Below, in pieces: positions 1-64,000 of a stretch of 64,000 nucleotides of DNA. Under the pieces are notes generated by a model. That model was given only the letters and a program-made list of their open reading frames with translations, had not been told where the DNA came from and did not search any database. Position numbers and translations under genes: made by a program. Source of the stretch: Verrucomicrobiales bacterium (GTDB lineage Bacteria > Verrucomicrobiota > Verrucomicrobiia > Verrucomicrobiales > DEV007); assembly GCA_029212615.1 (NCBI GenBank), contig JARGPJ010000007.1, forward strand, positions 196,354 to 260,353, in the 5' to 3' direction. Each line of letters starts with the position of its first letter. The first letter of the stretch is position 1.

Positions 1-464
1 TCGACGCTGGGAGGTCTCATGTGGCGGGGATCCTGTGCGCCTGCCTGGTCCGGATTCAAATAAGGGCCTTCGACATGAAGAAAAGGGGCGCGGGCGAAGC
101 GTTGATTCTCGCGGTATTTCCCTGCGGCCTCCGCCATCGCGAGAGTGTGTTCAGCGGTTGCTGTCCAGGTCGTCGGCAGGAAGGTGGTGACCCCTTCCGC
201 GAGCTTGGCTTCGGCGATCGTTTCAACGGCTTTAAGTGAAGCATCCGAGAGGTCGAAGCCGTTTGCTCCGTGCGTGTGGATATCGATAAATCCAGCGCTG
301 AGATAAGTGTCGCCGGCACCGTCGAAAATGACACGGCTGCCGGCGGGCGGATCATGGCCTTCGATGAGTTGGCCAATCCTCCCTTCATCGTCGATTTCGA
401 CACAGACCGGTCGAATCAACGAATTTGGAGAAACAAGAAGGACATCTGCTATGACGACTGGCAT
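1..464 (-). CDS. nagA: N-acetylglucosamine-6-phosphate deacetylase, N-terminal part (cut by window edge)
   Basis: The reading frame begins with ATG at 464 and runs off the left edge, giving about 154 residues. It shows the amidohydrolase metal motif GFIDIHTHG (about residues 53-61), then VTTFLPTTW, and the NagA substrate-loop motif HVEGPYLNPDQAGAQ. NagA removes the acetyl group from GlcNAc-6-phosphate in the cytoplasm, feeding amino-sugar catabolism or wall recycling. It lies 20 bp after the TPR gene on the same strand, so the two may be cotranscribed. No clear Shine-Dalgarno site is visible. The family call is firm; the C-terminal half with the remaining metal and catalytic residues is outside the window. 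Confidence 0.88.
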   Translation of the reverse strand, partial: MPVVIADVLLVSPNSLIRPVCVEIDDEGRIGQLIEGHDPPAGSRVIFDGAGDTYLSAGFIDIHTHGANGFDLSDASLKAVETIAEAKLAEGVTTFLPTTWTATAEHTLAMAEAAGKYRENQRFARAPFLHVEGPYLNPDQAGAQDPRHMRPPSV

Positions 465-484
465 CGCAAAGGTCCCAAAGTCTT

Positions 485-1414
485 CTAGTTAGCGTCGGCC
501 GGCTTCTCAGCAGGCGCTTTTTTCGCTTTCGGGGAAGGAGTTTGCTTCGTTTTCGGAGCGGCAGGCCCTTTGCCTTTTGCTTTCGAAGCCCCGTTTCCGG
601 GAGCGGCTTTCGCCTTGTTGCCTTTACCTTTCGCTTTTCCTTTGCCCGGAGCGGGCCCGCCGGATGCAGGAGCGGCAGCTTTCGGCGCTTCGTCTTCGTC
701 GGCAGCTTTCGGTGCCGGGGGAGTAGGACGTGCGACGACTGGCGGGTTTCCGACTTTCAAGAGGCTTAGTTTGTCTTCCGCGTAGGCAAAGTAGGGATTG
801 CCGGGATGGAGGGTATAAGACTCTTCATAGCGTTGCTCGGCCGCTTCCTTGTCGCCCTCTTCAAGCGCGAGGTCGCCCAGGCGAATACGGGCAAGAGGAG
901 TCAGTTCCCCATCGGGTTGAACTTCAATTGTCTTTTCGTAAAAAGCCTTCGCCTGTTCTTTATCTCCGGAAATGTGATAAAGGTTTCCGAGGGCAAAAAC
1001 CCCTTGTGGGTAGCGGGGATGGTCGGTGAATTCCGAAGTAAATGCCTCGAGGGTAGCGCGGGCATCCTCGGGTTTTCCCTGATCAATTTGCAGTTCAGCC
1101 TTGCTCAGGATCGCATTGCCTGCCGCAGCAGTCCCCGGATATTCGACATTCACGGCGTCGAAGGCGGCAATCTCATTCTTATCGAGAGCGACGGAGTAAG
1201 CGTTTGCGGCATCGAGGTGCTTCTGCTTCTTCACCTGACTGATGACGAGGGCTCCGCAAATTCCGAGAGCGATCAGTGCCGCGAGGATGAGAATCTTGTT
1301 CCGGTTGCGTTCAATGCCATCCATAACCTTGGCGGCATCAGAAGCTGCAAGGGCTTCGATTTCCTCCGGCTCTTCGGCTGGGTTTTCGGATGGTTTTTCG
1401 GGGCGATCTGACAT
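485..1414 (-). CDS. Membrane-anchored TPR protein with basic low-complexity tail
   Basis: This is a 309-residue protein. An acidic N-terminus (1-38) is followed by one hydrophobic segment (about 41-60), flanked inside by ERNRNK, so the rest should be periplasmic. TPR-like helices span about 65-220 (for example the repeat around EQAKAFYEKTIEVQP). The last 90 residues are almost only Ala, Pro, Lys and Gly, with AKGKG-type repeats. The architecture resembles YfgM-type ancillary proteins of envelope assembly, but no specific function can be assigned. It sits between cysK, with a likely terminator in the gap, and nagA. Confidence 0.75.
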   Translation of the reverse strand: MSDRPEKPSENPAEEPEEIEALAASDAAKVMDGIERNRNKILILAALIALGICGALVISQVKKQKHLDAANAYSVALDKNEIAAFDAVNVEYPGTAAAGNAILSKAELQIDQGKPEDARATLEAFTSEFTDHPRYPQGVFALGNLYHISGDKEQAKAFYEKTIEVQPDGELTPLARIRLGDLALEEGDKEAAEQRYEESYTLHPGNPYFAYAEDKLSLLKVGNPPVVARPTPPAPKAADEDEAPKAAAPASGGPAPGKGKAKGKGNKAKAAPGNGASKAKGKGPAAPKTKQTPSPKAKKAPAEKPADAN

Positions 1415-1445
1415 GATGCTTTTTAAAAGGCGTTAAGAAACTTCG

Positions 1446-1470
1446 GCCGCTCTCACTCCGGAGAGACGGC
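1446..1470 (-). terminator. Probable intrinsic terminator after cysK
   Basis: An inverted repeat in the 99-bp gap pairs GCCG+CTCTC with GAGAG+CGGC (one bulged base, 6-nt loop). Read on the minus strand it is followed by CGAAGTTTCTT, a weak T-rich tail. It would separate cysK from the TPR gene. Confidence 0.45.
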
Positions 1471-1513
1471 TTTGCTTTGCGGGGCGGCTAAAATAGCGGG
1501 TTTTTCCGGTTTG

Positions 1514-2503
1514 TCAGCTTCCAACTGCAGCGCGTGCTTCATCGGCCAGCGGGGTGGAAAGGTAACGTTCCCCGGTTGAGCAGGCGATGGTGACGATGAG
1601 CTTCCCGGCATTCTCGGGGCGTTTTGCTATTTCGATGGCTGCGCAGACATTCGCTCCAGTGCTGATACCGACGAGAATACCCTCTTCTTTGGCGATGCGG
1701 CGGGCCATTGCGAATGACTCGTCGTTTCCGACTTTGATACATTCGACGATTTGGTCCTCACCGTTACTTCCTTTGAGGTGAAGGTTGCCGGGGATGAATC
1801 CGGCACCAGTGCCCTGAATTTTGTGAGGTCCGGGAGTGAGCTCTTCACCGGCAAGTGTCTGGCTGATGACAGGGGAGTCTTCCGGTTCGGCGACGATCAC
1901 CTGAATATCCGGATTCTTTGCCTTGAGGCCTTCAACGCAACCGGTTGCTGTTCCTCCGGTGCCGACCGCTGAAACGACGATATCGACCTTCCCGCCGGTG
2001 TCTTCCCAGATTTCTTCTGCGGTCGTATTGGCATGAACGGCAGGGTTTGCGGGATTTGCAAACTGCTGAGGAATAAATGAGTTCGGTGTGTTTGCCGCGA
2101 TTTCCTCAGCCTTGGCGATCGCGCCTTTCATGCCTTTGGGAGCTTCGGTGAGAACGAGATCCGCCCCGAGGAGCGCGAGGAGGGTGCGGCGCTCGAGGCT
2201 CATCGACTCGGGCATGGTGAGGATAAGCTTGTAGCCTTTGGCTGCGCAAACGAAGGCGAGTGCGATTCCCGTGTTTCCACTCGTGGGTTCGACAATGACC
2301 GAATCTTTCGTGATCTCACCGGCCGCTTCCGCAGCTTCGATCATGGCCATGCCAATGCGGTCCTTCACGGAACCCAGTGGATTAAAGAATTCACATTTTA
2401 GCGCGATGGTTGCATCAAGTCCTTCGCTCACGCGGTTGAGTTTAACGAGAGGAGTTCCGCCAACTGTTTCGACGATGTTGTTGTAGATTTTTCCGTGAGC
2501 CAT
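1514..2503 (-). CDS. cysK: Cysteine synthase A (O-acetylserine sulfhydrylase)
   Basis: This 329-residue fold-type II PLP enzyme makes L-cysteine from O-acetylserine and sulfide in the cytoplasm. Lys47 in NPLGSVKDR is the expected PLP lysine. PTSGNTG (73-79) binds the substrate carboxylate and GTGGT (181-185) binds the PLP phosphate. [11 protein letters not shown] further on is also typical of CysK. Length and motif spacing match the family. The ATG at 2503 has no recognisable Shine-Dalgarno site. It diverges from phhB across 215 bp. Confidence 0.95.
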
Positions 2504-2718
2504 GAGATGAGGTGGGGTAAGGCCGGAAAGTGTTTTCCGGCTTTGAGAATTTGTCTCTAGGGGTATAGCGAAATCGGGGAGGGTTGCAATGCGAATTTCC
2601 GCCGCGTGAAAGGAACGAAAAAAGCGTAGATTGGGACTTGCGCATTCAATTTTGTCCTATAGCGATTAGGAATCCTCCGGTATGCGGAGCCACCTCCAAC
2701 AACACACCTCCTGCAGTC

Positions 2719-3003
2719 ATGTCTGATCTACTCGAAGAAGAAGAGTTAAATGCCCTTCTGAAAAAGCTTCCGGAATGGGATATCGAGAAAAAAACCATCT
2801 TTCGCATCGTTGAATTCGATGAGTTCATGGAAGGAATCGACTTCGTTGACGCTGTCGCTGAGATTGCGGAGGAAAACGAGCATCACCCGGACATTGATAT
2901 CCGCTGGTGCACGATCACGCTGACCTTGACGACACATGATATCGGGGGCCTCACTGAGCTTGATTTCGAAGTGGCGAAGAAGATCGATACTTTGCTGGAT
3001 TAA
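2719..3003 (+). CDS. phhB: Pterin-4a-carbinolamine dehydratase
   Basis: This 94-residue protein has the PCD/DCoH core: EENEHHPDIDIRW followed by TLTLTTHDIGGLTELDF. The His-His-Pro and later His are the active-site residues of the family. The enzyme dehydrates 4a-hydroxytetrahydropterin during pterin recycling. The frame is open upstream to 2584, but the family normally starts just before the SDLLEEEEL-type segment, so the ATG at 2719 is chosen. No phenylalanine hydroxylase gene lies nearby. Confidence 0.9.
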   Translation: MSDLLEEEELNALLKKLPEWDIEKKTIFRIVEFDEFMEGIDFVDAVAEIAEENEHHPDIDIRWCTITLTLTTHDIGGLTELDFEVAKKIDTLLD

Positions 3004-3015
3004 AGAATCGCCCTG

Positions 3016-3141
3016 AAGCCGGAGGATACCCGGCTTGAATTTTATGTCCCGGCAGGACTCGCCGGGCCCGCGTCCAGGAAGCAACAGGCAGTTCTTCAAA
3101 CTGTTCCCGCTGCGGCGGGAAGGGTATTGGGGAGCCCTTCC
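3016..3141. other. Cluster of four hairpins between convergent genes
   Basis: Four short perfect inverted repeats lie in the 166-bp gap: AAGCCGG/CCGGCTT (3016-3036), CCCGGC/GCCGGG (3048-3066), TTCCCGC/GCGGGAA (3104-3121) and GGAAGGG/CCCTTCC (3118-3141, overlapping the third). The first is followed by GAATTTTA and could end phhB transcription. The others could serve the minus-strand methyltransferase gene or be a palindromic repeat element. Confidence 0.5.
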
Positions 3142-3169
3142 GGATTCTGTTGAAGGCAGAAACGGGACC

Positions 3170-4015
3170 TTAAGCCCCGAGCCGTTTTCTTGCCTCGGTT
3201 AGGTAAACGTCGTCAATTTCAAAGCCGGTGAATTTCCCCAGACCGGCGTGAGCGGCGGCGATGGCGGCGTTTCCGATGCCGAGAAAGGGATCCATCATTG
3301 TCATTTCTCCCGGGTCACCCCCGTGGAGAAGAATGCATTTTCTAGCGAGTTCGACCGGAAAGGTTGCAGGGTGTGGCCGGTCTTTACTGCGGTGTTTAAT
3401 GGTTTCGTAAGGAACATACCAATTGTTCCCGCGGCAGCGTTTGTCTTTTCCTTTGGTGTGCCCCCAGCGGGTGATGTTGCTCTTATCCGCGTAGGGAACG
3501 CCGACGGCAAGGCGGTCGACAGGGACTTTTCCGGACTTGGTAAAATGAAACACATACTCGTGGCAGTCGTTGAGGAAGCGTTTCGAGTTGATTGGTTTAA
3601 AATGCCCGACGGAGACGGGATCACTGTCGCGCGGTTCCACCGTAATCGATTTGATCCAGTGGATTGTGTTCTGCAACTGGAAGAGGTTCCTCAGGGAGAG
3701 GGCAATCTCATGCGGCATCCAGGGCTGAGCCGGAGCGGCACCGACGTTGAGAAAGAATGAGCCGCCCGGCTTGAGGAGACGGTTTACTTCGGTGGCCCAT
3801 TCCAGAGACCAGGCGAGATAGGCTTCACTGCTGAGATTGTCGCTGTAGTTGGCGTATTTTATCCCCAGATTGTAGGGTGGGGACGTGACGACAAGGTCGA
3901 CGGATTCGTCGGAGAGAGTCTTCATTCCCTCGACGCAGTCTCCGGGACGGAGATCAAAAGAGGTCTCGCTGGTTATGCGATTCTCCAGTCCGGGGAGGTG
4001 GTCGGGGTCGGGCAT
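3170..4015 (-). CDS. Orphan DNA methyltransferase (N4-cytosine/N6-adenine type)
   Basis: This 281-residue protein has motif IV TSPPYN at 44-49 and the AdoMet-binding motif I DPFLGIGN near the C-terminus (about 242-249). That order (IV before I) marks the beta-type group that includes many solitary methylases. The S/TSPPY form is common among N4-cytosine enzymes, but base specificity cannot be settled here. The frame is open upstream to 4225, but that part overlaps the glycerate kinase gene in another frame, so the ATG at 4015 is preferred. No restriction endonuclease gene is adjacent, so it is more likely regulatory or orphan than part of an R-M system. Confidence 0.85.
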   Translation of the reverse strand: MPDPDHLPGLENRITSETSFDLRPGDCVEGMKTLSDESVDLVVTSPPYNLGIKYANYSDNLSSEAYLAWSLEWATEVNRLLKPGGSFFLNVGAAPAQPWMPHEIALSLRNLFQLQNTIHWIKSITVEPRDSDPVSVGHFKPINSKRFLNDCHEYVFHFTKSGKVPVDRLAVGVPYADKSNITRWGHTKGKDKRCRGNNWYVPYETIKHRSKDRPHPATFPVELARKCILLHGGDPGEMTMMDPFLGIGNAAIAAAHAGLGKFTGFEIDDVYLTEARKRLGA

Positions 4016-4076
4016 CTTCCTGACTTCGTTGAATCTGCTCTGAATTGCAATCGTGGTCTGAGCGCGGAGGTGGACA

Positions 4077-5180
4077 TCAGGTGAGCGATCGGCCTGCAAA
4101 GGAGGAGGCTGCGGAGCGGAGATTGGATTTCCCGTTCGACATATTCGTTTCCAGGGGTTCATCAGGATTTCGGATCTCAATGATTTCCCCGAACGAATCT
4201 TCGAGGTTATCTTCGCTGATACCACAGAATGTCACGATCGATTTTCCGTGTTTTTTTGCCAGTGTCGCGACACCGAAAGGTGCTTTGCCTTCGAGTGACT
4301 GCCGGTCGAGACTTCCTTCTCCGGTGATGACCAGGTCGGCACGTTCAATCGCCGCCTCGATTCCGAGAAGTTCGGAAACGAGTTCGAAACCTGGAGTGAG
4401 TGTTGCCGCGAGGAACACGAGGCTGCCGAAGCCGAGGCCTCCCGCGGCGCCGGATCCGGCCTCATTTGCCTGAGCTTCGGCCCCTAGAAGGGAAACAAGG
4501 TGATTGAGCCGTTCTTCATGCAGGGGGAACTGATCTTCAGCAATGCCTTTCTGTGGGCCGTAGACCCGGGTGCACCCTTCGGGACCGAGAAGTGGATTGA
4601 TGACGTCGCAGGCGACGAGGACCGGGGGAAGAGGCGGGCCCTGCGGCGGGTGAATCTCGACGACGTCTTTCAGCCGGTGAGGGAGGTCGATGATTTCCTC
4701 TCCGCGGTCATTCAGGAAACGCCATCCCAGCGCGAGAACCATGCCGGTGCCACCGTCATTTGTCGCGCTGCCGCCAATGCCGAGGATGATCTTCGTCACG
4801 CCTTGTGAGAGAGCTGAACGAATCAGTTCCCCGGTGCCGAAGGTATTTGCATGAAGGGGATCGCGTTCCTCCGGGGAAAGCATGGCGAGTCCGGATGCTG
4901 TTGCCATTTCGATGACAGCCGTCTTTCCCTGATCGATGATGCCGTAGCCCGCCTCAATAGGCGCACCGAGAGCATTGTTGACTTCAAGCTCGACCCATTT
5001 CCCTCCACAAAACCCGGTCAGAGAATGAGCCAGGCCATCACCGCCATCAGCAATTGGGATAGATTCGATATGGAGGTCACGGCGGGGCGAGCCTGCATTG
5101 AGCCCTTCGCTGATAGCGCGGCAGGCTTCTTTGGCGGTGAGGGAGCCTTTGAACTTATCACTGGCGACGAGGATATTCAT
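4077..5180 (-). CDS. Glycerate 2-kinase (GarK/GlxK family)
   Basis: This 367-residue protein starts with the family N-terminus ASDKFKGSLTA, followed by ADGGDG (44-49), FGTGE (114-118) and GIGGSATNDGG (134-144). The later GAAGGLGFG and ITGEGSLD segments are also characteristic. The enzyme phosphorylates D-glycerate with ATP in the cytoplasm to 2-phosphoglycerate, feeding glyoxylate or glucarate carbon into glycolysis. It starts 6 bp after the ATPase gene, so they are probably cotranscribed. The last 15 residues are rich in Ser and Ala and look unconserved. Confidence 0.92.
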   Translation of the reverse strand: MNILVASDKFKGSLTAKEACRAISEGLNAGSPRRDLHIESIPIADGGDGLAHSLTGFCGGKWVELEVNNALGAPIEAGYGIIDQGKTAVIEMATASGLAMLSPEERDPLHANTFGTGELIRSALSQGVTKIILGIGGSATNDGGTGMVLALGWRFLNDRGEEIIDLPHRLKDVVEIHPPQGPPLPPVLVACDVINPLLGPEGCTRVYGPQKGIAEDQFPLHEERLNHLVSLLGAEAQANEAGSGAAGGLGFGSLVFLAATLTPGFELVSELLGIEAAIERADLVITGEGSLDRQSLEGKAPFGVATLAKKHGKSIVTFCGISEDNLEDSFGEIIEIRNPDEPLETNMSNGKSNLRSAASSFAGRSLT

Positions 5181-5186
5181 TTGAGG

Positions 5187-6407
5187 TCAGCCTTTCCGGA
5201 TCGACATGAGTTCATCGATCAAGTCAGCGAGTTCATCCTGATCCTCCGTCTCCTGAATTTCCCGTTTGAGACGGGAAAGTTTTGTTTGGTTCGGCCGGGC
5301 CGAAGTCGCCCTGGTTCCGTTAACGGGTAATTTGATCGGCTCGGTGGGCGCCTCAGCTTTGCTTGTGCTGTTGATGGAAACTCCCTTCTCTTCGTCGAAG
5401 GCGAGCGTGAAGATTTCGTAGCTTTCAAAGAGCCTGGCTATTTCTGAACTTAGGGTCGCGACGAAGAGCTGCGAACCCGTTTCGCCGAAGTCGAAAAGGC
5501 AATCAGTCAAAAAACGCTTCGCGAGAGGAATGCTGAGACCGTTCTCAGGTTCATCAATGGCACGGAATTTTTTCATCCCCGGCTGCTTTCGCTGTTGGTT
5601 TAAGAGGTGGCCGCTGCGAAGCAGATAGCGTTGTAAACCGGGACTGAGAGATGAGAACGGAATCGATTCACCGGTGCGGCCGGATAGGAGCCCGGCCGGT
5701 GCGGTGGCGGGAAACCTGATGTTCGCCGGGGCCAGGACCGGTTTCCAGGCGAGGGCGATTTCGCCGAGGAGGTCAGGAAGGCCCGCTTCGAATTCCTCTT
5801 CGACTGCCGCGATCGTTTTTTCCCGGTTCTCCGGCTGCTTCAGGAAGGTGTTAAAGTCCGCGGTTCTTTCATCGGTGATTCCATTGACCAATTCTCTGAG
5901 ATCATCGGCAGGCATGGAGTCGATCAGGTCCATGGCGGGACTCATCCAGGCGGCGGCTGTTTCAGGGGCGGAGAGACTTTCGTCGTCGTTGACGTGATAG
6001 TCATCGAACTGATCGTTGAACTCCCGAAAGCCCATCCCGGAGTCGAGGAAGGCCTCCCATCCAGGGGCATTCTCGATGTCGCTGCTGAACCAGCGATGGA
6101 CTGAGCCGGGCGAACCCAGGGCAAGGCCGTTTCGAGCGAGGAAGACGGATTGAGTTCCCAGCTCATATTCAGTCAGGATTAAAGCGTTCACTTCTCTTTC
6201 CTCGTCAACCGCGATCGGGAGAATATCGGGGGATACCGCATGATAGAGCTGCGCCAGGATAGTTGATTTTCCGCTGCCATTGGGGCCGGTGAGGCAGATT
6301 CGGCGGGGTGCATGCCCCGTCGCTGGATCACTGAAGTTCAAATCACAGAGTCGGAACTGCTGAAATTGGGAAAGGATGAGTCGTTTAACTTGTTGGACTT
6401 CCGGCAT
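5187..6407 (-). CDS. ABC/SMC-like AAA ATPase of unknown role
   Basis: This 406-residue protein has Walker A GPNGSGKST (41-49), a signature-like SSLSPGLQR (about 252-260) and Walker B in the form IDEPENGLS (284-292). The arrangement is that of OLD/RecF-like ATPases that sense or process DNA or RNA ends. There is no long coiled coil and no TOPRIM domain. The C-terminal 60 residues are acidic and helical (QETEDQDELADLIDEL). It heads a minus-strand run with glycerate kinase and the DNA methyltransferase. Whether the three act together is unknown. Confidence 0.75.
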   Translation of the reverse strand: MPEVQQVKRLILSQFQQFRLCDLNFSDPATGHAPRRICLTGPNGSGKSTILAQLYHAVSPDILPIAVDEEREVNALILTEYELGTQSVFLARNGLALGSPGSVHRWFSSDIENAPGWEAFLDSGMGFREFNDQFDDYHVNDDESLSAPETAAAWMSPAMDLIDSMPADDLRELVNGITDERTADFNTFLKQPENREKTIAAVEEEFEAGLPDLLGEIALAWKPVLAPANIRFPATAPAGLLSGRTGESIPFSSLSPGLQRYLLRSGHLLNQQRKQPGMKKFRAIDEPENGLSIPLAKRFLTDCLFDFGETGSQLFVATLSSEIARLFESYEIFTLAFDEEKGVSINSTSKAEAPTEPIKLPVNGTRATSARPNQTKLSRLKREIQETEDQDELADLIDELMSIRKG

Positions 6408-6502
6408 GGGATGGGGAGTTTACGGTAGGAAGCGCAATGCTTCAACCAGCGTGCGTCATGGCGGTATTGACGGAAAGTGGCGAAGTGTCGAGGATGTTTT
6501 TA

Positions 6503-8116
6503 ATGACCTGTCGATATTTTCTTCTGATCTGCCTGTTCCTCTTAATCTTCCCGGCAAAGGGAGAAGAACGCCCCAATATTCTTTTTGCCTTCGCCGATGA
6601 TTGGGGGCGCTACGCAAGTATCTATACGGAGACGGACGGGGAGGGGACGATCAATGATCTCATCGAAACACCGAATATTGATCGCATCGCCCGCGAAGGG
6701 ATCCTTTTTAACAATGCTTTTGTGACCTCCCCTAGCTGTACGCCGTGCCGCAGCTCTCTTCTTTCAGGACAGTACTTTTTCCGCACAGGACAGGGAGCCA
6801 TTTTGCAGGGGGCCATTTGGGATCCGGAGATCCCGAGTTTTCCTCTATTGCTGAAAGACAATGGGTACCACATTGGAAAATTGTTTAAGGTGTGGGGGCC
6901 GGGAGAGCCAAAAGATGCTCCTTTCGGTGAACAGGAGTTCGGATTCGAGATCAAGGGTCCCAGCTTTAATGGATTTTCTCAGCATGCTTCAAAGGCTGTT
7001 GAGAAGGGGGATTCGGTCGAAGAAGCGAAAGGGGAGCTCCTCAACCATGTCGAAAAGCAGTTCGATGGATTTCTTAACTCGCAGCCCGATGATAAGCCTT
7101 TCTTTTTCTGGTTCGGCCCGACCAATGTTCATCGTAAATGGATTCGCGGCTCCGGGAAGGATTTGTGGGCGCTCGAACCGGATGAACTGAAAGGTAAGAT
7201 GCCGGCGTTTCTTCCTGACGTACCGGAGGTGAGAGAAGATCTCGCCGACTACCTCGGTGAAGCGATGGCGTTCGATGCCGCAGTAGGGGTGCTTCTCAGG
7301 CAGCTCGAAGCAGCGGGTAAGCTGGATGACACGCTGATCGTAGTGAGTGGCGATCATGGTGCTCCCGGGTTTCCCCGGGGGAAGTGCAATCTCTACGATT
7401 TCGGTTCCGCAGTGACGCTCGCGGCAAGGTGGGGAAATGGAAGAATTCCCGGGAATCGGGTCGTCGAGGATTTTGTGAACCTCATGGATCTTGCGCCGAC
7501 ATTCCTCGAGGCAGGTGGCACCGAAATTCCTGACGTGATGACTGGCAGGAGCCTTATTGATGTGTTCACTTCTGAAAAGTCCGGGTTGGTTGACCCTGCC
7601 CGAACCTGGGTGGTGACGGGGAGGGAGCGGCATGTTGCGGAGGCGCGCGCAGGCAATAAGCCATACCCGCAACGGGCGATTCGAACAGAGGAGCACCTTT
7701 ATATCGTGAATTTTGAGCCGGAACGATGGCCGATGGGGTCACCCGGTTCTGTCGCTAATCACATCACCCCTGACCACGAAGCACTGGTAGAGGATACCTT
7801 CGTCGTTTTTGGAGATCTCGATGCCGGACCGACTAAGGCCTGGATGGTGGAAAATCGTGATCACACCGACTATCAGCGGCACTTTCAGCTTGGATTTGGA
7901 AAGCGACCTGAGGTGGAACTCTATGTTCTTGCAGAGGATCCTGATCAGGTCGATAACCGGGCCGGGGATCCGGCGCTTGCTTCGATAGAGAAGGAATTGC
8001 GGGAGCGGCTCATGAAAGAACTGACTGCAGCCGGTGATCCCCGTCTCCTTGAAGATCCGGTTCGATACGAATCGATGCCGTTCACCGGTCCAAATCCCCC
8101 GAAACCGAAAAGGTGA
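6503..8116 (+). CDS. Secreted sulfatase, formylglycine type
   Basis: This is a 537-residue alkaline-phosphatase-fold sulfatase. The signal peptide is about 1-20 and the metal-binding DD is at 32-33. The formylglycine motif C79-T-P-C-R83 fits CxPxR, and a C-terminal metal site reads SGDHG. The ATG at 6503 is chosen because GAGG lies 9 nt upstream and it leaves a standard signal peptide. In-frame ATGs at 6437 and 6494 also exist. The substrate is unknown, presumably a sulfated glycan or sulfate ester in the periplasm. It stops 16 bp from the convergent dcd gene. Confidence 0.88.
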   Translation: MTCRYFLLICLFLLIFPAKGEERPNILFAFADDWGRYASIYTETDGEGTINDLIETPNIDRIAREGILFNNAFVTSPSCTPCRSSLLSGQYFFRTGQGAILQGAIWDPEIPSFPLLLKDNGYHIGKLFKVWGPGEPKDAPFGEQEFGFEIKGPSFNGFSQHASKAVEKGDSVEEAKGELLNHVEKQFDGFLNSQPDDKPFFFWFGPTNVHRKWIRGSGKDLWALEPDELKGKMPAFLPDVPEVREDLADYLGEAMAFDAAVGVLLRQLEAAGKLDDTLIVVSGDHGAPGFPRGKCNLYDFGSAVTLAARWGNGRIPGNRVVEDFVNLMDLAPTFLEAGGTEIPDVMTGRSLIDVFTSEKSGLVDPARTWVVTGRERHVAEARAGNKPYPQRAIRTEEHLYIVNFEPERWPMGSPGSVANHITPDHEALVEDTFVVFGDLDAGPTKAWMVENRDHTDYQRHFQLGFGKRPEVELYVLAEDPDQVDNRAGDPALASIEKELRERLMKELTAAGDPRLLEDPVRYESMPFTGPNPPKPKR

Positions 8117-8132
8117 GCGTTGACCGCCAGTG

Positions 8133-8678
8133 TTAGAACTTGTTCTTCCACATCATCGACTCAACCGGAAGCGGCGTTTTGCCGTTGTATTTGGCTGAGT
8201 TTTTCTCATTGTAGGGATTCAGAATGTTCCCTTCGACCTGGAAATAGATAAGCTGTCCCACAGGCATTCCTGCATAAACCCGGACTGGTTGTTTCACCGA
8301 AATCTCGAGAGTCCAATAGTTGCAGAATCCTACATCCCCTTTACCGGCAGTTGCGTGGATGTCCATGCCGAGTCGGCCGACGCTGGACTTTCCTTCAAGG
8401 AACGGAACAGAAGTGTGACTCTCGGTGTATTCTATCGTTGAGCCGAGGTAGTTGATTTGAGGCTCGAGAACAAATCCCTCTTCCGGAATCTCAAAGTGCT
8501 CGATTTCATTGTGTTTCTTCGCGTCGAGAACACGGTTTCGGTAAGTCGCGAGATGTTTGCTCAAATGCACATCATAGCTGTTTGTCCCGAGGCATTCGCG
8601 ATCGTAGGGTTCAATCACGATTTCACCACGTTCCATTGCATCGAGAATTTCGGAGTCGGCCAGAATCATAGGCTTCAC
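8133..8678 (-). CDS. dcd: dCTP deaminase
   Basis: This 181-residue protein has the trimeric dUTPase-fold motifs of Dcd: EGKSSVGRLGMDIHATAG (96-112, with S98-S99 and R102) and the catalytic glutamate E125 in YWTLEI. The enzyme deaminates dCTP to dUTP for thymidylate synthesis. The absence of the bifunctional dUTPase features is not certain from sequence alone. It diverges from cmk, so two genes of cytidine nucleotide metabolism share one 87-bp promoter region. Confidence 0.92.
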   Translation of the reverse strand: MKPMILADSEILDAMERGEIVIEPYDRECLGTNSYDVHLSKHLATYRNRVLDAKKHNEIEHFEIPEEGFVLEPQINYLGSTIEYTESHTSVPFLEGKSSVGRLGMDIHATAGKGDVGFCNYWTLEISVKQPVRVYAGMPVGQLIYFQVEGNILNPYNEKNSAKYNGKTPLPVESMMWKNKF

Positions 8679-8765
8679 GGATAAGGAGCGAGTCGCCTCG
8701 GAGCAAGAGGTTTTTACAAAGGAAAATCGTTGCGACGAAACCGAGTGCGGGGCAATCTACGCGAA

Positions 8766-9413
8766 ATGGCAATTCCTCCACTCATCGTCGCGATCGATGG
8801 TCCTGCTGCTTCGGGTAAAAGCACCGTGGCAAAGCGCATCGCAAGCTGTCTTCAGATCGTTTTTGTCAGCTCCGGTGGAATGTACCGGGCCTTCACCTGG
8901 CGGGTTCTTGAGGAGGGAATTGATCCGGCTGATACGAAAGCGGTACTGGAAATTCTCAAGGTGACCCGTTTTGACTGTGGTGAAGAGAGCGGGTTGGGAA
9001 CCTTCGCGGTCGATGGCCGTTTTCTGACGAAAGAAGAATTAAGTGCCCGGTCGGTGAATGAAAATGTGTCGACGATCGCGGCGATTCCCGAAGTGCGGGA
9101 GCGACTCGTCGCGGAGCAACGGGCCTACGGTGAAGCGAATGGTGTTGTCATGGAAGGACGCGATATCGGATCCGTTGTTTTCCCGAATACCCCCTACAAG
9201 TTTTATATCGATGCTTCGCCGGAAGTTCGTGAACAACGCCGGCGGGCCGAGGGGGTCACTGACTCGATCGCCGCCCGTGACAAAACAGATTCGAATCGCA
9301 AGGCGTCACCCCTCGTGATTCCAGAGGATGCTATTGTCGTCGACAGTTCCTACATGTCAGTAGAAGAGGTAGTAGAGAAAGTCATCTCCGAGATTTCGCT
9401 ACGTCGCGAGTGA
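8766..9413 (+). CDS. cmk: Cytidylate kinase
   Basis: This 215-residue protein transfers phosphate from ATP to CMP or dCMP. It has the P-loop GPAASGKST (12-20), the GRDIGSVVFP motif and the lid segment ARDKTDSNRKASPL. The usual LDTGAMYR motif reads VSSGGMYR, so its conserved Asp is a serine here, which is unusual. The ATG at 8766 begins just before the conserved IVAIDGPAASGKS core. An in-frame upstream start at 8730 would add 12 basic residues. Confidence 0.92.
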   Translation: MAIPPLIVAIDGPAASGKSTVAKRIASCLQIVFVSSGGMYRAFTWRVLEEGIDPADTKAVLEILKVTRFDCGEESGLGTFAVDGRFLTKEELSARSVNENVSTIAAIPEVRERLVAEQRAYGEANGVVMEGRDIGSVVFPNTPYKFYIDASPEVREQRRRAEGVTDSIAARDKTDSNRKASPLVIPEDAIVVDSSYMSVEEVVEKVISEISLRRE

Positions 9414-10107
9414 CCCGGCTTTCAGACAGTAGGATCAGGAAGGGGGGGTATCGTTGTCATTTTTGACAAAGACGGGGAAATCAGGCACTGGGATCGTCTT
9501 AAATCTTTCGAGTAATTTTTTACATAATGAGAAAAACAGCTCTCAAATGTGAAAAAGTTTTTAAAAGTAAGTTGCATATGTTAAAAATATCGGTAAGGTT
9601 GATTATCGCCGAAACGAAAAAACAGTGTTTCTTTGCATGTATTTCATCCCCCTAACCGATTCCTATTCCTCTTCGCTCACGACGAGTGGGGAATGGTTTG
9701 TCAGGGGGAAGGCGGGATCTTTTCCAACACAAACAGACAGATCCACAGGTTTGCTCAGTCGGAGTTCTAACTCGTTGAGCGTCAAATTGGTTCATTGGTA
9801 AGGTTTGGGAGGTAACGATCAAAAAGCTCTCTTGTTTATTTAGCTGCTTGATCGTTCCTTCCGAGTTGAGGGGTAGTCGCAGTCCGGGTCATTGGCAGGT
9901 GTCCGGGCTGCGACTCGTTTCATTAAAGTCTTCATACTGTTAACAGCGCTTAATGGTGTAAGTGACGAAGCTGTCGCTTTAACAAACATCGGTTCAGGAG
10001 ATAATCGGATTACGATTTTCGATGAAATGATCTGTTCAATTCACCGCAGATTGAGGTGGCTCCCGGATTATCCGGAAAAGCACGATTGAATACGAAAATT
10101 GAATACG
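9414..10107. other. 694-bp non-coding region, leader of the agt-plcP-phoU operon
   Basis: No convincing gene lies here. The stretch 9490-9620 is much more AT-rich than the surroundings and probably holds promoter elements. A small inverted repeat TTGTCA-TTTT-TGACAA (9454-9469) follows cmk without a strong T tract. Two larger hairpins lie at 9814-9914. No match to the Escherichia coli PHO box (CTGTCATA repeats) was found by eye. Its length suggests a long regulated 5' leader. Confidence 0.7.
9814..9914 (+). promoter_or_regulatory. Two consecutive stable hairpins in the agt leader
   Basis: Hairpin 1 (9814-9856) pairs AACGATCAA with TTGATCGTT perfectly, with an inner AGCT/AGCT helix and a U-rich loop. 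Hairpin 2 (9876-9914) pairs 13 bases (GTCGCAGTCCGGG with TCCGGGCTGCGAC, two wobble pairs) around a 13-nt loop. They end about 190 bp before the glycosyltransferase start. They could be a structured leader element, an attenuator or a small RNA. I do not recognise a known riboswitch. Confidence 0.5.
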
Positions 10108-11271
10108 ATGAAAGTTACGTTTGTTACCGATACCTACTCTCCCCAGGCAAATGGCGTGGCGACGACTCTTGAGCGCCTTGTTAAGGGCTTGCGTGAGCGT
10201 GGACACGATGTCGACGTGGTTCGTCCCGCCGTACTCGCCTGTGATGAAGAGGGCCTTGAGGTTCCTTCGATCGGATTGCCCGGTTACAAGGAGGTGCGTT
10301 TTGGATTTCCAATGAAGCTGGTTCTACAGGCCCGTTGGTATAAGCGCCGCCCTGATGTGATCTACGTGGCCACCGAGACACCGTTGGGCGCCTCTGCTAT
10401 TTCCGCGGCGCGGGCTCTGGGCATTCCGGCTGCCTCCGGCTTTCACACAAATTTTCAGCAATACATGGCCCATTACCAAGTGCCGCTGTTGGAGAAGGCC
10501 GCGGTTCGTTATCTCCGCCACGTTCACAATCGTTCGACCTGCACTTTTGTTCCATCACGTGATGTCATCGCAGATCTCGACTCGCGTGGTTTCCACAACC
10601 TGGAGCTTCTGCCGAAAGGGGTTGATACAAAACTCTTTTCACCGAAGAAACGTTCCCAGGCGCTGCGTCAGTCGTGGGGCGCGCGGGAGGGAACTCTCGT
10701 TGGGTTATCGGTCGGCCGTATTGCTGCCGAGAAGAACCTTCCTTTGTTGGTGAAGAGTTTCCTCGAGATTCAGAAACGCATCCCGGATTTTCGCGGAGTC
10801 TTTGTCGGCGACGGGCCAAAGCTCGAAGAGTTGAAGCGGGATTACCCACAGTTTGTTTATCCCGGTGTGCTTCGGGGGGAAGAACTTGCTGAGTACTACG
10901 CTTCGGCCGATCTCTTTCTTTTTCCGAGCATCACGGAAACATTCGGGAATGTAACGATGGAAGCAATGGCCAGTGGTCTCGCCGTGGTGGCCTACGATTA
11001 TGCGGCTGCGCGTCAGCATATCAAGCACGGTGAAAATGGATTCTCAGCTCCTTTTGATGACGACGAGGCCTACCTCGATCTCGTTCTCTCGGTGGCGAAG
11101 CGTGATCTTTCCGAGGTGCGTCAGGCAGCTCGGGAGTCGGCGAGAAGGGTTCGCTGGAAGAAAGTGATCAAGCGATTTGAGAAGCAGCTCGAAGTATTAG
11201 CTTCGGGCGAAACGATTTTACCGACGCCGGAAAGTCTCGAGGCGGAAGAACTTACCAATGGTCTTTCATGA
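10108..11271 (+). CDS. GT4 glycosyltransferase, probable diacylglycerol glycosyltransferase (Agt-like)
   Basis: This 387-residue GT-B protein opens with KVTFVTDTYSPQANGVATTL, the donor-family glycine-rich start. Its C-terminal nucleotide-sugar motif is ITETFGNVTMEAMASG (E-x7-E type). It resembles lipid glycosyltransferases of the MgtA/SQD2/Agt kind. The start is the ATG at 10108; an in-frame TTG lies 9 nt before it. The stop overlaps the metallophosphoesterase start (ATGA), so the two are translationally coupled, and phoU follows. That context suggests it glycosylates diacylglycerol to replace phospholipids under phosphate shortage. The exact sugar and acceptor are inference. Confidence 0.8.
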   Translation: MKVTFVTDTYSPQANGVATTLERLVKGLRERGHDVDVVRPAVLACDEEGLEVPSIGLPGYKEVRFGFPMKLVLQARWYKRRPDVIYVATETPLGASAISAARALGIPAASGFHTNFQQYMAHYQVPLLEKAAVRYLRHVHNRSTCTFVPSRDVIADLDSRGFHNLELLPKGVDTKLFSPKKRSQALRQSWGAREGTLVGLSVGRIAAEKNLPLLVKSFLEIQKRIPDFRGVFVGDGPKLEELKRDYPQFVYPGVLRGEELAEYYASADLFLFPSITETFGNVTMEAMASGLAVVAYDYAAARQHIKHGENGFSAPFDDDEAYLDLVLSVAKRDLSEVRQAARESARRVRWKKVIKRFEKQLEVLASGETILPTPESLEAEELTNGLS

Positions 11272-12110
11272 AAAAGAACGAATACCACAGCATCTTCATT
11301 TCTGATGTTCACCTTGGAACCCGCGACAGTAAAGCGGTTGAAGTGATCGAGTTTCTGAAGGCAACAAGATGTAAAAAGCTCATTCTCAATGGTGACATTG
11401 TGGATGGCTGGGCATTACGCGGCGGCGGTCGATGGCTCCCGGAGCACACCAAGTTCGTTCGTACCGTTCTCAAGAAGATGGAGAAGCAGGGGACGGAAGT
11501 CATTTACCTGAGGGGAAATCACGATGATATCCTTGAGCGTTTTCTTCCGATCAATTTCGGCAATCTCAGAATCGTGGATGAGTATATTCACGAAACCCCA
11601 CGGGGCGATTACCTTGTCGTTCACGGAGATGGATTCGACTCCGTGACAACGAGTCATCGCTGGATGGCGATTGCCGGGGCAAAAGGTTATGAGCTTCTTC
11701 TCGGGGTGAATCGTCTCTACAACCGTTGGCGTTCGTTCCGCGGAAAGGAGTACTACTCGCTCAGTAAGAAAATTAAAGAGAAGGTCAAGTCGGCTGTGAG
11801 TTTTGTGGATCGCTATGAAGATCAATTGAAGGAACTGGCACTCGTTCGTCACTGTTGCGGCATTATTTGCGGTCACATTCATACGCCGGCGGATAAAGAT
11901 CTCGATGGCGAGGTTCACTATTTGAATTCCGGAGACTGGGTTGAGTCGCTTACTGCGATTGTTGAGACAGAGCCCGGAGAGTTCGAACTCATTCATCATG
12001 ACGAGTTTATGGCTCGCCGTGAGACAAGTGAAAGTCTCGTTGAGCATGAATCGGATTTTGTTGAAGCATCCGAAGAGGAGGTTTCCTCAACCGTCGTTGC
12101 GGCGGCGTGA
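11268..12110 (+). CDS. Calcineurin-type metallophosphoesterase, probable PlcP-like phospholipase C
   Basis: This 280-residue protein has all the metallophosphoesterase motifs: D13-x-H15, GD at 42-43, GNHD at 83-86, HGD at 119-121 and GHIH at 202-205. The family contains LpxH (UDP-2,3-diacylglucosamine hydrolase) and PlcP, a phospholipase C used under phosphate starvation in Sinorhizobium and marine bacteria. It is longer than a typical LpxH, is coupled by ATGA to a GT4 enzyme and precedes phoU. This favours the PlcP role of releasing diacylglycerol for glycolipid synthesis. LpxH-like activity remains the alternative. Confidence 0.78.
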   Translation: MKKNEYHSIFISDVHLGTRDSKAVEVIEFLKATRCKKLILNGDIVDGWALRGGGRWLPEHTKFVRTVLKKMEKQGTEVIYLRGNHDDILERFLPINFGNLRIVDEYIHETPRGDYLVVHGDGFDSVTTSHRWMAIAGAKGYELLLGVNRLYNRWRSFRGKEYYSLSKKIKEKVKSAVSFVDRYEDQLKELALVRHCCGIICGHIHTPADKDLDGEVHYLNSGDWVESLTAIVETEPGEFELIHHDEFMARRETSESLVEHESDFVEASEEEVSSTVVAAA

Positions 12111-12161
12111 AGGGATTAATATTTAGTTTAGCCGTATCGGTGTCATAGTGAGGTGCCTACC

Positions 12162-12869
12162 ATGTCTGAATACTCTCATCGCCTCGGAAACTTTGATGCC
12201 GCGCTGCGCGAAGCTCGTGACAGCATCCTCCGCATGGCCAGCATTGCTGAACAGAATCTCGAGAGTGCGATCCGTGGATTGCTGACTCGAAATGCCGAGT
12301 TCTGCAATACGGCCATTGTCGAAGATGATGAGGTTAATTTTCTTGAGCGGAAAATCGATGCTGATTCTTTCGAGATTCTGATGCGATACAATCCGGTGGC
12401 AAGTGACCTTCGCGAGGTAATTGCCGGCATGAAAGTGGCGAATAACCTGGAGCGGGTCTCTGATGAGGCGCAGAATATCGCGCGTCGTGCCCGTAAAATT
12501 TTGAAGCACCCTGAGATCAAGGCCGCTGCTCTGATCGAGCCGCTTTACGAGAAAGCCTTGAGCATTTTGCAAGACGGGATGCGATCCTACGCGGAAGGCG
12601 ATAACGATCTCGCTATCTCACTGTATGAGCGGGACCGGGCACTCGATATGGCTCATAACGATGTCATTCGGGAATTAACGAAGCAGATGGATAGTGATTC
12701 CATCCGCGTGAAGTCATACCTTCATCTCATTTTTATCGTGCGAAGCCTCGAGCGGGTTGGCGATCATGCCGTGAATATCGCTGAAGACGGGATCTTTCTC
12801 GAGAGCGCGACCGATGTCAGGCATCTTGGTCCCAAGCGAGCCGCTGCTGAGATTGAGGCTCACATCTAG
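12162..12869 (+). CDS. phoU: Phosphate signalling protein PhoU
   Basis: This 235-residue all-helical protein has the two PhoU metal-motif repeats. The first is ADSFEILMRYNPVASDLREV...NNLERVSDEAQNI; the second is MDSDSIRVKSYLHLIFIVRSLERVGDHAVNI. PhoU modulates the Pst transporter and PhoR, restraining the Pho regulon when phosphate is ample. GAGG at 12150-12153, 8 nt before the ATG at 12162, supports this start. No pst or phoBR genes are next to it; it closes the lipid-remodelling operon instead. Confidence 0.93.
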   Translation: MSEYSHRLGNFDAALREARDSILRMASIAEQNLESAIRGLLTRNAEFCNTAIVEDDEVNFLERKIDADSFEILMRYNPVASDLREVIAGMKVANNLERVSDEAQNIARRARKILKHPEIKAAALIEPLYEKALSILQDGMRSYAEGDNDLAISLYERDRALDMAHNDVIRELTKQMDSDSIRVKSYLHLIFIVRSLERVGDHAVNIAEDGIFLESATDVRHLGPKRAAAEIEAHI

Positions 12870-12871
12870 GA

Positions 12872-12895
12872 AAGGGGGCTAACCCTTCTTTTTTG
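12872..12895 (+). terminator. Probable intrinsic terminator after phoU
   Basis: AAGGG and CCCTT can pair around a short loop just after the phoU stop, followed by CTTTTTT. The stem is short, so this is a moderate call. Confidence 0.45.
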
Positions 12896-13062
12896 TGGCG
12901 GGGAATGCAGTGTTTTCATTCCTACGGGGGGCAATCTTCACGTTCATCTGTGGCCCGTGATTCGCCATCTACCTCGCCAGTCGTCTTCTGAGAGAAGTTC
13001 CTGAGGAGGCTTTCCTTTGTAGTGAAAAACTACTCCTCCGGCGAAACGGGGTGGAAATTGAA

Positions 13063-13098
13063 AGCAAAACAGGGTTGAGTGAAACACCCAACCCTGTT
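13063..13098 (-). terminator. Intrinsic terminator of rplM-rpsI
   Basis: Read on the minus strand, AACAGGGTTG pairs perfectly with CAACCCTGTT around an 11-nt loop and is followed by TTGCTTT. It lies about 50 bp beyond the rpsI stop. The stem is nearly the same as that of the terminator after the rpiB-glyA fusion. Confidence 0.8.
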
Positions 13099-13147
13099 GA
13101 AAAGTCGATTCCCGAATGAATTCTCGGGAGATGTTCGAGAAAGCGGA

Positions 13148-13537
13148 TTAACGCTTTGAGAACTGGAAGCGCTTACGTGCTTTCGGCTGACCTGGCTTCT
13201 TACGTTCCTTCTTGCGGGAGTCGCGAGTGAGGAGGTCCGCTTCGCGAAGGGTGTCTTTCAGTTCCTCATTTGTTTTGAGGAGAGCGCGGGCGATTCCAAG
13301 TTGAACAGCACCAATCTGACCGGTCACACCGCCGCCTTTAGCGTTGATGTTGCAGTCATACTGATTCACGGCGTTGGCCACGTGAAAAGGAAGAAGCACC
13401 TGGTTCTGGAGAGAAAGCGTTCCGAAGTATTCGTCGAAGGGACGCTTGTTGATGGTGATTTTTCCGGCGCCAGGTTTGATAGTAACGCTGGCGGTTGAGG
13501 TCTTGCGTCGACCGGTAGCTGAGAAAGATTCGCTCAT
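13148..13537 (-). CDS. rpsI: 30S ribosomal protein S9
   Basis: This 129-residue protein begins with ATGRRKTSTASVTIKPG and ends with the basic tail KKPGQPKARKRFQFSKR. The C-terminal KR of S9 reaches the P-site tRNA. The core segment GGGVTGQIGAVQLGIARAL is typical. It follows rplM by 20 bp, the conserved L13-S9 operon order. No Shine-Dalgarno sequence precedes the ATG. Confidence 0.97.
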   Translation of the reverse strand: MSESFSATGRRKTSTASVTIKPGAGKITINKRPFDEYFGTLSLQNQVLLPFHVANAVNQYDCNINAKGGGVTGQIGAVQLGIARALLKTNEELKDTLREADLLTRDSRKKERKKPGQPKARKRFQFSKR

Positions 13538-13557
13538 GATTCAATAACAGTGGGAAA

Positions 13558-13986
13558 TTATACTTCGAAAGCTTCAACTTGCTGCGCATCGTGAGGATGC
13601 TCGGTTCCAGCGTAGACTTTCAGCTTCTTGACGATCTGACGTCCAAGGCGGTTGTGAGGGATCATCCCGGTGATGGCGCGCTCGACAATCAGCTCAGGGC
13701 GACGCTGACGAAGTTTTTCGACAGATTCACGTTTCTGGCCTCCAACATAACCGGAGTAGGAAGTGTAAATTTTCTGCTCCTCCTTGTTTCCAGTGAGCTT
13801 CACCTTGTCCGCATTGACGACAACAACGAAGTCTCCGCAGTCCACGTGGGAGGTAAAAAGGGGCTTGTGCTTGCCGCGAAGGAGGCGGGCAGCAGCAACC
13901 GCAACTTCACCGAGAACCTTGTTCTCGGCGTCGATGACATACCATTTGCGGTCAATTTCTTCAGCTTTAGCAGAAAACGTCTTCAT
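13558..13986 (-). CDS. rplM: 50S ribosomal protein L13
   Basis: This 142-residue protein contains [27 protein letters not shown] split across the normal L13 N-terminal helix, then the GYVGGQK and [11 protein letters not shown] motifs. The frame is open upstream to 14109, but the family starts at the ATG at 13986 (KTFSAK...). It is first in the L13-S9 operon, with its promoter in the 13987-14228 gap. Confidence 0.96.
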
Positions 13987-14228
13987 TTCCGTTTTATCAT
14001 ACACCAGCTCCAAGTTTCGAAAGGCGACCTGTCCACGTTCAGGAGTGGTCTCTTTAGCCGCCAAGGGAGCTGGGGAGCGGGAATCTAGGCGGTTTGATTC
14101 GCTTGTCAAGGGGCGGGAGAGGCGAAAAATCAGCGAATCTAAATGAGCCTTGATTTCGGGGCCGTATTTTTACCTCAGAATGACGATTTAACGAGGTAGT
14201 TCTAAGGGCCGGCACCGCTCTATCGTTT

Positions 14229-14549
14229 ATGAAGCAACCCCTCTTCATCATGAAAAAACTGATCCAATTCAGTCTCCTGTCGATTCTGGCAGCGGCACCG
14301 CTACTTTTTGCTTCGACGAGCGAAGACGAATCCACTGAACCTCAAACGAGTGCAGGAGTTTTTCTCCCGGCGTGGGAAGCGGGTGAATTTCGTGAGAATT
14401 TCGACATTCGAATCTGGCCGGAAGCTGTGGTTCTCTGGTTGGAACAGGAGAATTTGCGGGATTTGATTGCAGATCCGGAAACGCCAATGGCTGAACGTCG
14501 GGAATTGAAGCGCATTCTCGCGATGCAGCAGGCATGGCGGACTTCCTGA
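14229..14549 (+). CDS. Small secreted protein of unknown function
   Basis: This is a 106-residue protein with a clear signal peptide (KKLIQFSLLSILAAAPLLFAS). An in-frame ATG at 14250 would give a more typical leader. The mature part is acidic and helical, with no family I recognise. Eighteen bases separate it from the next gene, which also encodes a secreted protein, so the two probably form an operon. Confidence 0.55.
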   Translation: MKQPLFIMKKLIQFSLLSILAAAPLLFASTSEDESTEPQTSAGVFLPAWEAGEFRENFDIRIWPEAVVLWLEQENLRDLIADPETPMAERRELKRILAMQQAWRTS

Positions 14550-14567
14550 GTGGTGCGATTATAACGA

Positions 14568-15431
14568 ATGTTATCTTCTGCCGTCTCGATGCTTCGAATA
14601 CTCTCTGCTATACTGCTGGCTCTGCCCATCGCGGAATCGATCTCCGCAGGGGACTATAGCGAAGCGGTGGTTTCGGCCATCTCTAAGATGCCGAAAGGTG
14701 GTGTTTATGCCTCCTACCGACGGGAGCTGCCCGAGTCAGAGCGGTTTAATGATCTCTACGCAACTGTGGATGAGTTGGAAAGGGCTCTGAAAGTGGGGCT
14801 CGGCGGGAAGCTGAAAGTCAATGGCGACGCGGCATCGGGATACAGCTTTTGTTCAAGTGCGACTTATTTGCTTTTTTGCGAAGTGCTTGCTGATTTACAG
14901 AAGGGCAATCTTCTGAATTTCCCGAAAGCCTTGAATGAAGAATTAGCGAAGGTGGGGGGATCCAGGCCGGTCATCCATGGCGAATACGACGGGGTCGGAT
15001 TGTTCGGGCATTGGAATGCGAATGGGCCGGGAACGGCGAGACTTTTTGAGCGGTTGGATTTGGGCACCAATTTTGAATCGTTCGAACAAGCGAAACCGGG
15101 CGACTTTTTGAAGATTTTCTGGAATGATAAAATCGGGAAGGGTGAAAGAGGGCATCTGGTTGTGTATCTCGGGACGAATGCGGATGGTAGCGCGGTTCGG
15201 GTCTGGTCGAGTAATCAGAACAACGAAGATGGCTCGCATGGCTACGGGACCATGTGGATTGAGCGGAACCGCATCTCCCGCGCGGTTTTCTCGCGCCTTG
15301 AGCGGCCCGGCAATTTGTTACGTTGGCTGGATTTCTCTGAGGAGGAAAGGACCTGCGATTACCTTGTCGCTATCTTGTCGAATCCTTCCACTCCCGAAGA
15401 AATGCGCCGCGCCGTTGGTATTTCTGAGTAG
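14568..15431 (+). CDS. Secreted NlpC/P60-like hydrolase candidate
   Basis: This 287-residue protein has a signal peptide (about 1-27). GYSFCSSATYLLF places a cysteine at 95 on a predicted helix start. AKPGDFLKIFW (175-185) and GHLVVYLG (195-202) follow, with His196. That Cys ... GD ... H-x-VYLG order is the layout of NlpC/P60 cysteine peptidases that cleave peptidoglycan stems. The similarity is by motif only. A long insertion between Cys and His and the GSHGYG segment are unlike ordinary NlpC domains. Confidence 0.55.
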   Translation: MLSSAVSMLRILSAILLALPIAESISAGDYSEAVVSAISKMPKGGVYASYRRELPESERFNDLYATVDELERALKVGLGGKLKVNGDAASGYSFCSSATYLLFCEVLADLQKGNLLNFPKALNEELAKVGGSRPVIHGEYDGVGLFGHWNANGPGTARLFERLDLGTNFESFEQAKPGDFLKIFWNDKIGKGERGHLVVYLGTNADGSAVRVWSSNQNNEDGSHGYGTMWIERNRISRAVFSRLERPGNLLRWLDFSEEERTCDYLVAILSNPSTPEEMRRAVGISE

Positions 15432-15529
15432 CTGGTATTAATTTTTCCGATGTGTTCGTTAAATTCCGGAAATTACAAAAAATTACCATTAAATATTGTG
15501 AATAGTAAAGATTTGCGTAATATTTACGA

Positions 15530-17059
15530 ATGCGAGAGGCCGAGAATTCGAATAACTTCCCTTCGGGCGATCTGAATTTCCGTGAGGGAGAGGGGTCGAG
15601 AAGCCACCACCACCGTCCCGGCATGGACTGGCTGCGCCCTCTTGAAGAAGTGAACAGGGTTACGGCGCCCTCCGGTGAAGGTGTTTTGATTGGGGCGGCG
15701 AGTCGCTATGATGTCGGGGAGATGCTTCGCCCGCATGTCCTGACGCGTCTTTTAAATCTGGCTAAGTTCCGCTGCGCATCGCTTGTTAGCGCGGATATGA
15801 CCCCTTTTGGAGGTCATCCGGTTAGAAATTACGGGGAGAGTGCTCTCGAGATGACGGGGAACCGGCTTCAGTTGATTCACTGTGGGGGGGACAATTTATG
15901 TTCTGATTTACCTTCTTCCTATGCTGCGGCCGTCACCGGGGAAGAGGCTGAGCGTTTTGAGAGTCTCTCGATAATCGCGGGCGGGGAAGAGCTTTCCAAT
16001 TATGTGAAGCGGCGCTCCGGTCAGACGAATGATCTCTCCTATGTCCTTGCTGCTGACGGCGAGTTCTTCGGTGCGAATCTTAGTTTTCACGCGGTGGGGC
16101 TCCCGGATCCGGAAGCACTTTCCCCGGCGGGGAAGGCTCATCTGTTGCATGCCATGCGCCAGGCCAACTTTATCGGGATTCGTGATGAAAACGGAGCCAA
16201 CTTTCTGGAATCCGAGGGATTGAAGGTCACTCGTATGCCCTGTCCGCTTACGGTTCTCCCTCAGGTGGGCGGGCGGCAGCTCCGTGAACATCGTGATTGC
16301 AAGGCCCTCGAGGAATTGCGTCACCGCTTTCCAAACGGGTGGGTTGCTGTTGAGGTAAGTGAAGTGAGCGATTCGCATCAAGTGCGGCTCACTAAGGCTC
16401 TGAAGGAAGTGGCTGAACGCGATGGACTCGGCCTTGTTTTCTTTGAGGCGCTTGCAGATGCTCCCAATAAAAAATCGGCAAAAGTTCGTTCCTGGGTTGA
16501 GTCTTTCCCTGAGTGGATCGCTGCGGGCTTTGCTTCCTCTGATATTTGGGATGTGGCATCGATGCTATTGCATTCACGCCTCTACTGCGGCAGCAACCTG
16601 GATTGTCGTATTATTTGCATGTCAGGTGGGGTTTCGCGGATCAACATTCCAACCGGGAAGCCTTCCGCGTTGAGCTATGGTGAGCTTTGGGAGCACGACG
16701 AGGTGCCGATTGAGTTTGCAGAAGACGAGGAGTGGATCGTTGCGCTGGATGAGGCACTTGCGGTTGACCTTTCCATTCTTCAGCAGCATTCCATGTACCT
16801 GCACCGTGAATACATGGTGGCACTTTCCGCCTATTGCGAGGCGAGCGGGATTTTTCAGCGATTGACGGCAACGCAGAAAGAAACCGTTCACGAACGCATC
16901 AGCTCCTCTCTCCATCATTTGCATGACGAATGGCTGAGTGATGAAGAGAGTTTGCAGCGCTTCAAACGCTTGAACCGCAACACGGCGGGCCGGCGTTTAC
17001 GCCAAGCCGTGAAAAAGACCTTTGGTTCGGGAGAAAAAGAAACGGTTCCCCACCTCTGA
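15530..17059 (+). CDS. Polysaccharide pyruvyl transferase-like protein
   Basis: This 509-residue cytoplasmic protein has features of the polysaccharide pyruvyltransferase family: FIGIRDENGANFL in the middle, similar to the family's VRDxxS segment. Further on, LLHSRLYCGSNLDCRIICMSGGV matches the SRLHxxIxA segment near the active site. Such enzymes add pyruvate ketals to exopolysaccharide or wall glycans. The C-terminal 110 residues are helical and not part of that fold. The upstream 98 bp are AT-rich and carry a near-palindrome at 15460-15475. The ATG at 15623 is an alternative start. Confidence 0.55.
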   Translation: MREAENSNNFPSGDLNFREGEGSRSHHHRPGMDWLRPLEEVNRVTAPSGEGVLIGAASRYDVGEMLRPHVLTRLLNLAKFRCASLVSADMTPFGGHPVRNYGESALEMTGNRLQLIHCGGDNLCSDLPSSYAAAVTGEEAERFESLSIIAGGEELSNYVKRRSGQTNDLSYVLAADGEFFGANLSFHAVGLPDPEALSPAGKAHLLHAMRQANFIGIRDENGANFLESEGLKVTRMPCPLTVLPQVGGRQLREHRDCKALEELRHRFPNGWVAVEVSEVSDSHQVRLTKALKEVAERDGLGLVFFEALADAPNKKSAKVRSWVESFPEWIAAGFASSDIWDVASMLLHSRLYCGSNLDCRIICMSGGVSRINIPTGKPSALSYGELWEHDEVPIEFAEDEEWIVALDEALAVDLSILQQHSMYLHREYMVALSAYCEASGIFQRLTATQKETVHERISSSLHHLHDEWLSDEESLQRFKRLNRNTAGRRLRQAVKKTFGSGEKETVPHL

Positions 17060-17187
17060 TTCGATTGCAGAGGGAAGGTTGGGAGGAGACTTGATCTTGC
17101 TCCAGAGGCACGCTCGTTCTACACTGGAGCTTCCTTCAAGGATGGCGGCGATGGTTCCGTTTTCCCCAAAGGGAGGACTCATTTCGA

Positions 17188-18483
17188 ATGCGACGTTACG
17201 TTCTGACATTTTTATACATCGGGGGAGGTGTCTCTGCTTTAGTCCTCGTCTTGTTTTTCGTCGGCGTTTTCGAGCCTATGACGGAATGGCTTCGCTCAAA
17301 GTGGGTGAGTCAGGGACTTCTCGTCGAAGATGAGATGGTTCGAATGAAATGGATCGAGGGGCTGGTAATTATTTCTCTCGCTGCCGGTGTTTCCTGGTGT
17401 GTCATTGACGTGACGAATCCATCGCAGAAGGTCCTTGTGATTTTCTGCAGTGTTCTTCTCGTCCTGGGTTTTTCCCCTACCCTGGCATTACACGGGGTAC
17501 TTTTTGATCCGTTTTCGTCTCTGGCTGCTGTGGCTCTATCCGCAGCCGCTTCCTTTGTCTTTGCGGGGACGGAGAAAGGGATGAGGAAACGTGTGCTGGA
17601 GACCCTCATTGGACGTCGAGTCTCGCATCGTACTTTTAATGAGCTTCTTGAAGCGGATGAGCCGCCGGATTTCGGAGGGGTTTCCCGTGAAGTCACCGTG
17701 GTGACGTGTCGTCTTTTTAATCACGAAGAATTGCAGGCTAAGCTTAAGCCGTCGGACCTCGTAAAGATGAGTAATCTTTTTCTTCGGAGTGTTTCAACCT
17801 TCCTGACGGGGCGCGGTGCCTACCTCGATGAGTCGGGACCTGAACTGGTGCGGGGCTATTTCGGTATGTTAAAGCCATCGGAAAGCCATGCCTTTCATGC
17901 CTGTCGTGCCGCCTTGGAACTGAGGTCGAGACTCAAAAACTTGAGCAAGGAATGCGAAACCCGCTGGTTTCAGGGGCTCACCTATGGTGTTGGAATCAGC
18001 TCCGGACCCATGACCATTGGGGTATATGGAGCGGATGAGCATTTCTTTTTCAGTGGGATCGGGGCGGAGACGGACTATTCCCGCCGTCTTTCTCATGCGA
18101 ATGATCGATATGGCTCGGACCTCTTGATCGGGCCGCATACCTACCATCTGGTGAAGTCGGAATTTGAAGTGCGTCCGATGGAAATGTTCTTTGATCCCGC
18201 GGCGAACTTGATGACGGAGATATATCAGCTCCTCGCAACCAAAGAGGCTTTTGGAGAGGTTGAGAGGGAGCGTCGTGATTTATTCTGGCAGGGCGTTATT
18301 TTCCTGCGCGAAGAACGCTTTGAAGAAGCACTTGATCATCTCAGTCGTGCGCGAAATCCGGCTGGAGAGGATGCTCCCCTCGATTTCTTCATCGAACGGG
18401 CCCAGAGCGGCGTCGCTGATAAAGGTGTGGAGGGAGAGGCTGAAGCGCCCGGAAAGCATGCCCGCTTGATTAACCTCATGTGA
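17188..18483 (+). CDS. Degenerate class III adenylate/guanylate cyclase-like membrane protein
   Basis: This 431-residue protein has four hydrophobic segments in the first 130 residues, then a class III cyclase fold (about 165-350) and a TPR-like tail. The fold is recognised by SREVTVVTC, ESGPELVRGYFG, GVGISSG and SGIGAETDYSRRLSHAN. Both metal-binding aspartates seem lost: the first position is Arg175 and the second Glu219. It is therefore probably not an active cyclase and may be a sensor or scaffold. GGAGG about 11 nt upstream supports this start. The recR gene follows directly. Confidence 0.72.
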   Translation: MRRYVLTFLYIGGGVSALVLVLFFVGVFEPMTEWLRSKWVSQGLLVEDEMVRMKWIEGLVIISLAAGVSWCVIDVTNPSQKVLVIFCSVLLVLGFSPTLALHGVLFDPFSSLAAVALSAAASFVFAGTEKGMRKRVLETLIGRRVSHRTFNELLEADEPPDFGGVSREVTVVTCRLFNHEELQAKLKPSDLVKMSNLFLRSVSTFLTGRGAYLDESGPELVRGYFGMLKPSESHAFHACRAALELRSRLKNLSKECETRWFQGLTYGVGISSGPMTIGVYGADEHFFFSGIGAETDYSRRLSHANDRYGSDLLIGPHTYHLVKSEFEVRPMEMFFDPAANLMTEIYQLLATKEAFGEVERERRDLFWQGVIFLREERFEEALDHLSRARNPAGEDAPLDFFIERAQSGVADKGVEGEAEAPGKHARLINLM

Positions 18484-18500
18484 GGAGTGTATTCATCACC

Positions 18501-19115
18501 ATGGCAAATGTCGATTATCCCGATCCTGTGCGATCACTGATTGTTCACTTGAAGCAACTTCCCGGAATCGGTCCGAAAAGCGCTGAACGAATTGCGGTGT
18601 GGTTGATGCAACAGGGAAAGGAAGTCGCGACACCGTTTTCCGAAGTGATGGAACGCGCCGGCCGTGAGGTCATCGAGTGCGGAACCTGCGGATTCTTTTC
18701 CACGCTTGAATCCGGTTGCGCTATTTGTGATGGCCTGCAACGCGATGCCGCGCTTCTTTGTGTGGTGGAGCAACCCACTGACATCCTTCCTCTGGAGCGA
18801 TCCGGAGCATTTCGGGGACACTATCATTCGCTGCGCGGTCGTATTTCTCCACTCGATAACATTGGCCCGGAAGAGTTGCGGATCCGGGAATTGCTCGAGC
18901 GGTTGCGGGCCGGCACCTTTACCGAGGTCATTCTTGCGCTCAGTTCAGACGTAGAAGGGGAGGCGACCGCAAACTATCTCGCTGAGTTGCTTAGCAGCAT
19001 CGAAGGTATTTCAGTTTCCCGCCTCGCGCAGGGAATGCCAGCGGGAGGTGGCCTTGAGTCAGCTGATGAACTCACCCTGATGCGGGCGATGCAGGGAAGA
19101 GTGGGGTTGCGGTAA
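18501..19115 (+). CDS. recR: Recombination mediator RecR
   Basis: This 204-residue protein has a helix-hairpin-helix (LPGIGPKSAERIA, 20-32), a four-cysteine zinc site (C60, C63, C73, C76) and a Toprim start (LLCVVEQPTDI). RecR acts with RecF and RecO to load RecA at single-strand gaps. The ATG at 18501 has GAGGAG upstream. A GTG at 18480, overlapping the previous stop, is an alternative. It ends 11 bp from the convergent PDZ gene. Confidence 0.94.
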   Translation: MANVDYPDPVRSLIVHLKQLPGIGPKSAERIAVWLMQQGKEVATPFSEVMERAGREVIECGTCGFFSTLESGCAICDGLQRDAALLCVVEQPTDILPLERSGAFRGHYHSLRGRISPLDNIGPEELRIRELLERLRAGTFTEVILALSSDVEGEATANYLAELLSSIEGISVSRLAQGMPAGGGLESADELTLMRAMQGRVGLR

Positions 19116-19126
19116 TTCGTCCTGCT

Positions 19127-20020
19127 TTACTCAGGCGCTTCGGCAAACCTTGGCGTCAGCGTGAGCGTCTTCTGCGAGATGCCTCGAAGCACGGTAACTT
19201 CAATTTCATCGCCAGCGATAAGAGTGTGCATTGCCTGCGTCAGGTCATCCAGATTCGTCACGTCGCGATGCGAGATGGTGAGGATAACGTCATCAGGCTT
19301 GATCATTGCCTCCCGGGCGGGCGAGTCGGGGCGAACTTCAACAACCTGCGGTGTATTGGACTCGTCTTCAAAGACCAGTCCAATCCAAACTTTACCGGTA
19401 TGACCATAGCGCTCCATTTCCGTGACCATCTTTCGGATACAGCAAACCGGAATGGCATGAGCTTCTCCCTCGACCGAAGAATCGGTCTCAATGAGAATCC
19501 CGAACAGTTTTCCGTTCTCGCAGACGATGGGCGTTCCGGGCTCACAGAATTTTTCGGCATCCGACACCCGCACGCGAAGGAGTGGTGAGGAAAGGGGCTC
19601 TCCCCGAATACTGTATTCTCTGCCGGCGATAGCGGTCGGACAGGATGAGCCCCGCTTGCTGCAGTGGAGCTTGGATCCGGCACAGGGGATGGGCGCTTTT
19701 GCAAACTCGATCGGCTCGACCTCTTCGATAGTATCTGATGCTTCGAGCAGGCAGAGCCGGCTCGAGGGATCCAGATGTAAGATCTTAGCGGAAACCGCGT
19801 GATCGCCCGTGCTGAGACGGGTCTCAGCGCCTGCATTCGTCTCGATCGCGGAAGGGGCTACCCCGATATACCAATTTTTCTCCGGTGTGGAGACAGCATG
19901 TGTCTGAACGGAGTCAGACCAGTGAATCATGAGCTCGCGTGACGAATCATCGCTACGAGCTGTTGCTACCGTCGCCAACACCAGCGCGATGGCGCTTTGG
20001 AAAAAGGAGGGATTTCTCAT
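19127..20020 (-). CDS. Secreted degenerate trypsin-fold protein with PDZ domain
   Basis: This 297-residue protein has a signal peptide (1-22). The middle part has the outline of a DegP/HtrA protease, but the catalytic residues are missing: the usual GNSGGP loop reads CEPGTPIVCENG, and no TAAH histidine is present. A PDZ domain (about 205-292) is clear (WIGLVFEDES...VRPDSPAREAMIKPDDVIL). It lies 9 bp after a membrane protein gene that itself follows an ECF sigma gene. It may sense misfolded envelope proteins rather than degrade them. Confidence 0.75.
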   Translation of the reverse strand: MRNPSFFQSAIALVLATVATARSDDSSRELMIHWSDSVQTHAVSTPEKNWYIGVAPSAIETNAGAETRLSTGDHAVSAKILHLDPSSRLCLLEASDTIEEVEPIEFAKAPIPCAGSKLHCSKRGSSCPTAIAGREYSIRGEPLSSPLLRVRVSDAEKFCEPGTPIVCENGKLFGILIETDSSVEGEAHAIPVCCIRKMVTEMERYGHTGKVWIGLVFEDESNTPQVVEVRPDSPAREAMIKPDDVILTISHRDVTNLDDLTQAMHTLIAGDEIEVTVLRGISQKTLTLTPRFAEAPE

Positions 20021-20029
20021 TTCTCCCCC

Positions 20030-20488
20030 TTAAAGTTCACGAAATCCGATTCCGGCCTTGGCCGTAAGAACGTTCTCTCCGCGATCAAAGGGGCCGTCGG
20101 GAATGCGCGGTGAGACCTTGGGGATGGAAAGTTGAATCACCTCGTCTGAAGACAGGGGGAAATCAGGAAGGCTTGCCCCCCCGGCTGAAGTCTCTGCGAT
20201 TGAAGAGGACTCATTTTCAGAAGCGGATGGTTGCAGGAAAACAAAGGATCCTATTGAGAGTGCCGCGGCGCATGCCGTGGCGGTGGCAGGGAAAGCCCAA
20301 CGATTGGGGCTGAATTCATCCATCCACATCGTAAACCTTTCTGCGAGGAGCGAGCGGGACGAACTTTGCAGGAGTTCGCCGCGTTGACGCTCTTTGAGGT
20401 CTTCGGCAAATTGCTTAAAATATTCCTCGCCCGGCGTTTCATAGCGCTTGAGGCGGAGGAGGCGTTGAACGTCTTCGGAGTCTTTCAT
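20030..20488 (-). CDS. Single-pass membrane protein, putative anti-sigma factor
   Basis: This is a 152-residue protein. Residues 1-60 are charged and helical (EDVQRLLRLKRYETPGEEYFKQF), one membrane segment spans about 68-86 (FPATATACAAALSIGSFVF), and the rest should be periplasmic. The layout and position between an ECF sigma gene and a PDZ protein gene are those of an anti-sigma factor. No zinc-binding HxxxCxxC motif is present, so the assignment rests on context and topology. Confidence 0.6.
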   Translation of the reverse strand: MKDSEDVQRLLRLKRYETPGEEYFKQFAEDLKERQRGELLQSSSRSLLAERFTMWMDEFSPNRWAFPATATACAAALSIGSFVFLQPSASENESSSIAETSAGGASLPDFPLSSDEVIQLSIPKVSPRIPDGPFDRGENVLTAKAGIGFREL

Positions 20489-20574
20489 CGAGGATAGCGA
20501 AGGGGAAGGTCGGAAACTACAGGGATCTCAGGTCAATTTCAACGACAGATAGGTCCCTCCTCGCGTCTCTGAAA

Positions 20575-21300
20575 TTACTTTCGAAAATCGTCAAGGTAGG
20601 TTTGTAGCTGCCGGTGGGCGTAAAAGAGCCGTGATCGGATCGTTCCTTCAGAGACACCCAGGATCTTTGAGATCTGTGCGTGGGGCATTCCCTGAATATC
20701 GAACATGGTAACCACTGCTCTGTGGTCATCTGACAGCTGCTGCATTGCCATGTTCAATCTTTCCTGCAATTCTGAGATATTTGCTTCGCGAACCGGATCG
20801 GATTTGCTGGTTGCCTCAATAAAATCAGGGTCATTCTGAATCGCCATGTCGACGTCATCGAGACTCATGCCTCGTCGCCGGTTTCTCTTCTTGAGAAAGT
20901 TCAGCGTCATGTTCGTCGCGATCGAATAGATCCAGGTGTAAAAGCTCGACTTCCCCTGAAAACGTTTCAGGGCGCGATAGGCTTTGGCGAAGACATCCTG
21001 CAGCACGTCATTGGTGTCCTCGTGGTTGGAGGTCATGTGGTAAACGAGGCCGTAGAGCTTTGGCGTGTACTTTTCGACGAGTTCATCGAAAGCTTTGGTG
21101 TCACCCGCGCGCGAACGCTCGACGAGGTCGAGGTCGGGATCGACTCGTTGCATTTTCTTTTCTTCGCTCATGGAGCGGTTCGAAGCGGCTTTTTCAAGAT
21201 GGGTATCTTTCGCCGGAGTCGTCTCAGGTGCAACGGGATTATCGCGGTCATCCTGCTGAGTCGTCCGGACAGGCGCTATGACGGTGGGGCTTGTTTCCAT
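20575..21300 (-). CDS. ECF-type RNA polymerase sigma factor
   Basis: This protein of up to 241 residues has sigma region 2 (KAYRALKRFQGKSSFYTWIYSIATNM, split over two helices) and region 4 (LSDDHRAVVTMFDIQG...SEGTIRSRLFYAHRQLQ). The spacing is that of the RpoE/SigW group. Residues 1-43 look disordered, so translation may really begin at the ATG at 21171 (SEEKKMQRV). The longer start overlaps the upstream thioredoxin gene by 25 bp. It presumably directs envelope-stress transcription with the two genes downstream. Confidence 0.9.
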   Translation of the reverse strand: METSPTVIAPVRTTQQDDRDNPVAPETTPAKDTHLEKAASNRSMSEEKKMQRVDPDLDLVERSRAGDTKAFDELVEKYTPKLYGLVYHMTSNHEDTNDVLQDVFAKAYRALKRFQGKSSFYTWIYSIATNMTLNFLKKRNRRRGMSLDDVDMAIQNDPDFIEATSKSDPVREANISELQERLNMAMQQLSDDHRAVVTMFDIQGMPHAQISKILGVSEGTIRSRLFYAHRQLQTYLDDFRK

Positions 21301-21791
21301 TTTTCGAAAGCGGTCGCGGGTTCCCTTATAATTGTTTCGACTCCTCGATCAGTGACAAGGGTTCCGTCAGGGGCGAGGATCACCAGGGTAGGGTATCCTT
21401 GAACAGAATACGTCTCTGCGAGGGAGGTTGACGGCTTTCGCCGGGCCCCCGGAACAGAAGGCCACTCCATTCCGCTGGTGAAGATGTATCGGCGTTTGTC
21501 TGTGTTCGATTTGTCGAAGCTGACAAAGACAACTTCAAACTCGTCGATGTGCTCTTCGCGGAACGCTTTTAATTGAGGCGTGAAAACCCGGCAGGGGGCG
21601 CACCAACCGGCTGAAAAATAGAGGCCGATGTATTTTCCGGAGAGAACACCGGATTCCATCTTTTTCCCTTTTGCGTCCTCAAGTTTCTCCGGGAGGACAT
21701 CAACGGCAGATTGCGCGTCAACGGAAGGCGTTGCGAGGATGATAGCAGTCGCGCTGAGAAGGGTCACAAGAAAGGTCGGGCTCGGAGTCAT
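21276..21791 (-). CDS. Secreted thioredoxin-like (nucleoredoxin/TlpA-type) oxidoreductase
   Basis: This 171-residue protein has a signal peptide (1-26) and the active site C64-A-P-C67 in SAGWCAPCRVFTPQL, which is the form seen in nucleoredoxin-like proteins. The cis-proline loop reads GYPTLVILAPDG. It should reduce or exchange disulfides in the periplasm. Its 3' end overlaps the long form of the sigma factor gene, so the redox protein may be cotranscribed with the stress regulator. Confidence 0.85.
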   Translation of the reverse strand: MTPSPTFLVTLLSATAIILATPSVDAQSAVDVLPEKLEDAKGKKMESGVLSGKYIGLYFSAGWCAPCRVFTPQLKAFREEHIDEFEVVFVSFDKSNTDKRRYIFTSGMEWPSVPGARRKPSTSLAETYSVQGYPTLVILAPDGTLVTDRGVETIIREPATAFEKWKQAPPS

Positions 21792-21952
21792 GAAAAGCGG
21801 TTCGCAATAGAGATAAGACGAACGGAGGAAAAGGTTCTTTCATTGAATACGGGAATTGAGACGGATTCCTTAGTGTAATCGAGTGTTTGAGGCACCTGAA
21901 TCGGGGGTGCTGTAAAGGTTGATTGATGTGGCAGAAATGGCAAAGATCAGGG

Positions 21953-22915
21953 ATGCCGGAAAATTCCACGCTCTCTCATTCTCCCGATCGTCGTGATTTT
22001 CTCAAAGCCGGTAGCCTTGCTGCCGGCGTGGGATGGATGACGACTTCTTCTGCCGATTCTGCAGCGGCCCTGCCGGGGGAATCACGCTTCAAGATGTGCC
22101 TGAATATGTCTACCATCATGGGGCAGGAGTTGAATGCAGCGGAAGAAATTGATGTCGCCGGTGAGGCCGGATATGACTCGATCGAGCCGTGGTTTCGCCG
22201 CATCAATGCTTATGTGGAGGAAGGCGGTTCTCTCAAGGATTTGAAAAAACGGATCGACGACCACGGTCTCAGCGTAGAAAGCGCGATCGGATTCGCGACC
22301 TGGGCGGTGAACGACCCTGAGCAACGGGCTGCCGGCCTGGAGGAAGCGAAGCGCGACATGGATACGATTGCTCAACTTGGCGGGGTGCGAATCGCCGCTC
22401 CACCGGCGGGAATCAAAAAAACAGATCATGTCGATCTCGATGATGTCGCCGATCGCTATCGCGTTTTACTGGAACTGGGGGATGAGATGGGAGTCGTTCC
22501 TCAGGTCGAAATGTGGGGAGGTCATCCGACAATTGGAACGGTTGAGAAAGCGGTCTACGTCGCGATTCGGGCGGGACACCCGAAGGCTTGCTTCCTCGGG
22601 GACGTCTATCATACCTACAAAGGCGGGTCCTCTTTTGATTCGATTCTCCTGATGGGACCGGGAGCGTTGCAAAGCTATCACCTGAACGACTATCCGGCCG
22701 ATCCCCCGAGGGGGCAGATCACAGATGCTGATCGCGTCTACCCTGGAGACGGGGTTGCGCCGATTGCCGGGATTTTGAACAATTTCAAGTCGGTCGGGGC
22801 TTATCCCGTTCTGTCGCTGGAATTATTCAACCGAAGTTATTGGGAAATGCCGGCACTCGAATGTGCCAGGGTCGGCCTCGATAAGATGCGGGCAGTCGTT
22901 GCCGCTGCAGGGTAA
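21953..22915 (+). CDS. Tat-exported xylose-isomerase-like TIM barrel protein
   Basis: This 320-residue protein has a twin-arginine leader (SPDRRDFLKAG...AAGVGWM) and a sugar phosphate isomerase/epimerase-like TIM barrel. Barrel landmarks are EAGYDSIEPW, VPQVEMWGGHP, ACFLGDVYHTYKGG and YPVLSLELFN. Members include hydroxypyruvate isomerases and inosose dehydratases; the substrate cannot be told. The ATG at 21953 places the RR pair 14 residues in. An ATG at 21923 is also in frame. It converges on the PmtA-like gene with a 1-bp gap. Confidence 0.8.
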   Translation: MPENSTLSHSPDRRDFLKAGSLAAGVGWMTTSSADSAAALPGESRFKMCLNMSTIMGQELNAAEEIDVAGEAGYDSIEPWFRRINAYVEEGGSLKDLKKRIDDHGLSVESAIGFATWAVNDPEQRAAGLEEAKRDMDTIAQLGGVRIAAPPAGIKKTDHVDLDDVADRYRVLLELGDEMGVVPQVEMWGGHPTIGTVEKAVYVAIRAGHPKACFLGDVYHTYKGGSSFDSILLMGPGALQSYHLNDYPADPPRGQITDADRVYPGDGVAPIAGILNNFKSVGAYPVLSLELFNRSYWEMPALECARVGLDKMRAVVAAAG

Positions 22916-22916
22916 G

Positions 22917-23495
22917 CTACCTTTCGCACCGGTAAACGAAGGCGGGGGGGAGGTTCTTCCACGCGGTGGGACTTTGCTCGACTTTTGTAAAATGCCGCTT
23001 TAAATACCTGCGAAACCGCTGGCCGGCGGGAAGAGCGAGGCCCTGCCAGTAGGCGAAGGTAGCAAACTGACCGCCCGGAGGAAGCACTTCAAACATCGCA
23101 TCGAGGAATTGATCCTGGAGTTCGCTGGAGAATGAGGCCCATGGCAGCCCGCAAATGATGGCGTCGACTTTCTCAACGCCGGCTTCATCACAGATCTCGC
23201 GGACACGACTCACGCACGTTTCATGCAGGTTCACTTCAGGGCAGCGGCGACGGGTAATTTCGGCCAGCTCCGGGTCCCGCTCGATGGCGATAAATTTAGC
23301 CCCCGGTTTTAAGTAGGGGCCGATCGCTTCGGTAAAGACACCGGTGCCGGCGCCAAACTCGACGGCACATTCGATGCTGCTCCAGTCCATCCATTCGAGC
23401 ATCCGCTTCGCCAGCTCCGGTGAGCTGGGGGCGATCGCTCCGACAGTTCCCGAGTTTCGAAGAAAGGCGCGAAAAAAGTGACCGTGATGTGACAT
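22917..23495 (-). CDS. SAM-dependent methyltransferase, PmtA-like phospholipid N-methyltransferase family
   Basis: This 192-residue protein has the COG3963-type start FFRAFLRNSGTVGAIAPSSPELAKRM, split over two helices. It continues with AdoMet motif I VEFGAGTGVFTEAI, the acidic loop AIERDPELAE and an NPPY-like ICGLPWASF. Known relatives methylate phosphatidylethanolamine to phosphatidylcholine, though others modify different targets. Its start overlaps the previous gene's stop as TAATG, so it is coupled to a kinase-like protein. Confidence 0.75.
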   Translation of the reverse strand: MSHHGHFFRAFLRNSGTVGAIAPSSPELAKRMLEWMDWSSIECAVEFGAGTGVFTEAIGPYLKPGAKFIAIERDPELAEITRRRCPEVNLHETCVSRVREICDEAGVEKVDAIICGLPWASFSSELQDQFLDAMFEVLPPGGQFATFAYWQGLALPAGQRFRRYLKRHFTKVEQSPTAWKNLPPAFVYRCER

Positions 23496-24523
23496 TACGA
23501 TTCGGTCTTTGAAACGGAGACGTTGAGATTCAGTCGAACGAGCTCCCCCATGGTTTCACAGGCTGAAAACGCGTTTGTCTCATGGTATTCGTTCAGGTCA
23601 TCACGAAGGGTCAGGACATGCTCCTCCGGGGCGATTTCGTCCGGGCACATGGTCTTCCAGAAGTCCTTGAGGCGGTTGTGAGCAAGGCGAATGCGGCGAT
23701 CCATGAGGGTGCGTTCTTCATCCTGATATTGCCGTGTCGTGTTGTAGTTGATGAGGTCGGTGCAGAGTCCCACTGCTGCTGCATTTTCCTCAAAAAACTG
23801 GGGCAGATACATCTTTTTGAATCCCATGTAGCACTGCTGATCGAAGTCGATCGCGCGGACCCGGTATTGGGCGTCTTCGAAGTCCGGGGTGATCTCGACG
23901 ACGTAGTTGTAACTCCTCATGTCGCCCAGTAGTCGCATGAAACTGCGTTCGCTGAATTTTACGAATTCTTTGGCGACACGGACGAGATTGGTTTCTTCTC
24001 GGCCGAAGTAGTCTCGGATGAAAATATCACCGGGGACGCCTGCGATATGTTCTTCGATAAGGGTGTCTCCGTTGACGAGATAGTTGATCCGGTTCGGGGA
24101 AAGAATGTGTTCCAGCTCCAGCCCGTAAATTCGCGACGCGTCTGCGATCTTCACATAGAAATGATCGTAGTTGTCGTTGTATTGGTTCACGATTCTGACC
24201 CGGAACGGCCGCGAGTTACCAAATTCACAAAAATCGACGCGCTCCATGATGAGGTGTTCACTGACACGCACATCGTTGGTTTTGATCAGCGAGTAGATTC
24301 GAATCAGTTTGCGGCTCAGTTCTTCGCGGATCGAAGGTTCGTAGTGGACCGTTTTCCAGAGGGTGTCGTTGCCGTCGCGATCGAAGAGCGGATACAGTGC
24401 TGAGTATCGGTGCAGATCATCGTAAACCACCGGAATATCCAGGGAACGCTGGTAGTTCTCGAGGTATTCCCCAAGCAGGTCGCTTACAGGGTAGAACTTC
24501 TTTTTTTTCAGGATAACGCTCAC
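23495..24523 (-). CDS. Conserved protein with kinase-like catalytic loop
   Basis: This 342-residue protein belongs to no family I can name. The pattern FYVKIADASRIYGLELE (K125, E137), then RLLGDMRSYNYVV (D201, N206), then RAIDFDQQ (D226-F-D228) resembles the VAIK lysine, catalytic loop and DFG of protein-kinase-like folds such as HipA or aminoglycoside phosphotransferases. It precedes and is translationally coupled to the PmtA-like methyltransferase. The kinase reading is inference from motif order; a structure prediction would be decisive. Confidence 0.6.
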   Translation of the reverse strand: MSVILKKKKFYPVSDLLGEYLENYQRSLDIPVVYDDLHRYSALYPLFDRDGNDTLWKTVHYEPSIREELSRKLIRIYSLIKTNDVRVSEHLIMERVDFCEFGNSRPFRVRIVNQYNDNYDHFYVKIADASRIYGLELEHILSPNRINYLVNGDTLIEEHIAGVPGDIFIRDYFGREETNLVRVAKEFVKFSERSFMRLLGDMRSYNYVVEITPDFEDAQYRVRAIDFDQQCYMGFKKMYLPQFFEENAAAVGLCTDLINYNTTRQYQDEERTLMDRRIRLAHNRLKDFWKTMCPDEIAPEEHVLTLRDDLNEYHETNAFSACETMGELVRLNLNVSVSKTES

Positions 24524-24587
24524 GTCAATTCGGGTCAGTGAGAAACCTTCGGCGAATCGGGGGAAGTCTCAAGAGCTTCCCGCGTTC

Positions 24588-25556
24588 TTACATGCCGAGG
24601 CCGTAGCGAAGCAGTGCTTCGGATTCTTTCCAGACGGTTGGTGAGGTGCTTCCGAGAATCACTGCAACGACGCTCTTGCCGTTCGCTGTGGCGGATGAAA
24701 CGAGGCATCGACCCGCAGCATTCGTGTAGCCTGTTTTGGCACCCGTGCAGTAAGGAAAGCTTCGGAGGACCTGATTCGTGTTGTATACGGTCTTCGTGGT
24801 GCCGTTTGAGAATCGGAAGTTCACCGACTGCGTCCTGATTGCATCGCGGACGAACGGGTTTCGCAGGGCTGCTTTGCCGAGTTTAGCGAGATCCCGCGCG
24901 GTTGAGTATTGACCCGCCGGAGTGGGAAGTCCGCTCGCATTGGCAAAGTAGGAATTGGTCATGCCCAGTGAGCGGGCGCGGCTGTTCATGTTCGCGGCAA
25001 AACTGGAGACACTTCCTGAGTGGTCCCTCGCCAGTGCTCTCGCGATGTCGTTGCTGCTCCGGACAAGTACCGTCTTGAGCAGTTCACCCCGTGTGTAGGT
25101 TTGCCCCGCTTTGATTCCCATCACGGTAGGCTCCGCCCAGGTGTCAGGATCCTGAATCGTCACGGTTTCATTCAGGCCGCCGCGTTCGGCAATCATGATT
25201 CCCAACAGCAGTTTTTGTGTGCTTGCCACCGGTCGACGTGTATCGGCATTTTTTTCAAAGAGAACCCGTCCTGAGGAATCGACGAGGATTGCCGCCTTCG
25301 CGGTGATCGAGGGTGGCGGCGAAGCGGGAGCGTTGGAGCGGCTCCCGAAATTCATAGCCAGAGGGTTCGGATAGTTTGATTCCCCGTCGGCACCCTGTTG
25401 CTCTACGGATCCGGCAGCGGGCACTTGCGCTCCGATCGTCATCGGCCCGTCCGAAGTTGATTGGCAGCCTGATTGGCTGAGGAAGAGGGGCAGAGCGAAA
25501 GAAATAGTCGTCACTGCGACAGCAAAGCGGGAGCGAATGGATGAATAGCCTCTCAT
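24588..25556 (-). CDS. D-alanyl-D-alanine carboxypeptidase (PBP5/DacA family), lipoprotein
   Basis: This is a 322-residue serine peptidase. The lipobox LSQSGC puts the lipidated cysteine at 31. The catalytic motifs are S112-T-Q-K115, S167-S-N169 and K274-T-G276. It trims the terminal D-Ala of peptidoglycan pentapeptides. The usual C-terminal beta domain of PBP5 is absent. The ATG at 25556 is chosen to give an ordinary signal length; one at 25583 adds nine residues. A Pro/Gln/Ser-rich linker (40-85) tethers the catalytic domain to the membrane. Confidence 0.9.
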   Translation of the reverse strand: MRGYSSIRSRFAVAVTTISFALPLFLSQSGCQSTSDGPMTIGAQVPAAGSVEQQGADGESNYPNPLAMNFGSRSNAPASPPPSITAKAAILVDSSGRVLFEKNADTRRPVASTQKLLLGIMIAERGGLNETVTIQDPDTWAEPTVMGIKAGQTYTRGELLKTVLVRSSNDIARALARDHSGSVSSFAANMNSRARSLGMTNSYFANASGLPTPAGQYSTARDLAKLGKAALRNPFVRDAIRTQSVNFRFSNGTTKTVYNTNQVLRSFPYCTGAKTGYTNAAGRCLVSSATANGKSVVAVILGSTSPTVWKESEALLRYGLGM

Positions 25557-25605
25557 GGGTGAACGGCGGCAGAATAGACGCATTTAGAAAATTTTCACTG
25601 AATCC

Positions 25606-26538
25606 TTACTCATCAGGTTGAAAAATTGACTCCAGTTCCGGGGAGGGGACGGCCCCCAAATCGATTGCCGAATAGTAATGCCGTCGGGCGAGCTCGAGGC
25701 GGGGCGGCTTGGTTTCCAGATAAGTCAGTGCGAGATTATAGTGGGCATCAGCAAATTGTGGATCTGTTTCCACGGCACGCTCCAGCTCAGTGATTGATGC
25801 TTCAATCCATCCGTAGGTCCGAATGACCGCGGCCAGGTAGAGGTGGGTGCGGGCGTCGGAGGGGTCTTCGTGGATAGCGCGAGTCAGGCATGAGATTGCC
25901 AGTTCCAGTTCGTCGCGCTCATAGTGAATGATTCCGAGGGTTTGCCAGTTTTGTGCGATGGAAGGATTGATCTCCAATGACTTTCGCAGGTTCCCCGAGG
26001 CGGCGAGGAGATTTCCCAGTTGATGCTCCGCTACGCCGAGGTTGGCATATCCAAGAGCGTTGCCCGGTGCTTCATCGACAAGACGAAGGTAGATTTCTCG
26101 CGCTTTCTCCCAGTCCTGGGCCGCGACCGCTTTTGCGCCTTCTTCGGCGACCGGGAAAAGTTCCGGCGGTAGTTTAGATTGGCCTTCCACGCGCCCGACG
26201 ATCATGGTTGCTCCCGTTTCGCTTGCCCGGGGTGATGTTGATTCAGGCGGTTCCTCAACGAGGGGGTCGTTCACGGGTGCCTGTTTCTTTTGAATAAGGT
26301 TCACGGCGTCAGAGACAGCTGATTCTGTGCCGGAGGATTCGGGCAACGTCTCTTCCGGCGCCGGAGGGGGCGAACTCGCCATCGGTTCGATGGGGCGGAT
26401 CTCCTCGTGCTTTACCGGTGTTTCACTGGCGGCGGAAGATTCGAGATCCTCATCGGCGCGCTTCTGCGTTAAAACGAAAAGCATGAGGTGAATCGCGGCC
26501 ACCGCGATAATGATGATAATGAGGAAGCGAGGTTTCAT
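25606..26538 (-). CDS. Membrane-anchored TPR protein
   Basis: This 310-residue protein has an N-terminal membrane segment (about 4-24), a long Pro/Glu/Ser-rich spacer (30-135) and four to five TPR units (about 140-300). Examples are APGNALGYANLGVAEHQLGN and ADAHYNLALTYLE. It lies 49 bp before dacA on the same strand, suggesting an envelope complex around peptidoglycan processing. No specific partner can be named. Confidence 0.75.
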   Translation of the reverse strand: MKPRFLIIIIIAVAAIHLMLFVLTQKRADEDLESSAASETPVKHEEIRPIEPMASSPPPAPEETLPESSGTESAVSDAVNLIQKKQAPVNDPLVEEPPESTSPRASETGATMIVGRVEGQSKLPPELFPVAEEGAKAVAAQDWEKAREIYLRLVDEAPGNALGYANLGVAEHQLGNLLAASGNLRKSLEINPSIAQNWQTLGIIHYERDELELAISCLTRAIHEDPSDARTHLYLAAVIRTYGWIEASITELERAVETDPQFADAHYNLALTYLETKPPRLELARRHYYSAIDLGAVPSPELESIFQPDE

Positions 26539-26593
26539 TCGGATCCCCTAATAAAATTCCGATTTCTTCTTGCGCATCCTGTATTTTGTCGAA

Positions 26594-26607
26594 TGTTCCT
26601 ATTAACA
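26594..26607. promoter_or_regulatory. Possible LexA operator
   Basis: The inverted repeat TGTT-N6-AACA ends 9 bp before the lexA ATG. LexA usually represses its own gene through a short palindrome near the start. The half-sites resemble the TGTTC arms of Gram-positive SOS boxes, but symmetry is limited to four bases. Confidence 0.35.
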
Positions 26608-26616
26608 GTGTTCAAA

Positions 26617-27234
26617 ATGAAACTCACCGCGCGCCAACAGGAAATCCTCGACTACCTCCAATCTGTTCATCGTCAGAGTGGCATCATGCCCTCAACGCGT
26701 GAGATTCAGGAGCATTTTGGCTTTGCCAGCCAGACGGCAGCGGTCAGTCATTTGCGGGCGCTCGAGAAAAAAGGGGCGATCATCAAGAAAGATCGCAAAG
26801 CGCGTTCACTTCAGCTTGCTGATGCGGCTGATCGTGAGCCGATTGTCGATGTTCCGATCTACGGGGCCATTCCGGCAGGCTATGCCGATGACACGCGCCC
26901 CGAGGCTGATGGTACTCTTTCTGTGGACGTTCGCTCGATGGGGCTGACGGAGAGGTCGAAAGCGTATGCGCTTAAGGTGCGCGGTGAATCGATGATCGAT
27001 GCTCACATCATGGACGGTGATCATGTCGTTCTGGAGTATCGCGAGCCTCGCGATCAGGATATTGTCGCGGCGCTTATTGATGGTGAAACCACTCTGAAGC
27101 GATTTGTCACCAATGGGCGAAAGCCCTATCTCAAGGCTGAGAATGAAATGTATCCTGATTTGATTCCGGCTCAGGAATTGTTGATTCAAGGTGTCATGGT
27201 CGGCCTGGTGCGTGGAGCAACCCGTCGCTGGTAA
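26617..27234 (+). CDS. lexA: SOS repressor LexA
   Basis: This 205-residue protein has an N-terminal winged helix (LTARQQEILDYLQ, then ATREI-like PSTREIQEHFGF). The self-cleavage bond is A87-G88 in YGAIPAGYA. The catalytic pair is S125 (VRGESMID) and K161 (GETTLKRF). RecA filaments trigger its autocleavage, which derepresses DNA-repair genes. The frame is open upstream to 26488, but the family N-terminus starts at the ATG at 26617. No Shine-Dalgarno site is visible. Confidence 0.95.
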   Translation: MKLTARQQEILDYLQSVHRQSGIMPSTREIQEHFGFASQTAAVSHLRALEKKGAIIKKDRKARSLQLADAADREPIVDVPIYGAIPAGYADDTRPEADGTLSVDVRSMGLTERSKAYALKVRGESMIDAHIMDGDHVVLEYREPRDQDIVAALIDGETTLKRFVTNGRKPYLKAENEMYPDLIPAQELLIQGVMVGLVRGATRRW

Positions 27235-27396
27235 GGTTTCCGCGAATTATCCGAAGACCGCGCGAAGATCAGGGGCGAATTGGGGAAAGGCGCTGAGGGG
27301 TGTTTCTATTTCACCGCTTTGGAGCTTCGAGAATGAGTCATCTTCCCGGCTGAATTAGCTGGAGCAGAGAGGGGTGGTGCCTCAGAATAGCGGGCT

Positions 27397-29232
27397 ATGA
27401 ATTGTATGCGCTCTGTTTCCCTTTTCGTTTCACTGCTCCTGCTCTCTACCGCTGCGTCATTTGCGCAGTCGAAGATCGAGACCATCGCCGGAACGGGAAA
27501 AGCCGGATTCCCGGATGAAACGGCCCTGGGGCTGGACGCTAAGCTCAACAATCCATTTGGAGTCATCGTCGCACCTGATGGCGACATCGTTTTCTGCGAT
27601 ACTGGAAATCATTTGATTCGTAAGATCTCAAGGAAATCAGGTGAGATCGAAACGCTGGTCGGGACAGGGGAGCCGGGATACACAGGCGATGGTGAAGCGC
27701 CGGATCTCGCCCAATTGAATGAACCTTACGAGGTCCGCTTTCATCCCGGGGGTGACCTGTACTGGGTGGAGATGAAGAATCACATCGTTCGAAAATTGGA
27801 CGCGAGAACCAATATCGTTTCGACAGTGGCCGGGACCGGGGAAGCGGGTTTCAGTGGCGATGGTGGATCAGCGGTAGAAGCAGGGATGAACCGGCCGCAT
27901 TCCATTCAGTTTCTCCCTGATGGTAAGACGCTTCTGATTTGTGATATTGGGAATCACCGGATCAGGGCGCTCGATCTCGGTTCAGGCAAAATTTCTACCT
28001 GGTGTGGGACCGGCGAGGCTCAAAAGACGAAAGACGGTGCTGAAGTAAGTCCTTTAACTCCGTTAAAGGGACCCCGCGCCCTCGACCTTTCTCCGAATGG
28101 AGATCTATGGCTGGCCTTGCGGGAGGGCAATCAGGTTTTTCGAATCGATCTCAAGTCAGGAACTTTGCATCACGTTGCGGGTCGAGGCGCAAAAGGTTTC
28201 GACGCCGTGGAAACGGTGGCGAAGAAAGCAAAATTGTCAGGGCCAAAGGGAATAGCGATCTCTCCGGATGGGAATCAGGTTTATCTCGCGGATACCGAAT
28301 CTCATACCGTCAGAGTGATCGATCTTACGGGGCCGGAGCCCATGGTTCGAGTGGTTGCCGGGGACGGGACAAAAGGGGATGGACCGGATTCGCCGGATCC
28401 GTCGTCATGCCGGATGGCGCGGCTTCACGGAGTCGGGACCGACCCGGTCACAGGAGATCTCTATATCGGTGATTCTGAATCAAATAAAGTCAGGAGGATC
28501 ACCGGGCTGCCGGGCGGGCATTTTCACAAGAGGCTGAACGACTACGAGACAGACGAGTTCAAGATCGATGGTCGTGCCTGCCGTATCGCCCGGCCCGACA
28601 ACGTCGCGGAAGGGCGCCCCTGGATCTGGCGCGCTCGATTTTTCGGAGCCTTCCCCGCGGCTGACGAGGCGCTTCTCGCAAAAGGGTGGCACGTCGCATG
28701 GATTGACGTCGGACATCTTTTCGGCGGGCCGGAAGCGATGGATGCGTTTGATACGTTCTATACGTCAGCGAGGGAGCGCTATCAACTCGCCGGGAAGCCG
28801 GTCATGGAAGGCTTCAGTCGGGGCGGGCTTGGAGCGATGAACTGGGCGATCAGGCATCCAGAGAAAGTCGCCGGTTTGTACTTGGATGCTCCCGTTCTGG
28901 ATATTCACTCATGGCCGGGAGAGCTTTCTCCCGCTCTCTGGGGAAAGGCGCTAAATGCCTATGGGCTTGAAGAGGGGACGGCCGAAGATTGGAAGGGGCC
29001 GCTTAAAGGTGTCGGGCGGCTCATTGAAGCGAAGCTACCGCTTTTGCTTATCGCGGGCGGGGATGACAACATTGTTCCCTTTGCCCGGAATGGAGCAAGA
29101 TTGGAGAAGTTTTACCGGGAAATGGGCGGGGATATTACCACGATCATTAAAGCGGGAGCGGGGCATCATCCACATTCTCTTCACGAGGCGTCGAGAATTG
29201 TCGCCTGGGCGGAGAGAGTGACCGCGCCTTAG
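27397..29232 (+). CDS. Secreted NHL-repeat propeller fused to an alpha/beta hydrolase
   Basis: This is a 611-residue protein with a signal peptide (1-23). Residues 27-375 form repeated NHL blades (AGTGKAGFPD..., FCDTGNHLIRKI, ICDIGNHRIRAL, LADTESHTVRVI, IGDSESNKVRRI). From about 385 onward there is an alpha/beta hydrolase: nucleophile S474 in GFSRG, the acid in AGGDDNIVP and the histidine in GAGHHPHSL. The fusion links a binding propeller to a probable esterase or peptidase. Its substrate is unknown. It overlaps the convergent protease gene by 4 bp. Confidence 0.8.
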   Translation: MNCMRSVSLFVSLLLLSTAASFAQSKIETIAGTGKAGFPDETALGLDAKLNNPFGVIVAPDGDIVFCDTGNHLIRKISRKSGEIETLVGTGEPGYTGDGEAPDLAQLNEPYEVRFHPGGDLYWVEMKNHIVRKLDARTNIVSTVAGTGEAGFSGDGGSAVEAGMNRPHSIQFLPDGKTLLICDIGNHRIRALDLGSGKISTWCGTGEAQKTKDGAEVSPLTPLKGPRALDLSPNGDLWLALREGNQVFRIDLKSGTLHHVAGRGAKGFDAVETVAKKAKLSGPKGIAISPDGNQVYLADTESHTVRVIDLTGPEPMVRVVAGDGTKGDGPDSPDPSSCRMARLHGVGTDPVTGDLYIGDSESNKVRRITGLPGGHFHKRLNDYETDEFKIDGRACRIARPDNVAEGRPWIWRARFFGAFPAADEALLAKGWHVAWIDVGHLFGGPEAMDAFDTFYTSARERYQLAGKPVMEGFSRGGLGAMNWAIRHPEKVAGLYLDAPVLDIHSWPGELSPALWGKALNAYGLEEGTAEDWKGPLKGVGRLIEAKLPLLLIAGGDDNIVPFARNGARLEKFYREMGGDITTIIKAGAGHHPHSLHEASRIVAWAERVTAP

Positions 29233-30083
29233 TTTCCGTTCGTGAGATTCAGGAGATCACGAATCGATGGAAGGGGGACTCCCGAATAAATCACCCTCTG
29301 CAGATTTCGCTCTCCCCGTTGATCTTCCTCGTAGTAGACCGCGTTGGTTGCCGAGGCGAGGCCGAGAAGTTGGCCCCGTCGATTAAAGATCCCGGAGCCG
29401 CTTGATCCCCGCGCGAAGGGCGCCGTAATTTCGACTCGTCTGGTCCGGAGTTTGGGCTCAATTGAAAGTCGGGAAACCCGGCCCGTGGTGAAGGAGTAGA
29501 AATGTGAATCAGGATGAGAAACCAGGGCGACCTCTTCACCTATCATGATTCCCGATGCCAGTGGAGCAAACGAGGCTTGCTCATTGGAATCCAGTTGGAT
29601 GATGGCGAGGTCGTCGCTGCGGCTGCTGGCAATGACTTTCGAAATCCGCGAGACTTCGCCCTTTGAGTTCATCACACCAAAGATCGCAGCTTTCTCAAAC
29701 TGTAGAACGTGAAAGTTAGTCAACACCAGCCCTTCCGGGGAAATGGCGACGCCGCCGGCGAGGTTCGTGTGCCACTCATCGCAGGAGTCACAAAGATAGA
29801 GATGCCCGATGATGAGCGAAGCTTCCTTCGCCTGTTGGTAGAGTTCGGGAGCGGTATAATTCACCGCCTCCGCCGGTTCGTTTTCCACGGAAAGCCCGGG
29901 CTCCATTGATTTCTCACGCTTCAATTCCCGTCTTACCTCAGCGGCGGTTAAGCCTTTCCTTTCCTCAATGAAGCCAATCAGGCTCTCGCGGAACCTTGCT
30001 TTGATCGCGGCATCATCGATGAAATCATCAGCAGACTTTGCGGTCTGTGAGAGGAAGAGCATTAGATAAATCAGACAGCGCAT
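29229..30083 (-). CDS. Secreted trypsin-like serine protease
   Basis: This 284-residue protein has a signal peptide (1-18). The triad appears intact: H125 in LTNFHVL, D158 in SRSDDLAII and S228 in GSSGSGIF. A CDSC pair (98-101) may form a disulfide. There is no PDZ domain, unlike DegP. The helical stretch before the protease domain (20-90) is charged. It is periplasmic or extracellular; its target is unknown. It starts 10 bp downstream of the stop of the class IV aminotransferase gene on the same strand. Confidence 0.85.
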   Translation of the reverse strand: MRCLIYLMLFLSQTAKSADDFIDDAAIKARFRESLIGFIEERKGLTAAEVRRELKREKSMEPGLSVENEPAEAVNYTAPELYQQAKEASLIIGHLYLCDSCDEWHTNLAGGVAISPEGLVLTNFHVLQFEKAAIFGVMNSKGEVSRISKVIASSRSDDLAIIQLDSNEQASFAPLASGIMIGEEVALVSHPDSHFYSFTTGRVSRLSIEPKLRTRRVEITAPFARGSSGSGIFNRRGQLLGLASATNAVYYEEDQRGERNLQRVIYSGVPLPSIRDLLNLTNGN

Positions 30084-30093
30084 GGTCGTCTCG

Positions 30094-30927
30094 CTAGGAG
30101 GTCTTTGTGGCTTCCCGATAGGCCTGTTTCAGAACGATGACTTCATCCGGAATGATCTCGGCGGGCTCTCGCCCGTTTATCAGGCAGACCGGCTGAATCT
30201 CCCGCAGTGAGGAAGTCAGAAAGGCGGCCCCGGCCGCGTCGAGCTGATCCATCTCCAACTCTTCTTCCAGGATCTCAATTCCGGCCTCTCCGGCAAGGCG
30301 CAGAACCCATGCTCTGGTCACCCCGGGGAGGCAACCTGCGGCGAGTGGAGGAGTCTTCCATCCCCCGCGAATCCGCAGAAAGATGTTGGACCAGGTCCCT
30401 TCGCAGAGCTGGCCCGCCGTGTTCGGCCAAATTCCTTCGTCGGCCCCCTGGTTCTTCGCAAACAGAGTTGCAGGAGTATTCTCGCCGTAGCTGATCGTTT
30501 TTATTCCGGTCAGAGCGCCTTTCTCATTTCTTGCGTAGGGTAAGGTAACAATTCTGGCTTCGGCGGGATGTAGCGGAGGTAAAGAGGCCTCGTAGAAGGT
30601 TCTGGAGTTGCTCGTTCCACCAGTGATCGTTACTCTGAGGCGTGCCTTCGGTTCCTGCTGAAGCTGGTTTGCTTCAATGACTCGCTGAAGGGATTCATGA
30701 ATTTCCTGAGAGGTGGGAACCTGGAGACCAACCCGCCCCGCGGAACAGGCGAGTCTTTTGATGTGATCGTTCAGCGCAAACGGGCGTCCGGTGTAGGCGG
30801 CGATGGTTTCAAATATTCCGTGTCCCTGAACCACGGCGTCGTCATTCAGAGGGATCGCCGCATCTGCCATGCAGAATAGTTCTCCTTCATGGAGAAAGTA
30901 GGAGGTGGAGGGTGTCCCTGAGTTCAT
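30094..30927 (-). CDS. Class IV PLP-dependent aminotransferase / aminodeoxychorismate lyase-like
   Basis: This 277-residue protein has fold-type IV features: DAVVQGHGIFETI near the N-terminus, IKTISYGENTPATLFAK with the PLP-lysine region, and CEGTWSNIFL, the usual EGxxxNxF motif. The GHGIFET form resembles PabC more than branched-chain aminotransferases, but the substrate is open. The ATG at 30927 lies nine residues before the conserved core, with GGAAAGG upstream. The frame continues to 31014, which would overlap the divergent transporter gene. Confidence 0.82.
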   Translation of the reverse strand: MNSGTPSTSYFLHEGELFCMADAAIPLNDDAVVQGHGIFETIAAYTGRPFALNDHIKRLACSAGRVGLQVPTSQEIHESLQRVIEANQLQQEPKARLRVTITGGTSNSRTFYEASLPPLHPAEARIVTLPYARNEKGALTGIKTISYGENTPATLFAKNQGADEGIWPNTAGQLCEGTWSNIFLRIRGGWKTPPLAAGCLPGVTRAWVLRLAGEAGIEILEEELEMDQLDAAGAAFLTSSLREIQPVCLINGREPAEIIPDEVIVLKQAYREATKTS

Positions 30928-31001
30928 GCGCTTTACAAACCTTTCCGGATGGCGTTGCCTTTGCAACCGCTCATCCTGATTTTGCGGAGTCATAATCTTC
31001 C

Positions 31002-31913
31002 ATGCTGGGCGCACTTCTCACTCCCTTTTTCTTTGCGATGTCCGCGGTGACCGGCCAGCGGGTTGCGGTCCGCCTCGGCGCGGTTCGGGGAAATCTTATT
31101 CGTCTCGGAATTGCAACTGCAGTGCTGGGTCTGCTGGTTGCCTTCTTCTGGCCCGGATCTCTTGAGGGGGAAACTTTTACCTGGTTCTTTGTCAGCGGCT
31201 TGATCGGTTTCGGGATCGGGGATGTCGCTTTGTTCCTTGCTTATGAGAGGTTGGGGAGTCGCCTCACCATTCTCTTGAATCTATGTCTTGCTCCGCTCTT
31301 TGCGATGCTGCTGGAGTGGGTGTGGCTTGATAACGGGGTTTCTTTCCGGGTAATTTTCTGTGCAGCGACAATTTTGACCGGAGTCATCCTGGCGATTCGA
31401 CCGGGAGCAAAATCACGGAAGAAAATCGAGAGAAGAGGGCGATACGGAGTGGGCGTTATGATGGCGGTAGTTGCGGGCTTCGGGCAGGGCGCCGGGGCGG
31501 TCATCAGCCGGAAAGCAGAGGCCGTTGCCGTCGGGAATGAGATGATCATCAATGGGATCAGTGCCGCTTTTCAGCGCGTGTTCGCGGGGCTGGTTTTTGC
31601 GATTCTGGCGATGCTTTTTCTGCGCTTTATTCTTCGCCGGTCATATCCCGAGCCTCTCAAAACCGCCCTGGAACCACGCCTTGTTCCGTGGCTTCTGGGG
31701 GCGGCTCTCTTCGGGCCTGTGATCGGGGTGAGCTGTTTTCAGTGGGCCCTTCATTCCCTGGAGAGTGGGATCGTTCTCGCGATCACGGCGATGACACCGA
31801 TTATCCTTATGCCGCTCGCGGCAATGACAGAAGGGGACCACCCTTCACGGCTCGCGATTCTGGGTGCAGTTGTTGCCGTTACCGGAGTTATCCTGCTCAA
31901 CCTGTGGGCGTGA
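31002..31913 (+). CDS. EamA/DMT-superfamily transporter
   Basis: This 303-residue protein has about ten hydrophobic segments in two five-helix halves, as in EamA drug/metabolite transporters. A basic cytoplasmic loop (KSRKKIERRGRYG) lies between them. Such carriers export amino acids or other small metabolites. It diverges from the aminotransferase gene with less than 80 bp between starts, so one regulatory region may serve both. Confidence 0.85.
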   Translation: MLGALLTPFFFAMSAVTGQRVAVRLGAVRGNLIRLGIATAVLGLLVAFFWPGSLEGETFTWFFVSGLIGFGIGDVALFLAYERLGSRLTILLNLCLAPLFAMLLEWVWLDNGVSFRVIFCAATILTGVILAIRPGAKSRKKIERRGRYGVGVMMAVVAGFGQGAGAVISRKAEAVAVGNEMIINGISAAFQRVFAGLVFAILAMLFLRFILRRSYPEPLKTALEPRLVPWLLGAALFGPVIGVSCFQWALHSLESGIVLAITAMTPIILMPLAAMTEGDHPSRLAILGAVVAVTGVILLNLWA

Positions 31914-31979
31914 ATGCGCCTTTCCTGATAAAGGCTTGCAGGAGGCCGGACGATCATCCGACACTCCGCTTACGATCAT

Positions 31980-33014
31980 ATGAAAATTGCACTTTTAGGA
32001 GCGGGATGGTTCGGGCGGGAAGCTCATTTGAGAAATCTCATGGGAATGGACGATGTCGAAGTTGTCGCGGTGAGCAGCCGGAGCGAGGAAAGTCTCGCGG
32101 CTTCCAGGAAATTGGTTGGTCCTGATCTCAAATGCTCGACCCGGTGGGAAGAGGTCGTGGCAATGGACGGGATCGATGCGGTCATTATCGCGCTCACCAA
32201 TGATCAGCATCATGCCGCAGCAATGGCGGCACTGAGGGCGGGTAAGCATGTGATGTGCGAGAAGCCGCTCGGATTGAATTTGCAACAATGTGACGAAGTT
32301 ATCGGGCTGGCGAATGAGAGCGGAAAGATTCTCCAGATCGGTCATGAGATGAGGTTTCAGGCGCTCTACGGGGAAATGAAGAGTCGAATTGATCGCGGTG
32401 ATATTGGAGGGCTACAGCTCATGTGGTGCCGGGAATTCCGAGGGCCGATGCGTCCCGGTTGGCGTTCGAGTGACGCTTACACCGGGGGAACGATTCTTGA
32501 GAAGAATATTCATCACATCGATCTCTTTAACTGGATGATGAATTGCGCGCCGGTTCGGGTATCTGCGCAGGGAGGTGCAAATGTCCTGACCGATCGCGAA
32601 GGTCTCGACAACGCTCAAGTTCTTATCGAATACGATGGAGGGCGACGTGCTTCGCTTGAGCTATGCCTCTTTGCTCCGAAAGGAGGGGACTGTGACATCG
32701 GTGTTTGTGGTGACGCAGGGAGAATTGATACGAAGAACCAGGCTCTCGAGTTGACCTACCATCCTTTCGACGATGGTTCTGTAGAAACGGTAAAGATTCC
32801 CGATGAGGGGGACGACGCGAATTTCACGGACAGCTCCGGTAGAGTGGATCGTGGGATTGGGCCGGAGCTGAGACATTTTATCGATTGTGTCAGAACCGGC
32901 GCGTCACCACTAAACGACGGGCCTTCGGCTCGCCTTGCGGTCGCCGTTTGCCTCGCCGCTCAGGAGTCAATCAAACGGCGCCAGTCAGTGGAGATGGATG
33001 AATTTACTTCCTGA
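31980..33014 (+). CDS. Gfo/Idh/MocA-family NAD(P)-dependent oxidoreductase
   Basis: This 344-residue protein has the Rossmann motif GAGWFG (7-12), the family EKP motif (94-96 in VMCEKPLG) and the HHIDLFNWM helix with the catalytic-type histidines. Members oxidise or reduce sugars and inositols. No signal peptide is seen, so it is cytoplasmic, unlike many relatives in this phylum. It lies 66 bp after the EamA gene on the same strand. Confidence 0.9.
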   Translation: MKIALLGAGWFGREAHLRNLMGMDDVEVVAVSSRSEESLAASRKLVGPDLKCSTRWEEVVAMDGIDAVIIALTNDQHHAAAMAALRAGKHVMCEKPLGLNLQQCDEVIGLANESGKILQIGHEMRFQALYGEMKSRIDRGDIGGLQLMWCREFRGPMRPGWRSSDAYTGGTILEKNIHHIDLFNWMMNCAPVRVSAQGGANVLTDREGLDNAQVLIEYDGGRRASLELCLFAPKGGDCDIGVCGDAGRIDTKNQALELTYHPFDDGSVETVKIPDEGDDANFTDSSGRVDRGIGPELRHFIDCVRTGASPLNDGPSARLAVAVCLAAQESIKRRQSVEMDEFTS

Positions 33015-33019
33015 CCGGA

Positions 33020-33427
33020 TTATCCGCCGACGCCAAAATCCCGCCTTGCCGTCGAAATCGAAATGGTGAATCCGCCGACCACATCAAGGAGTGCGAGTAA
33101 CATCAGGATGACACAGGTCGAGTTGGCTGCAGGTGGGTAGACGATAAACTGAACAAGGAAGACAAGGAAAACGAGGAGCGAAAAGACGTGCTCAATGATT
33201 GCTCCGACGCTCGTCCGGGTAGCCTTGAAAAGTTCGAGGTAGAGAAGGATGACTCCGGCGATAATGAGGACGTCGCTTACATTTGCTTCCCAGGATATCC
33301 CCGAGGGGAGTGGAAGCGAGAAGATCGCTTCCGCATTTGGGCGCAGCGAAAGCGGGTCATTGATCATGACCACATTGAAGATAACGAGGATGACACCGAG
33401 GAGCGGGATTTGAAGCAGGAATTTCAT
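33020..33427 (-). CDS. Small integral membrane protein
   Basis: This 135-residue protein has four hydrophobic segments: LLQIPLLGVILVIFNVVM, DVLIIAGVILLYLEL, VFSLLVFLVFLVQFIVY and VILMLLALLDVVGGF. The ATG at 33427 begins directly at the first segment; the frame upstream to 33523 has no membrane or signal character. I do not recognise a named family. It converges on the Gfo/Idh/MocA gene with 5 bp between. Confidence 0.65.
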   Translation of the reverse strand: MKFLLQIPLLGVILVIFNVVMINDPLSLRPNAEAIFSLPLPSGISWEANVSDVLIIAGVILLYLELFKATRTSVGAIIEHVFSLLVFLVFLVQFIVYPPAANSTCVILMLLALLDVVGGFTISISTARRDFGVGG

Positions 33428-33613
33428 GATGGGGGGACGTTGGTTAAAGGGGGCGCCAAGGTGATAGCGCGGACACGACAATAGAATCACATTTCCCGTC
33501 AGTCCTGGATGTCTGTGTGTCAACTATGGCTTGGATCAATGGGGGGGACATTCGGCTTCTTTAAAATCAATGAGGAGGGTTGACGCGGTCGGCCGAGGGG
33601 CGACTTTCATGGC

Positions 33614-34159
33614 ATGAGCAAAATGCACCAGATGCAGCTTTCCTACGTTTCAACGGAGGATCGAATTCTCTTTCGGATGAACACGAAGGCCCGACAGGAG
33701 TTCCGTTTTTGGATGACCCGCCGATACACCTTTATCTTGTGGAAAGCACTTTCAAAGCTTCTCGCGGGAGATCGGGGCCCGTCGGAAAGTGGGGCTGAAA
33801 TTCCTGCTGCGGCGATGAAAGATCCCATCGTCGAATCGACCAAGCAGGAGATGAAGCATCAGGAGCTGGTTTCGAAAGCGGATTTTGAAACGCAGTATCA
33901 GGAGAGTACCTATTTGCCATTAGGGGAGGAGCCGGCTCTGCTTTTCAGTGTCGGAATGAAAACCACTCCGGAAGGCACTCCTCTCTTGTGCATGCATCCT
34001 GAAAACGGGCAGGGCATTGAGATGGCACTGAACGAGCAGATTCTGCATTCACTGGTGAAGTTGATTGTGGATACCACTACCAAAGCAGGATGGAGGCTTG
34101 ATCTCCGCTTTGTGCCACCGCCTCAAAAAGGGGAGGGGCCGCCTTCCGGGTTGAACTGA
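33614..34159 (+). CDS. Conserved hypothetical protein
   Basis: This 181-residue soluble protein begins MHQMQLSYVSTEDRILFRMN, a segment I associate with an uncharacterised bacterial family, followed by a basic helix (EFRFWMTRRYTFILWKALSKLL). The middle is charged and helical and the end is Pro-rich. No motif suggests a reaction. It converges on the AraC-type regulator gene. Confidence 0.6.
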   Translation: MSKMHQMQLSYVSTEDRILFRMNTKARQEFRFWMTRRYTFILWKALSKLLAGDRGPSESGAEIPAAAMKDPIVESTKQEMKHQELVSKADFETQYQESTYLPLGEEPALLFSVGMKTTPEGTPLLCMHPENGQGIEMALNEQILHSLVKLIVDTTTKAGWRLDLRFVPPPQKGEGPPSGLN

Positions 34160-34163
34160 TGCT

Positions 34164-35327
34164 TCAGGCTTGATTTTGGCGCCGATATGCCCCCGGCGTC
34201 ACCCCGTACCGTTCACGAAAAGAGGTTTGTAGATAGTGGGCATGCGAAAATCCGGACATCTCGGCAATGGCTTCGACGGTGAAGTCGGTGTTTCGGAGAA
34301 GACGGTTCACCTCTTGAAAACGAACGCGGAGGATTTCCTCTTTCGGGCTGCGTTTAATCTGTGATTTCATGCGGCGCTCCAGAGTGCTGCGTGAAACATG
34401 CAGCCGGGCGCAAATATCAGCGACCTTGAGTCCTTGCCATGCTTGTTCGCGGATCATTCGAACGGAACGGAGAACGACAGGATCTTCGATGACCCATTCG
34501 TCTGATGAGCCCCGAACTTTGACTCCTCTTGGAGGAATGAGTAGCGAGGGTTCAGCGGTTTCTCCCGCCATGAGTTGATCCAGTGTCCGGGCCGCGCGGT
34601 AGCCTACTTGCTCCCCGTCAAATTCGACACTGGTCAAGGGGGGGGAAGTAAAAGTGCAAAGCGTTTCCTCGTTTTCACACCCCACGACTGCCACTTCTTC
34701 GGGGACGGCGATTTTGGCTCGTTGACAGGCATCAAGTAGTCGGGACGCCAGCTGATCGTTTGTCGCAAATATTCCGATCGGTTTTTCGAGGGAATTTAAC
34801 CAACGAATCAATTCAGCCTGGTGTTTCTCCCAGTCCAGAGGGCTAGCCTCGCCTTGAGAGGGTAATAGCTCGCAGCTTGCTCCTGCAGCCTCGATGTGAT
34901 TGACGAATTTACTGACCCGTTCACGGAAAAATGACTCCGTATCAAGGGTGTAGGCGGCGAAACGCCGATAACCCCGGTTTAGAAAATGATCGGCTGCCAT
35001 CTCAGAGATGAGGGCATTGTCCATTCCGACGAAAGGGAAGCCCTGATCATAGTTTGTCGATCGAAGTTCGACCGTCGGCACACCGGTTAACGCGATCGCG
35101 TCAGCCATCTCCTGGCTGTGAGTTCTCGTTAAAATACCGTCTCCATCCCATTTTCCCAGCCAGAGTGGAAAGGAGGATTCGAGCGAGCGGAGTTCAATAA
35201 AGGTAGACCAGCGTCCTGCGCTCTCAAGGTAGCGGTTGATGCCGGCGAGCATGTCCCGGGTATAGGAACGGGTCGTTTCGACCAGAATGGCAACCCGTTT
35301 GACGGGGTTTCTGGGGGATGAATTCAA
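34164..35327 (-). CDS. XylR-type transcriptional regulator (sugar-binding domain plus AraC HTH)
   Basis: This 387-residue protein has an N-terminal periplasmic-binding-like ligand domain (RVAILVETTRSYTRDMLAGI at the start, VGCENEETLC and PPLTSVEFDGEQVGY further on). It ends with an AraC double helix-turn-helix (about 285-387; VADICARLHVSRSTLERRM, AIAEMSGFSHAHYLQTSFRE). XylR regulators activate pentose and other sugar operons. It sits divergent from the DJ-1 gene and the glycan operon at 36.0-43.7 kb and is the best candidate regulator of that operon. Confidence 0.88.
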   Translation of the reverse strand: MNSSPRNPVKRVAILVETTRSYTRDMLAGINRYLESAGRWSTFIELRSLESSFPLWLGKWDGDGILTRTHSQEMADAIALTGVPTVELRSTNYDQGFPFVGMDNALISEMAADHFLNRGYRRFAAYTLDTESFFRERVSKFVNHIEAAGASCELLPSQGEASPLDWEKHQAELIRWLNSLEKPIGIFATNDQLASRLLDACQRAKIAVPEEVAVVGCENEETLCTFTSPPLTSVEFDGEQVGYRAARTLDQLMAGETAEPSLLIPPRGVKVRGSSDEWVIEDPVVLRSVRMIREQAWQGLKVADICARLHVSRSTLERRMKSQIKRSPKEEILRVRFQEVNRLLRNTDFTVEAIAEMSGFSHAHYLQTSFRERYGVTPGAYRRQNQA

Positions 35328-35399
35328 GATGACGGAAAACCTGATGTTTCCTGAATCATATCCGTAGGGACAGTTCCGTCAATCCTGTTAGGGTGGGGA

Positions 35400-35978
35400 A
35401 TGCCTGAATCAATTGGAAAAGCACTTATTGTTGTCGGAGATGCTTCCGAAACGGTGGATACGCTCTACCCGTTCTATCGCCTGCAGGAGGCTGGCATTGA
35501 ACCTGTCGTGATTGCCCCGGAGAAGCGACTTTATCAAATGGTGATGCATGAGGTCCGGCCGGGTTGGACGATTACCCGTGAGTGGGAGGGCTATCAGATT
35601 CAGGCTGACCTCTCTTTTTCCGAAGTGAAGCCTGAGGAGTATCTCGGCATTCTCTTCTCCGGGGGACGTGCACCTGAATACATTCGTGAAGATCCGGATC
35701 TTATTTCGATGACTCAGTGGTTTTTCGATCAAAACAAGCCGATCGCAAGCGTGTGTCACGGTGTTGAGATTCCAGCCCGGGCCGACCGCGTTAGAGGTCG
35801 TCGCATGGCTACGGTGGCGAAATGCCAGTTCGATCTCGAAATCTGTGGCGGTATTTACGTCAACGAGCCCTGTGTCATTGATGGAAACATGGTCTCAGGG
35901 CGAACCTTCCATGACAACGGGCACTACGTCGGACCGTGGATAAAGATGCTCGAGGAAGAGGCCTCAAAGAGAGGGTAA
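35400..35978 (+). CDS. DJ-1/PfpI family protein
   Basis: This 192-residue protein has the class I glutamine-amidotransferase-like fold with nucleophile elbow C119-H120 in ASVCHGVE and the acid region FSGGRAPEY. Relatives act as chaperones, glyoxalases or hydrolases. It lies between the regulator and the isomerase gene, 22 bp before the latter, and may be part of the same operon. Confidence 0.82.
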   Translation: MPESIGKALIVVGDASETVDTLYPFYRLQEAGIEPVVIAPEKRLYQMVMHEVRPGWTITREWEGYQIQADLSFSEVKPEEYLGILFSGGRAPEYIREDPDLISMTQWFFDQNKPIASVCHGVEIPARADRVRGRRMATVAKCQFDLEICGGIYVNEPCVIDGNMVSGRTFHDNGHYVGPWIKMLEEEASKRG

Positions 35979-36000
35979 TTCACTTTCAACCCCCTGACTT

Positions 36001-36912
36001 ATGAATCGAAGAAAAGCCTGCCAAATACTCGGCGCTGCCGCGCTTGTTCCCGCTGTGACGAGCGCCAAACCCCGCCACCCCCGCTATGTGCTTTCATCGG
36101 CGATGTACGGTGATATGCCGCTGGATACGGTTCTGTCTGAAGTAAAGAAGGCCGGCTGTGAGGCGGTGGACATCTGGCGAAAGGTCCATGCAACTCACCG
36201 TGAGCAAATTACAGAAATGGGTGAGGATTCGTTTCAGGAGCTCCTGACAAAACATGAAACAAAGTTGGCGATTTCCACCTGCTACCCGCTCGGGCCGTTC
36301 GGGCAGGCAGATGAATTGGCATGGGTTAAGAGAAACGGCGGAGAGATGACGGTTTGCGGGTCCGGAAGAATGGGAGCCAAAGATCCGGTCGGAGCAGAGG
36401 CAAAATCACAGGTGAAAGCCTTCTTCGAGAAGTTGAAGCCGCATTACGAAAGAGCTGAGGAGTTAGGGCTCACGATGGCCATTGAGAATCACAAAAATGC
36501 GATGCTCTCCTCACCGGATTCGATTCGGTATTTTGCCGAGCTCAATCCATCAAAGAACGTCGGGATCGCATTTGCCCCGCATCATCTTTATGACGCGGTC
36601 GATGAGATACCTCATCTGATTCGCGACTGCGGGAAAGAGAATCTGCCGTTTATCTATTTCCAGGAGTTTCATGCATCTTCCAAGGAGGCGATGCCAAAGA
36701 AGGAGGAGTTGAAACAGCTTCCCGGTTTTGGAATACTTGATTATGTCCCTATTCTGAATGCACTTCAGGAGGTTGAGTTCGAAGGACTCGCCGAAATATT
36801 TATGCATCCTGTACCACGGGGAATTCCTGTTCTTGAGACAGCCGCTGAGATCACGGACGTGATCAATCAATCGCGAAACTACATTGGCAAATGTCTTGCC
36901 GGAGTATCCTGA
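36001..36912 (+). CDS. Secreted xylose-isomerase-like TIM barrel protein
   Basis: This 303-residue protein has a twin-arginine-like leader (NRRKACQILGAAALVP) and an isomerase/epimerase barrel with metal-ligand-like acids in AIENHKNAM and IYFQEFHASS. It heads a five-gene operon with cytochrome c, propeller and two sulfatase genes (7 bp to the next start). It presumably isomerises or epimerises a sugar released in the periplasm. The substrate is not known. Confidence 0.82.
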   Translation: MNRRKACQILGAAALVPAVTSAKPRHPRYVLSSAMYGDMPLDTVLSEVKKAGCEAVDIWRKVHATHREQITEMGEDSFQELLTKHETKLAISTCYPLGPFGQADELAWVKRNGGEMTVCGSGRMGAKDPVGAEAKSQVKAFFEKLKPHYERAEELGLTMAIENHKNAMLSSPDSIRYFAELNPSKNVGIAFAPHHLYDAVDEIPHLIRDCGKENLPFIYFQEFHASSKEAMPKKEELKQLPGFGILDYVPILNALQEVEFEGLAEIFMHPVPRGIPVLETAAEITDVINQSRNYIGKCLAGVS

Positions 36913-36919
36913 TCACGTC

Positions 36920-39034
36920 ATGACAGTACCAATTGAACGTTCTTTCGGGGGCTTGACTGTCTTCGCCGTTGCCGTGGCGGCAGTCTGTATTTTCGTCCCG
37001 GGGGCAGGCGCCGCCCCCCATGTCGTCGGATATGAACGCTTTCATTCCGATGAAGCAACTGCAGAGGGCGGAGCAATCTTGTTCTCAGAGCTTGGTTGCG
37101 CGGCCTGTCATGGAGCTTCGGCTGCGGTGGTTCCCCGTCAGGGACCAAGGTTGATTGATTTATCTCAGCGCATTGAACGTGATTGGCTGATCGGATTTTT
37201 GAAAGATCCATCTTCGGCCCGGGAAGGATCTACGATGCCGCAAATGTTGCATGGCGTTTCCAATTCGGAAGTGGAAGCGGTTGTTGCCTATTTGGGGAGC
37301 CTTGGGAAGAAGACGAAGTTGAAGCCGGGCCGCCATGCCAATGCTGAGCGTGGGAGTGCGCTCTATCACGAGAAGGGGTGCCTTGCGTGCCACGCACCGA
37401 CCCCGGATTTCCGATCTCCTCATGGGGATGGCGAGTCCCTGACTCCGGCCCTGGCAATCGCGCACCCTGACTTTAGGGAAAAGACCAGTTTGGAGGCGCT
37501 GGCAGCATTTCTTTCAGACACTTCGACTTATCGACCGGATGGTCGAATGCCGCATTTTCAAATGGATGCGCAGGAAGCTTTCGATATCGCTGCTCACTTG
37601 ATTGACTTTCAGGGGTCGGATCCCCGTGAATTGAAGGGAGTGGCGCAATGGCCTGATTCGGAGGCATCTCTGATCAAACAAGGGAAAGAAACAGTGACCC
37701 GTTTGAATTGTGCGGCTTGTCACGAGCTTCCCGGAATTGCATCTAATGAAATTGTTCCCTTGCCTGAATCGCCAACGCTGGCGGGGGGGCATTGTCTATC
37801 AGAGGACGCGAGACCCGGTCTTCCGCGTTACGAGCTTACCGGGGGGCAGAGGGAATCTTTGAAGCTGTTTCTTTCTTCCGAGAGGTCGAAAGAGGATATT
37901 GATGGAAAGCTTACCCTGGCGGCAATGAACTGCTACGCCTGTCATGATCGTGAGGGTGTCGGTGGACCGTTACATGATACCGATCCGTTTTTTATCGGCG
38001 ACGAAAGTCTCGGGGATTCGGGCCGGCTTCCACCTCCTCTCACAGGGATCGGCCATAAGCTTCAAGCCGACTCGATGAAGTTACTTTTTGAGGGAAGTGA
38101 TGAGAGCCGGGTAAGACCTTACCTGAACACGCAGATGCCCTCCTACCCGGCTCATGCCGAAGCGCTGACGCAGTGGCTCCAGGCGGTCGATGCGAAGCCT
38201 GAAGCTGAAGAGCTTGTGATACGTCCTGACGATATCGAGTCTGGAAGGAAATTACTCGGCATTCACGGAGGGACGAATTGCATTACCTGCCATCACTGGG
38301 GAGAGCAGCGCTCTCTGGGGATCCCGGCCTTAGACATCAGTAGTCTTGACGCACGAATTCGACCGTCCTGGTTCCGCGAGTATCTGCTGAACCCTGCTTC
38401 CTATCGGCCGGGAACCTTAATGCCTCCGCTTTGGCCGGGTGGCCAGTCAACGGTTCCCGATGTGCTTGAGGGTGATACGGAGCGTCAGATCGCATCAATC
38501 TGGGCATTCATTAAAGATGGTCAGGGCATTCCGGAAGGCTTTCCGGAACGGAGCGGTGGACAGTTTGAGCTGGTCCCGGAGGATCGACCGATCATTCAGC
38601 GCACCTTCTTTAAGGAAACGGGAACCAAAGCGATTCTGGTCGGGTTTCCTGGCCGTATTCATCTGGCCTTTGATGGCAGTTCGGGTCGGCCCTCACTTGT
38701 TTGGCGGGGGCGGTTTTTCGATGCTTATGATACGTGGTTTACCCGGGGTGCTCCGTTTGAGAAACCGCTGAGTGAGGAAGTGTACCCGTTTGATGAGGGG
38801 GGAACGGAATCACGGTTTCTTGGTTACCAAATTGATCAATCAGGAGCCCCGACTTTTCTTCTCGAAAGGAACGGAGGGAAAGTGACGGATAGTTATCGAG
38901 TGGAGGAGGGGGTGCTTATACGGACGCTGACCTGGGCTGAGGGCGGTGAGCCTGAAGTGGCACATCCGGCGGGAGCAGTGGTCGAGACGGCGCGTTCCGG
39001 CAGAACCCTGACACTGACTTATTCATGGAAATGA
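36920..39034 (+). CDS. Secreted pentahaem cytochrome c
   Basis: This is a 704-residue protein with a signal peptide (about 1-32). Five CxxCH haem sites are at 60-64 (CAACH), 154-158 (CLACH), 264-268 (CAACH), 338-342 (CYACH) and 454-458 (CITCH). Likely axial-methionine segments follow, such as STMPQM, GRMPHF, TQMPSY and TLMPPL. Residues 530-704 form a separate beta-rich domain without haem. It probably takes electrons from the dehydrogenase-like propeller encoded next, whose start overlaps it by 10 bp. The ATG at 36920 is preferred over an upstream TTG. Confidence 0.85.
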   Translation: MTVPIERSFGGLTVFAVAVAAVCIFVPGAGAAPHVVGYERFHSDEATAEGGAILFSELGCAACHGASAAVVPRQGPRLIDLSQRIERDWLIGFLKDPSSAREGSTMPQMLHGVSNSEVEAVVAYLGSLGKKTKLKPGRHANAERGSALYHEKGCLACHAPTPDFRSPHGDGESLTPALAIAHPDFREKTSLEALAAFLSDTSTYRPDGRMPHFQMDAQEAFDIAAHLIDFQGSDPRELKGVAQWPDSEASLIKQGKETVTRLNCAACHELPGIASNEIVPLPESPTLAGGHCLSEDARPGLPRYELTGGQRESLKLFLSSERSKEDIDGKLTLAAMNCYACHDREGVGGPLHDTDPFFIGDESLGDSGRLPPPLTGIGHKLQADSMKLLFEGSDESRVRPYLNTQMPSYPAHAEALTQWLQAVDAKPEAEELVIRPDDIESGRKLLGIHGGTNCITCHHWGEQRSLGIPALDISSLDARIRPSWFREYLLNPASYRPGTLMPPLWPGGQSTVPDVLEGDTERQIASIWAFIKDGQGIPEGFPERSGGQFELVPEDRPIIQRTFFKETGTKAILVGFPGRIHLAFDGSSGRPSLVWRGRFFDAYDTWFTRGAPFEKPLSEEVYPFDEGGTESRFLGYQIDQSGAPTFLLERNGGKVTDSYRVEEGVLIRTLTWAEGGEPEVAHPAGAVVETARSGRTLTLTYSWK

Positions 39035-40521
39035 GAATTCATCTTTTTGCGGCAGGCCTTGCGGGCTTTATGTTTTCGGTAGAGGCGGAAGAAGCCCCGC
39101 CTTCCTACGAAGTATTTGAGCTGATGACCGCCAGTTCGCCGAATGACTCCCGCTCCAAAGACTGGAGACCGGGTGACGGGATCACTCTCGAAGTCAGCGG
39201 GATGGCCTGGATCGATGACGAACTCGCGATTTCGATCCGTAAGGGCGAGGTCTGGATCATCGGGAATCCGCTCTCAAAGAACCGTGAGGAGATTGCCTAC
39301 CGTCTTTTTGCCTCGGGGCTTCATGAGCCGTTGGGCTTGCTGCGCGATGGAAATGACCTGCTTGTTTCGCAGCGCTCAGAGATCACGCGTTTGCAGGACA
39401 ATGATGGTGACGGCGTCGCTGATGCCTATCTCACTGAGTGTGACGGGTGGAATGTCTCAGGGAATTATCATGCCTATGCCTATGGCCCCGAGCGCGACGG
39501 GCAAGGCAACCTGTGGGTGACTCTTAATCTCGGCATGGGGCCATTGGCAAACAATGCGGTTGGCTGGCGGGGATGGGGAGGAACGATTGGAAGAGACAGG
39601 AAGTTTGTTCCGAAAGCCTTAGGGATGAGGTCACCCAGTGGACTCGGGGTGAATCTTGAAGGGGATATGTTTTATTCCGATCAGCAGGGGACGTGGATTC
39701 CGGCAAGTCCCATTTACCATCTTCGTGAAGGTGTTTTCTATGGAAACCAGGAGTCGACTAAATCGTTGAATGATCCGGCGGCCCCGTTTCAGATGTCGGC
39801 GATTCCGAAGGGCGGCACTCCCTATGATGTCGCGTTGAGGAGCAGCAAAGAATTTGTCCCGCCGGCAGTTTGGTTGCCATACAACAAGATGGGACGCAGT
39901 ACGACAGATATCGAGGTGATCGACGAAGGCGGGAAGTTTGGTCCCTTTGACGGGCAACTGCTGATCGGCGAGTTCACAAACTCGGCGGTCAACCGGGTAT
40001 TCCTGGAGAAGGTCGACGGGGAATACCAGGGGGCATGCTTTCCCTTTATGGATGGCTTTCCGGCTGCCGTTGTTCGCTTGTCATTTGCTCCTGATGGATC
40101 GCTTTTTGTCGGGATGACAAATCGAGGATGGTCTTCGCTTGGTAACCGTTCCTATGGGCTCTCACGAGTTTCCTACACGGACGAGCTTCCGTTCTCGATC
40201 AGGGAGATGCGGGCGAGGCCCGATGGATTTGAACTGGTCTTTACTGAGCCGGTGGATGCTGCCTCCCTCGGAGATGCGTTTGAGATGAGCAGTTACACCT
40301 ACCTGTATTCGTCTGCTTATGGAAGCGATGAAATTCGAACGAAATCTCATGAGATTACTGACGCGGAACTGTCGAAAGACGGGCTTTCAGTGACGCTGCG
40401 GGTCGAAGGGCTCAGACCTCTCTATGTCCATGAGCTCAGTGCGAATGGGCTGAAATCGGTTAGGGGGCGTTCTCTCGATTCTCCCAAGGCCTACTACACG
40501 CTAAACAAGATCCCACGATGA
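39025..40521 (+). CDS. Secreted PQQ-dehydrogenase-like beta-propeller protein
   Basis: This is a 498-residue protein with a signal peptide (about 3-21). Propeller blades contain a LQDNDGDGVADAYL calcium-binding-like loop, LGLLRDGNDLLVSQRSEITR, GPLANNAVGWRGWGG and LSFAPDGSLFVGMTNRG. This is the style of large PVC sugar-dehydrogenase-like proteins that pair with c-type cytochromes. The last 120 residues look like an Ig-type domain. It overlaps the cytochrome gene before it and, by ATGA, the sulfatase gene after it. Confidence 0.72.
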   Translation: MEMRIHLFAAGLAGFMFSVEAEEAPPSYEVFELMTASSPNDSRSKDWRPGDGITLEVSGMAWIDDELAISIRKGEVWIIGNPLSKNREEIAYRLFASGLHEPLGLLRDGNDLLVSQRSEITRLQDNDGDGVADAYLTECDGWNVSGNYHAYAYGPERDGQGNLWVTLNLGMGPLANNAVGWRGWGGTIGRDRKFVPKALGMRSPSGLGVNLEGDMFYSDQQGTWIPASPIYHLREGVFYGNQESTKSLNDPAAPFQMSAIPKGGTPYDVALRSSKEFVPPAVWLPYNKMGRSTTDIEVIDEGGKFGPFDGQLLIGEFTNSAVNRVFLEKVDGEYQGACFPFMDGFPAAVVRLSFAPDGSLFVGMTNRGWSSLGNRSYGLSRVSYTDELPFSIREMRARPDGFELVFTEPVDAASLGDAFEMSSYTYLYSSAYGSDEIRTKSHEITDAELSKDGLSVTLRVEGLRPLYVHELSANGLKSVRGRSLDSPKAYYTLNKIPR

Positions 40522-42275
40522 AATTCCTGCTTCTGTTTTCTGCCTGTTTGTCAGGTGCGTTTGCGCTTGCGGATGAGCGGCCGAATCTGTTGTTCATCAT
40601 GACTGATGACCAGGGTTACTGGGATACCGGTGCGACCGGGAATCCGCACATTGATACTCCGCATATCGACAGTCTAGCTATTGAGGGAACGCAGTTTCGG
40701 CGCTATTACGCGGCTCCGGTGTGCGCGCCGACTCGCGCAGGTGTAATGACGGGGCGGTACTATTTGAGAACGGGGCTCTACAATACGCGCTTCGGAGGGG
40801 ACTCGATGGGAACCGGTGAGACCACGATGGCGCAGCTCTTGAAGCAGGCCGGATACCGGACCGGTTTGTTTGGGAAATGGCATTTGGGGAAATATCCGGG
40901 CTATCAACCGCAGGAGCGCGGATTTGATGAGTTTTTCGGACACTATCATGGTCACATTGAGCGCTATGAGTTTCCGGATCAAGTCTATCACAATGGAACT
41001 GCGGTCGAGGCGAGAGGTTATGTCAGCGACTTGTTCGCAGACGCCTCAATCGATTTTATCGAAGCCACTGCAACGGCGACTGATGATCCTTTTTTCTGTG
41101 CCCTGATGTTTAATGCGCCCCACTCCCCCTGGCTGTTGGACACCTCTCATTACGCTCAGCCGGAAGGCGATAAGATTCTGGAGAAGTATTTGAAGCGGGG
41201 GCTGCCGATTCGCGAAGCGCGGATTTACTCGCTGATCGAGCGGGTCGACGACAACGTCGGGAAAGTTCTCGCAAAGCTTGAGGACCTCGGTCTCGCGGAA
41301 AACACACTCGTGATTTTTACCAGTGACAACGGAGGCGTGAGTAAGTTCTGGAAGGGCGGGATGAACGGGAACAAGGCGGGTACTTACGAAGGGGGAGTGA
41401 GAGCGCCCTTTTTTGCCCGGTGGAAGGGGACAGTGCCGCCCGGTGGCGTGGTTGAGGGGCAGGTTTCCCATGTCGATCTACTGCCGACATTCTGCGAGTT
41501 GGCGGGAGCAGAGTTGCCAGCGGATCTCGTGCTCGACGGGAAGAGTCTTGTTCCGCTTCTGGAAGCGGGCGAGGGCGGGACTCATCATGAGTATGTTTAT
41601 CACACCTGGGATCGTTACTTTCCGAATCCTGATCGACGTTGGGCCGTGAGCGATCAACGCTGGAAGCTGATGGCGCAATTTGGAAGCGATGCGACACCGA
41701 GTCCTTCAGGATGGCGCTTGTTTGATCTGGAGAGCGATCCGGGCGAAAAGAAGAATCTGATTCAGAAGGAGCCGGAAGTTGCAGAGCGGTTGCGTCGTGA
41801 GTTTGTGCGCTGGTTCGATGAGGTTACTGATGGAATCACCTACGCACCAATTCGCATACCTGTGGGGCACCCCGGGGAAGATCCTGTCGAGATTGAGCCG
41901 AGTTGGGCAAGCTGGGAGGGGGATCACATTAACTACACCTTTGATGGCTATGACTGGGACACGATTGATGGCTGGAAGGATCCCGGTGAAACGGCGACCT
42001 GGCGTCTCGATGTCGTCGAGGCGGGAACATACACGGTGAAGCTGAGCTACGGATGCCGGCCTCTTGATGCGGGTGGACTGTTGCGGGTGTCGTCAGGTGA
42101 TTCAATGATTGAGCATACCGTGCAGGCGACCACGACCGCTGAACAGTTCGGCTTGTTTGATGCTGGAACGATCGAGTTGAACAAGGGCGAAGTAGGAATG
42201 ACGGCAGAGGTCGTTTCAGCTCCCGGCCTTGAATTAATGCGACTGAATGGAATCCATCTGGAACGGGTGAAATGA
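40518..42275 (+). CDS. Secreted sulfatase with C-terminal carbohydrate-binding-like domain
   Basis: This is a 585-residue protein with a signal peptide (1-18). The metal site D30-D31 and formylglycine motif C69-A-P-T-R73 are intact, with HLGK and FTSDNGG further along. After the catalytic part (to about 435) a beta-sandwich-like domain begins at about 460 (INYTFDGYDWDTIDGW...). It resembles a substrate-binding module. It removes sulfate from a glycan that the operon presumably oxidises. It is coupled by ATGA to both neighbours. Confidence 0.9.
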   Translation: MKFLLLFSACLSGAFALADERPNLLFIMTDDQGYWDTGATGNPHIDTPHIDSLAIEGTQFRRYYAAPVCAPTRAGVMTGRYYLRTGLYNTRFGGDSMGTGETTMAQLLKQAGYRTGLFGKWHLGKYPGYQPQERGFDEFFGHYHGHIERYEFPDQVYHNGTAVEARGYVSDLFADASIDFIEATATATDDPFFCALMFNAPHSPWLLDTSHYAQPEGDKILEKYLKRGLPIREARIYSLIERVDDNVGKVLAKLEDLGLAENTLVIFTSDNGGVSKFWKGGMNGNKAGTYEGGVRAPFFARWKGTVPPGGVVEGQVSHVDLLPTFCELAGAELPADLVLDGKSLVPLLEAGEGGTHHEYVYHTWDRYFPNPDRRWAVSDQRWKLMAQFGSDATPSPSGWRLFDLESDPGEKKNLIQKEPEVAERLRREFVRWFDEVTDGITYAPIRIPVGHPGEDPVEIEPSWASWEGDHINYTFDGYDWDTIDGWKDPGETATWRLDVVEAGTYTVKLSYGCRPLDAGGLLRVSSGDSMIEHTVQATTTAEQFGLFDAGTIELNKGEVGMTAEVVSAPGLELMRLNGIHLERVK

Positions 42276-43669
42276 AGAGAATTAATGTCGGAGTGGTGAT
42301 TGCCTTGCTCAGCCTGTCGGGTGCTCTTCCGGCGGCTGATATAGCGCCGAATATTGTCTACATTATTTCGGATGATCAGACATGGTCAGACTTCGGGTTC
42401 ATGGGGAATGACCGGGTTCACACGCCGAATCTGGACAAGCTTGCTTCGCAATCGGCAGCCTTTCCGAATGGATATCTCACGACCAGTGTCTGTCGACCGT
42501 CGTTGGTGACTCTGATGACGGGGCTTTATTGTCACCAGCATCAGATTCACTTTAATCACGGGCCTCCGGGAAACTCTGCCTACAACCGGATGGATGATCC
42601 TGATCTGTATGTGGCGACGAGAGAGAAGGAGTTCGAGTTGATTGGCAAGGTCGACACACTGCCCCGCCTTCTCGTTGAGGAGGCGGGCTATCGAGTGCTG
42701 CAGACCGGAAAGTTCTGGGAGGGGCATTGGAGGAATGCCGGATTCACTGAAGGGATGACGACCTTTACCGCTCCTCCGGCAACGCAGACCTATGGGGGGA
42801 TTCGCACCTTAGCTTCCGGGGATTCAGTCGCTCATGGAAATGGTGATGCAGGGCTTCAGATAGGCCGGGAAACGATGAAGCCGATTGAAGACTTTATTTT
42901 GGATTGTGAGCGCAAAGCCGCTCCCTGGATGGTTTGGTATGCCCCCTACCTGCCCCATCAACCGCATGACTCCCCGAAGAAATTTTACGACATGGCTGAG
43001 AGTATGCCGGGCGTGAAGCCTCACGAGATTCCCTATTTTGCTTCCATTGCTCAGTTCGATGAAACGGTCGGAGACTTGATCGATTTTGTTGAAGGTAATG
43101 CCAATGCAGAGAATACTATTTTTGTGTTTGTGTCAGACAATGGGTGGGCGCCGGGCGAAAAGCGAGAGAGAAGCCGACCTGAGGAGTTTGCGCATACGAA
43201 GACGAGTAAGCGCGCGCCATTCGATGAAGGAGTGAGATCGCCGATTCTATTCCGGTGGGATGGAGTCATTCCTCCCGGGCGGCATGATGAACTGGTTAGC
43301 AGTATCGACATTGTTCCAACCCTGCTCAAGTTGGCCGGGGTTGAGGCAGACGCGTTTGAAACGATGCCGGGAATTGATTTAACCGGGGACCTGGACCGCG
43401 AGAGGGCTGTGTTCGGGGCGATTTTCCCGGGGGATGCTGAATCGATCGGGCATCCGGAGCGCGAAGTTGCCTATCGCTGGGTTCGCCAGGGGGATTACAA
43501 GCTTATCGTTCCCGTTGGTTCGAACGCGTGGGGCGGGTATTTGAAAAAGCCTGCGCTGTTCAATGTCGCGATCGATCCGCGGGAGAAAGAGGATTTGATT
43601 GAAAGCGGAGAGATGGAGGAAGTTCGCTCATCTCTTGAAGTACGTCTCGATCAGTGGTGGAGGCCTTGA
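42272..43669 (+). CDS. Secreted sulfatase with atypical C-R-P-S-L active-site motif
   Basis: This 465-residue sulfatase-fold protein has a signal peptide (1-22), metal site D34-D35 and SDNGWAPG later. The formylglycine segment is C74-R-P-S-L78, so the arginine of CxPxR is a leucine. The cysteine and proline needed by formylglycine-generating enzyme remain. It starts inside the previous sulfatase gene (ATGA overlap) and ends the operon. It may attack a second sulfate position on the same glycan, or be a phosphonate- or sulfate-binding relative. Confidence 0.85.
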   Translation: MKRINVGVVIALLSLSGALPAADIAPNIVYIISDDQTWSDFGFMGNDRVHTPNLDKLASQSAAFPNGYLTTSVCRPSLVTLMTGLYCHQHQIHFNHGPPGNSAYNRMDDPDLYVATREKEFELIGKVDTLPRLLVEEAGYRVLQTGKFWEGHWRNAGFTEGMTTFTAPPATQTYGGIRTLASGDSVAHGNGDAGLQIGRETMKPIEDFILDCERKAAPWMVWYAPYLPHQPHDSPKKFYDMAESMPGVKPHEIPYFASIAQFDETVGDLIDFVEGNANAENTIFVFVSDNGWAPGEKRERSRPEEFAHTKTSKRAPFDEGVRSPILFRWDGVIPPGRHDELVSSIDIVPTLLKLAGVEADAFETMPGIDLTGDLDRERAVFGAIFPGDAESIGHPEREVAYRWVRQGDYKLIVPVGSNAWGGYLKKPALFNVAIDPREKEDLIESGEMEEVRSSLEVRLDQWWRP

Positions 43670-43696
43670 TCTGAAATACTTTTTCAGCTGTTGAAT

Positions 43697-44845
43697 CTAC
43701 GAATAGACGGCCTCTACCAAATCGAGCGATTTGCGGTTTGGAAGTACGCCGACTTCCATCTGATTCATGACGTAGGCAAAGGAGATGCCGTTCTCTGGGT
43801 CGGCGAAGGCATGGCTGCCGCCTGCACCGGGTTGGCCGAAGGCCCGTGTCGAAGGGCCGAAGCGTTCTCTCAATTTTCCGCCTCCGGAATTGAGAGGATC
43901 TTTCATGAACCCGCAGGTGAAGGCAGTCGGGATCATGAATGTTTTATCTTCCCCATCGCTTTGAAGCGATTGAGCGGCGGTGATGACTGTTTTTGGTAAA
44001 ACGGTGACACCATCCTGAATGCCTCCCTGCGCGAGGACAGAGTAAAATTCACCAAGGGCGGAAGCGGTGCTGACTCCGCCGAGGGAGGGGATACCGGCTT
44101 GAAGATACTCAAGTTTGTTGATGTCACTGAGTGCCCGCATTCCGCCGGGAGAGCTGAAGGCGGTTTGGGTGATTGAATCCTTTTGGGCCAGTGCGCGAAA
44201 GAAGGGGAGTTCTTCTTCATTGGGTCGCTGTACGCCGGGCGGGATCATTGTAGCAAGACGGTCGAGATGATCCGCTGTCAGGTCACCAAGATGGAAGTCG
44301 AGTCTCAGTGGCTTCGCGAGGCGCTTGTTCAGAAAGTGTGCGAGTGAGGTTCCCCCGGTAACGCGTCGCACGATTTCGTCGAGAAGAAAGCCGTAGGTTC
44401 TCGGGTGGTATCCATGTGCTTTGCCCGGTTCCCAGAAAGGTGTCTGAGTTTCCAGTTCACGGATCGTCGCGCGGTGACTCAGGATAGAAGCGCGTTTGTC
44501 AGGATCCATGCCGGGGAGGCCTGACTGATGGGAAAGCAGCCCGGCAAGTGTCAGCCGGCTCTCTGCGGCAGCGCGCAGCCCGGGCCATATCTTCGAGACT
44601 TTCTCATGAGGGGCGAGGTTGTTTTCATGGAGAGCGAGGAGTGTCGCAATCGCAGCAGGCCCTTTCGTTGCCGACCACACGGGTACCAGGGTGTCGGTAT
44701 CCCAGGGGAGAGCCTGGTCTTTGTCTCTCCATCCGCGGGCGAGAGAAATGATTTCCTCACCATCTTTCCACACGGAGAGAGAGGCACCAATCTCCCCCCG
44801 TTCTTCGAAATTTCGGTGAAATCGTTCTTCGACGAGCGCCTTCAT
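43697..44845 (-). CDS. Serine beta-lactamase/esterase-fold protein
   Basis: This 382-residue protein has the class C beta-lactamase / PBP-like fold with S58-A-T-K61 in VWSATKGP and a Tyr motif in GYHPRTYGFLLDEI. The third motif is in GAGGSHAFADPENG, a His-rich form found in EstB-like esterases. No signal peptide is present from the ATG at 44845, so it is cytoplasmic, which fits an esterase better than a beta-lactamase. AGGAAGGG lies just upstream of the start. It follows the TPR gene stop by 1 bp. Confidence 0.82.
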   Translation of the reverse strand: MKALVEERFHRNFEERGEIGASLSVWKDGEEIISLARGWRDKDQALPWDTDTLVPVWSATKGPAAIATLLALHENNLAPHEKVSKIWPGLRAAAESRLTLAGLLSHQSGLPGMDPDKRASILSHRATIRELETQTPFWEPGKAHGYHPRTYGFLLDEIVRRVTGGTSLAHFLNKRLAKPLRLDFHLGDLTADHLDRLATMIPPGVQRPNEEELPFFRALAQKDSITQTAFSSPGGMRALSDINKLEYLQAGIPSLGGVSTASALGEFYSVLAQGGIQDGVTVLPKTVITAAQSLQSDGEDKTFMIPTAFTCGFMKDPLNSGGGKLRERFGPSTRAFGQPGAGGSHAFADPENGISFAYVMNQMEVGVLPNRKSLDLVEAVYS

Positions 44846-44846
44846 T

Positions 44847-45329
44847 CTATTTTCCCTTCCTGCGGACCTCATCGTGTAGCGGCTCGAGGTCCGGATCCTT
44901 CAAGGCGCGTGTACGGTTTCGAGGGTCGAGGCCGATGGATTGATTGAGCCAGGTTAGGGCCGCCTCAGTGCGTCCGAGAGCAAGTTCGTAGCAGGCGATG
45001 TTGTAGAAATAGCATTGTTCGTCGCGCAGCGTTTCGGGACCGGTCTGAAGATGGTCGATTGCCTCCTGGGTGCGTCCCATGGCGTGGAGGCAATAGGCCC
45101 CCTGAATGAATCCGGCGTGGTTCTCAGGGTAAATATCACATAGCACTTCGCTGAGGGCGAGACCATCGTCATACTCCTTTCGGTCCAGCATGATAATGAT
45201 CCGCATTTCCTGCGCTTCGGGGCTGCCGCTTAACTCTGCGGGAAGGGCTTCGATTGCCTTCCATGCTTCATCGAACATCCCGAGGTCAATGTAGCCCCGT
45301 GTTTTTTCCAGCCAGGAGGGTTCGTCCAT
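44847..45329 (-). CDS. Soluble TPR protein
   Basis: This 160-residue protein is built of four TPR-like helical hairpins (for example AGFIQGAYCLHAMGRTQEAIDHL and YNIACYELALGRTEAALTWL). The end reads NRTRALKDPDLEPLHDEV, a common closing motif in TPR proteins (the 'ALKDPDLEPL' form). It has no signal peptide. It starts 6 bp after argS and is followed immediately by the esterase-like gene, so they are cotranscribed. Confidence 0.8.
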   Translation of the reverse strand: MDEPSWLEKTRGYIDLGMFDEAWKAIEALPAELSGSPEAQEMRIIIMLDRKEYDDGLALSEVLCDIYPENHAGFIQGAYCLHAMGRTQEAIDHLQTGPETLRDEQCYFYNIACYELALGRTEAALTWLNQSIGLDPRNRTRALKDPDLEPLHDEVRRKGK

Positions 45330-45335
45330 AAGGTC

Positions 45336-47066
45336 TCACATTTTTTCTGTCGTGCGGATGCCGAGCAGTCCGAGTCCACAGCGCAGGACTCGTCCTGTCA
45401 GTTCGCAAAGGGCAAGTCGTGTTTCCCTGACTGCGCCCTCTTCTTTTAAGACCGGGCAGGCTTCCCAAAAGCGGTGATAGGCCACCGCGAGTTCGTAAAG
45501 GTAGGTCGCGAGGGTGTTGGGTCGAAAATCGGAGAGGACAGCAGGAACCGTTTCAGCGAACTGGGCCAGTTTTAAGGTAAGGTCCTTCTCCGCATCGGCG
45601 GTAAGAGTCGGCTCTCCCTCTTTCACAAAATCGCTGCCCAGCTTCCGGAAGATTGCCCGTGTCCGGACATAGGCGTTGATGAGATAAGGGGCCGTGTTTC
45701 CTTTGAGCGCTAACATCGTATCCCAATCGAAGATGTAGTCGGTCATGCGGTATTGGCTGAGTTCAGCGTATTTCACTGAACCAATACCGATGATTTCGGC
45801 GATCTCCTGTTTCTCTTCATCGGAGAAATCAGGGTTCTTCTCATCGACGATCTTCAAGGCGCGTTCGACCGCTTCGTCGAGAACGTCAGCTAGTTGGACA
45901 GTGTCCCCGGAACGGGTCCGGAGCATCTTGCGGTCTTTTCCAAGTATGGAGCCGAAAGGAATAAACTGAAGATCCGCTTTCTGGCCACGCTGTTTTGCAA
46001 TGCGGAAGATTTGGTCAAAGTGAAGTTGCTGCGGAGCACCGACGACATACCAGATCGCGTCTGCCTTCAGTTCCTCGATGCGATAATCGATCGTCGCGAG
46101 GTCGGTCGTGGCATAAAGAAAGCCGCCGTCAGATTTCCGGATAAGTGCGGGCTTGTCGGCGAGTTGTTTTTCGTCAGGGAAGAAGACGCAGATGGCTCCG
46201 TCCGACTCCTCGGCGATTGCAGCGGCGAGGAGTGATTCAACGAGAGGAGCGAGCCGGTCGTTGTAGAAGCTTTCACCAAGCCAGAGGTCGAAATTGATAT
46301 CGAGCCGGTCATAGATTTTCTGCAGGCCGATCTTCGAAAGGTCAATGCAGCGCTCCCAGATGGCGAGATTCTCCTCGTTTCCGCCCTGTAGCTCAACGAG
46401 CTCGTTTTTGCAGTCTTCGCGAAGAGATTCATCGTCCTTTGTCCTGGCATTGACCTCGCGGTAGATTCGGAGAAGTTCCGGGATCGGGTCTGACTCAAGG
46501 GCCTCTTCGTTGAGCAGGTTTTTCCACCCCCAGAGAATCATGCCGAATTGAGTGCCCCAGTCTCCAATGTGATTATCTGCAATCACCTCGTGTCCCAGGA
46601 AATCTGCGATTCGCGTGAGGCTGTCACCAATGATGGTGCTTCGGATGTGGCCGACGTGCATCGGCTTCGCGACATTCGGGGCTGAAAAATCGGCGACGAT
46701 GGTGAGTGGCTTCTCTGCAACAGGGACGCCCAGTTTTTCTTCATCGGCGAGGAGTTGAGAGAGCTTCTCTTCGAGGAAGGTGGTTTTGAGCCGGAAATTA
46801 ATGAATCCGGGGCCGGCGATTTCAGGGGCTTCACTGACTTCGCCGCCGTCGAATGCTTCAATGATAGCTGCGGCGACCTCGCGGGGATTCCGCTTCACCT
46901 GCTTGGCGAGAATCATCGCGGCGTTTGACTGATAGTCGCCGAACTGGCGGTTTTGAGCTTGATCCACCTGTGCGACGAATCCTTCAGGGAGATCCGCAGC
47001 AAAGGGGCTTTCAGGAAGCGCCTTGTTTAAGCGGGCGGCGAGGATATCGGCAATCGTTGCGGACAT
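45336..47066 (-). CDS. argS: Arginyl-tRNA synthetase
   Basis: This is a 576-residue class I synthetase. The signature HVGH is at 137-140 in PNVAKPMHVGHIRSTI. The KMSK-equivalent loop reads DRKMLRTRSGDTVQL, the non-canonical form found in many ArgRS. The C-terminal DALR anticodon-binding domain ends GLGLLGIRTTEKM. It charges tRNA-Arg. The start is preceded by a pyrimidine-rich leader without a Shine-Dalgarno site. Confidence 0.96.
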   Translation of the reverse strand: MSATIADILAARLNKALPESPFAADLPEGFVAQVDQAQNRQFGDYQSNAAMILAKQVKRNPREVAAAIIEAFDGGEVSEAPEIAGPGFINFRLKTTFLEEKLSQLLADEEKLGVPVAEKPLTIVADFSAPNVAKPMHVGHIRSTIIGDSLTRIADFLGHEVIADNHIGDWGTQFGMILWGWKNLLNEEALESDPIPELLRIYREVNARTKDDESLREDCKNELVELQGGNEENLAIWERCIDLSKIGLQKIYDRLDINFDLWLGESFYNDRLAPLVESLLAAAIAEESDGAICVFFPDEKQLADKPALIRKSDGGFLYATTDLATIDYRIEELKADAIWYVVGAPQQLHFDQIFRIAKQRGQKADLQFIPFGSILGKDRKMLRTRSGDTVQLADVLDEAVERALKIVDEKNPDFSDEEKQEIAEIIGIGSVKYAELSQYRMTDYIFDWDTMLALKGNTAPYLINAYVRTRAIFRKLGSDFVKEGEPTLTADAEKDLTLKLAQFAETVPAVLSDFRPNTLATYLYELAVAYHRFWEACPVLKEEGAVRETRLALCELTGRVLRCGLGLLGIRTTEKM

Positions 47067-47094
47067 GGTAGTAGGAAAAAAGGGGGGCTGAATT

Positions 47095-47559
47095 TCAGGA
47101 AGTTGCCCGCTCGGTCAGAATCTCCATGATTCCCGCCGGGTCTTTGGAGGCACTCAGTAACTTGCGGGTCTCTGCACTGTTCAATGTCTTAGCAATCGCC
47201 GCGAGGGTTTTAAGATGGTTACCCTGTTGGTTTTCAGGGACGAGGAACAGGACGATGTAATGAACCGGGGCACAGTCGAGGGCGCAAAAATCGACTCCCT
47301 TCGTCGAGCGACCGAAAACCATGACGATTTCCTCAAGGTGAGGCAGTTTGGCATGAGGAATAGCGATGCCACCTCCGATGCCGGTGCTGCTGTGCTCTTC
47401 CCGCGCCTTGAGAGCTTCGAGGGCAGGATCGCGTTGCACCGTCGTGAGAGCCGATGTCTCAACGAGGTGATCCACCAGCTCTACGATGGCAGGCCAGTGC
47501 TCTTCGGATTGCATCTCTGCAATTATCCGCTCAGGAGTGAGTCGTTCAGCCAGAGTCAT
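47095..47559 (-). CDS. PTS EIIA (fructose/nitrogen-regulatory PtsN family)
   Basis: This 154-residue protein has the EIIA-fru/Ntr fold with the phosphorylated histidine at 69 in GIAIPHAKL and the KGVDFCALDCAPVHYIVLFLVP core. Such proteins act in a regulatory phosphorelay or in fructose uptake. No EIIB or EIIC gene is near, which favours a regulatory PtsN-like role. It lies 28 bp before argS on the same strand. Confidence 0.88.
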   Translation of the reverse strand: MTLAERLTPERIIAEMQSEEHWPAIVELVDHLVETSALTTVQRDPALEALKAREEHSSTGIGGGIAIPHAKLPHLEEIVMVFGRSTKGVDFCALDCAPVHYIVLFLVPENQQGNHLKTLAAIAKTLNSAETRKLLSASKDPAGIMEILTERATS

Positions 47560-47699
47560 GTTTCATGGGGAGGCGAGTGCCTCGGGAAGGGAGGGCGACC
47601 ATAATCTCGTGAAGAGTAGGATCAAGGCGGTTTTTGCCCCTTGCAGCTTTACATTCCGGCGTTCTCCGCTCCATTGAATTCCTGATTCCCCTCTATTCT

Positions 47700-48185
47700 A
47701 TGAGCCCGCGAATTCTCTTTGTCTGCACCGGAAACGTCTGCCGCAGCCCGATGGCTGAGGGGCTCTTTCGTGATCTTGCTCAAGGAGCTAATATTGAGGT
47801 TGAGGTGGCATCTGCCGGACTCGGCGCGATGGAGGACCATCCGCCAAGTCGGAATTCGGTTATTGCGATGCAGGAGAAGGGGATTGATATCACTCATCAG
47901 CGGAGTCAGATGATTACTCCTGAGATGATTGATCGTTACACCCACATCTTCGGCATGGGAGAGGGGCATATCGATACGATTCGAGCTTATTTTCCTCACA
48001 GTCTTGAAAAGACCTTCGTCCTTCGGGAATTTGTCGCGAAAGACGAATACGATCTAAATGTCCCTGATCCGATCGGTGGTGACCTCGACGAATACCAGCT
48101 GACACGTGACCTCATTAGCGAGGCGATGCCGTCGATTCTGAGTTTTGTCACGACCGGGGATCCCACACCGCGGGCGGCAGACTGA
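47700..48185 (+). CDS. Low-molecular-weight protein tyrosine phosphatase / arsenate reductase family
   Basis: This 161-residue protein begins with the active-site loop C9-TGNVC-R15-S16 in LFVCTGNVCRSPMAEGL. The general acid lies in LNVPDPIGG, close to the usual DP motif. Such enzymes dephosphorylate tyrosine on exopolysaccharide kinases or act in stress control; in this phylum the gene often neighbours rpiB. The next gene is an rpiB-glyA fusion. The start at 47700 matches the family N-terminus; the frame is open to 47634. Confidence 0.9.
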   Translation: MSPRILFVCTGNVCRSPMAEGLFRDLAQGANIEVEVASAGLGAMEDHPPSRNSVIAMQEKGIDITHQRSQMITPEMIDRYTHIFGMGEGHIDTIRAYFPHSLEKTFVLREFVAKDEYDLNVPDPIGGDLDEYQLTRDLISEAMPSILSFVTTGDPTPRAAD

Positions 48186-48292
48186 TTTGTTCTCCGCGGG
48201 CGGAATGGAACATCTTTTGACTTTTCGAGCCTCCCGCTCTAGCTAACGCTTTGCTTTGCTTTCTTAAGCTACGTTTCCTGTCTCTAAAACTC

Positions 48293-49984
48293 ATGGATAA
48301 ACCCACCCTCATTATTGGAACCGACCACGGCGGTTTTGAACTGAAAGAAGCTGTCGTCGCACATCTTAAAAGCGGCGGCTATGATGTCGAAGACATCGGC
48401 TGTTTTTCAAAAGAGTCTGTCGATTACCCCGACTATGCGAATGCGGTGGCGCAGTCGGTGGTTTCAGGTAAGAAGGATCTCGGCATTCTTTGCTGCACCA
48501 CCGGCATCGGGATGTCGGTCGCGGCGAACCGCTACCCAGGTATTCAGTCAGCTGTTGTTACCGATGTAGAGCTTGCTGCAAAAACCCGTGTCCATAACAA
48601 TACCAATGTCCTTTGTCTGGCCGGTGATTTTACCAGTGCCGAAGAAGCCGGTGCGATTGTTGACGCCTGGCTCGGTGCGGAATTTGATGGAGGTGGTCGC
48701 CATGAGCGCCGCGTGCAGAAGATGAATTCCTGTGGAGCTGCTGTCAGCGCCCCGAATGTGGCGGTGACTGATCCCGAAATCTATTCAGTGATTCAGGAAG
48801 AGGAAGCGCGTCAGGCTGGTAACATTGAGCTGATCGCCTCTGAGAACTTCGCTTCGAAAGCTGTTCAGCAGGCCCAGGGGAGCTGCCTCACCAACAAGTA
48901 TGCTGAGGGCTACCCGGGAAAACGCTGGTATGGAGGATGTGAGAATGTCGATGTTGCCGAGTCTCTCGCCATTGAACGGGCCAAGGAGCTCTTCGGAGCT
49001 GGATTCGCCAACGTTCAGCCTCACTCAGGTTCTCAGGCGAATGCTGCTGTCTATTTCAGCGTGCTGGAACCCGGTGATAAAATTCTCACGATGGATCTCT
49101 CTCATGGTGGTCACCTCACTCATGGGCACTTTGCGAACTTTTCCGGTAAGTTGTACGAAGTGCAGCACTATGGGGTTTCTCAGGAAGAAGAGACGATCGA
49201 CTACGACCTCCTTGCGAAAGCGGCGGAAGAGTATAAGCCGAAAATGATCACGGCGGGAGCATCCGCCTATTCCCGCGTGATTGACTTCAAGCGGATGCGT
49301 GAAATTGCGGACTCCGTCGGTGCCTACCTCTTTGTTGATATGGCCCACATCGCCGGTCTGGTTGCTGCAGGGGTTCACCCCTCTCCGATTGAGCATGCTC
49401 ATTTTATTACGACGACCACTCACAAGAGTTTGCGTGGACCTCGTGGTGGATTGATCCTCACCAACGATGCGGACCTGGCTAAGAAAGTCGACTCGCTTGT
49501 TTTTCCGGGGATCCAGGGCGGACCGCTCATGCATGTTATTGCCGCCAAGGCAGTTTGTTTTCACGAGGCTCTCCAGCCGGGCTTCAAAGCTTATCAGGAG
49601 CAGATTGTTAAGAATGCAAAAGCGCTCGCGGCAAAGTTGGAGTCGCTTGGCTATCGCATTATTTCCGGCGGGACAGACAACCATCTCTTCATGATTGACC
49701 TTCGTCCGTCGGGGTTGAATGGGAAAATTGTCCAGGAAACGCTCGATAAAGCCGGTATCACCGTGAACAAGAACTCGATTCCTTTCGATACGGAAAGCCC
49801 GTTTAAGGGTGGTGGCATCCGCATCGGAACTCCTGCCGTCACGACCCGCGGCATGAAAGAGGCGGAGATGGATACCGTCGGACAGTTGATTCACGATGCG
49901 ATCACTCATCGTGAGGACGCTGGAAAACTTGAGGAACTTCGTCTCAGGGTAAAAGCGATAAACGAAGACTTTCCTCTTCCCTGA
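48293..49984 (+). CDS. rpiB-glyA: Fusion of ribose-5-phosphate isomerase B and serine hydroxymethyltransferase
   Basis: This 563-residue protein joins two complete enzymes. Residues 1-143 are RpiB ([13 protein letters not shown]; active cysteine C68 in [11 protein letters not shown]101 in RVHNNTN). They end with [11 protein letters not shown], where free RpiB normally stops. A 12-residue linker leads to SHMT (about 156-563) with ENFAS, HSGSQAN and PLP lysine K378 in [14 protein letters not shown]. RpiB interconverts ribose-5-P and ribulose-5-P; SHMT makes glycine and one-carbon units. No stop or frameshift separates them. An ATG at 48722 could give free SHMT but has no Shine-Dalgarno site. 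Confidence 0.93.
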
Positions 49985-50011
49985 TTCCTGCGTTCATTAT
50001 CCTTCCAATTT

Positions 50012-50050
50012 AAACAGGGTTAGGTCGTTGATCTAACCCTGTTTTGTTTT
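50012..50050 (+). terminator. Intrinsic terminator of rpiB-glyA
   Basis: AAACAGGGTTAG pairs perfectly with CTAACCCTGTTT around a 10-nt loop and runs into a T-rich tail (TTTTGTTTTT). It is a textbook terminator 30 bp after the stop. Confidence 0.88.
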
Positions 50051-50202
50051 TCGGAATCATTAAAGTTGCGCTTAATTCGCTCAAGTTGGTCTTTTTTGGT
50101 TGTAAGTGACGCAAAAATTGCCATTTTCGAGCAAAGTAGGCAATATTTCGATTGCTAAAGCTTCGAAAATTGCGATTTTATCCGAAACCAACCCATATCC
50201 CC

Positions 50203-51951
50203 ATGGCAAAACAAAAAGAAATCGAACTCGACGGCGCACAGGCGCTTATTAAGACACTGGACAGCCTCGGCGTCGAGTATGTCTTCGGTTACTCAGGAGG
50301 TGCTGCGCTTCCTATTTTTGATGCACTCGAAACGGTCGAGTCGAACATGAAGTTCGTGCTGACCCGTCATGAGCAGGGCGCCTGTCACATGGCGGACGGA
50401 TATGCGCGGGCGACAGGAAAGCCGGCGGTGGTTCTCGTGACTTCGGGTCCGGGTGCCGGAAATACGATTACCGGAATCATGACGGCGCAGATGGATTCTG
50501 TTCCCATGATCATTGTGACGGGGCAGCAGGTGACCTGGATGCTTGGAAAAGATGCGTTTCAGGAAGCTGATATCTTTGGCATCACGATCCCGGTGGTGAA
50601 GCATAACTATCTCGTTCGTGAAACGAATGATCTCCCCCGGGTTGCCAAAGAGGCTTACCACATTTCGACGACGGGTCGACCCGGCCCTGTCCTGATCGAT
50701 GTGCCGAAGAATATCAGTCAGTCTGCGTTCACGGCCGATTTTGAAGACGAGCTTGCCGCTGAGTTGTATCTGCCGGGTTATAAGCCCGAGAAGGCCTTGG
50801 ATGTCGATGAAGTTTCGATTGAGGAAGCGGCCCGTTTGCTCAACCTCGCGAAGAAGCCGCTCATTCTCGCCGGTCATGGAGCGATGATTGCAGGTGCTGA
50901 AAGCGAGCTCATGGAGATGGCGAATAAGCTCGAATGTCCGGTCACCATGACCTTACTCGGTAAAGGTGTCTTCCCCGAGTCTCATCCGCTTTCTCTCGGC
51001 ATGCTCGGAATGCACGGCACTGCTTACGCCAACAAAGCGGTTTGTGAATGCGATCTGATCTTTAATATCGGGTCACGATTTGACGACCGGATCATTGGGC
51101 AGGCTGATAAGTTTGGCGCGCAGGCGAAGATCATTCACGTGGATATCGACATCGCTGAGATGGGCAAAATGATTGTTCCGGATGTGGAAGTGGTCGGTGA
51201 CGCCAAGGCGGTTCTCCAGAAGCTTCTTCCCCTCGTCGAGAAAGCAGATCATGCTGACTGGCTTGAGCATTTGAACGGCTACAAAAAGAAATTCCCGCTT
51301 GGCTACAAGAAGCAGGGTGGCCTTCGTATGCAGCAGGTTCTTGATGAAATTCACGACCTCACGGACGGTAATGCGATTATTTCCACGGATGTTGGTCAGC
51401 ACCAGATGTGGGCCGCCCAGTTTTATACGAACGACGCGTCCTTCAAGTGGCTCAGCTCTGGCGGTGCCGGGACGATGGGATTCGGATTCCCGGCAGCGAT
51501 CGGTGCTCAGTTCGCCTGTCCTGATGAAACAGTGATTTCGGTATCAGGAGACGGTGGTTTCCAGATGACATTGTGTGAACTGGCGACTGCGGTGATTCAC
51601 AAACTTCCGATTAAGATTCTCGTATTGAACAATCATTACCTTGGGATGGTTCGCCAGTGGCAGGAGCTCTTCTTCGACAATCGTGAAAGCGGAGTGGACC
51701 TCGAAGGTAACCCTGACTTTGTGAAACTGGCTGAAGCCTACGGTGCGAAGGGGATTAACATTAAGCGTCCCGCCGATGTTCGTAAAAAGCTTCAGGAGGC
51801 CCTCGACTACAATGATGGTCCTGTGGTCATTAATGCTGAGTGTATCAAGACGGACAACGTGTTCCCGATGATTCCGGCAGGCGCTGCACTTGAAGACATG
51901 CTCATTGAGCCACCCAAATACAAGATGGAGAAGCCGGTTGGCTCGACATAA
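50203..51951 (+). CDS. ilvB: Acetolactate synthase, large catalytic subunit
   Basis: This 582-residue ThDP enzyme makes acetolactate or acetohydroxybutyrate for valine, leucine and isoleucine. It has ThDP glutamate segment FVLTRHEQGACHMADGYAR (split over two elements), FAD-domain sequences, and the ThDP-Mg motif GDGGFQMTLCELATA ... NNHYLGMVRQWQ. The start at 50203 (AKQKEIELDGAQ) matches the family; the frame is open to 50152. The small subunit gene follows after 120 bp. Confidence 0.95.
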   Translation: MAKQKEIELDGAQALIKTLDSLGVEYVFGYSGGAALPIFDALETVESNMKFVLTRHEQGACHMADGYARATGKPAVVLVTSGPGAGNTITGIMTAQMDSVPMIIVTGQQVTWMLGKDAFQEADIFGITIPVVKHNYLVRETNDLPRVAKEAYHISTTGRPGPVLIDVPKNISQSAFTADFEDELAAELYLPGYKPEKALDVDEVSIEEAARLLNLAKKPLILAGHGAMIAGAESELMEMANKLECPVTMTLLGKGVFPESHPLSLGMLGMHGTAYANKAVCECDLIFNIGSRFDDRIIGQADKFGAQAKIIHVDIDIAEMGKMIVPDVEVVGDAKAVLQKLLPLVEKADHADWLEHLNGYKKKFPLGYKKQGGLRMQQVLDEIHDLTDGNAIISTDVGQHQMWAAQFYTNDASFKWLSSGGAGTMGFGFPAAIGAQFACPDETVISVSGDGGFQMTLCELATAVIHKLPIKILVLNNHYLGMVRQWQELFFDNRESGVDLEGNPDFVKLAEAYGAKGINIKRPADVRKKLQEALDYNDGPVVINAECIKTDNVFPMIPAGAALEDMLIEPPKYKMEKPVGST

Positions 51952-52071
51952 CCGCCGGAGCCGTTTGGGTTGAGATGGAGAGGAGTCGAGAATGCTCTTC
52001 TCTATTGATTTCTCTTTCTTCTCAAGATTCTCTCCTTCTTTCTTTACTACATAACTTTTTCCCCAAAAAAA

Positions 52072-52617
52072 ATGAGCCGAACTATTACTACTACTGACGA
52101 GAAGCCGGCAATACGCCCCGACTTGATCGGCGGCCATACTCTCAGCATGTTTGTGAACAACCAGCCGGGTGTTCTCATGCGGATTTGTCAGATTTTCGCA
52201 CGACGTGCTTATAACATCGATTCACTGGTTGTTTCGCAGGGACGTGACCCGCGATTCTCCCGACTGACCTTAGGTATCAGCGGTGATCCCGCAGGGCTTT
52301 CCCAGATCATTTTGCAGTGCGATAAATTGATTGATGTGATTCATTGCTTTGAGCATACGCCGGATGATTCCGTAACCCGTGAGATGGCCCTCGTTAAAGT
52401 GGGTGTTGATGGCGGTGAGAAGCGGACTGAGGTGCTTCAGATCGTAGAGCACTTTGGCGGTAAAACCGTCGACATGAGCGAAGGTTCCATGATTGTTCGA
52501 GTCGAAGGGGCGAGTGACAAGGTGGATGCAGCGATTCGCCTTCTCACGAACTACGATATCATCGAAACCGTGAGAACCGGTAAGGTGGTGATGGCTCGTG
52601 GCGAGCAGTCGACCTGA
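52072..52617 (+). CDS. ilvN: Acetolactate synthase, small regulatory subunit
   Basis: This 181-residue protein has an ACT domain at about 22-95 (HTLSMFVNNQPGVLMRICQIFARRAYNIDSL, split) and the C-terminal ALS_ss_C domain. It binds valine and gives feedback control to IlvB. A long pyrimidine-rich leader (about 51995-52060) and seven adenines precede the ATG; there is no Shine-Dalgarno site. Confidence 0.94.
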   Translation: MSRTITTTDEKPAIRPDLIGGHTLSMFVNNQPGVLMRICQIFARRAYNIDSLVVSQGRDPRFSRLTLGISGDPAGLSQIILQCDKLIDVIHCFEHTPDDSVTREMALVKVGVDGGEKRTEVLQIVEHFGGKTVDMSEGSMIVRVEGASDKVDAAIRLLTNYDIIETVRTGKVVMARGEQST

Positions 52618-52647
52618 CCGTTCATCCCTTCTATTGATTTATTGAAG

Positions 52648-52678
52648 AAGGCGGAGCTTGTGCTCCGCCTTTTTTTTG
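52648..52678 (+). terminator. Intrinsic terminator of ilvBN
   Basis: AAGGCGGAGC pairs perfectly with GCTCCGCCTT around a 4-nt TTGT loop, followed by eight T residues. It lies 30 bp after the ilvN stop. Confidence 0.93.
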
Positions 52679-52727
52679 ACTGGGAAGTAGTTGCTGATCG
52701 TCGTGATCAGTGAGTAATCTTTATCCC

Positions 52728-55697
52728 ATGGTCAGCCGCGCTTCTTTCCTTGTCTCAGTCATTCTCCTTTTGGCCTCTGGAGTTTTCTCCCAGGTGCCGC
52801 CTGATGTGCGACCGCTTTGGGATGAGTTAAGCGAAAAATGGACGGCGAATGATCTAGTTGCAGCTCGTGAAGTTTCGAATCGTCTCGTTGAAGAACTCGA
52901 GCCGTTTGCTTCGGATTACAGCATGGGGATTCAAATGAATTCCGCCCTGCACAACCGCGCCTCATTTCGCTATAACGATGGAGACTATGCGGGGGCTGAG
53001 GCTGATCTGAAGCGAAGTGTGGAGCAGGCGCGGGCGATTCAGCCTCCTGCCGGTCTGCCGGCGTCGGCCGCGCCACAGCTCATGGCGATGGTGGACGACC
53101 GGGTTCGAATCAGTCTGCGTGGTCTCACTAATTTCTACCTCGCAGCGGGGGACCTGGAGCGTGCGACGAAATCATTTCAGGAGGCTCTCGCCATTCTTCC
53201 TCTCTGGAAAAAGCAGGCCGGGGATGATTCGTCAACCGGGTTTCAGATTCTTGCCGCTGAGGTTTCTTCGATGGAAGGTAGTTTTTATCGCAGCACTGGT
53301 GACTACGCTTCTGCGATGGATGCCTTCTTGAACCGGGTTGAAGAAATTGACGGTGCCTGGGAAATGGTTCTCAAGATGCAGGGAGGAAAGGAAAACGACT
53401 TTTCCGATCAGGTCAAAATGAACTATCTCAGGGCGAGGTCAAATCTGCTCATGGAAATGGCCGAGGTCACCACCTTGCAGGGAAACCACACCGAGGCAGT
53501 CGGTTTTTGTGAAGAGGCACGGGCCGCTGCATCGGGAATGATGCCGCTCTATCGTAAGTGGGCTGAAACGACCATTGCGACGAATCCGGCGGTGAGTAAA
53601 GAAATGATCGAAAAGACTCTCGCCGGGGTAGAGACGAACATGAACTATCTCACCTTCGAGCGCGCTGCTCTCGTTTTTCGCGCTGCGGGTGATGAAAAGA
53701 GGGCTCTTGATCTCATGCTTGAAGGACTCAGGCTTCGCGGGGAGGATTTTGAAGTTCAGCGAATGCTGACCTTGGAGTATAACGTGATTCGCCCGGAGGA
53801 GAGCCTCAAGTTGATTGGTGACCTCCAGGCTATTCTCGGCCAGTTTGATGAAGCTGCTTCCAGCTATGCCAAGGCGATTGATCTGATCGGGAAGCAGTAC
53901 CCGGAAGGCCATCCTGCGACGCTTGATATCAAAGAAAGCGAAGCGCTCCTCGCTCTAGCTGATGGCGACCTCGCAACGGCGAAAGAGAAAGCAGCGAAGG
54001 TGCTGGAAGAGAGGATGTCTAATCTCAGTGATGTGCTGTCATTCGCAGATGAGTCGCAACGGCTTTCCTATCGCTCCTCGATCGATCCGTGGAGTTTGTA
54101 TGCGACGCTTGGTCTTCCCAATGATCTGTATGAGACGGTTTTGAGAACGAAGGGGATTGTGCTGGAGTCGATCCTCGAAGACCGGGGGCTTGCCCGGAAA
54201 GCTTCCGATTCTGAGCTGGCTCAGGATCTGCTCGAGTTGGAAGAATTGCGTCGTCAGTTGATGGAGGCGCTTCTTGGAGCGAAGGGGGAGACGGACCTTA
54301 CGGAGCTTCGCGGTCAGATAGCTGAATTGGAGGGAAAGCTAACCGAAGGGGACGACTCATTTGGTCAGACTCGTGAGTCGCTGAAGACGACTGTTGCCGA
54401 GGTCAGTCGTGCGATTCCGAAGGGCGCTACCCTGATCGAGTACATTCTGTATCGGGATTACTCTGCGCCGGGAAGGTTCGTTTCCAGGTTTGGAGCGATT
54501 CTTATCAAGAACGGAGGAGAGCCTCAGTTCTTTCCGCTGGGGGAAGCGGCGCAGATAGACAAAGGGATGGAGATGTATACGAGAGCAGTTCGTTCGAATG
54601 CAACGGATGACGAGATGAGTCAATTGTTGAAGGATTTCGGTGACTTGATTTGGACTCCCTTCGAAAAAATACTGCCGGATGAAGGGGACCGGATTATCAT
54701 CTCTCCTGACGGAACTCTAAATTTCTTTTCTTTCGCGACTTTGTTAGGAAAAGACGGACGCTTCCTGGGGGAGGCATGGCCAATGAGTTATGTTTCCTCG
54801 GGACGCGATTTGTTGCGACAATCAGATTCTACACGGAACGAGACAATGGAGATCATTGCTAATCCCGATTTTCAAACACCTTCAACCGGGGCCGCCGCCG
54901 GTCAGCGGGCTCCCGGCGGTGGCGCGGCTATTTCGATGCGTGGAGTTCTCGGTCGCATAGGACTCTCGCCCTTGCCGGGAACGAAAGCAGAAGAGGAGGC
55001 CGTGAGAGAACTTATTCGTGATGAATGGAAGTGGGAGATTACGAGCCATCTCGAACTGCTGGCCACAGAAGAAGCGGTTAGTGCGGTTGATTCTCCGGGC
55101 GTGTTGCATCTCGCAACTCATGGGTTCTACCTTCCCCGTACTGGTAAAGCAGACCCGCTGGAACGTGCTCAGCGGTACTGGGACCCCAAGGTAGCGAGCC
55201 AGACCGCTGCTGCGTTGGAGTCTTTCAGTGATGTCGTGCTCGATAATCCAATGTACCGCAGTGGTGTCGCTCTCGCAGGAGCGGAGGCGACCCTCAGGGA
55301 ATGGGGTGCCGGACGAATTCCGGATACGTCGAAGGACGGCATTTTGACGGCGGAGGAGATGTCACAACTTGATCTCGATGGCACGTGGATGGTCGTCCTC
55401 TCCGCCTGCGAAACCGGTCTTGGTGAAGCCAGGTCCGGCGAAGGGGTGTTGGGAATGAGAAGGGGGCTGATGCAGGCAGGCGCCAAACATTTGCTTCTAA
55501 CGCTCTGGCCCGTGGCTGACCGGGAGACTGCCCTTTTTATGATTGACCTCTATCGGAATCTGAAGGGTGGTGATCGCTCGCCGGTCGAGATGGCGCCGGC
55601 GGTGCAGGCAGCTTACTTAAAGGCCTTTCGCGAAGAGCAGGGAGTGGCCGCTGCAGTGAAACTGGCGGGACCGTTTATTCTCAGTTTTCACCCCTGA
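52728..55697 (+). CDS. Secreted TPR protein with CHAT caspase-like protease domain
   Basis: This is a 989-residue protein with a signal peptide (about 1-22, VSRASFLVSVILLLASGVFS). TPR-like repeats span about 30-430 and a coiled region lies near 490-560. The CHAT domain (about 660-989) has H798 in HLATHGFYL and C894 in LSACETGLG, the expected caspase-fold dyad. The end GAKHLLLTLWPVADRE is also typical. CHAT proteases cut partner proteins in several bacterial stress or death systems; no partner is encoded nearby. The ATG at 52728 is chosen over a GTG at 52710 because it gives a standard signal peptide. Confidence 0.85.
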   Translation: MVSRASFLVSVILLLASGVFSQVPPDVRPLWDELSEKWTANDLVAAREVSNRLVEELEPFASDYSMGIQMNSALHNRASFRYNDGDYAGAEADLKRSVEQARAIQPPAGLPASAAPQLMAMVDDRVRISLRGLTNFYLAAGDLERATKSFQEALAILPLWKKQAGDDSSTGFQILAAEVSSMEGSFYRSTGDYASAMDAFLNRVEEIDGAWEMVLKMQGGKENDFSDQVKMNYLRARSNLLMEMAEVTTLQGNHTEAVGFCEEARAAASGMMPLYRKWAETTIATNPAVSKEMIEKTLAGVETNMNYLTFERAALVFRAAGDEKRALDLMLEGLRLRGEDFEVQRMLTLEYNVIRPEESLKLIGDLQAILGQFDEAASSYAKAIDLIGKQYPEGHPATLDIKESEALLALADGDLATAKEKAAKVLEERMSNLSDVLSFADESQRLSYRSSIDPWSLYATLGLPNDLYETVLRTKGIVLESILEDRGLARKASDSELAQDLLELEELRRQLMEALLGAKGETDLTELRGQIAELEGKLTEGDDSFGQTRESLKTTVAEVSRAIPKGATLIEYILYRDYSAPGRFVSRFGAILIKNGGEPQFFPLGEAAQIDKGMEMYTRAVRSNATDDEMSQLLKDFGDLIWTPFEKILPDEGDRIIISPDGTLNFFSFATLLGKDGRFLGEAWPMSYVSSGRDLLRQSDSTRNETMEIIANPDFQTPSTGAAAGQRAPGGGAAISMRGVLGRIGLSPLPGTKAEEEAVRELIRDEWKWEITSHLELLATEEAVSAVDSPGVLHLATHGFYLPRTGKADPLERAQRYWDPKVASQTAAALESFSDVVLDNPMYRSGVALAGAEATLREWGAGRIPDTSKDGILTAEEMSQLDLDGTWMVVLSACETGLGEARSGEGVLGMRRGLMQAGAKHLLLTLWPVADRETALFMIDLYRNLKGGDRSPVEMAPAVQAAYLKAFREEQGVAAAVKLAGPFILSFHP

Positions 55698-55707
55698 GGA
55701 GATTGTC

Positions 55708-58212
55708 TTACCTGGATTCCAGGGCGATCATTTTCTGGGCGAGAAGCATTGCCATTGCTCCTGATCGACGGTCCGGCGCGATGAGTGGTTCCCGTCGATA
55801 GTAGTCTTCCAGTGTCTTTTGTTTCCCGGTTCCCGGGCAGACATTCACAAAAGTGGTGCCGTCTTCGCTGATGAGAGTTTTGATTGTTTCCCAGGCAGCG
55901 GAGAGGCGCGGTCTCCAAATCGAACTTTCGAGCCAGCCGGACTCTATGCCACTGGCGATACAATAGGCGATCATGCAGGATGCGGAGAATTCGCTATAGC
56001 TATCAGAGCGATCGATGAGTTGATGCCACATGCCGTCGTGGTTTTGATGCCCGGCGAGAGCGTTCATGTGGTTTCGAAAGGATTCGAGGAGAAAAGGATG
56101 GTCGGGATGGTCTTCAGGGAAAAAATCGAGAGCTATCGCGATCCCGAGAGCGGGAAAGGCATTGCCCCGTCCCCAGGCCGCTTCGTTCTGAGGTGAGTGA
56201 CGGTAGAGGCCGTCATGACGGAGGCATCGCTTCTGAATAACCCGAATATGGGTGATGGCTTGATTATAGTATCCGGGATCATTCGTGATTTTTCCGGCGG
56301 CAGCGAGCAGTGGAGCGGCCATGAAGATGGAGTCACTCATTTCCTTATGACCGGGCATCGATTCGAGGGGTGTTCCATCCTCCGCGAAGGCTTGAGCTGC
56401 GGCCAGTTCAAGGCGCTTCTTTGCCCACGGCGCGTCGATGTAGGCGAAGATCAGGTTCCCTGCAAGCTGACCCGGATTGGTGGAAACGGGGGAACCCAGG
56501 ATGGAGCGGGCGAGAAGGGAGATCTCTTTCCTGCTACCGGTCCGTTGCTTGGCAATTAAGGCGACCGCATCGAGGTAGGTTCCGTCGAATTCGTTTCCAT
56601 AGTGTGCCGAGAGTGACTGAAACACTTCGTTGGCGTTCCGGCGCAGGCGTTGATTTATCGCCTCGCTTGCTGCGGGGAGGTTTGCGTTCAATCCCGGGAG
56701 AACGGAGGTTTCCGTTTCAGCACTCTCGTTTGAATCGGAAAGGAAGACATGAACCGTTCCCATGCCGGCGGGGGCGTGGAGTCTCAGGGCTTCTCCCAGG
56801 GCCTTTCCGGCAGGGTTATTCGGTACAAAAACCGAATTCGGAGCGCAGAGACCAATCCAGGTCCAGATCGCTCTGGCGGTCTCAGTCCCGGCGTCTGTTT
56901 TACCGGGGGATGGTGGAAACTCCAGTTCGGGAAGAGGGCTCATGAGACCGAACCAGTCATTCTCGGGTGAGATTTTTGATGCCACTTCTTCCGGGGCGTT
57001 CATTTCAAAGTGGATGATGCGATAGTTGCTTGAGCGTGGATTTCCCGTTCCGCCTCCGACCCAGGCCGTGAGCGGGGAACCGTCAGTGTTTCTTCCGACG
57101 GGAAACGTGCGATAGAGTTTCTCTATGAGTTGAGCGGAAGAGTGTTTGGACAGTTCCAGCTTCGCGGTCTCCTCCAGAGTTGGCTGATCGATGAAGACAG
57201 TGGCGCGCGGGCCAATTTCCCATTCACTGTTCCTGTTTTCGTCACTCGCAATCATGACCTCTCTGAGAACGAGGCTGGCGACTGTAGATTCGTCTCCGTG
57301 GATGCTGATTGGAATCGAAGCGGGTGAGGGGTTGATGCGGCAACGGGTAAGGCTATGCCTGCCTCCGCGGAAGAGAACTTCTGCGGTCATGCTCTCACCG
57401 AAGACACAATCGGTGTAATAGGTGTCGGCCCGATTGACATCGGCGACGGCATGTTCGTTCTCTAAAAATGTCCCCCCGCGAATCCAGGAGGTGGAATCGT
57501 CATGAGCACTGAAGCCCTCATCAAAATTTTCGGTGCCGGCGATGTTGAAAAACTGCATTCCACGGGCGTTGCCGTGAATATTAAATCCGTCGTTCAGGAA
57601 GTGTTTCGTTTTGAGATCAAACACTTTGATATTGCGAAGGTCGCCTGAGGTAGCGAACCCGTTCGGACGTACGGACCACTCAAGCCCCTCTGTTTTTCCG
57701 CGATAGGTGAGCCATCCTTCATCACCATCGATGTGATCCCAGCGGAACTCTCCTTCTTCAAGGTCCTCCGCCTTCGGGAAATCAATTGGATGGCTGCAGA
57801 GTCGACCCATTCGCCGGGCCTTACCGTTTACTATCAGAAGGTGACGGTCATAGCGAGTTCTCTGAAGCTTGATGCGAAACAGATCCGGTTCCAGCATTTC
57901 CCAACCGTGCTCCGGAAGAGGGTCGGCACCGGTTAGGGTGACCCCGCTTCCTTCAATGGTGAGTCCTGCTGTACCGGAAGGGATCTTGATTGATTGCCGG
58001 TAAATCGCTCCTTCCGGTTGTAGGATAATTCTGTCGTCAGACCGGGCACGATTGATCGCTGCCTGAGCCGTGGCGAGAGGGCTTGTCAATGTCCCTTCGT
58101 TGTCATTGGATCCGGTCTCTACGTGAACGTACCATTCACGGGAATGTGAGGTTCCGACAAGGGCAAGGAGACACAGCCACAGGCATACAGGAACGAACCG
58201 GGCTCTATCCAT
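55708..58212 (-). CDS. Beta-helix protein fused to a GH105-like unsaturated glucuronyl hydrolase
   Basis: This is an 834-residue protein with a signal peptide (1-24). An N-terminal parallel beta-helix (about 28-330) begins WYVHVETGSNDNEGT, as in polysaccharide-lyase-like proteins. After a linker, residues 490-834 form an alpha/alpha barrel with GH88/GH105 marks: SDSIFMAAPLLAAAG (candidate catalytic Asp), HDGLYRHSPQNEAAWGRGNA and DGMWHQLIDRSDSYSEFSASCMI. GH105 enzymes hydrolyse unsaturated uronates left by lyases. The start overlaps the previous gene's stop (TGATG). Confidence 0.75.
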   Translation of the reverse strand: MDRARFVPVCLWLCLLALVGTSHSREWYVHVETGSNDNEGTLTSPLATAQAAINRARSDDRIILQPEGAIYRQSIKIPSGTAGLTIEGSGVTLTGADPLPEHGWEMLEPDLFRIKLQRTRYDRHLLIVNGKARRMGRLCSHPIDFPKAEDLEEGEFRWDHIDGDEGWLTYRGKTEGLEWSVRPNGFATSGDLRNIKVFDLKTKHFLNDGFNIHGNARGMQFFNIAGTENFDEGFSAHDDSTSWIRGGTFLENEHAVADVNRADTYYTDCVFGESMTAEVLFRGGRHSLTRCRINPSPASIPISIHGDESTVASLVLREVMIASDENRNSEWEIGPRATVFIDQPTLEETAKLELSKHSSAQLIEKLYRTFPVGRNTDGSPLTAWVGGGTGNPRSSNYRIIHFEMNAPEEVASKISPENDWFGLMSPLPELEFPPSPGKTDAGTETARAIWTWIGLCAPNSVFVPNNPAGKALGEALRLHAPAGMGTVHVFLSDSNESAETETSVLPGLNANLPAASEAINQRLRRNANEVFQSLSAHYGNEFDGTYLDAVALIAKQRTGSRKEISLLARSILGSPVSTNPGQLAGNLIFAYIDAPWAKKRLELAAAQAFAEDGTPLESMPGHKEMSDSIFMAAPLLAAAGKITNDPGYYNQAITHIRVIQKRCLRHDGLYRHSPQNEAAWGRGNAFPALGIAIALDFFPEDHPDHPFLLESFRNHMNALAGHQNHDGMWHQLIDRSDSYSEFSASCMIAYCIASGIESGWLESSIWRPRLSAAWETIKTLISEDGTTFVNVCPGTGKQKTLEDYYRREPLIAPDRRSGAMAMLLAQKMIALESR

Positions 58213-58982
58213 CACCCGGCGTTCAGCAGGGCGACGACTTCATCGCGAAGATGAGCGTTCGTAGCGAGAGCTTCACCGCCGTTAATGTTTCCCTCATTTC
58301 CTGACCAATCACCAAAATAGCCCCCCGCTTCGCGAAAGATGGGAGGAAAGGGGCCGCAGTCCCACACTGCCATGACGGGATCCAGCATGATCTCGGCACG
58401 TCCCGTGGCGACCAATAGATAGCCGTATGCATCGCACCATCCCGCATTGTAGTAGACCGCTTCCTGCAGTCTTTGCCACGCAGCCCCCTTACCGTTTTTA
58501 CCGAAGTAGGCGGTGTCAATGTGGGCGCAGACGGACCTGTCGACAGCCTTTTCGTCTGAGACGCGGCAGGGTTTCCCGTTCCAGTGAGCCCCGAGGCCGT
58601 CGGCTGCGATAATGATCTCGTCGAGCGCCGGAAAGTAGGCGCAGCCAACTTTCACTTCTCCTTCGATCTCAAGTGCCAGAAGAACAGCATAAAGCGGGAC
58701 GCCGTGGACGAATGATTTGGTGCCATCGATGGGGTCAATGATCCAGCGATGAGAGGATTCTGAAAGCGACTCGCCAAACTCCTCGCCGACGATCTGGTGA
58801 TCGGGAAATGTCTCAGAGATCTTTTTCCGAATGAGCTCCTCCGCCTTTCGATCGGCAATGGTGACAGGAGTGTCGTCGCCTTTAAATTCGGCAGGGGCCA
58901 GGTCAGTGAGGAAATACTCCAGGGTAAGGGCACCTGCTTCGCGGGCGGTCTTTTCGGCAAATTCGAGGTATTGGCTCAGCAT
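58212..58982 (-). CDS. Inositol-monophosphatase-family phosphatase, histidinol-phosphatase-like
   Basis: This 256-residue protein has the Mg motifs GEEFGESL, IIDPIDGTKSF and WDCGPFPPIFREAGG. The wording WCDAYGYLLVATGRAEIMLDP is the style of HisN histidinol-phosphatases in this family. It might therefore serve histidine synthesis, or dephosphorylate inositol or sugar phosphates. The ATG at 58982 is preferred; one at 59018 overlaps the ThuA gene. No other his genes are near. Confidence 0.85.
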   Translation of the reverse strand: MLSQYLEFAEKTAREAGALTLEYFLTDLAPAEFKGDDTPVTIADRKAEELIRKKISETFPDHQIVGEEFGESLSESSHRWIIDPIDGTKSFVHGVPLYAVLLALEIEGEVKVGCAYFPALDEIIIAADGLGAHWNGKPCRVSDEKAVDRSVCAHIDTAYFGKNGKGAAWQRLQEAVYYNAGWCDAYGYLLVATGRAEIMLDPVMAVWDCGPFPPIFREAGGYFGDWSGNEGNINGGEALATNAHLRDEVVALLNAG

Positions 58983-59004
58983 GGGAAACGGGGAAGTGTT
59001 CTGG

Positions 59005-59985
59005 CTATTTGACACCACCCGGAGCGGAGATGATCTCCACCGTGATATCGTCAGAGGGGATGGTATCTACATCGATGTCACCGAGGGCGAATTGAATGCC
59101 GTCAAGCATGTGCTGAAGGACTACGGTGTTTGCGAAGGTCATATCATTGTGGCCCAGGTTAGTGTAGAAGAGCCGGCCTTCACCAATTTTACGGCACCAG
59201 GAGACAGGAACATCAACGGTGGTTGGATCTTCAACTGAACCTTTCCATTGCCCGCCCTTGAAGGGGTCGGCGTTTCTCCTCTTCGACATGTCGAGACTGA
59301 GAAGGACACGTAACTTTTCCCGGCCTTCAAAGGATTCGGGATTGTACCAGTAAATTTCATCCCTATGCCAGAACCCTTTGCCTTTAAAGGCTGCGTTAAG
59401 GGGATGCTGAGGGTCTTCGACCTTGAATGCCCAGGTGTTCCTCGCGGTCCATGGATGGCCGTCAAAGATGCCTCCGATCATGGCAACACCCTCTGACCAC
59501 TCGCCGAAATTATCCGCCGCAGCGTGAATTCCGATCACTCCTTTGCCCGAGTGAATGAAGTCCAGGATAGCCTTACGCTGTTTATCATTCGGGGTTAGGT
59601 GGGTGGTGTTGTTGAAGATAATGCCATCATACTGCGCTAGATTCTCTTCAGTGAACACTGAGTATTCGTCAGCGAGATCGATTGAAAAGGCACCGGTATC
59701 GCGGGCAATGGCTTCGAGCGCATAGTTTCCAAACGGTATAGAAGTGTGGACAAAGCCTTCGCATCGATAGAAAACGAGAACTTTATGTTCATTGCCCGGC
59801 TCTGCTGTCGCTTCTGGAAGTTTTGAATCGATTAATTTGCGATGTTCTACGGTGGGATTGTCTTTGAACTTGGCGACAGAACTTTCGGGCCAGGAAAGTT
59901 CTTTCTCTTCTGCTGCGTTTGGAATGCTGGCGAGGCAGGTCAAAACCAGGACGGTGAAGATGGCGCAAAGCGATGTGTTTTTCAT
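59005..59985 (-). CDS. Secreted ThuA-domain protein
   Basis: This is a 326-residue protein with a signal peptide (1-24). It has the ThuA/trehalose-utilisation fold: KVLVFYRCEGFVHTSIPFG, YDGIIFNNTTHLTP, GKGVIGIHAAADNF, and GRLFYTNLGHNDMTF, the typical C-terminal HND segment. The fold is glutamine-amidotransferase-like without the cysteine nucleophile. PVC genomes hold many such proteins, linked to sugar degradation. Its partners in this operon are a VWA protein, a HisN-like phosphatase and a GH105 fusion. Confidence 0.88.
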   Translation of the reverse strand: MKNTSLCAIFTVLVLTCLASIPNAAEEKELSWPESSVAKFKDNPTVEHRKLIDSKLPEATAEPGNEHKVLVFYRCEGFVHTSIPFGNYALEAIARDTGAFSIDLADEYSVFTEENLAQYDGIIFNNTTHLTPNDKQRKAILDFIHSGKGVIGIHAAADNFGEWSEGVAMIGGIFDGHPWTARNTWAFKVEDPQHPLNAAFKGKGFWHRDEIYWYNPESFEGREKLRVLLSLDMSKRRNADPFKGGQWKGSVEDPTTVDVPVSWCRKIGEGRLFYTNLGHNDMTFANTVVLQHMLDGIQFALGDIDVDTIPSDDITVEIISAPGGVK

Positions 59986-60033
59986 AGTAGGAAGTAGGCG
60001 GACTTTAGCCCCATGGCCAAAAACGCAAAAGGA

Positions 60034-62721
60034 CTAATGGCGTTTTTTTGCTTTTTGAAACCTGGTTCTCCGGGTGGGTTGTTGATCTGTTTCAGGCACA
60101 ACAGGTGCCGGAGGTTTCGCCGCTTCGTCAGTGGAGGGTTTCGACCTGACTGTCGGGGAGGACGATGCTTTTCTCACGGGGGTTTTTGAATATGACCAAC
60201 GAGGGAATGACCAGCCTGTTCTTGAAACAAATGCCTCGAGAAGAAAGACGACAAGCGCGGCGATAAGAAACCAATCCCTGATGGCACGGGTTCCCGGCGA
60301 CGGGAGGGGTCGCCAGGCTTCTGACAAATCCAGAAGCTCACTTCCGCCGCTGCTGTGGGCCGTTTCTTTCAGTTCGGAAATTCTCTGTTCATCAAATTGC
60401 CATTCCAGTGCGGATCCGGCCACTACTGGTCCAAAGGGAATAGCCGAATCCGCTACCTGAACGGCGCCACGAACCGGTTCTGACGCGCGCAGTTCTGTTT
60501 GCACGGAATAGTGCCCGGGAGAAAGGCGTTCCCAGGTGAGTCTCTCGGCTTCGTGATGGCGGACTCCTCTTTCGATAACGAGACGAGGCGGGGAAGTCGC
60601 AAATTTTTCTGACCATTCCCCGGTGTCATAAATGAGGTCAAGGCGCAGTTTCGAGCCCGTGATTTCGTGTCGGATGCCTATACCAGGCGGGGATTTATCT
60701 CCGATGAGCCAGCGGCCGAGAGTCTGCTGAAAGTCGCCATAGTTCTCCCAGGCTCGAATGCTTTGAGAATATTCACCGCCGAGAGGGAAGGTGATCGCTG
60801 CGGTTCTTCCTGTCCCGCGGCGGCCAAAGGCGACGAGGGGAGCGATGTAAGAGTCCCTGCTGACCAGCGCCATTTCATCACCATCGCGCAGGTAGCTTAA
60901 GTTGTAGCCGTCTATGAGTTGAGGCCAGTTGAGATCCCGTCGGGCAATCTCATGCCATTTTCCTGAAGATTGTGTAGGTACCGGGTCTTCGACAAAGGTT
61001 GAGCGGGCGACGGAGACGGTCTCCTGCGCAAAGATATTCGGAAGGTCCCCGGGTACGGTGGTGAAAAACATTCTTCCGTTGCCCCTTTTCGCAATGTCCT
61101 CGATAAATGCCGCGTCGGGATCACCGGGGGCTCCAAGCCCGATGACACTGACCGTCGCGCCTTCGGCCTGCATTTCTTCGAGTAGTTCTTTATATTCCCC
61201 GGGCTCTTCGGAATCGGATGCGTCGGTGAACAGGATCAGGTGGCGTTGTCCAACTTCGGCCTCTTTGAGAACTCCCCACGCGGCCTTCATTCCGGTGTAG
61301 ACATAAATACCACCGCCCATCGATTCGATGGAGCGAATTCGATTGATGAGCTCGGTCCGGCTTGTTCCGATGTTGAGGAGTTTGCAGATAGCGTGAGCTT
61401 TGCTGTCTACCGCGAAGACCGTCACGGCGTCCGCATCACCCAGCAGTTCAACGGCGCGGGCAGCCCCTTCGTTTGCGAGCTGCATCTTTGTGTTTCCGCT
61501 GGAGGTGGTCACTCCCATGGAACCCGAGCGGTCCATGACGATTGCCATGGCTACCGAGAGGCGTCGGTGTTCGCTTTTCAGCTCCATCGTAACGGGGAGC
61601 AGTTCATCAACCGCTGATTGATAGTATCCGCCTGATCCGAAGCTGTTTTTCCCACCAGCCATGAGGAACCCGCCGCCTTGTTCTTTCACGAAGAAGTTCA
61701 GCGCATTCAGGAAATCGTTGGGTATTTCATACGCGGGGACATTGTTGAAAATCACGGCACGCGTCCCGGTGAGGGAGCCGGGGGAGAGTGAGCGAAAATC
61801 CTGAACCTCATCAACACTGAATCCCTGGTTGCGCAGGGAGGTCGACAATGGATCGTTGGAATAATTGGTGACGAGAAGAATTCGGGGACCTGAAGTCACT
61901 TCGATCCATTGTTCGTGGGTATTGTTGCCGATATGAGCATCAAGTTCCGGCGAAATCTCAGCAGTGTAGCGGTGGGCGCCGGGCCGGGCGATGCGGTCAG
62001 AAAAACGCAGCCGGCCAATTCCGCCTTTCACAGGTATATTGTCGGAGAAAAGGCGTTTGTTGCCGCGATAGATGGTGACTGGAATGAGACCGTCGGTGTT
62101 GCCGGTGACACTCAAGTCGACGAGAAAAGCTTCTGCCGGTTGGACACGGGTTGGCAGTTTTAACTCTGAAATCCGGAAGTCGGACCTCTCCGGTGCTTTC
62201 AGCATTCGATAGTCGAGGGGAACCTTGGCCTGGATGAGCTTCGATGCGACACCGTGCAGCGGCTCAGTGCTGTATCCGTCAGTAAAAAGAAGGATCCGGT
62301 GGTGACGATTTGGATCCATACGGGCAAGTGTGTCATGTAACGCGAGCCCTGTTCGTGTCGCATCTCTCGCTCCCGTGAAAACGCCCGTTTCAGTGTTTGA
62401 GGAGGGGATTACTTCGCCGGCATAGTCGATGAAAATGAGTCGATTCTCCCGTTCGGGCTTTGAGCGGGCAATTAGTGATTTCCATTCGTCCTCTCCTTCT
62501 TCGACAAGATCGCCTGCAGACAATGATCGATCCAGCAGCACCCAGAGATCCATTGCGCCTGATCGAATACGAATCACGGGATCGCAAAGTGCGAGAACGA
62601 GCAGGACAAGGAGGAGCAATCGAAAGGGCTTCCAGAGTTGAAGTCGTCGAAAGGTTGTTCCGGCCAGAACCAGTACAGCGAGAGCGATGAAGTGCTGAGG
62701 TGAGCCGAATGACATGGACAT
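60034..62721 (-). CDS. Membrane protein with two VWA domains and a glutamine-amidotransferase-like domain
   Basis: This is an 895-residue protein. N-terminal membrane helices (about 10-50) precede a first VWA domain with D64-x-S66-x-S68. A GATase-like segment spans about 278-380 (PRILLVTNYSNDPL, AVIFNNVPAYEIPND). A second VWA domain has a full MIDAS, D397-x-S399-x-S401, with TDASDSEEPGE later. A C-terminal membrane segment (about 820-837) and a basic tail follow. It resembles BatA/BatB-neighbour membrane proteins. It heads a four-gene operon on the minus strand. Confidence 0.82.
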   Translation of the reverse strand: MSMSFGSPQHFIALAVLVLAGTTFRRLQLWKPFRLLLLVLLVLALCDPVIRIRSGAMDLWVLLDRSLSAGDLVEEGEDEWKSLIARSKPERENRLIFIDYAGEVIPSSNTETGVFTGARDATRTGLALHDTLARMDPNRHHRILLFTDGYSTEPLHGVASKLIQAKVPLDYRMLKAPERSDFRISELKLPTRVQPAEAFLVDLSVTGNTDGLIPVTIYRGNKRLFSDNIPVKGGIGRLRFSDRIARPGAHRYTAEISPELDAHIGNNTHEQWIEVTSGPRILLVTNYSNDPLSTSLRNQGFSVDEVQDFRSLSPGSLTGTRAVIFNNVPAYEIPNDFLNALNFFVKEQGGGFLMAGGKNSFGSGGYYQSAVDELLPVTMELKSEHRRLSVAMAIVMDRSGSMGVTTSSGNTKMQLANEGAARAVELLGDADAVTVFAVDSKAHAICKLLNIGTSRTELINRIRSIESMGGGIYVYTGMKAAWGVLKEAEVGQRHLILFTDASDSEEPGEYKELLEEMQAEGATVSVIGLGAPGDPDAAFIEDIAKRGNGRMFFTTVPGDLPNIFAQETVSVARSTFVEDPVPTQSSGKWHEIARRDLNWPQLIDGYNLSYLRDGDEMALVSRDSYIAPLVAFGRRGTGRTAAITFPLGGEYSQSIRAWENYGDFQQTLGRWLIGDKSPPGIGIRHEITGSKLRLDLIYDTGEWSEKFATSPPRLVIERGVRHHEAERLTWERLSPGHYSVQTELRASEPVRGAVQVADSAIPFGPVVAGSALEWQFDEQRISELKETAHSSGGSELLDLSEAWRPLPSPGTRAIRDWFLIAALVVFLLEAFVSRTGWSFPRWSYSKTPVRKASSSPTVRSKPSTDEAAKPPAPVVPETDQQPTRRTRFQKAKKRH

Positions 62722-62799
62722 GAGACTACACTCTATTTAAAGGCGCCCTGCAGAAAAGGGGAAACTTAATGACTCTTAAATGAAGAAGGAAAATATTCA

Positions 62800-62826
62800 T
62801 TGATAATAATTATAATTTTGATAATA
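62800..62826 (+). promoter_or_regulatory. AT-rich promoter region with direct TTGATAATA repeat
   Basis: The 134-bp gap between divergent genes has a very AT-rich core with TTGATAATA at 62800-62808 and again at 62818-62826, an 18-bp period. It may contain the promoter or a protein-binding site for the 62856 gene. Confidence 0.35.
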
Positions 62827-62855
62827 TTGTAATCAGATGAATAGCCGTTCTAGAC

Positions 62856-63689
62856 ATGAAACCTGGTTGTAGGATCGTCCTTTGTACGGCTCTGTTCGGT
62901 GTTATTGCTCCGACCTTGAAGGCTCAGATTGTAGATGACGATACTTCTGCAACGATGTTGGCGTTTCAGTGCGCTGTCAGTTCCGGTCAGGCGGCTTCCG
63001 GATACGAGAATTATGGTCGAAAGCTCGCGAAAACGATCGCGCTGCTGGGGCCGGATCAGCAATACAGAATTTTTGGATACACGCCTCAGCCTGCTGCTTC
63101 CTTTGTGGGGGATACCTGGAATGCTCCGTCGATAGCAAACGCTGATGTCACGGCTCCTGCTGCAGCATCGCCGGCTGAAAATGTAACGGACAACCCGGTT
63201 GTGACTGCGATCGGTTTGTTGAATGATGCGCTTTTCGGTATTTCTGATACCAGCGAACCGATTGTCGCCGGGTCATTGTTGCCGGAGGAGCAGATTGAAG
63301 TCGTCGAAATGCTTCCTGACCTGGGTGTTGGTAGCGGAGTTGATCCGGTCGAGCTTGCCACAGTCGCGGGCGGATCAAGCGATCCTGACGGCAGTGCGGA
63401 TTCTATCGGTGGTTCTGATGCTGAAAGCGACTCTCCTGTCGCTTCGAGCGCGGCCGATGCGTTGCCGGGCGGTACAGGGGACGTGCCTCTATTAGCCGGG
63501 GGAGTGATCATCGAAGGTGGTTCAGAGGAGGTGGGGAACAGTGAATCGGTCAAGGAAGAGACCGACTCGGAATCACCTGATCAGGAGGAGGATCAAAAGA
63601 AGTGGTGGGACGATATTCTGGCGTGGCTCACGGAGAGGTATGAGGAATATAAAGCAACTGACGAAGACCGTCAGATCACTGGAGGCTGA
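62856..63689 (+). CDS. Acidic secreted protein of unknown function
   Basis: This is a 277-residue protein with a signal peptide (1-23). Residues 24-85 look folded (helical, with YENYGRKLAKTIALLG), but about 90-250 are low-complexity, rich in Asp, Ser, Gly and Ala. The C-terminus carries a charged helix with a tryptophan pair (KKWWDDILAWLTERYEEYK). No family is recognised. Its strong AT-rich upstream region suggests it is well expressed or regulated. Confidence 0.6.
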   Translation: MKPGCRIVLCTALFGVIAPTLKAQIVDDDTSATMLAFQCAVSSGQAASGYENYGRKLAKTIALLGPDQQYRIFGYTPQPAASFVGDTWNAPSIANADVTAPAAASPAENVTDNPVVTAIGLLNDALFGISDTSEPIVAGSLLPEEQIEVVEMLPDLGVGSGVDPVELATVAGGSSDPDGSADSIGGSDAESDSPVASSAADALPGGTGDVPLLAGGVIIEGGSEEVGNSESVKEETDSESPDQEEDQKKWWDDILAWLTERYEEYKATDEDRQITGG

Positions 63690-63800
63690 ATTCACCCGCC
63701 TATTCTGCTGATATCTTTTTGCAGAGCGTTATTCTCGCGTTTTCATCTTCTTGTGATCAAAACGACTTGCCGAATTTCAGGTTTGGCGACAGAATCCGGA

Positions 63801-64000
63801 ATGTCATCATTAGCCGGCAAAGCCGCGATTATCACAGGCGGGGCATCAGGAATTGGTCTCGCTATTTCTGAAGCTTTCGCCAGAGCAGGTGCTTCCGTCG
63901 CCATTTTTGATTTTGATAAAGATGCAGGGGTCGCCGCGGCAGATAAGATCAAGTCATCAGGCCATTCTGCTCTCTCTTTTTCCTGTGATATTTCGGATGC
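63801..64000 (+). CDS. Short-chain dehydrogenase/reductase, N-terminal part (cut by window edge)
   Basis: The frame from the ATG at 63801 runs off the right edge after about 66 residues. It has the SDR cofactor motif TGGASGIG at about 11-18 and the acidic end of beta-2 (VAIFDFDKDAG), which favours NAD(H). The active-site YxxxK lies outside the window, so the substrate cannot be guessed. Confidence 0.85.
   Translation, partial: MSSLAGKAAIITGGASGIGLAISEAFARAGASVAIFDFDKDAGVAAADKIKSSGHSALSFSCDISD

Follow-up and report, generated by a model that had tools for sequence, protein, structure and literature searches.

An agt-plcP-phoU operon in Verrucomicrobiota that probably swaps membrane phospholipids for glycolipids during phosphate starvation

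Lipid remodelling by PlcP and Agt has been described in Sinorhizobium, SAR11, Pseudomonas aeruginosa (PA3219-PA3218) and Methylosinus, where a PlcP-type esterase is encoded beside a GT4 lipid glycosyltransferase (PMC4796936, PMC8528852, PMC9239053, PMC8231724). In the excerpts of these reports that we consulted, agt lies downstream of plcP, and the plcP-agt genes carry Pho boxes (PMC4796936, PMC8528852). According to similar excerpts, PlcP and PhoU of Pseudomonas BIRD-1 are both PhoBR-dependent, with locus tags far apart (PMC5082522), and a PlcP occurs in a verrucomicrobium single amplified genome (PMC4796936). Published accounts thus already cover both remodelling by PlcP and Agt and a PlcP from Verrucomicrobiota. 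In the open-access literature we found no published phoU linkage or agt-plcP fusion; the excerpted main text of PMC4796936 names neither of these, nor a verrucomicrobial Pho box.

We analysed a window of 64,000 nucleotides (the whole stretch of DNA under study) from a Verrucomicrobiales bacterium. It contains a locus that resembles the published systems in its gene pair, its likely Pho-box control and the predicted exchange of phospholipids for glycolipids, and the verrucomicrobial PlcP of PMC4796936 shares its phylum and family. In contrast to those systems, agt precedes plcP, phoU is the third gene, the glycosyltransferase shares a mere 31% identity, although at a significant E value (6e-38 over 372 columns), with the Agt record of P. 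aeruginosa, the box is a verrucomicrobial variant, and a related family has a fused protein. We consider it probable that agt, plcP and phoU form an operon of the Pho regulon that responds to phosphate starvation and swaps membrane phospholipids for glycolipids. The features of the locus are as follows:

9824..9924, + strand: gene for a conserved, structured non-coding RNA, located between cmk and agt (covariance model)
9960..9980, + strand: Pho-box-like site AAGTGACGAAGCTGTCGCTTT, 127 bp upstream of agt (the 18 bp at 9960-9977 were scored)
10108..11271, + strand: agt-like GT4 glycosyltransferase (Pfam, NCBIfam, BLAST to the P. aeruginosa Agt record)
11268..12110, + strand: plcP, PlcP-type metallophosphoesterase, a predicted phospholipase C (similarity, tree, motifs)
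12153..12869, + strand: phoU (TIGR02135 above cut-off)
12872..12887, + strand: immediately after phoU, a weak terminator-like stem and then CT6

The three genes run in the same direction in the order agt, plcP, phoU, and agt and plcP share a four-base ATGA overlap at 11268-11271. Open reading frames, strands and Pfam domains all agree with the initial annotation, which had described a GT4 gene and a metallophosphoesterase joined by this overlap and followed by phoU. The start of agt was set at the ATG at 10108, with an in-frame TTG present at 10099; a further ATG lies nine bases inside phoU, at 12162.

PlcP matches were found in 120 genomes; eight weak or fragmentary ones (G205, G208, G225, G236, G250, G328, G354, G413) and some second places fall outside the neighbourhood set. 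Many of the neighbourhood stretches span only 1.5 to 2.6 kb on each side of plcP, and the related stretches kept were the best 80 of 588. Within the window's genus, agt lay directly upstream of plcP on the same strand in all 27 PlcP loci (26 genomes), and phoU followed 25-134 bp downstream of plcP in 24 of them. Outside the genus, agt was upstream of plcP on the same strand in 77 of 121 PlcP rows. The complete triple was present in four genomes from other families of the order (G040, G044, G047 and G038), with agt 47-50% and phoU 44-48% identical to the window genes. PlcP genes also lie near phosphate genes in several families, and PhoB/PhoR-like genes stand beside the operon in relatives; in G044, genes for PhoR/PnpS-like and PhoB-like proteins (the latter at 242 bits, cut-off 296) are oriented divergently to agt-plcP-phoU.

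Its sequence marks the esterase as a PlcP rather than an LpxH. It matches Pfam Metallophos at 46 bits (cut-off 21.5), is 39% identical to the S. meliloti PlcP record and 46% to that of P. aeruginosa (two reference rows equated with the validated PlcPs by gene context, length and papers, not by locus tags), and is present in a single copy in its genome. The alignment contains all five blocks of the metallophosphoesterase motif (SDVH, GD, GNHD, HGD, GHIH), as well as HGDGFD and GDWVES motifs; block 3 is GNHD, not the LpxH-type GNRD. In a tree of 64 rows, from which G066 was left out, the esterase groups with the PlcPs, and five LpxH or LpxH-like rows split off at 100/99. The initial annotation had proposed a PlcP and held that clustering with true LpxH, as the genome's only copy, would argue otherwise; the tree upholds its proposal. 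PlcP genes often stand next to a gene for a phosphorus-free lipid and carry a Pho box; the locus shows this linkage too, with its overlapping agt and its Pho-box-like site.

Could the esterase instead be the genome's LpxH, catalysing step 4 of lipid A synthesis, with the glycosyltransferase as an envelope-sugar enzyme? Public records name such proteins UDP-2,3-diacylglucosamine diphosphatase, and the check for a separate lpxH gene proposed in the initial annotation left the esterase as the sole match to the LpxH model in its own genome. However, its scores fall below the model cut-offs (TIGR01854, 32.6 against 190 bits; PRK05340, 49 against 134 bits); on TIGR01854, E. coli LpxH reaches 389 bits, against 39 and 45 bits for the PlcP references. 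BLAST of the esterase against E. coli LpxH gives an E value of only 0.14, the genome encodes LpxI (145 bits), an alternative enzyme for this step, along with LpxC (314 bits), and the arginine form of block 3 is, in the excerpts of PMC3087551, reported only in LpxH. Given these findings and the separation in the tree, we regard an LpxH function as highly improbable. The same excerpts describe an LpxH2 family that shares the GNH(E/D) motif and whose members in S. meliloti (281 aa) and P. aeruginosa (270 aa) match the two PlcP references in length; P. aeruginosa lpxH2 is cited there as failing to compensate when E. coli lpxH is lost. LpxH2 is an older name for proteins whose function was then unknown, and those excerpts link them to no glycosyltransferase, phoU or phosphate (PMC3087551).

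A Pho-box-like site is common to the agt operon and phosphate-transport genes of the same genome. The E. coli Pho-box consensus is not significant upstream of agt (p=0.46-0.73); it picked out a site at the Na/Pi cotransporter gene, and this led to the verrucomicrobial box. The 21-mer upstream of agt is unique in its genome at up to three mismatches, with two forward matches and one reverse match for the backwards control. Upstream sequence of 200 bp or more was available for 25 genus loci; of these, 16 carry the box with at most two mismatches, 58-131 bp 5' of agt, and four more carry it with 3-6 mismatches; in the remaining five (G009, G015 twice, G016, G023) no box was found upstream of agt at up to six mismatches. 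Both agt copies of G015 are preceded, at a distance of about 100 bp, by a partial match (2 mismatches in 16) that falls outside the counting limit.

When 104 upstream regions of the genome were scored with a matrix built from 10 other genera, the Na/Pi cotransporter (18.5), pstB (17.8) and the window agt (16.3) came first, the next region scoring 11.9; pstS ranked sixth. In the E. coli phoA promoter this matrix scores highest at the known Pho box, whereas in phoB its top match is a site other than the known box. Earlier matrices were partly circular because the Na/Pi cotransporter and pstB sites had entered their construction or guided the choice of their sites, and the test without those sites is the one to trust. 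In that test, a genus-only matrix was also applied to 108 held-out upstream regions, 13 of 121 non-genus rows having been dropped from the box tests for too little upstream sequence or a failed orientation check. It reached p<=0.05 in 32 regions (8 for the reversed-matrix control) and p<=0.01 in nine (2 for the control), a weaker signal on held-out families than with the earlier, partly circular matrix. With the earlier matrices, two of nine chosen negative regions reached p<=0.05. At the same threshold these matrices find the box rarely in some families (f9, 5/23; f3, 0/3; f32, 0/4; f51, 0/3), and in the window's genome neither the second pst cluster (p=0.36) nor the phoU on contig C18 (p=0.83) has a site.

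Between cmk and the box lies the structured RNA. Its strong conservation upstream of agt in the genus would suit a riboswitch-like leader controlling the operon, a reading that we nonetheless reject as most improbable, since the RNA looks like a gene in its own right. Its covariance model matches at E<=0.01 in 28 of 56 relatives, including genomes where agt-plcP is absent or elsewhere: the RNA is present without any PlcP match in G005 and G029, sits beside the S9/L13 genes in G016, and is on a different contig from agt-plcP in G009 and G023 (drafts, in which contig breaks may contribute). Weaker matches in other families (G047, G039) are far from plcP. As far as tested, then, the RNA stands outside the operon's control. 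Rfam matched the upstream region with only three eukaryotic families, far below cut-offs, and 6S RNA (RF00013) had no match in the genome. A promoter scan gave four sites against 3.0 expected, none of them on the forward strand. Four terminator-like sites were found in the region against 4.2 expected from shuffles, so that the stem after phoU is suggestive only.

The glycosyltransferase is predicted from its family relationships to add a sugar to diacylglycerol. Both GT4 domains were detected (PF13439 and PF00534, each 99 bits), and the best NCBIfam models are lipid glycosyltransferases, GlcN-PG synthase (151 bits, cut-off 480) and MGlcDAG synthase (118 bits, cut-off 400), every equivalog cut-off shown lying above the score. 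By similarity the protein belongs with plcP-linked GT4 lipid glycosyltransferases, in line with the lipid-type GT4 call of the initial annotation. The first of these models, N-acetylglucosaminyl-phosphatidylglycerol synthase, could indicate that the product is another envelope glycolipid, such as one with a sugar on phosphatidylglycerol, or one made constitutively, and that phosphate sparing is secondary. The P. aeruginosa Agt record, equated with a validated enzyme, ranks the same two models first (60 and 51 bits), and both the box common to phosphate genes and the proximity of plcP to such genes in several families count against this product, which we judge improbable.

The PhoU protein contains two PhoU stretches (Pfam, 128 bits) and exceeds the cut-off of TIGR02135 (phoU_full; 164 bits, cut-off 130). 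In pstSCAB-phoU operons a Pho box likewise precedes phoU and genes of the phosphate response; here the partners are lipid enzymes rather than the Pst transporter. No significant box precedes the window phoU itself (p=0.31), which fits co-transcription with agt-plcP. The initial annotation had placed the operon under PhoU control: phosphate control is supported by the Pho-box-like site, which it did not mention, but the likely control element is the box and not phoU itself. The direct coupling of phosphate sensing to membrane composition that it proposed for PhoU is hypothetical. It was also right that phoU lies apart from pst genes, but this holds for every pst locus seen. Of the pst loci seen in the genome, two clusters are on contig C7 and a lone pstB is on C13, none with an adjoining phoU, and PhoU domains were found only on C9, C12 and C18. 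With no phoU beside any pst locus seen, the window PhoU may serve the whole cell. It could accordingly be the cell's general PhoU, located here by chance with no special tie to lipids, a reading to which we give slightly less than an even chance. Relative G005, which has no PlcP match, keeps a 67% identical phoU close to the RNA gene, at a distance of about 0.4 kb, which favours this reading. On the other hand, the genome encodes two further PhoU proteins, one of them 50% identical and beside a Na/Pi cotransporter, and the triple is found again in several families of the order.

In the remodelling operon that we favour, low phosphate would lead a PhoB-type regulator, presumably encoded in the genome, to bind the box and switch on a single agt-plcP-phoU transcript. 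PlcP, if it has the Mn-dependent phospholipase C activity on phosphatidylglycerol and phosphatidylethanolamine that marks this family, would cut the phosphorylated head group off phospholipids to leave diacylglycerol, on which the GT4 enzyme would use a nucleotide sugar to build a glycolipid, and glycolipids would be expected to rise. PhoU from the same transcript could feed back on PhoR/Pst signalling and so limit the response.

In the Persicirhabdus family, agt and plcP form one protein in 27 of the 28 PlcP-bearing genomes sampled, and the two share one reading frame in 28 of the 121 non-genus rows. Such fusion argues that both enzymes work on one diacylglycerol flux. An extension that we put forward as speculative, and think rather unlikely, is that the verrucomicrobial switch is a self-contained phosphate module: in one family a fusion passing diacylglycerol from lipase to glycosyltransferase without release, in the window's genus an agt-plcP pair whose own PhoU brakes membrane phosphorus locally instead of acting on Pst.

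These findings suggest that many of the proteins to which records now give a lipid A role, as UDP-2,3-diacylglucosamine diphosphatase, act as phospholipases C. The box model can be used to list candidate phosphate-regulon genes of Verrucomicrobiota, and the fused Agt-PlcP occurs in culture-collection strains, among them Rubritalea marina DSM 17716 and Persicirhabdus sediminis KCTC 22039. Lipid remodelling under phosphate control, as established in Proteobacteria, would thereby reach a large phylum, together with a promoter element that can be tested.

Open reading frame calls and domain and model checks bore out the three genes proposed in the initial annotation, with their common strand and ATGA overlap. 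The genome is a 4.55-Mb draft, 94% complete, and the locus contains:

10108..11271, + strand: agt, Agt-like glycosyltransferase
11268..12110, + strand: plcP, metallophosphoesterase
12153..12869, + strand: phoU
9824..9924, + strand: structured non-coding RNA (covariance model)
9960..9980: Pho-box-like site, 127 bp upstream of agt

The cmk gene lies upstream, 694 bases before agt, and the genes for ribosomal proteins S9 and L13 lie downstream of phoU on the opposite strand. A terminator-like stem of 14 pairs follows the S9 gene (13068..13098, minus strand).

Searching the plasmid collection with the esterase protein gave 31 records, from which we took PlcP references for comparison. The S. meliloti match (281 aa) adjoins acyl-homoserine-lactone synthase and LuxR genes, which we take to be the neighborhood of SMc00171, the validated PlcP. 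Its length is that of S. meliloti LpxH2 in the available text of PMC3087551. The P. aeruginosa match (270 aa) overlaps a glycosyltransferase gene, in agreement with the arrangement of PA3219 then PA3218 in the accessible part of PMC8528852. The window esterase is 39% and 46% identical to these S. meliloti and P. aeruginosa references, respectively, and only 22% identical to E. coli LpxH (E 0.14). Two LpxH models gave E. coli LpxH 389 and 364 bits, the PlcP references 38–55 bits, and the window protein 33 and 49 bits. In a 64-row tree, a 100/99 branch separated five LpxH and LpxH-like rows, and the alignment showed PlcP-like motifs in the window protein (GNHD, HGDGFD, GDWVES) where LpxH has GNRD, HGDTLC, and GAWH. 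An LpxH-model search of the genome returned no second match beyond this esterase, as might be expected were it the genome's LpxH, but LpxC and LpxI were both found by model searches, so lipid A would not need the window esterase. Together, the tree, motifs, low model scores, and LpxI make the LpxH reading very unlikely and support the PlcP assignment; plcP is single-copy in the genome (a search at E ≤ 10 gave one match).

The glycosyltransferase belongs to GT4. Two curated lipid glycosyltransferase models rank best for it, both far below cut-off, and the same two lead for P. aeruginosa Agt, to which it is 31% identical. Identity rises to 44–50% with the plcP-linked or plcP-fused glycosyltransferases of four verrucomicrobial genomes compared (G044, G038, G136, and G042). 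These similarities point to an Agt-like enzyme, a predicted lipid glycosyltransferase.

PlcP matches occurred in 44 of 56 relatives and in 26 of 33 genomes of the genus (this one counted); a phylum-wide sample of 387 genomes yielded 120 with a match. We read 148 loci for gene order. All 27 genus rows had agt directly upstream of plcP, and 24 of them had phoU downstream; of the 121 rows outside the genus, 77 had a same-strand agt homologue upstream, within the stretch covered. The phoU gene also followed plcP in three of six rows of family f4, in G038 of another family, and, among the best 80 of 588 related stretches, in L199 and L200 plus L192 and L194 of the genus. Two plcP loci each were seen in G015 (L052, L057), G267 (L114, L125), and G067 (L166, L182).

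Other arrangements were also seen. Among the best 80 of 588 stretches, MAGs named Opitutus, Opitutae, or Opitutaceae (L198, L202, L204, L207, L208, L210, L214) carry agt, an MGDG-synthase-like glycosyltransferase, a lipid kinase, and plcP in one direction. Locus L129 (2599–5664) has agt, lipid kinase, and plcP without the second glycosyltransferase. In L150 (651–4603) and L219, plcP is followed by an MGDG-synthase-like glycosyltransferase and is divergent from genes for a PHO4-type phosphate transporter and a PhoU-like DUF47 protein. For L217–L262 (mostly Bacteroidota, from the same best 80), a different glycosyltransferase of the P. distasonis type follows the PlcP-like gene in 37 of 46, and in L255 a PhoU-like piece lies upstream.

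In the Persicirhabdus family (f2), presumably GTDB family Akkermansiaceae, agt and plcP form one reading frame in 27 of 28 PlcP-bearing genomes, G239 being the exception; at least 10 sampled genomes of the family gave no PlcP match. The fusions span 643–764 residues stop to stop within the stretches covered, and Pfam recognized both enzymes in all three fused proteins submitted. In-frame fusions were found in 8 of 80 named loci (L185–L190, L193, L195; best 80 of 588), including L193 (Rubritalea marina DSM 17716) and L190 (Persicirhabdus sediminis KCTC 22039), the latter identical to G421 of f2. The fusion in G038 probably arose independently, since the tree places it beside f4 (92/89), not f2. 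In G275 (L144) and G144 (L145), the fused glycosyltransferase half is another enzyme, 25% identical to that of the window.

The structured RNA upstream of agt, accompanied by an additional hairpin at about 9805–9860, was detected in 28 of 56 relatives (E ≤ 0.01) at a single place per genome; four genomes had an extra opposite-strand match at the same place, and three matches outside the genus were weak. A riboswitch reading was rejected: the RNA is present in G005 and G029, both without a PlcP match, and in G016 it lies at S9/L13 with agt-plcP on a different contig. It is therefore probably a stand-alone RNA gene. No plausible Rfam match was found even at E ≤ 5. A 6S RNA search of the genome also gave no match, so the RNA is possibly a divergent 6S RNA.

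The sequence AAGTGACRAAGSTGTYGCTTT (9960..9980) is common to the genus upstream of agt; a mismatch search placed it in 16 of 25 genus loci with at most two mismatches, and did not find it in five. Across 108 held-out upstream regions, a genus-only matrix found sites in 32 at p ≤ 0.05 and 9 at p ≤ 0.01 (reversed matrix, 8 and 2), and a matrix including two phosphate sites of the window's genome found 52 and 30 (control, 9 and 1). With the latter, sites at p ≤ 0.01 lay 31–119 bp ahead of the first gene, and recovery was strong in f2 (25/28) and f4 (5/6) and weak in family f9 (5/23). Its self-similarity peaked at a lag of 11 bases (lags 5–13 compared), the spacing of Pho boxes. In the cleanest test, a matrix built from ten other genera was run on 104 upstream regions in pieces of the window's genome. 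The Na/Pi cotransporter (18.5), the pstB gene on contig C13 (17.8), and agt (16.3) ranked first to third, with the fourth at 11.9 and pstS sixth. On E. coli promoters, the top match of this matrix was the Pho box CTGTCATAAAGTTGTCAC for phoA (p 0.01) and the box's other strand for pstS (p 0.02); for phoB it differed from the known box, and three other promoters gave p 0.16–0.83.

Genes for PhoB-like (242 bits, cut-off 296) and PhoR/PnpS-like proteins diverge from agt-plcP-phoU in G044, with the box region in common. Among the best 80 of 588 stretches, PhoB/PhoR-like genes similar to those of L060 are divergent from plcP in L212 (1341–4732) and about 2 kb downstream of agt-plcP in L191 (7053–8704). 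At 17408, within an ORF (17188–18483), lies the site ranked second by Pho-box score across the 64 kb (15.9).

The placement of phoU apart from pst genes held, yet proved general in this genome. It encodes two further PhoU proteins and a Na/Pi cotransporter carrying a PhoU domain. Four-gene pst clusters, named by a pstB model and binding-protein and permease domains, lie at C7:366000-379000 and C7:222000-234000, and a lone pstB at C13:22585-23331; no phoU was found beside any of them. Separation from pst is thus the rule here, and the window PhoU may serve the whole cell. The window phoU has no significant box directly its own. Its position behind the predicted Pho box fits negative feedback, the role of phoU in pst operons. 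In Pseudomonas BIRD-1, both PlcP and PhoU are PhoBR-dependent according to the available text of PMC5082522.

PlcP–Agt remodeling, its Pho boxes, and verrucomicrobial PlcP are already described in the accessible text of PMC4796936, and that of PMC9239053 reports PlcP to be absent from verrucomicrobial methanotrophs. Our search of the open-access literature found no report of phoU within a plcP operon or of an Agt–PlcP fusion, and the available portions of open-access papers mentioning both PlcP and phoU describe no shared operon. Judged by sequence comparison, agt-plcP-phoU is probably a variant of the known pathway, distinguished by its phoU linkage. The phosphorus-sparing lipid remodeling envisaged in the initial annotation would probably work as proposed, except that its control is predicted to act at the promoter, not via PhoU.
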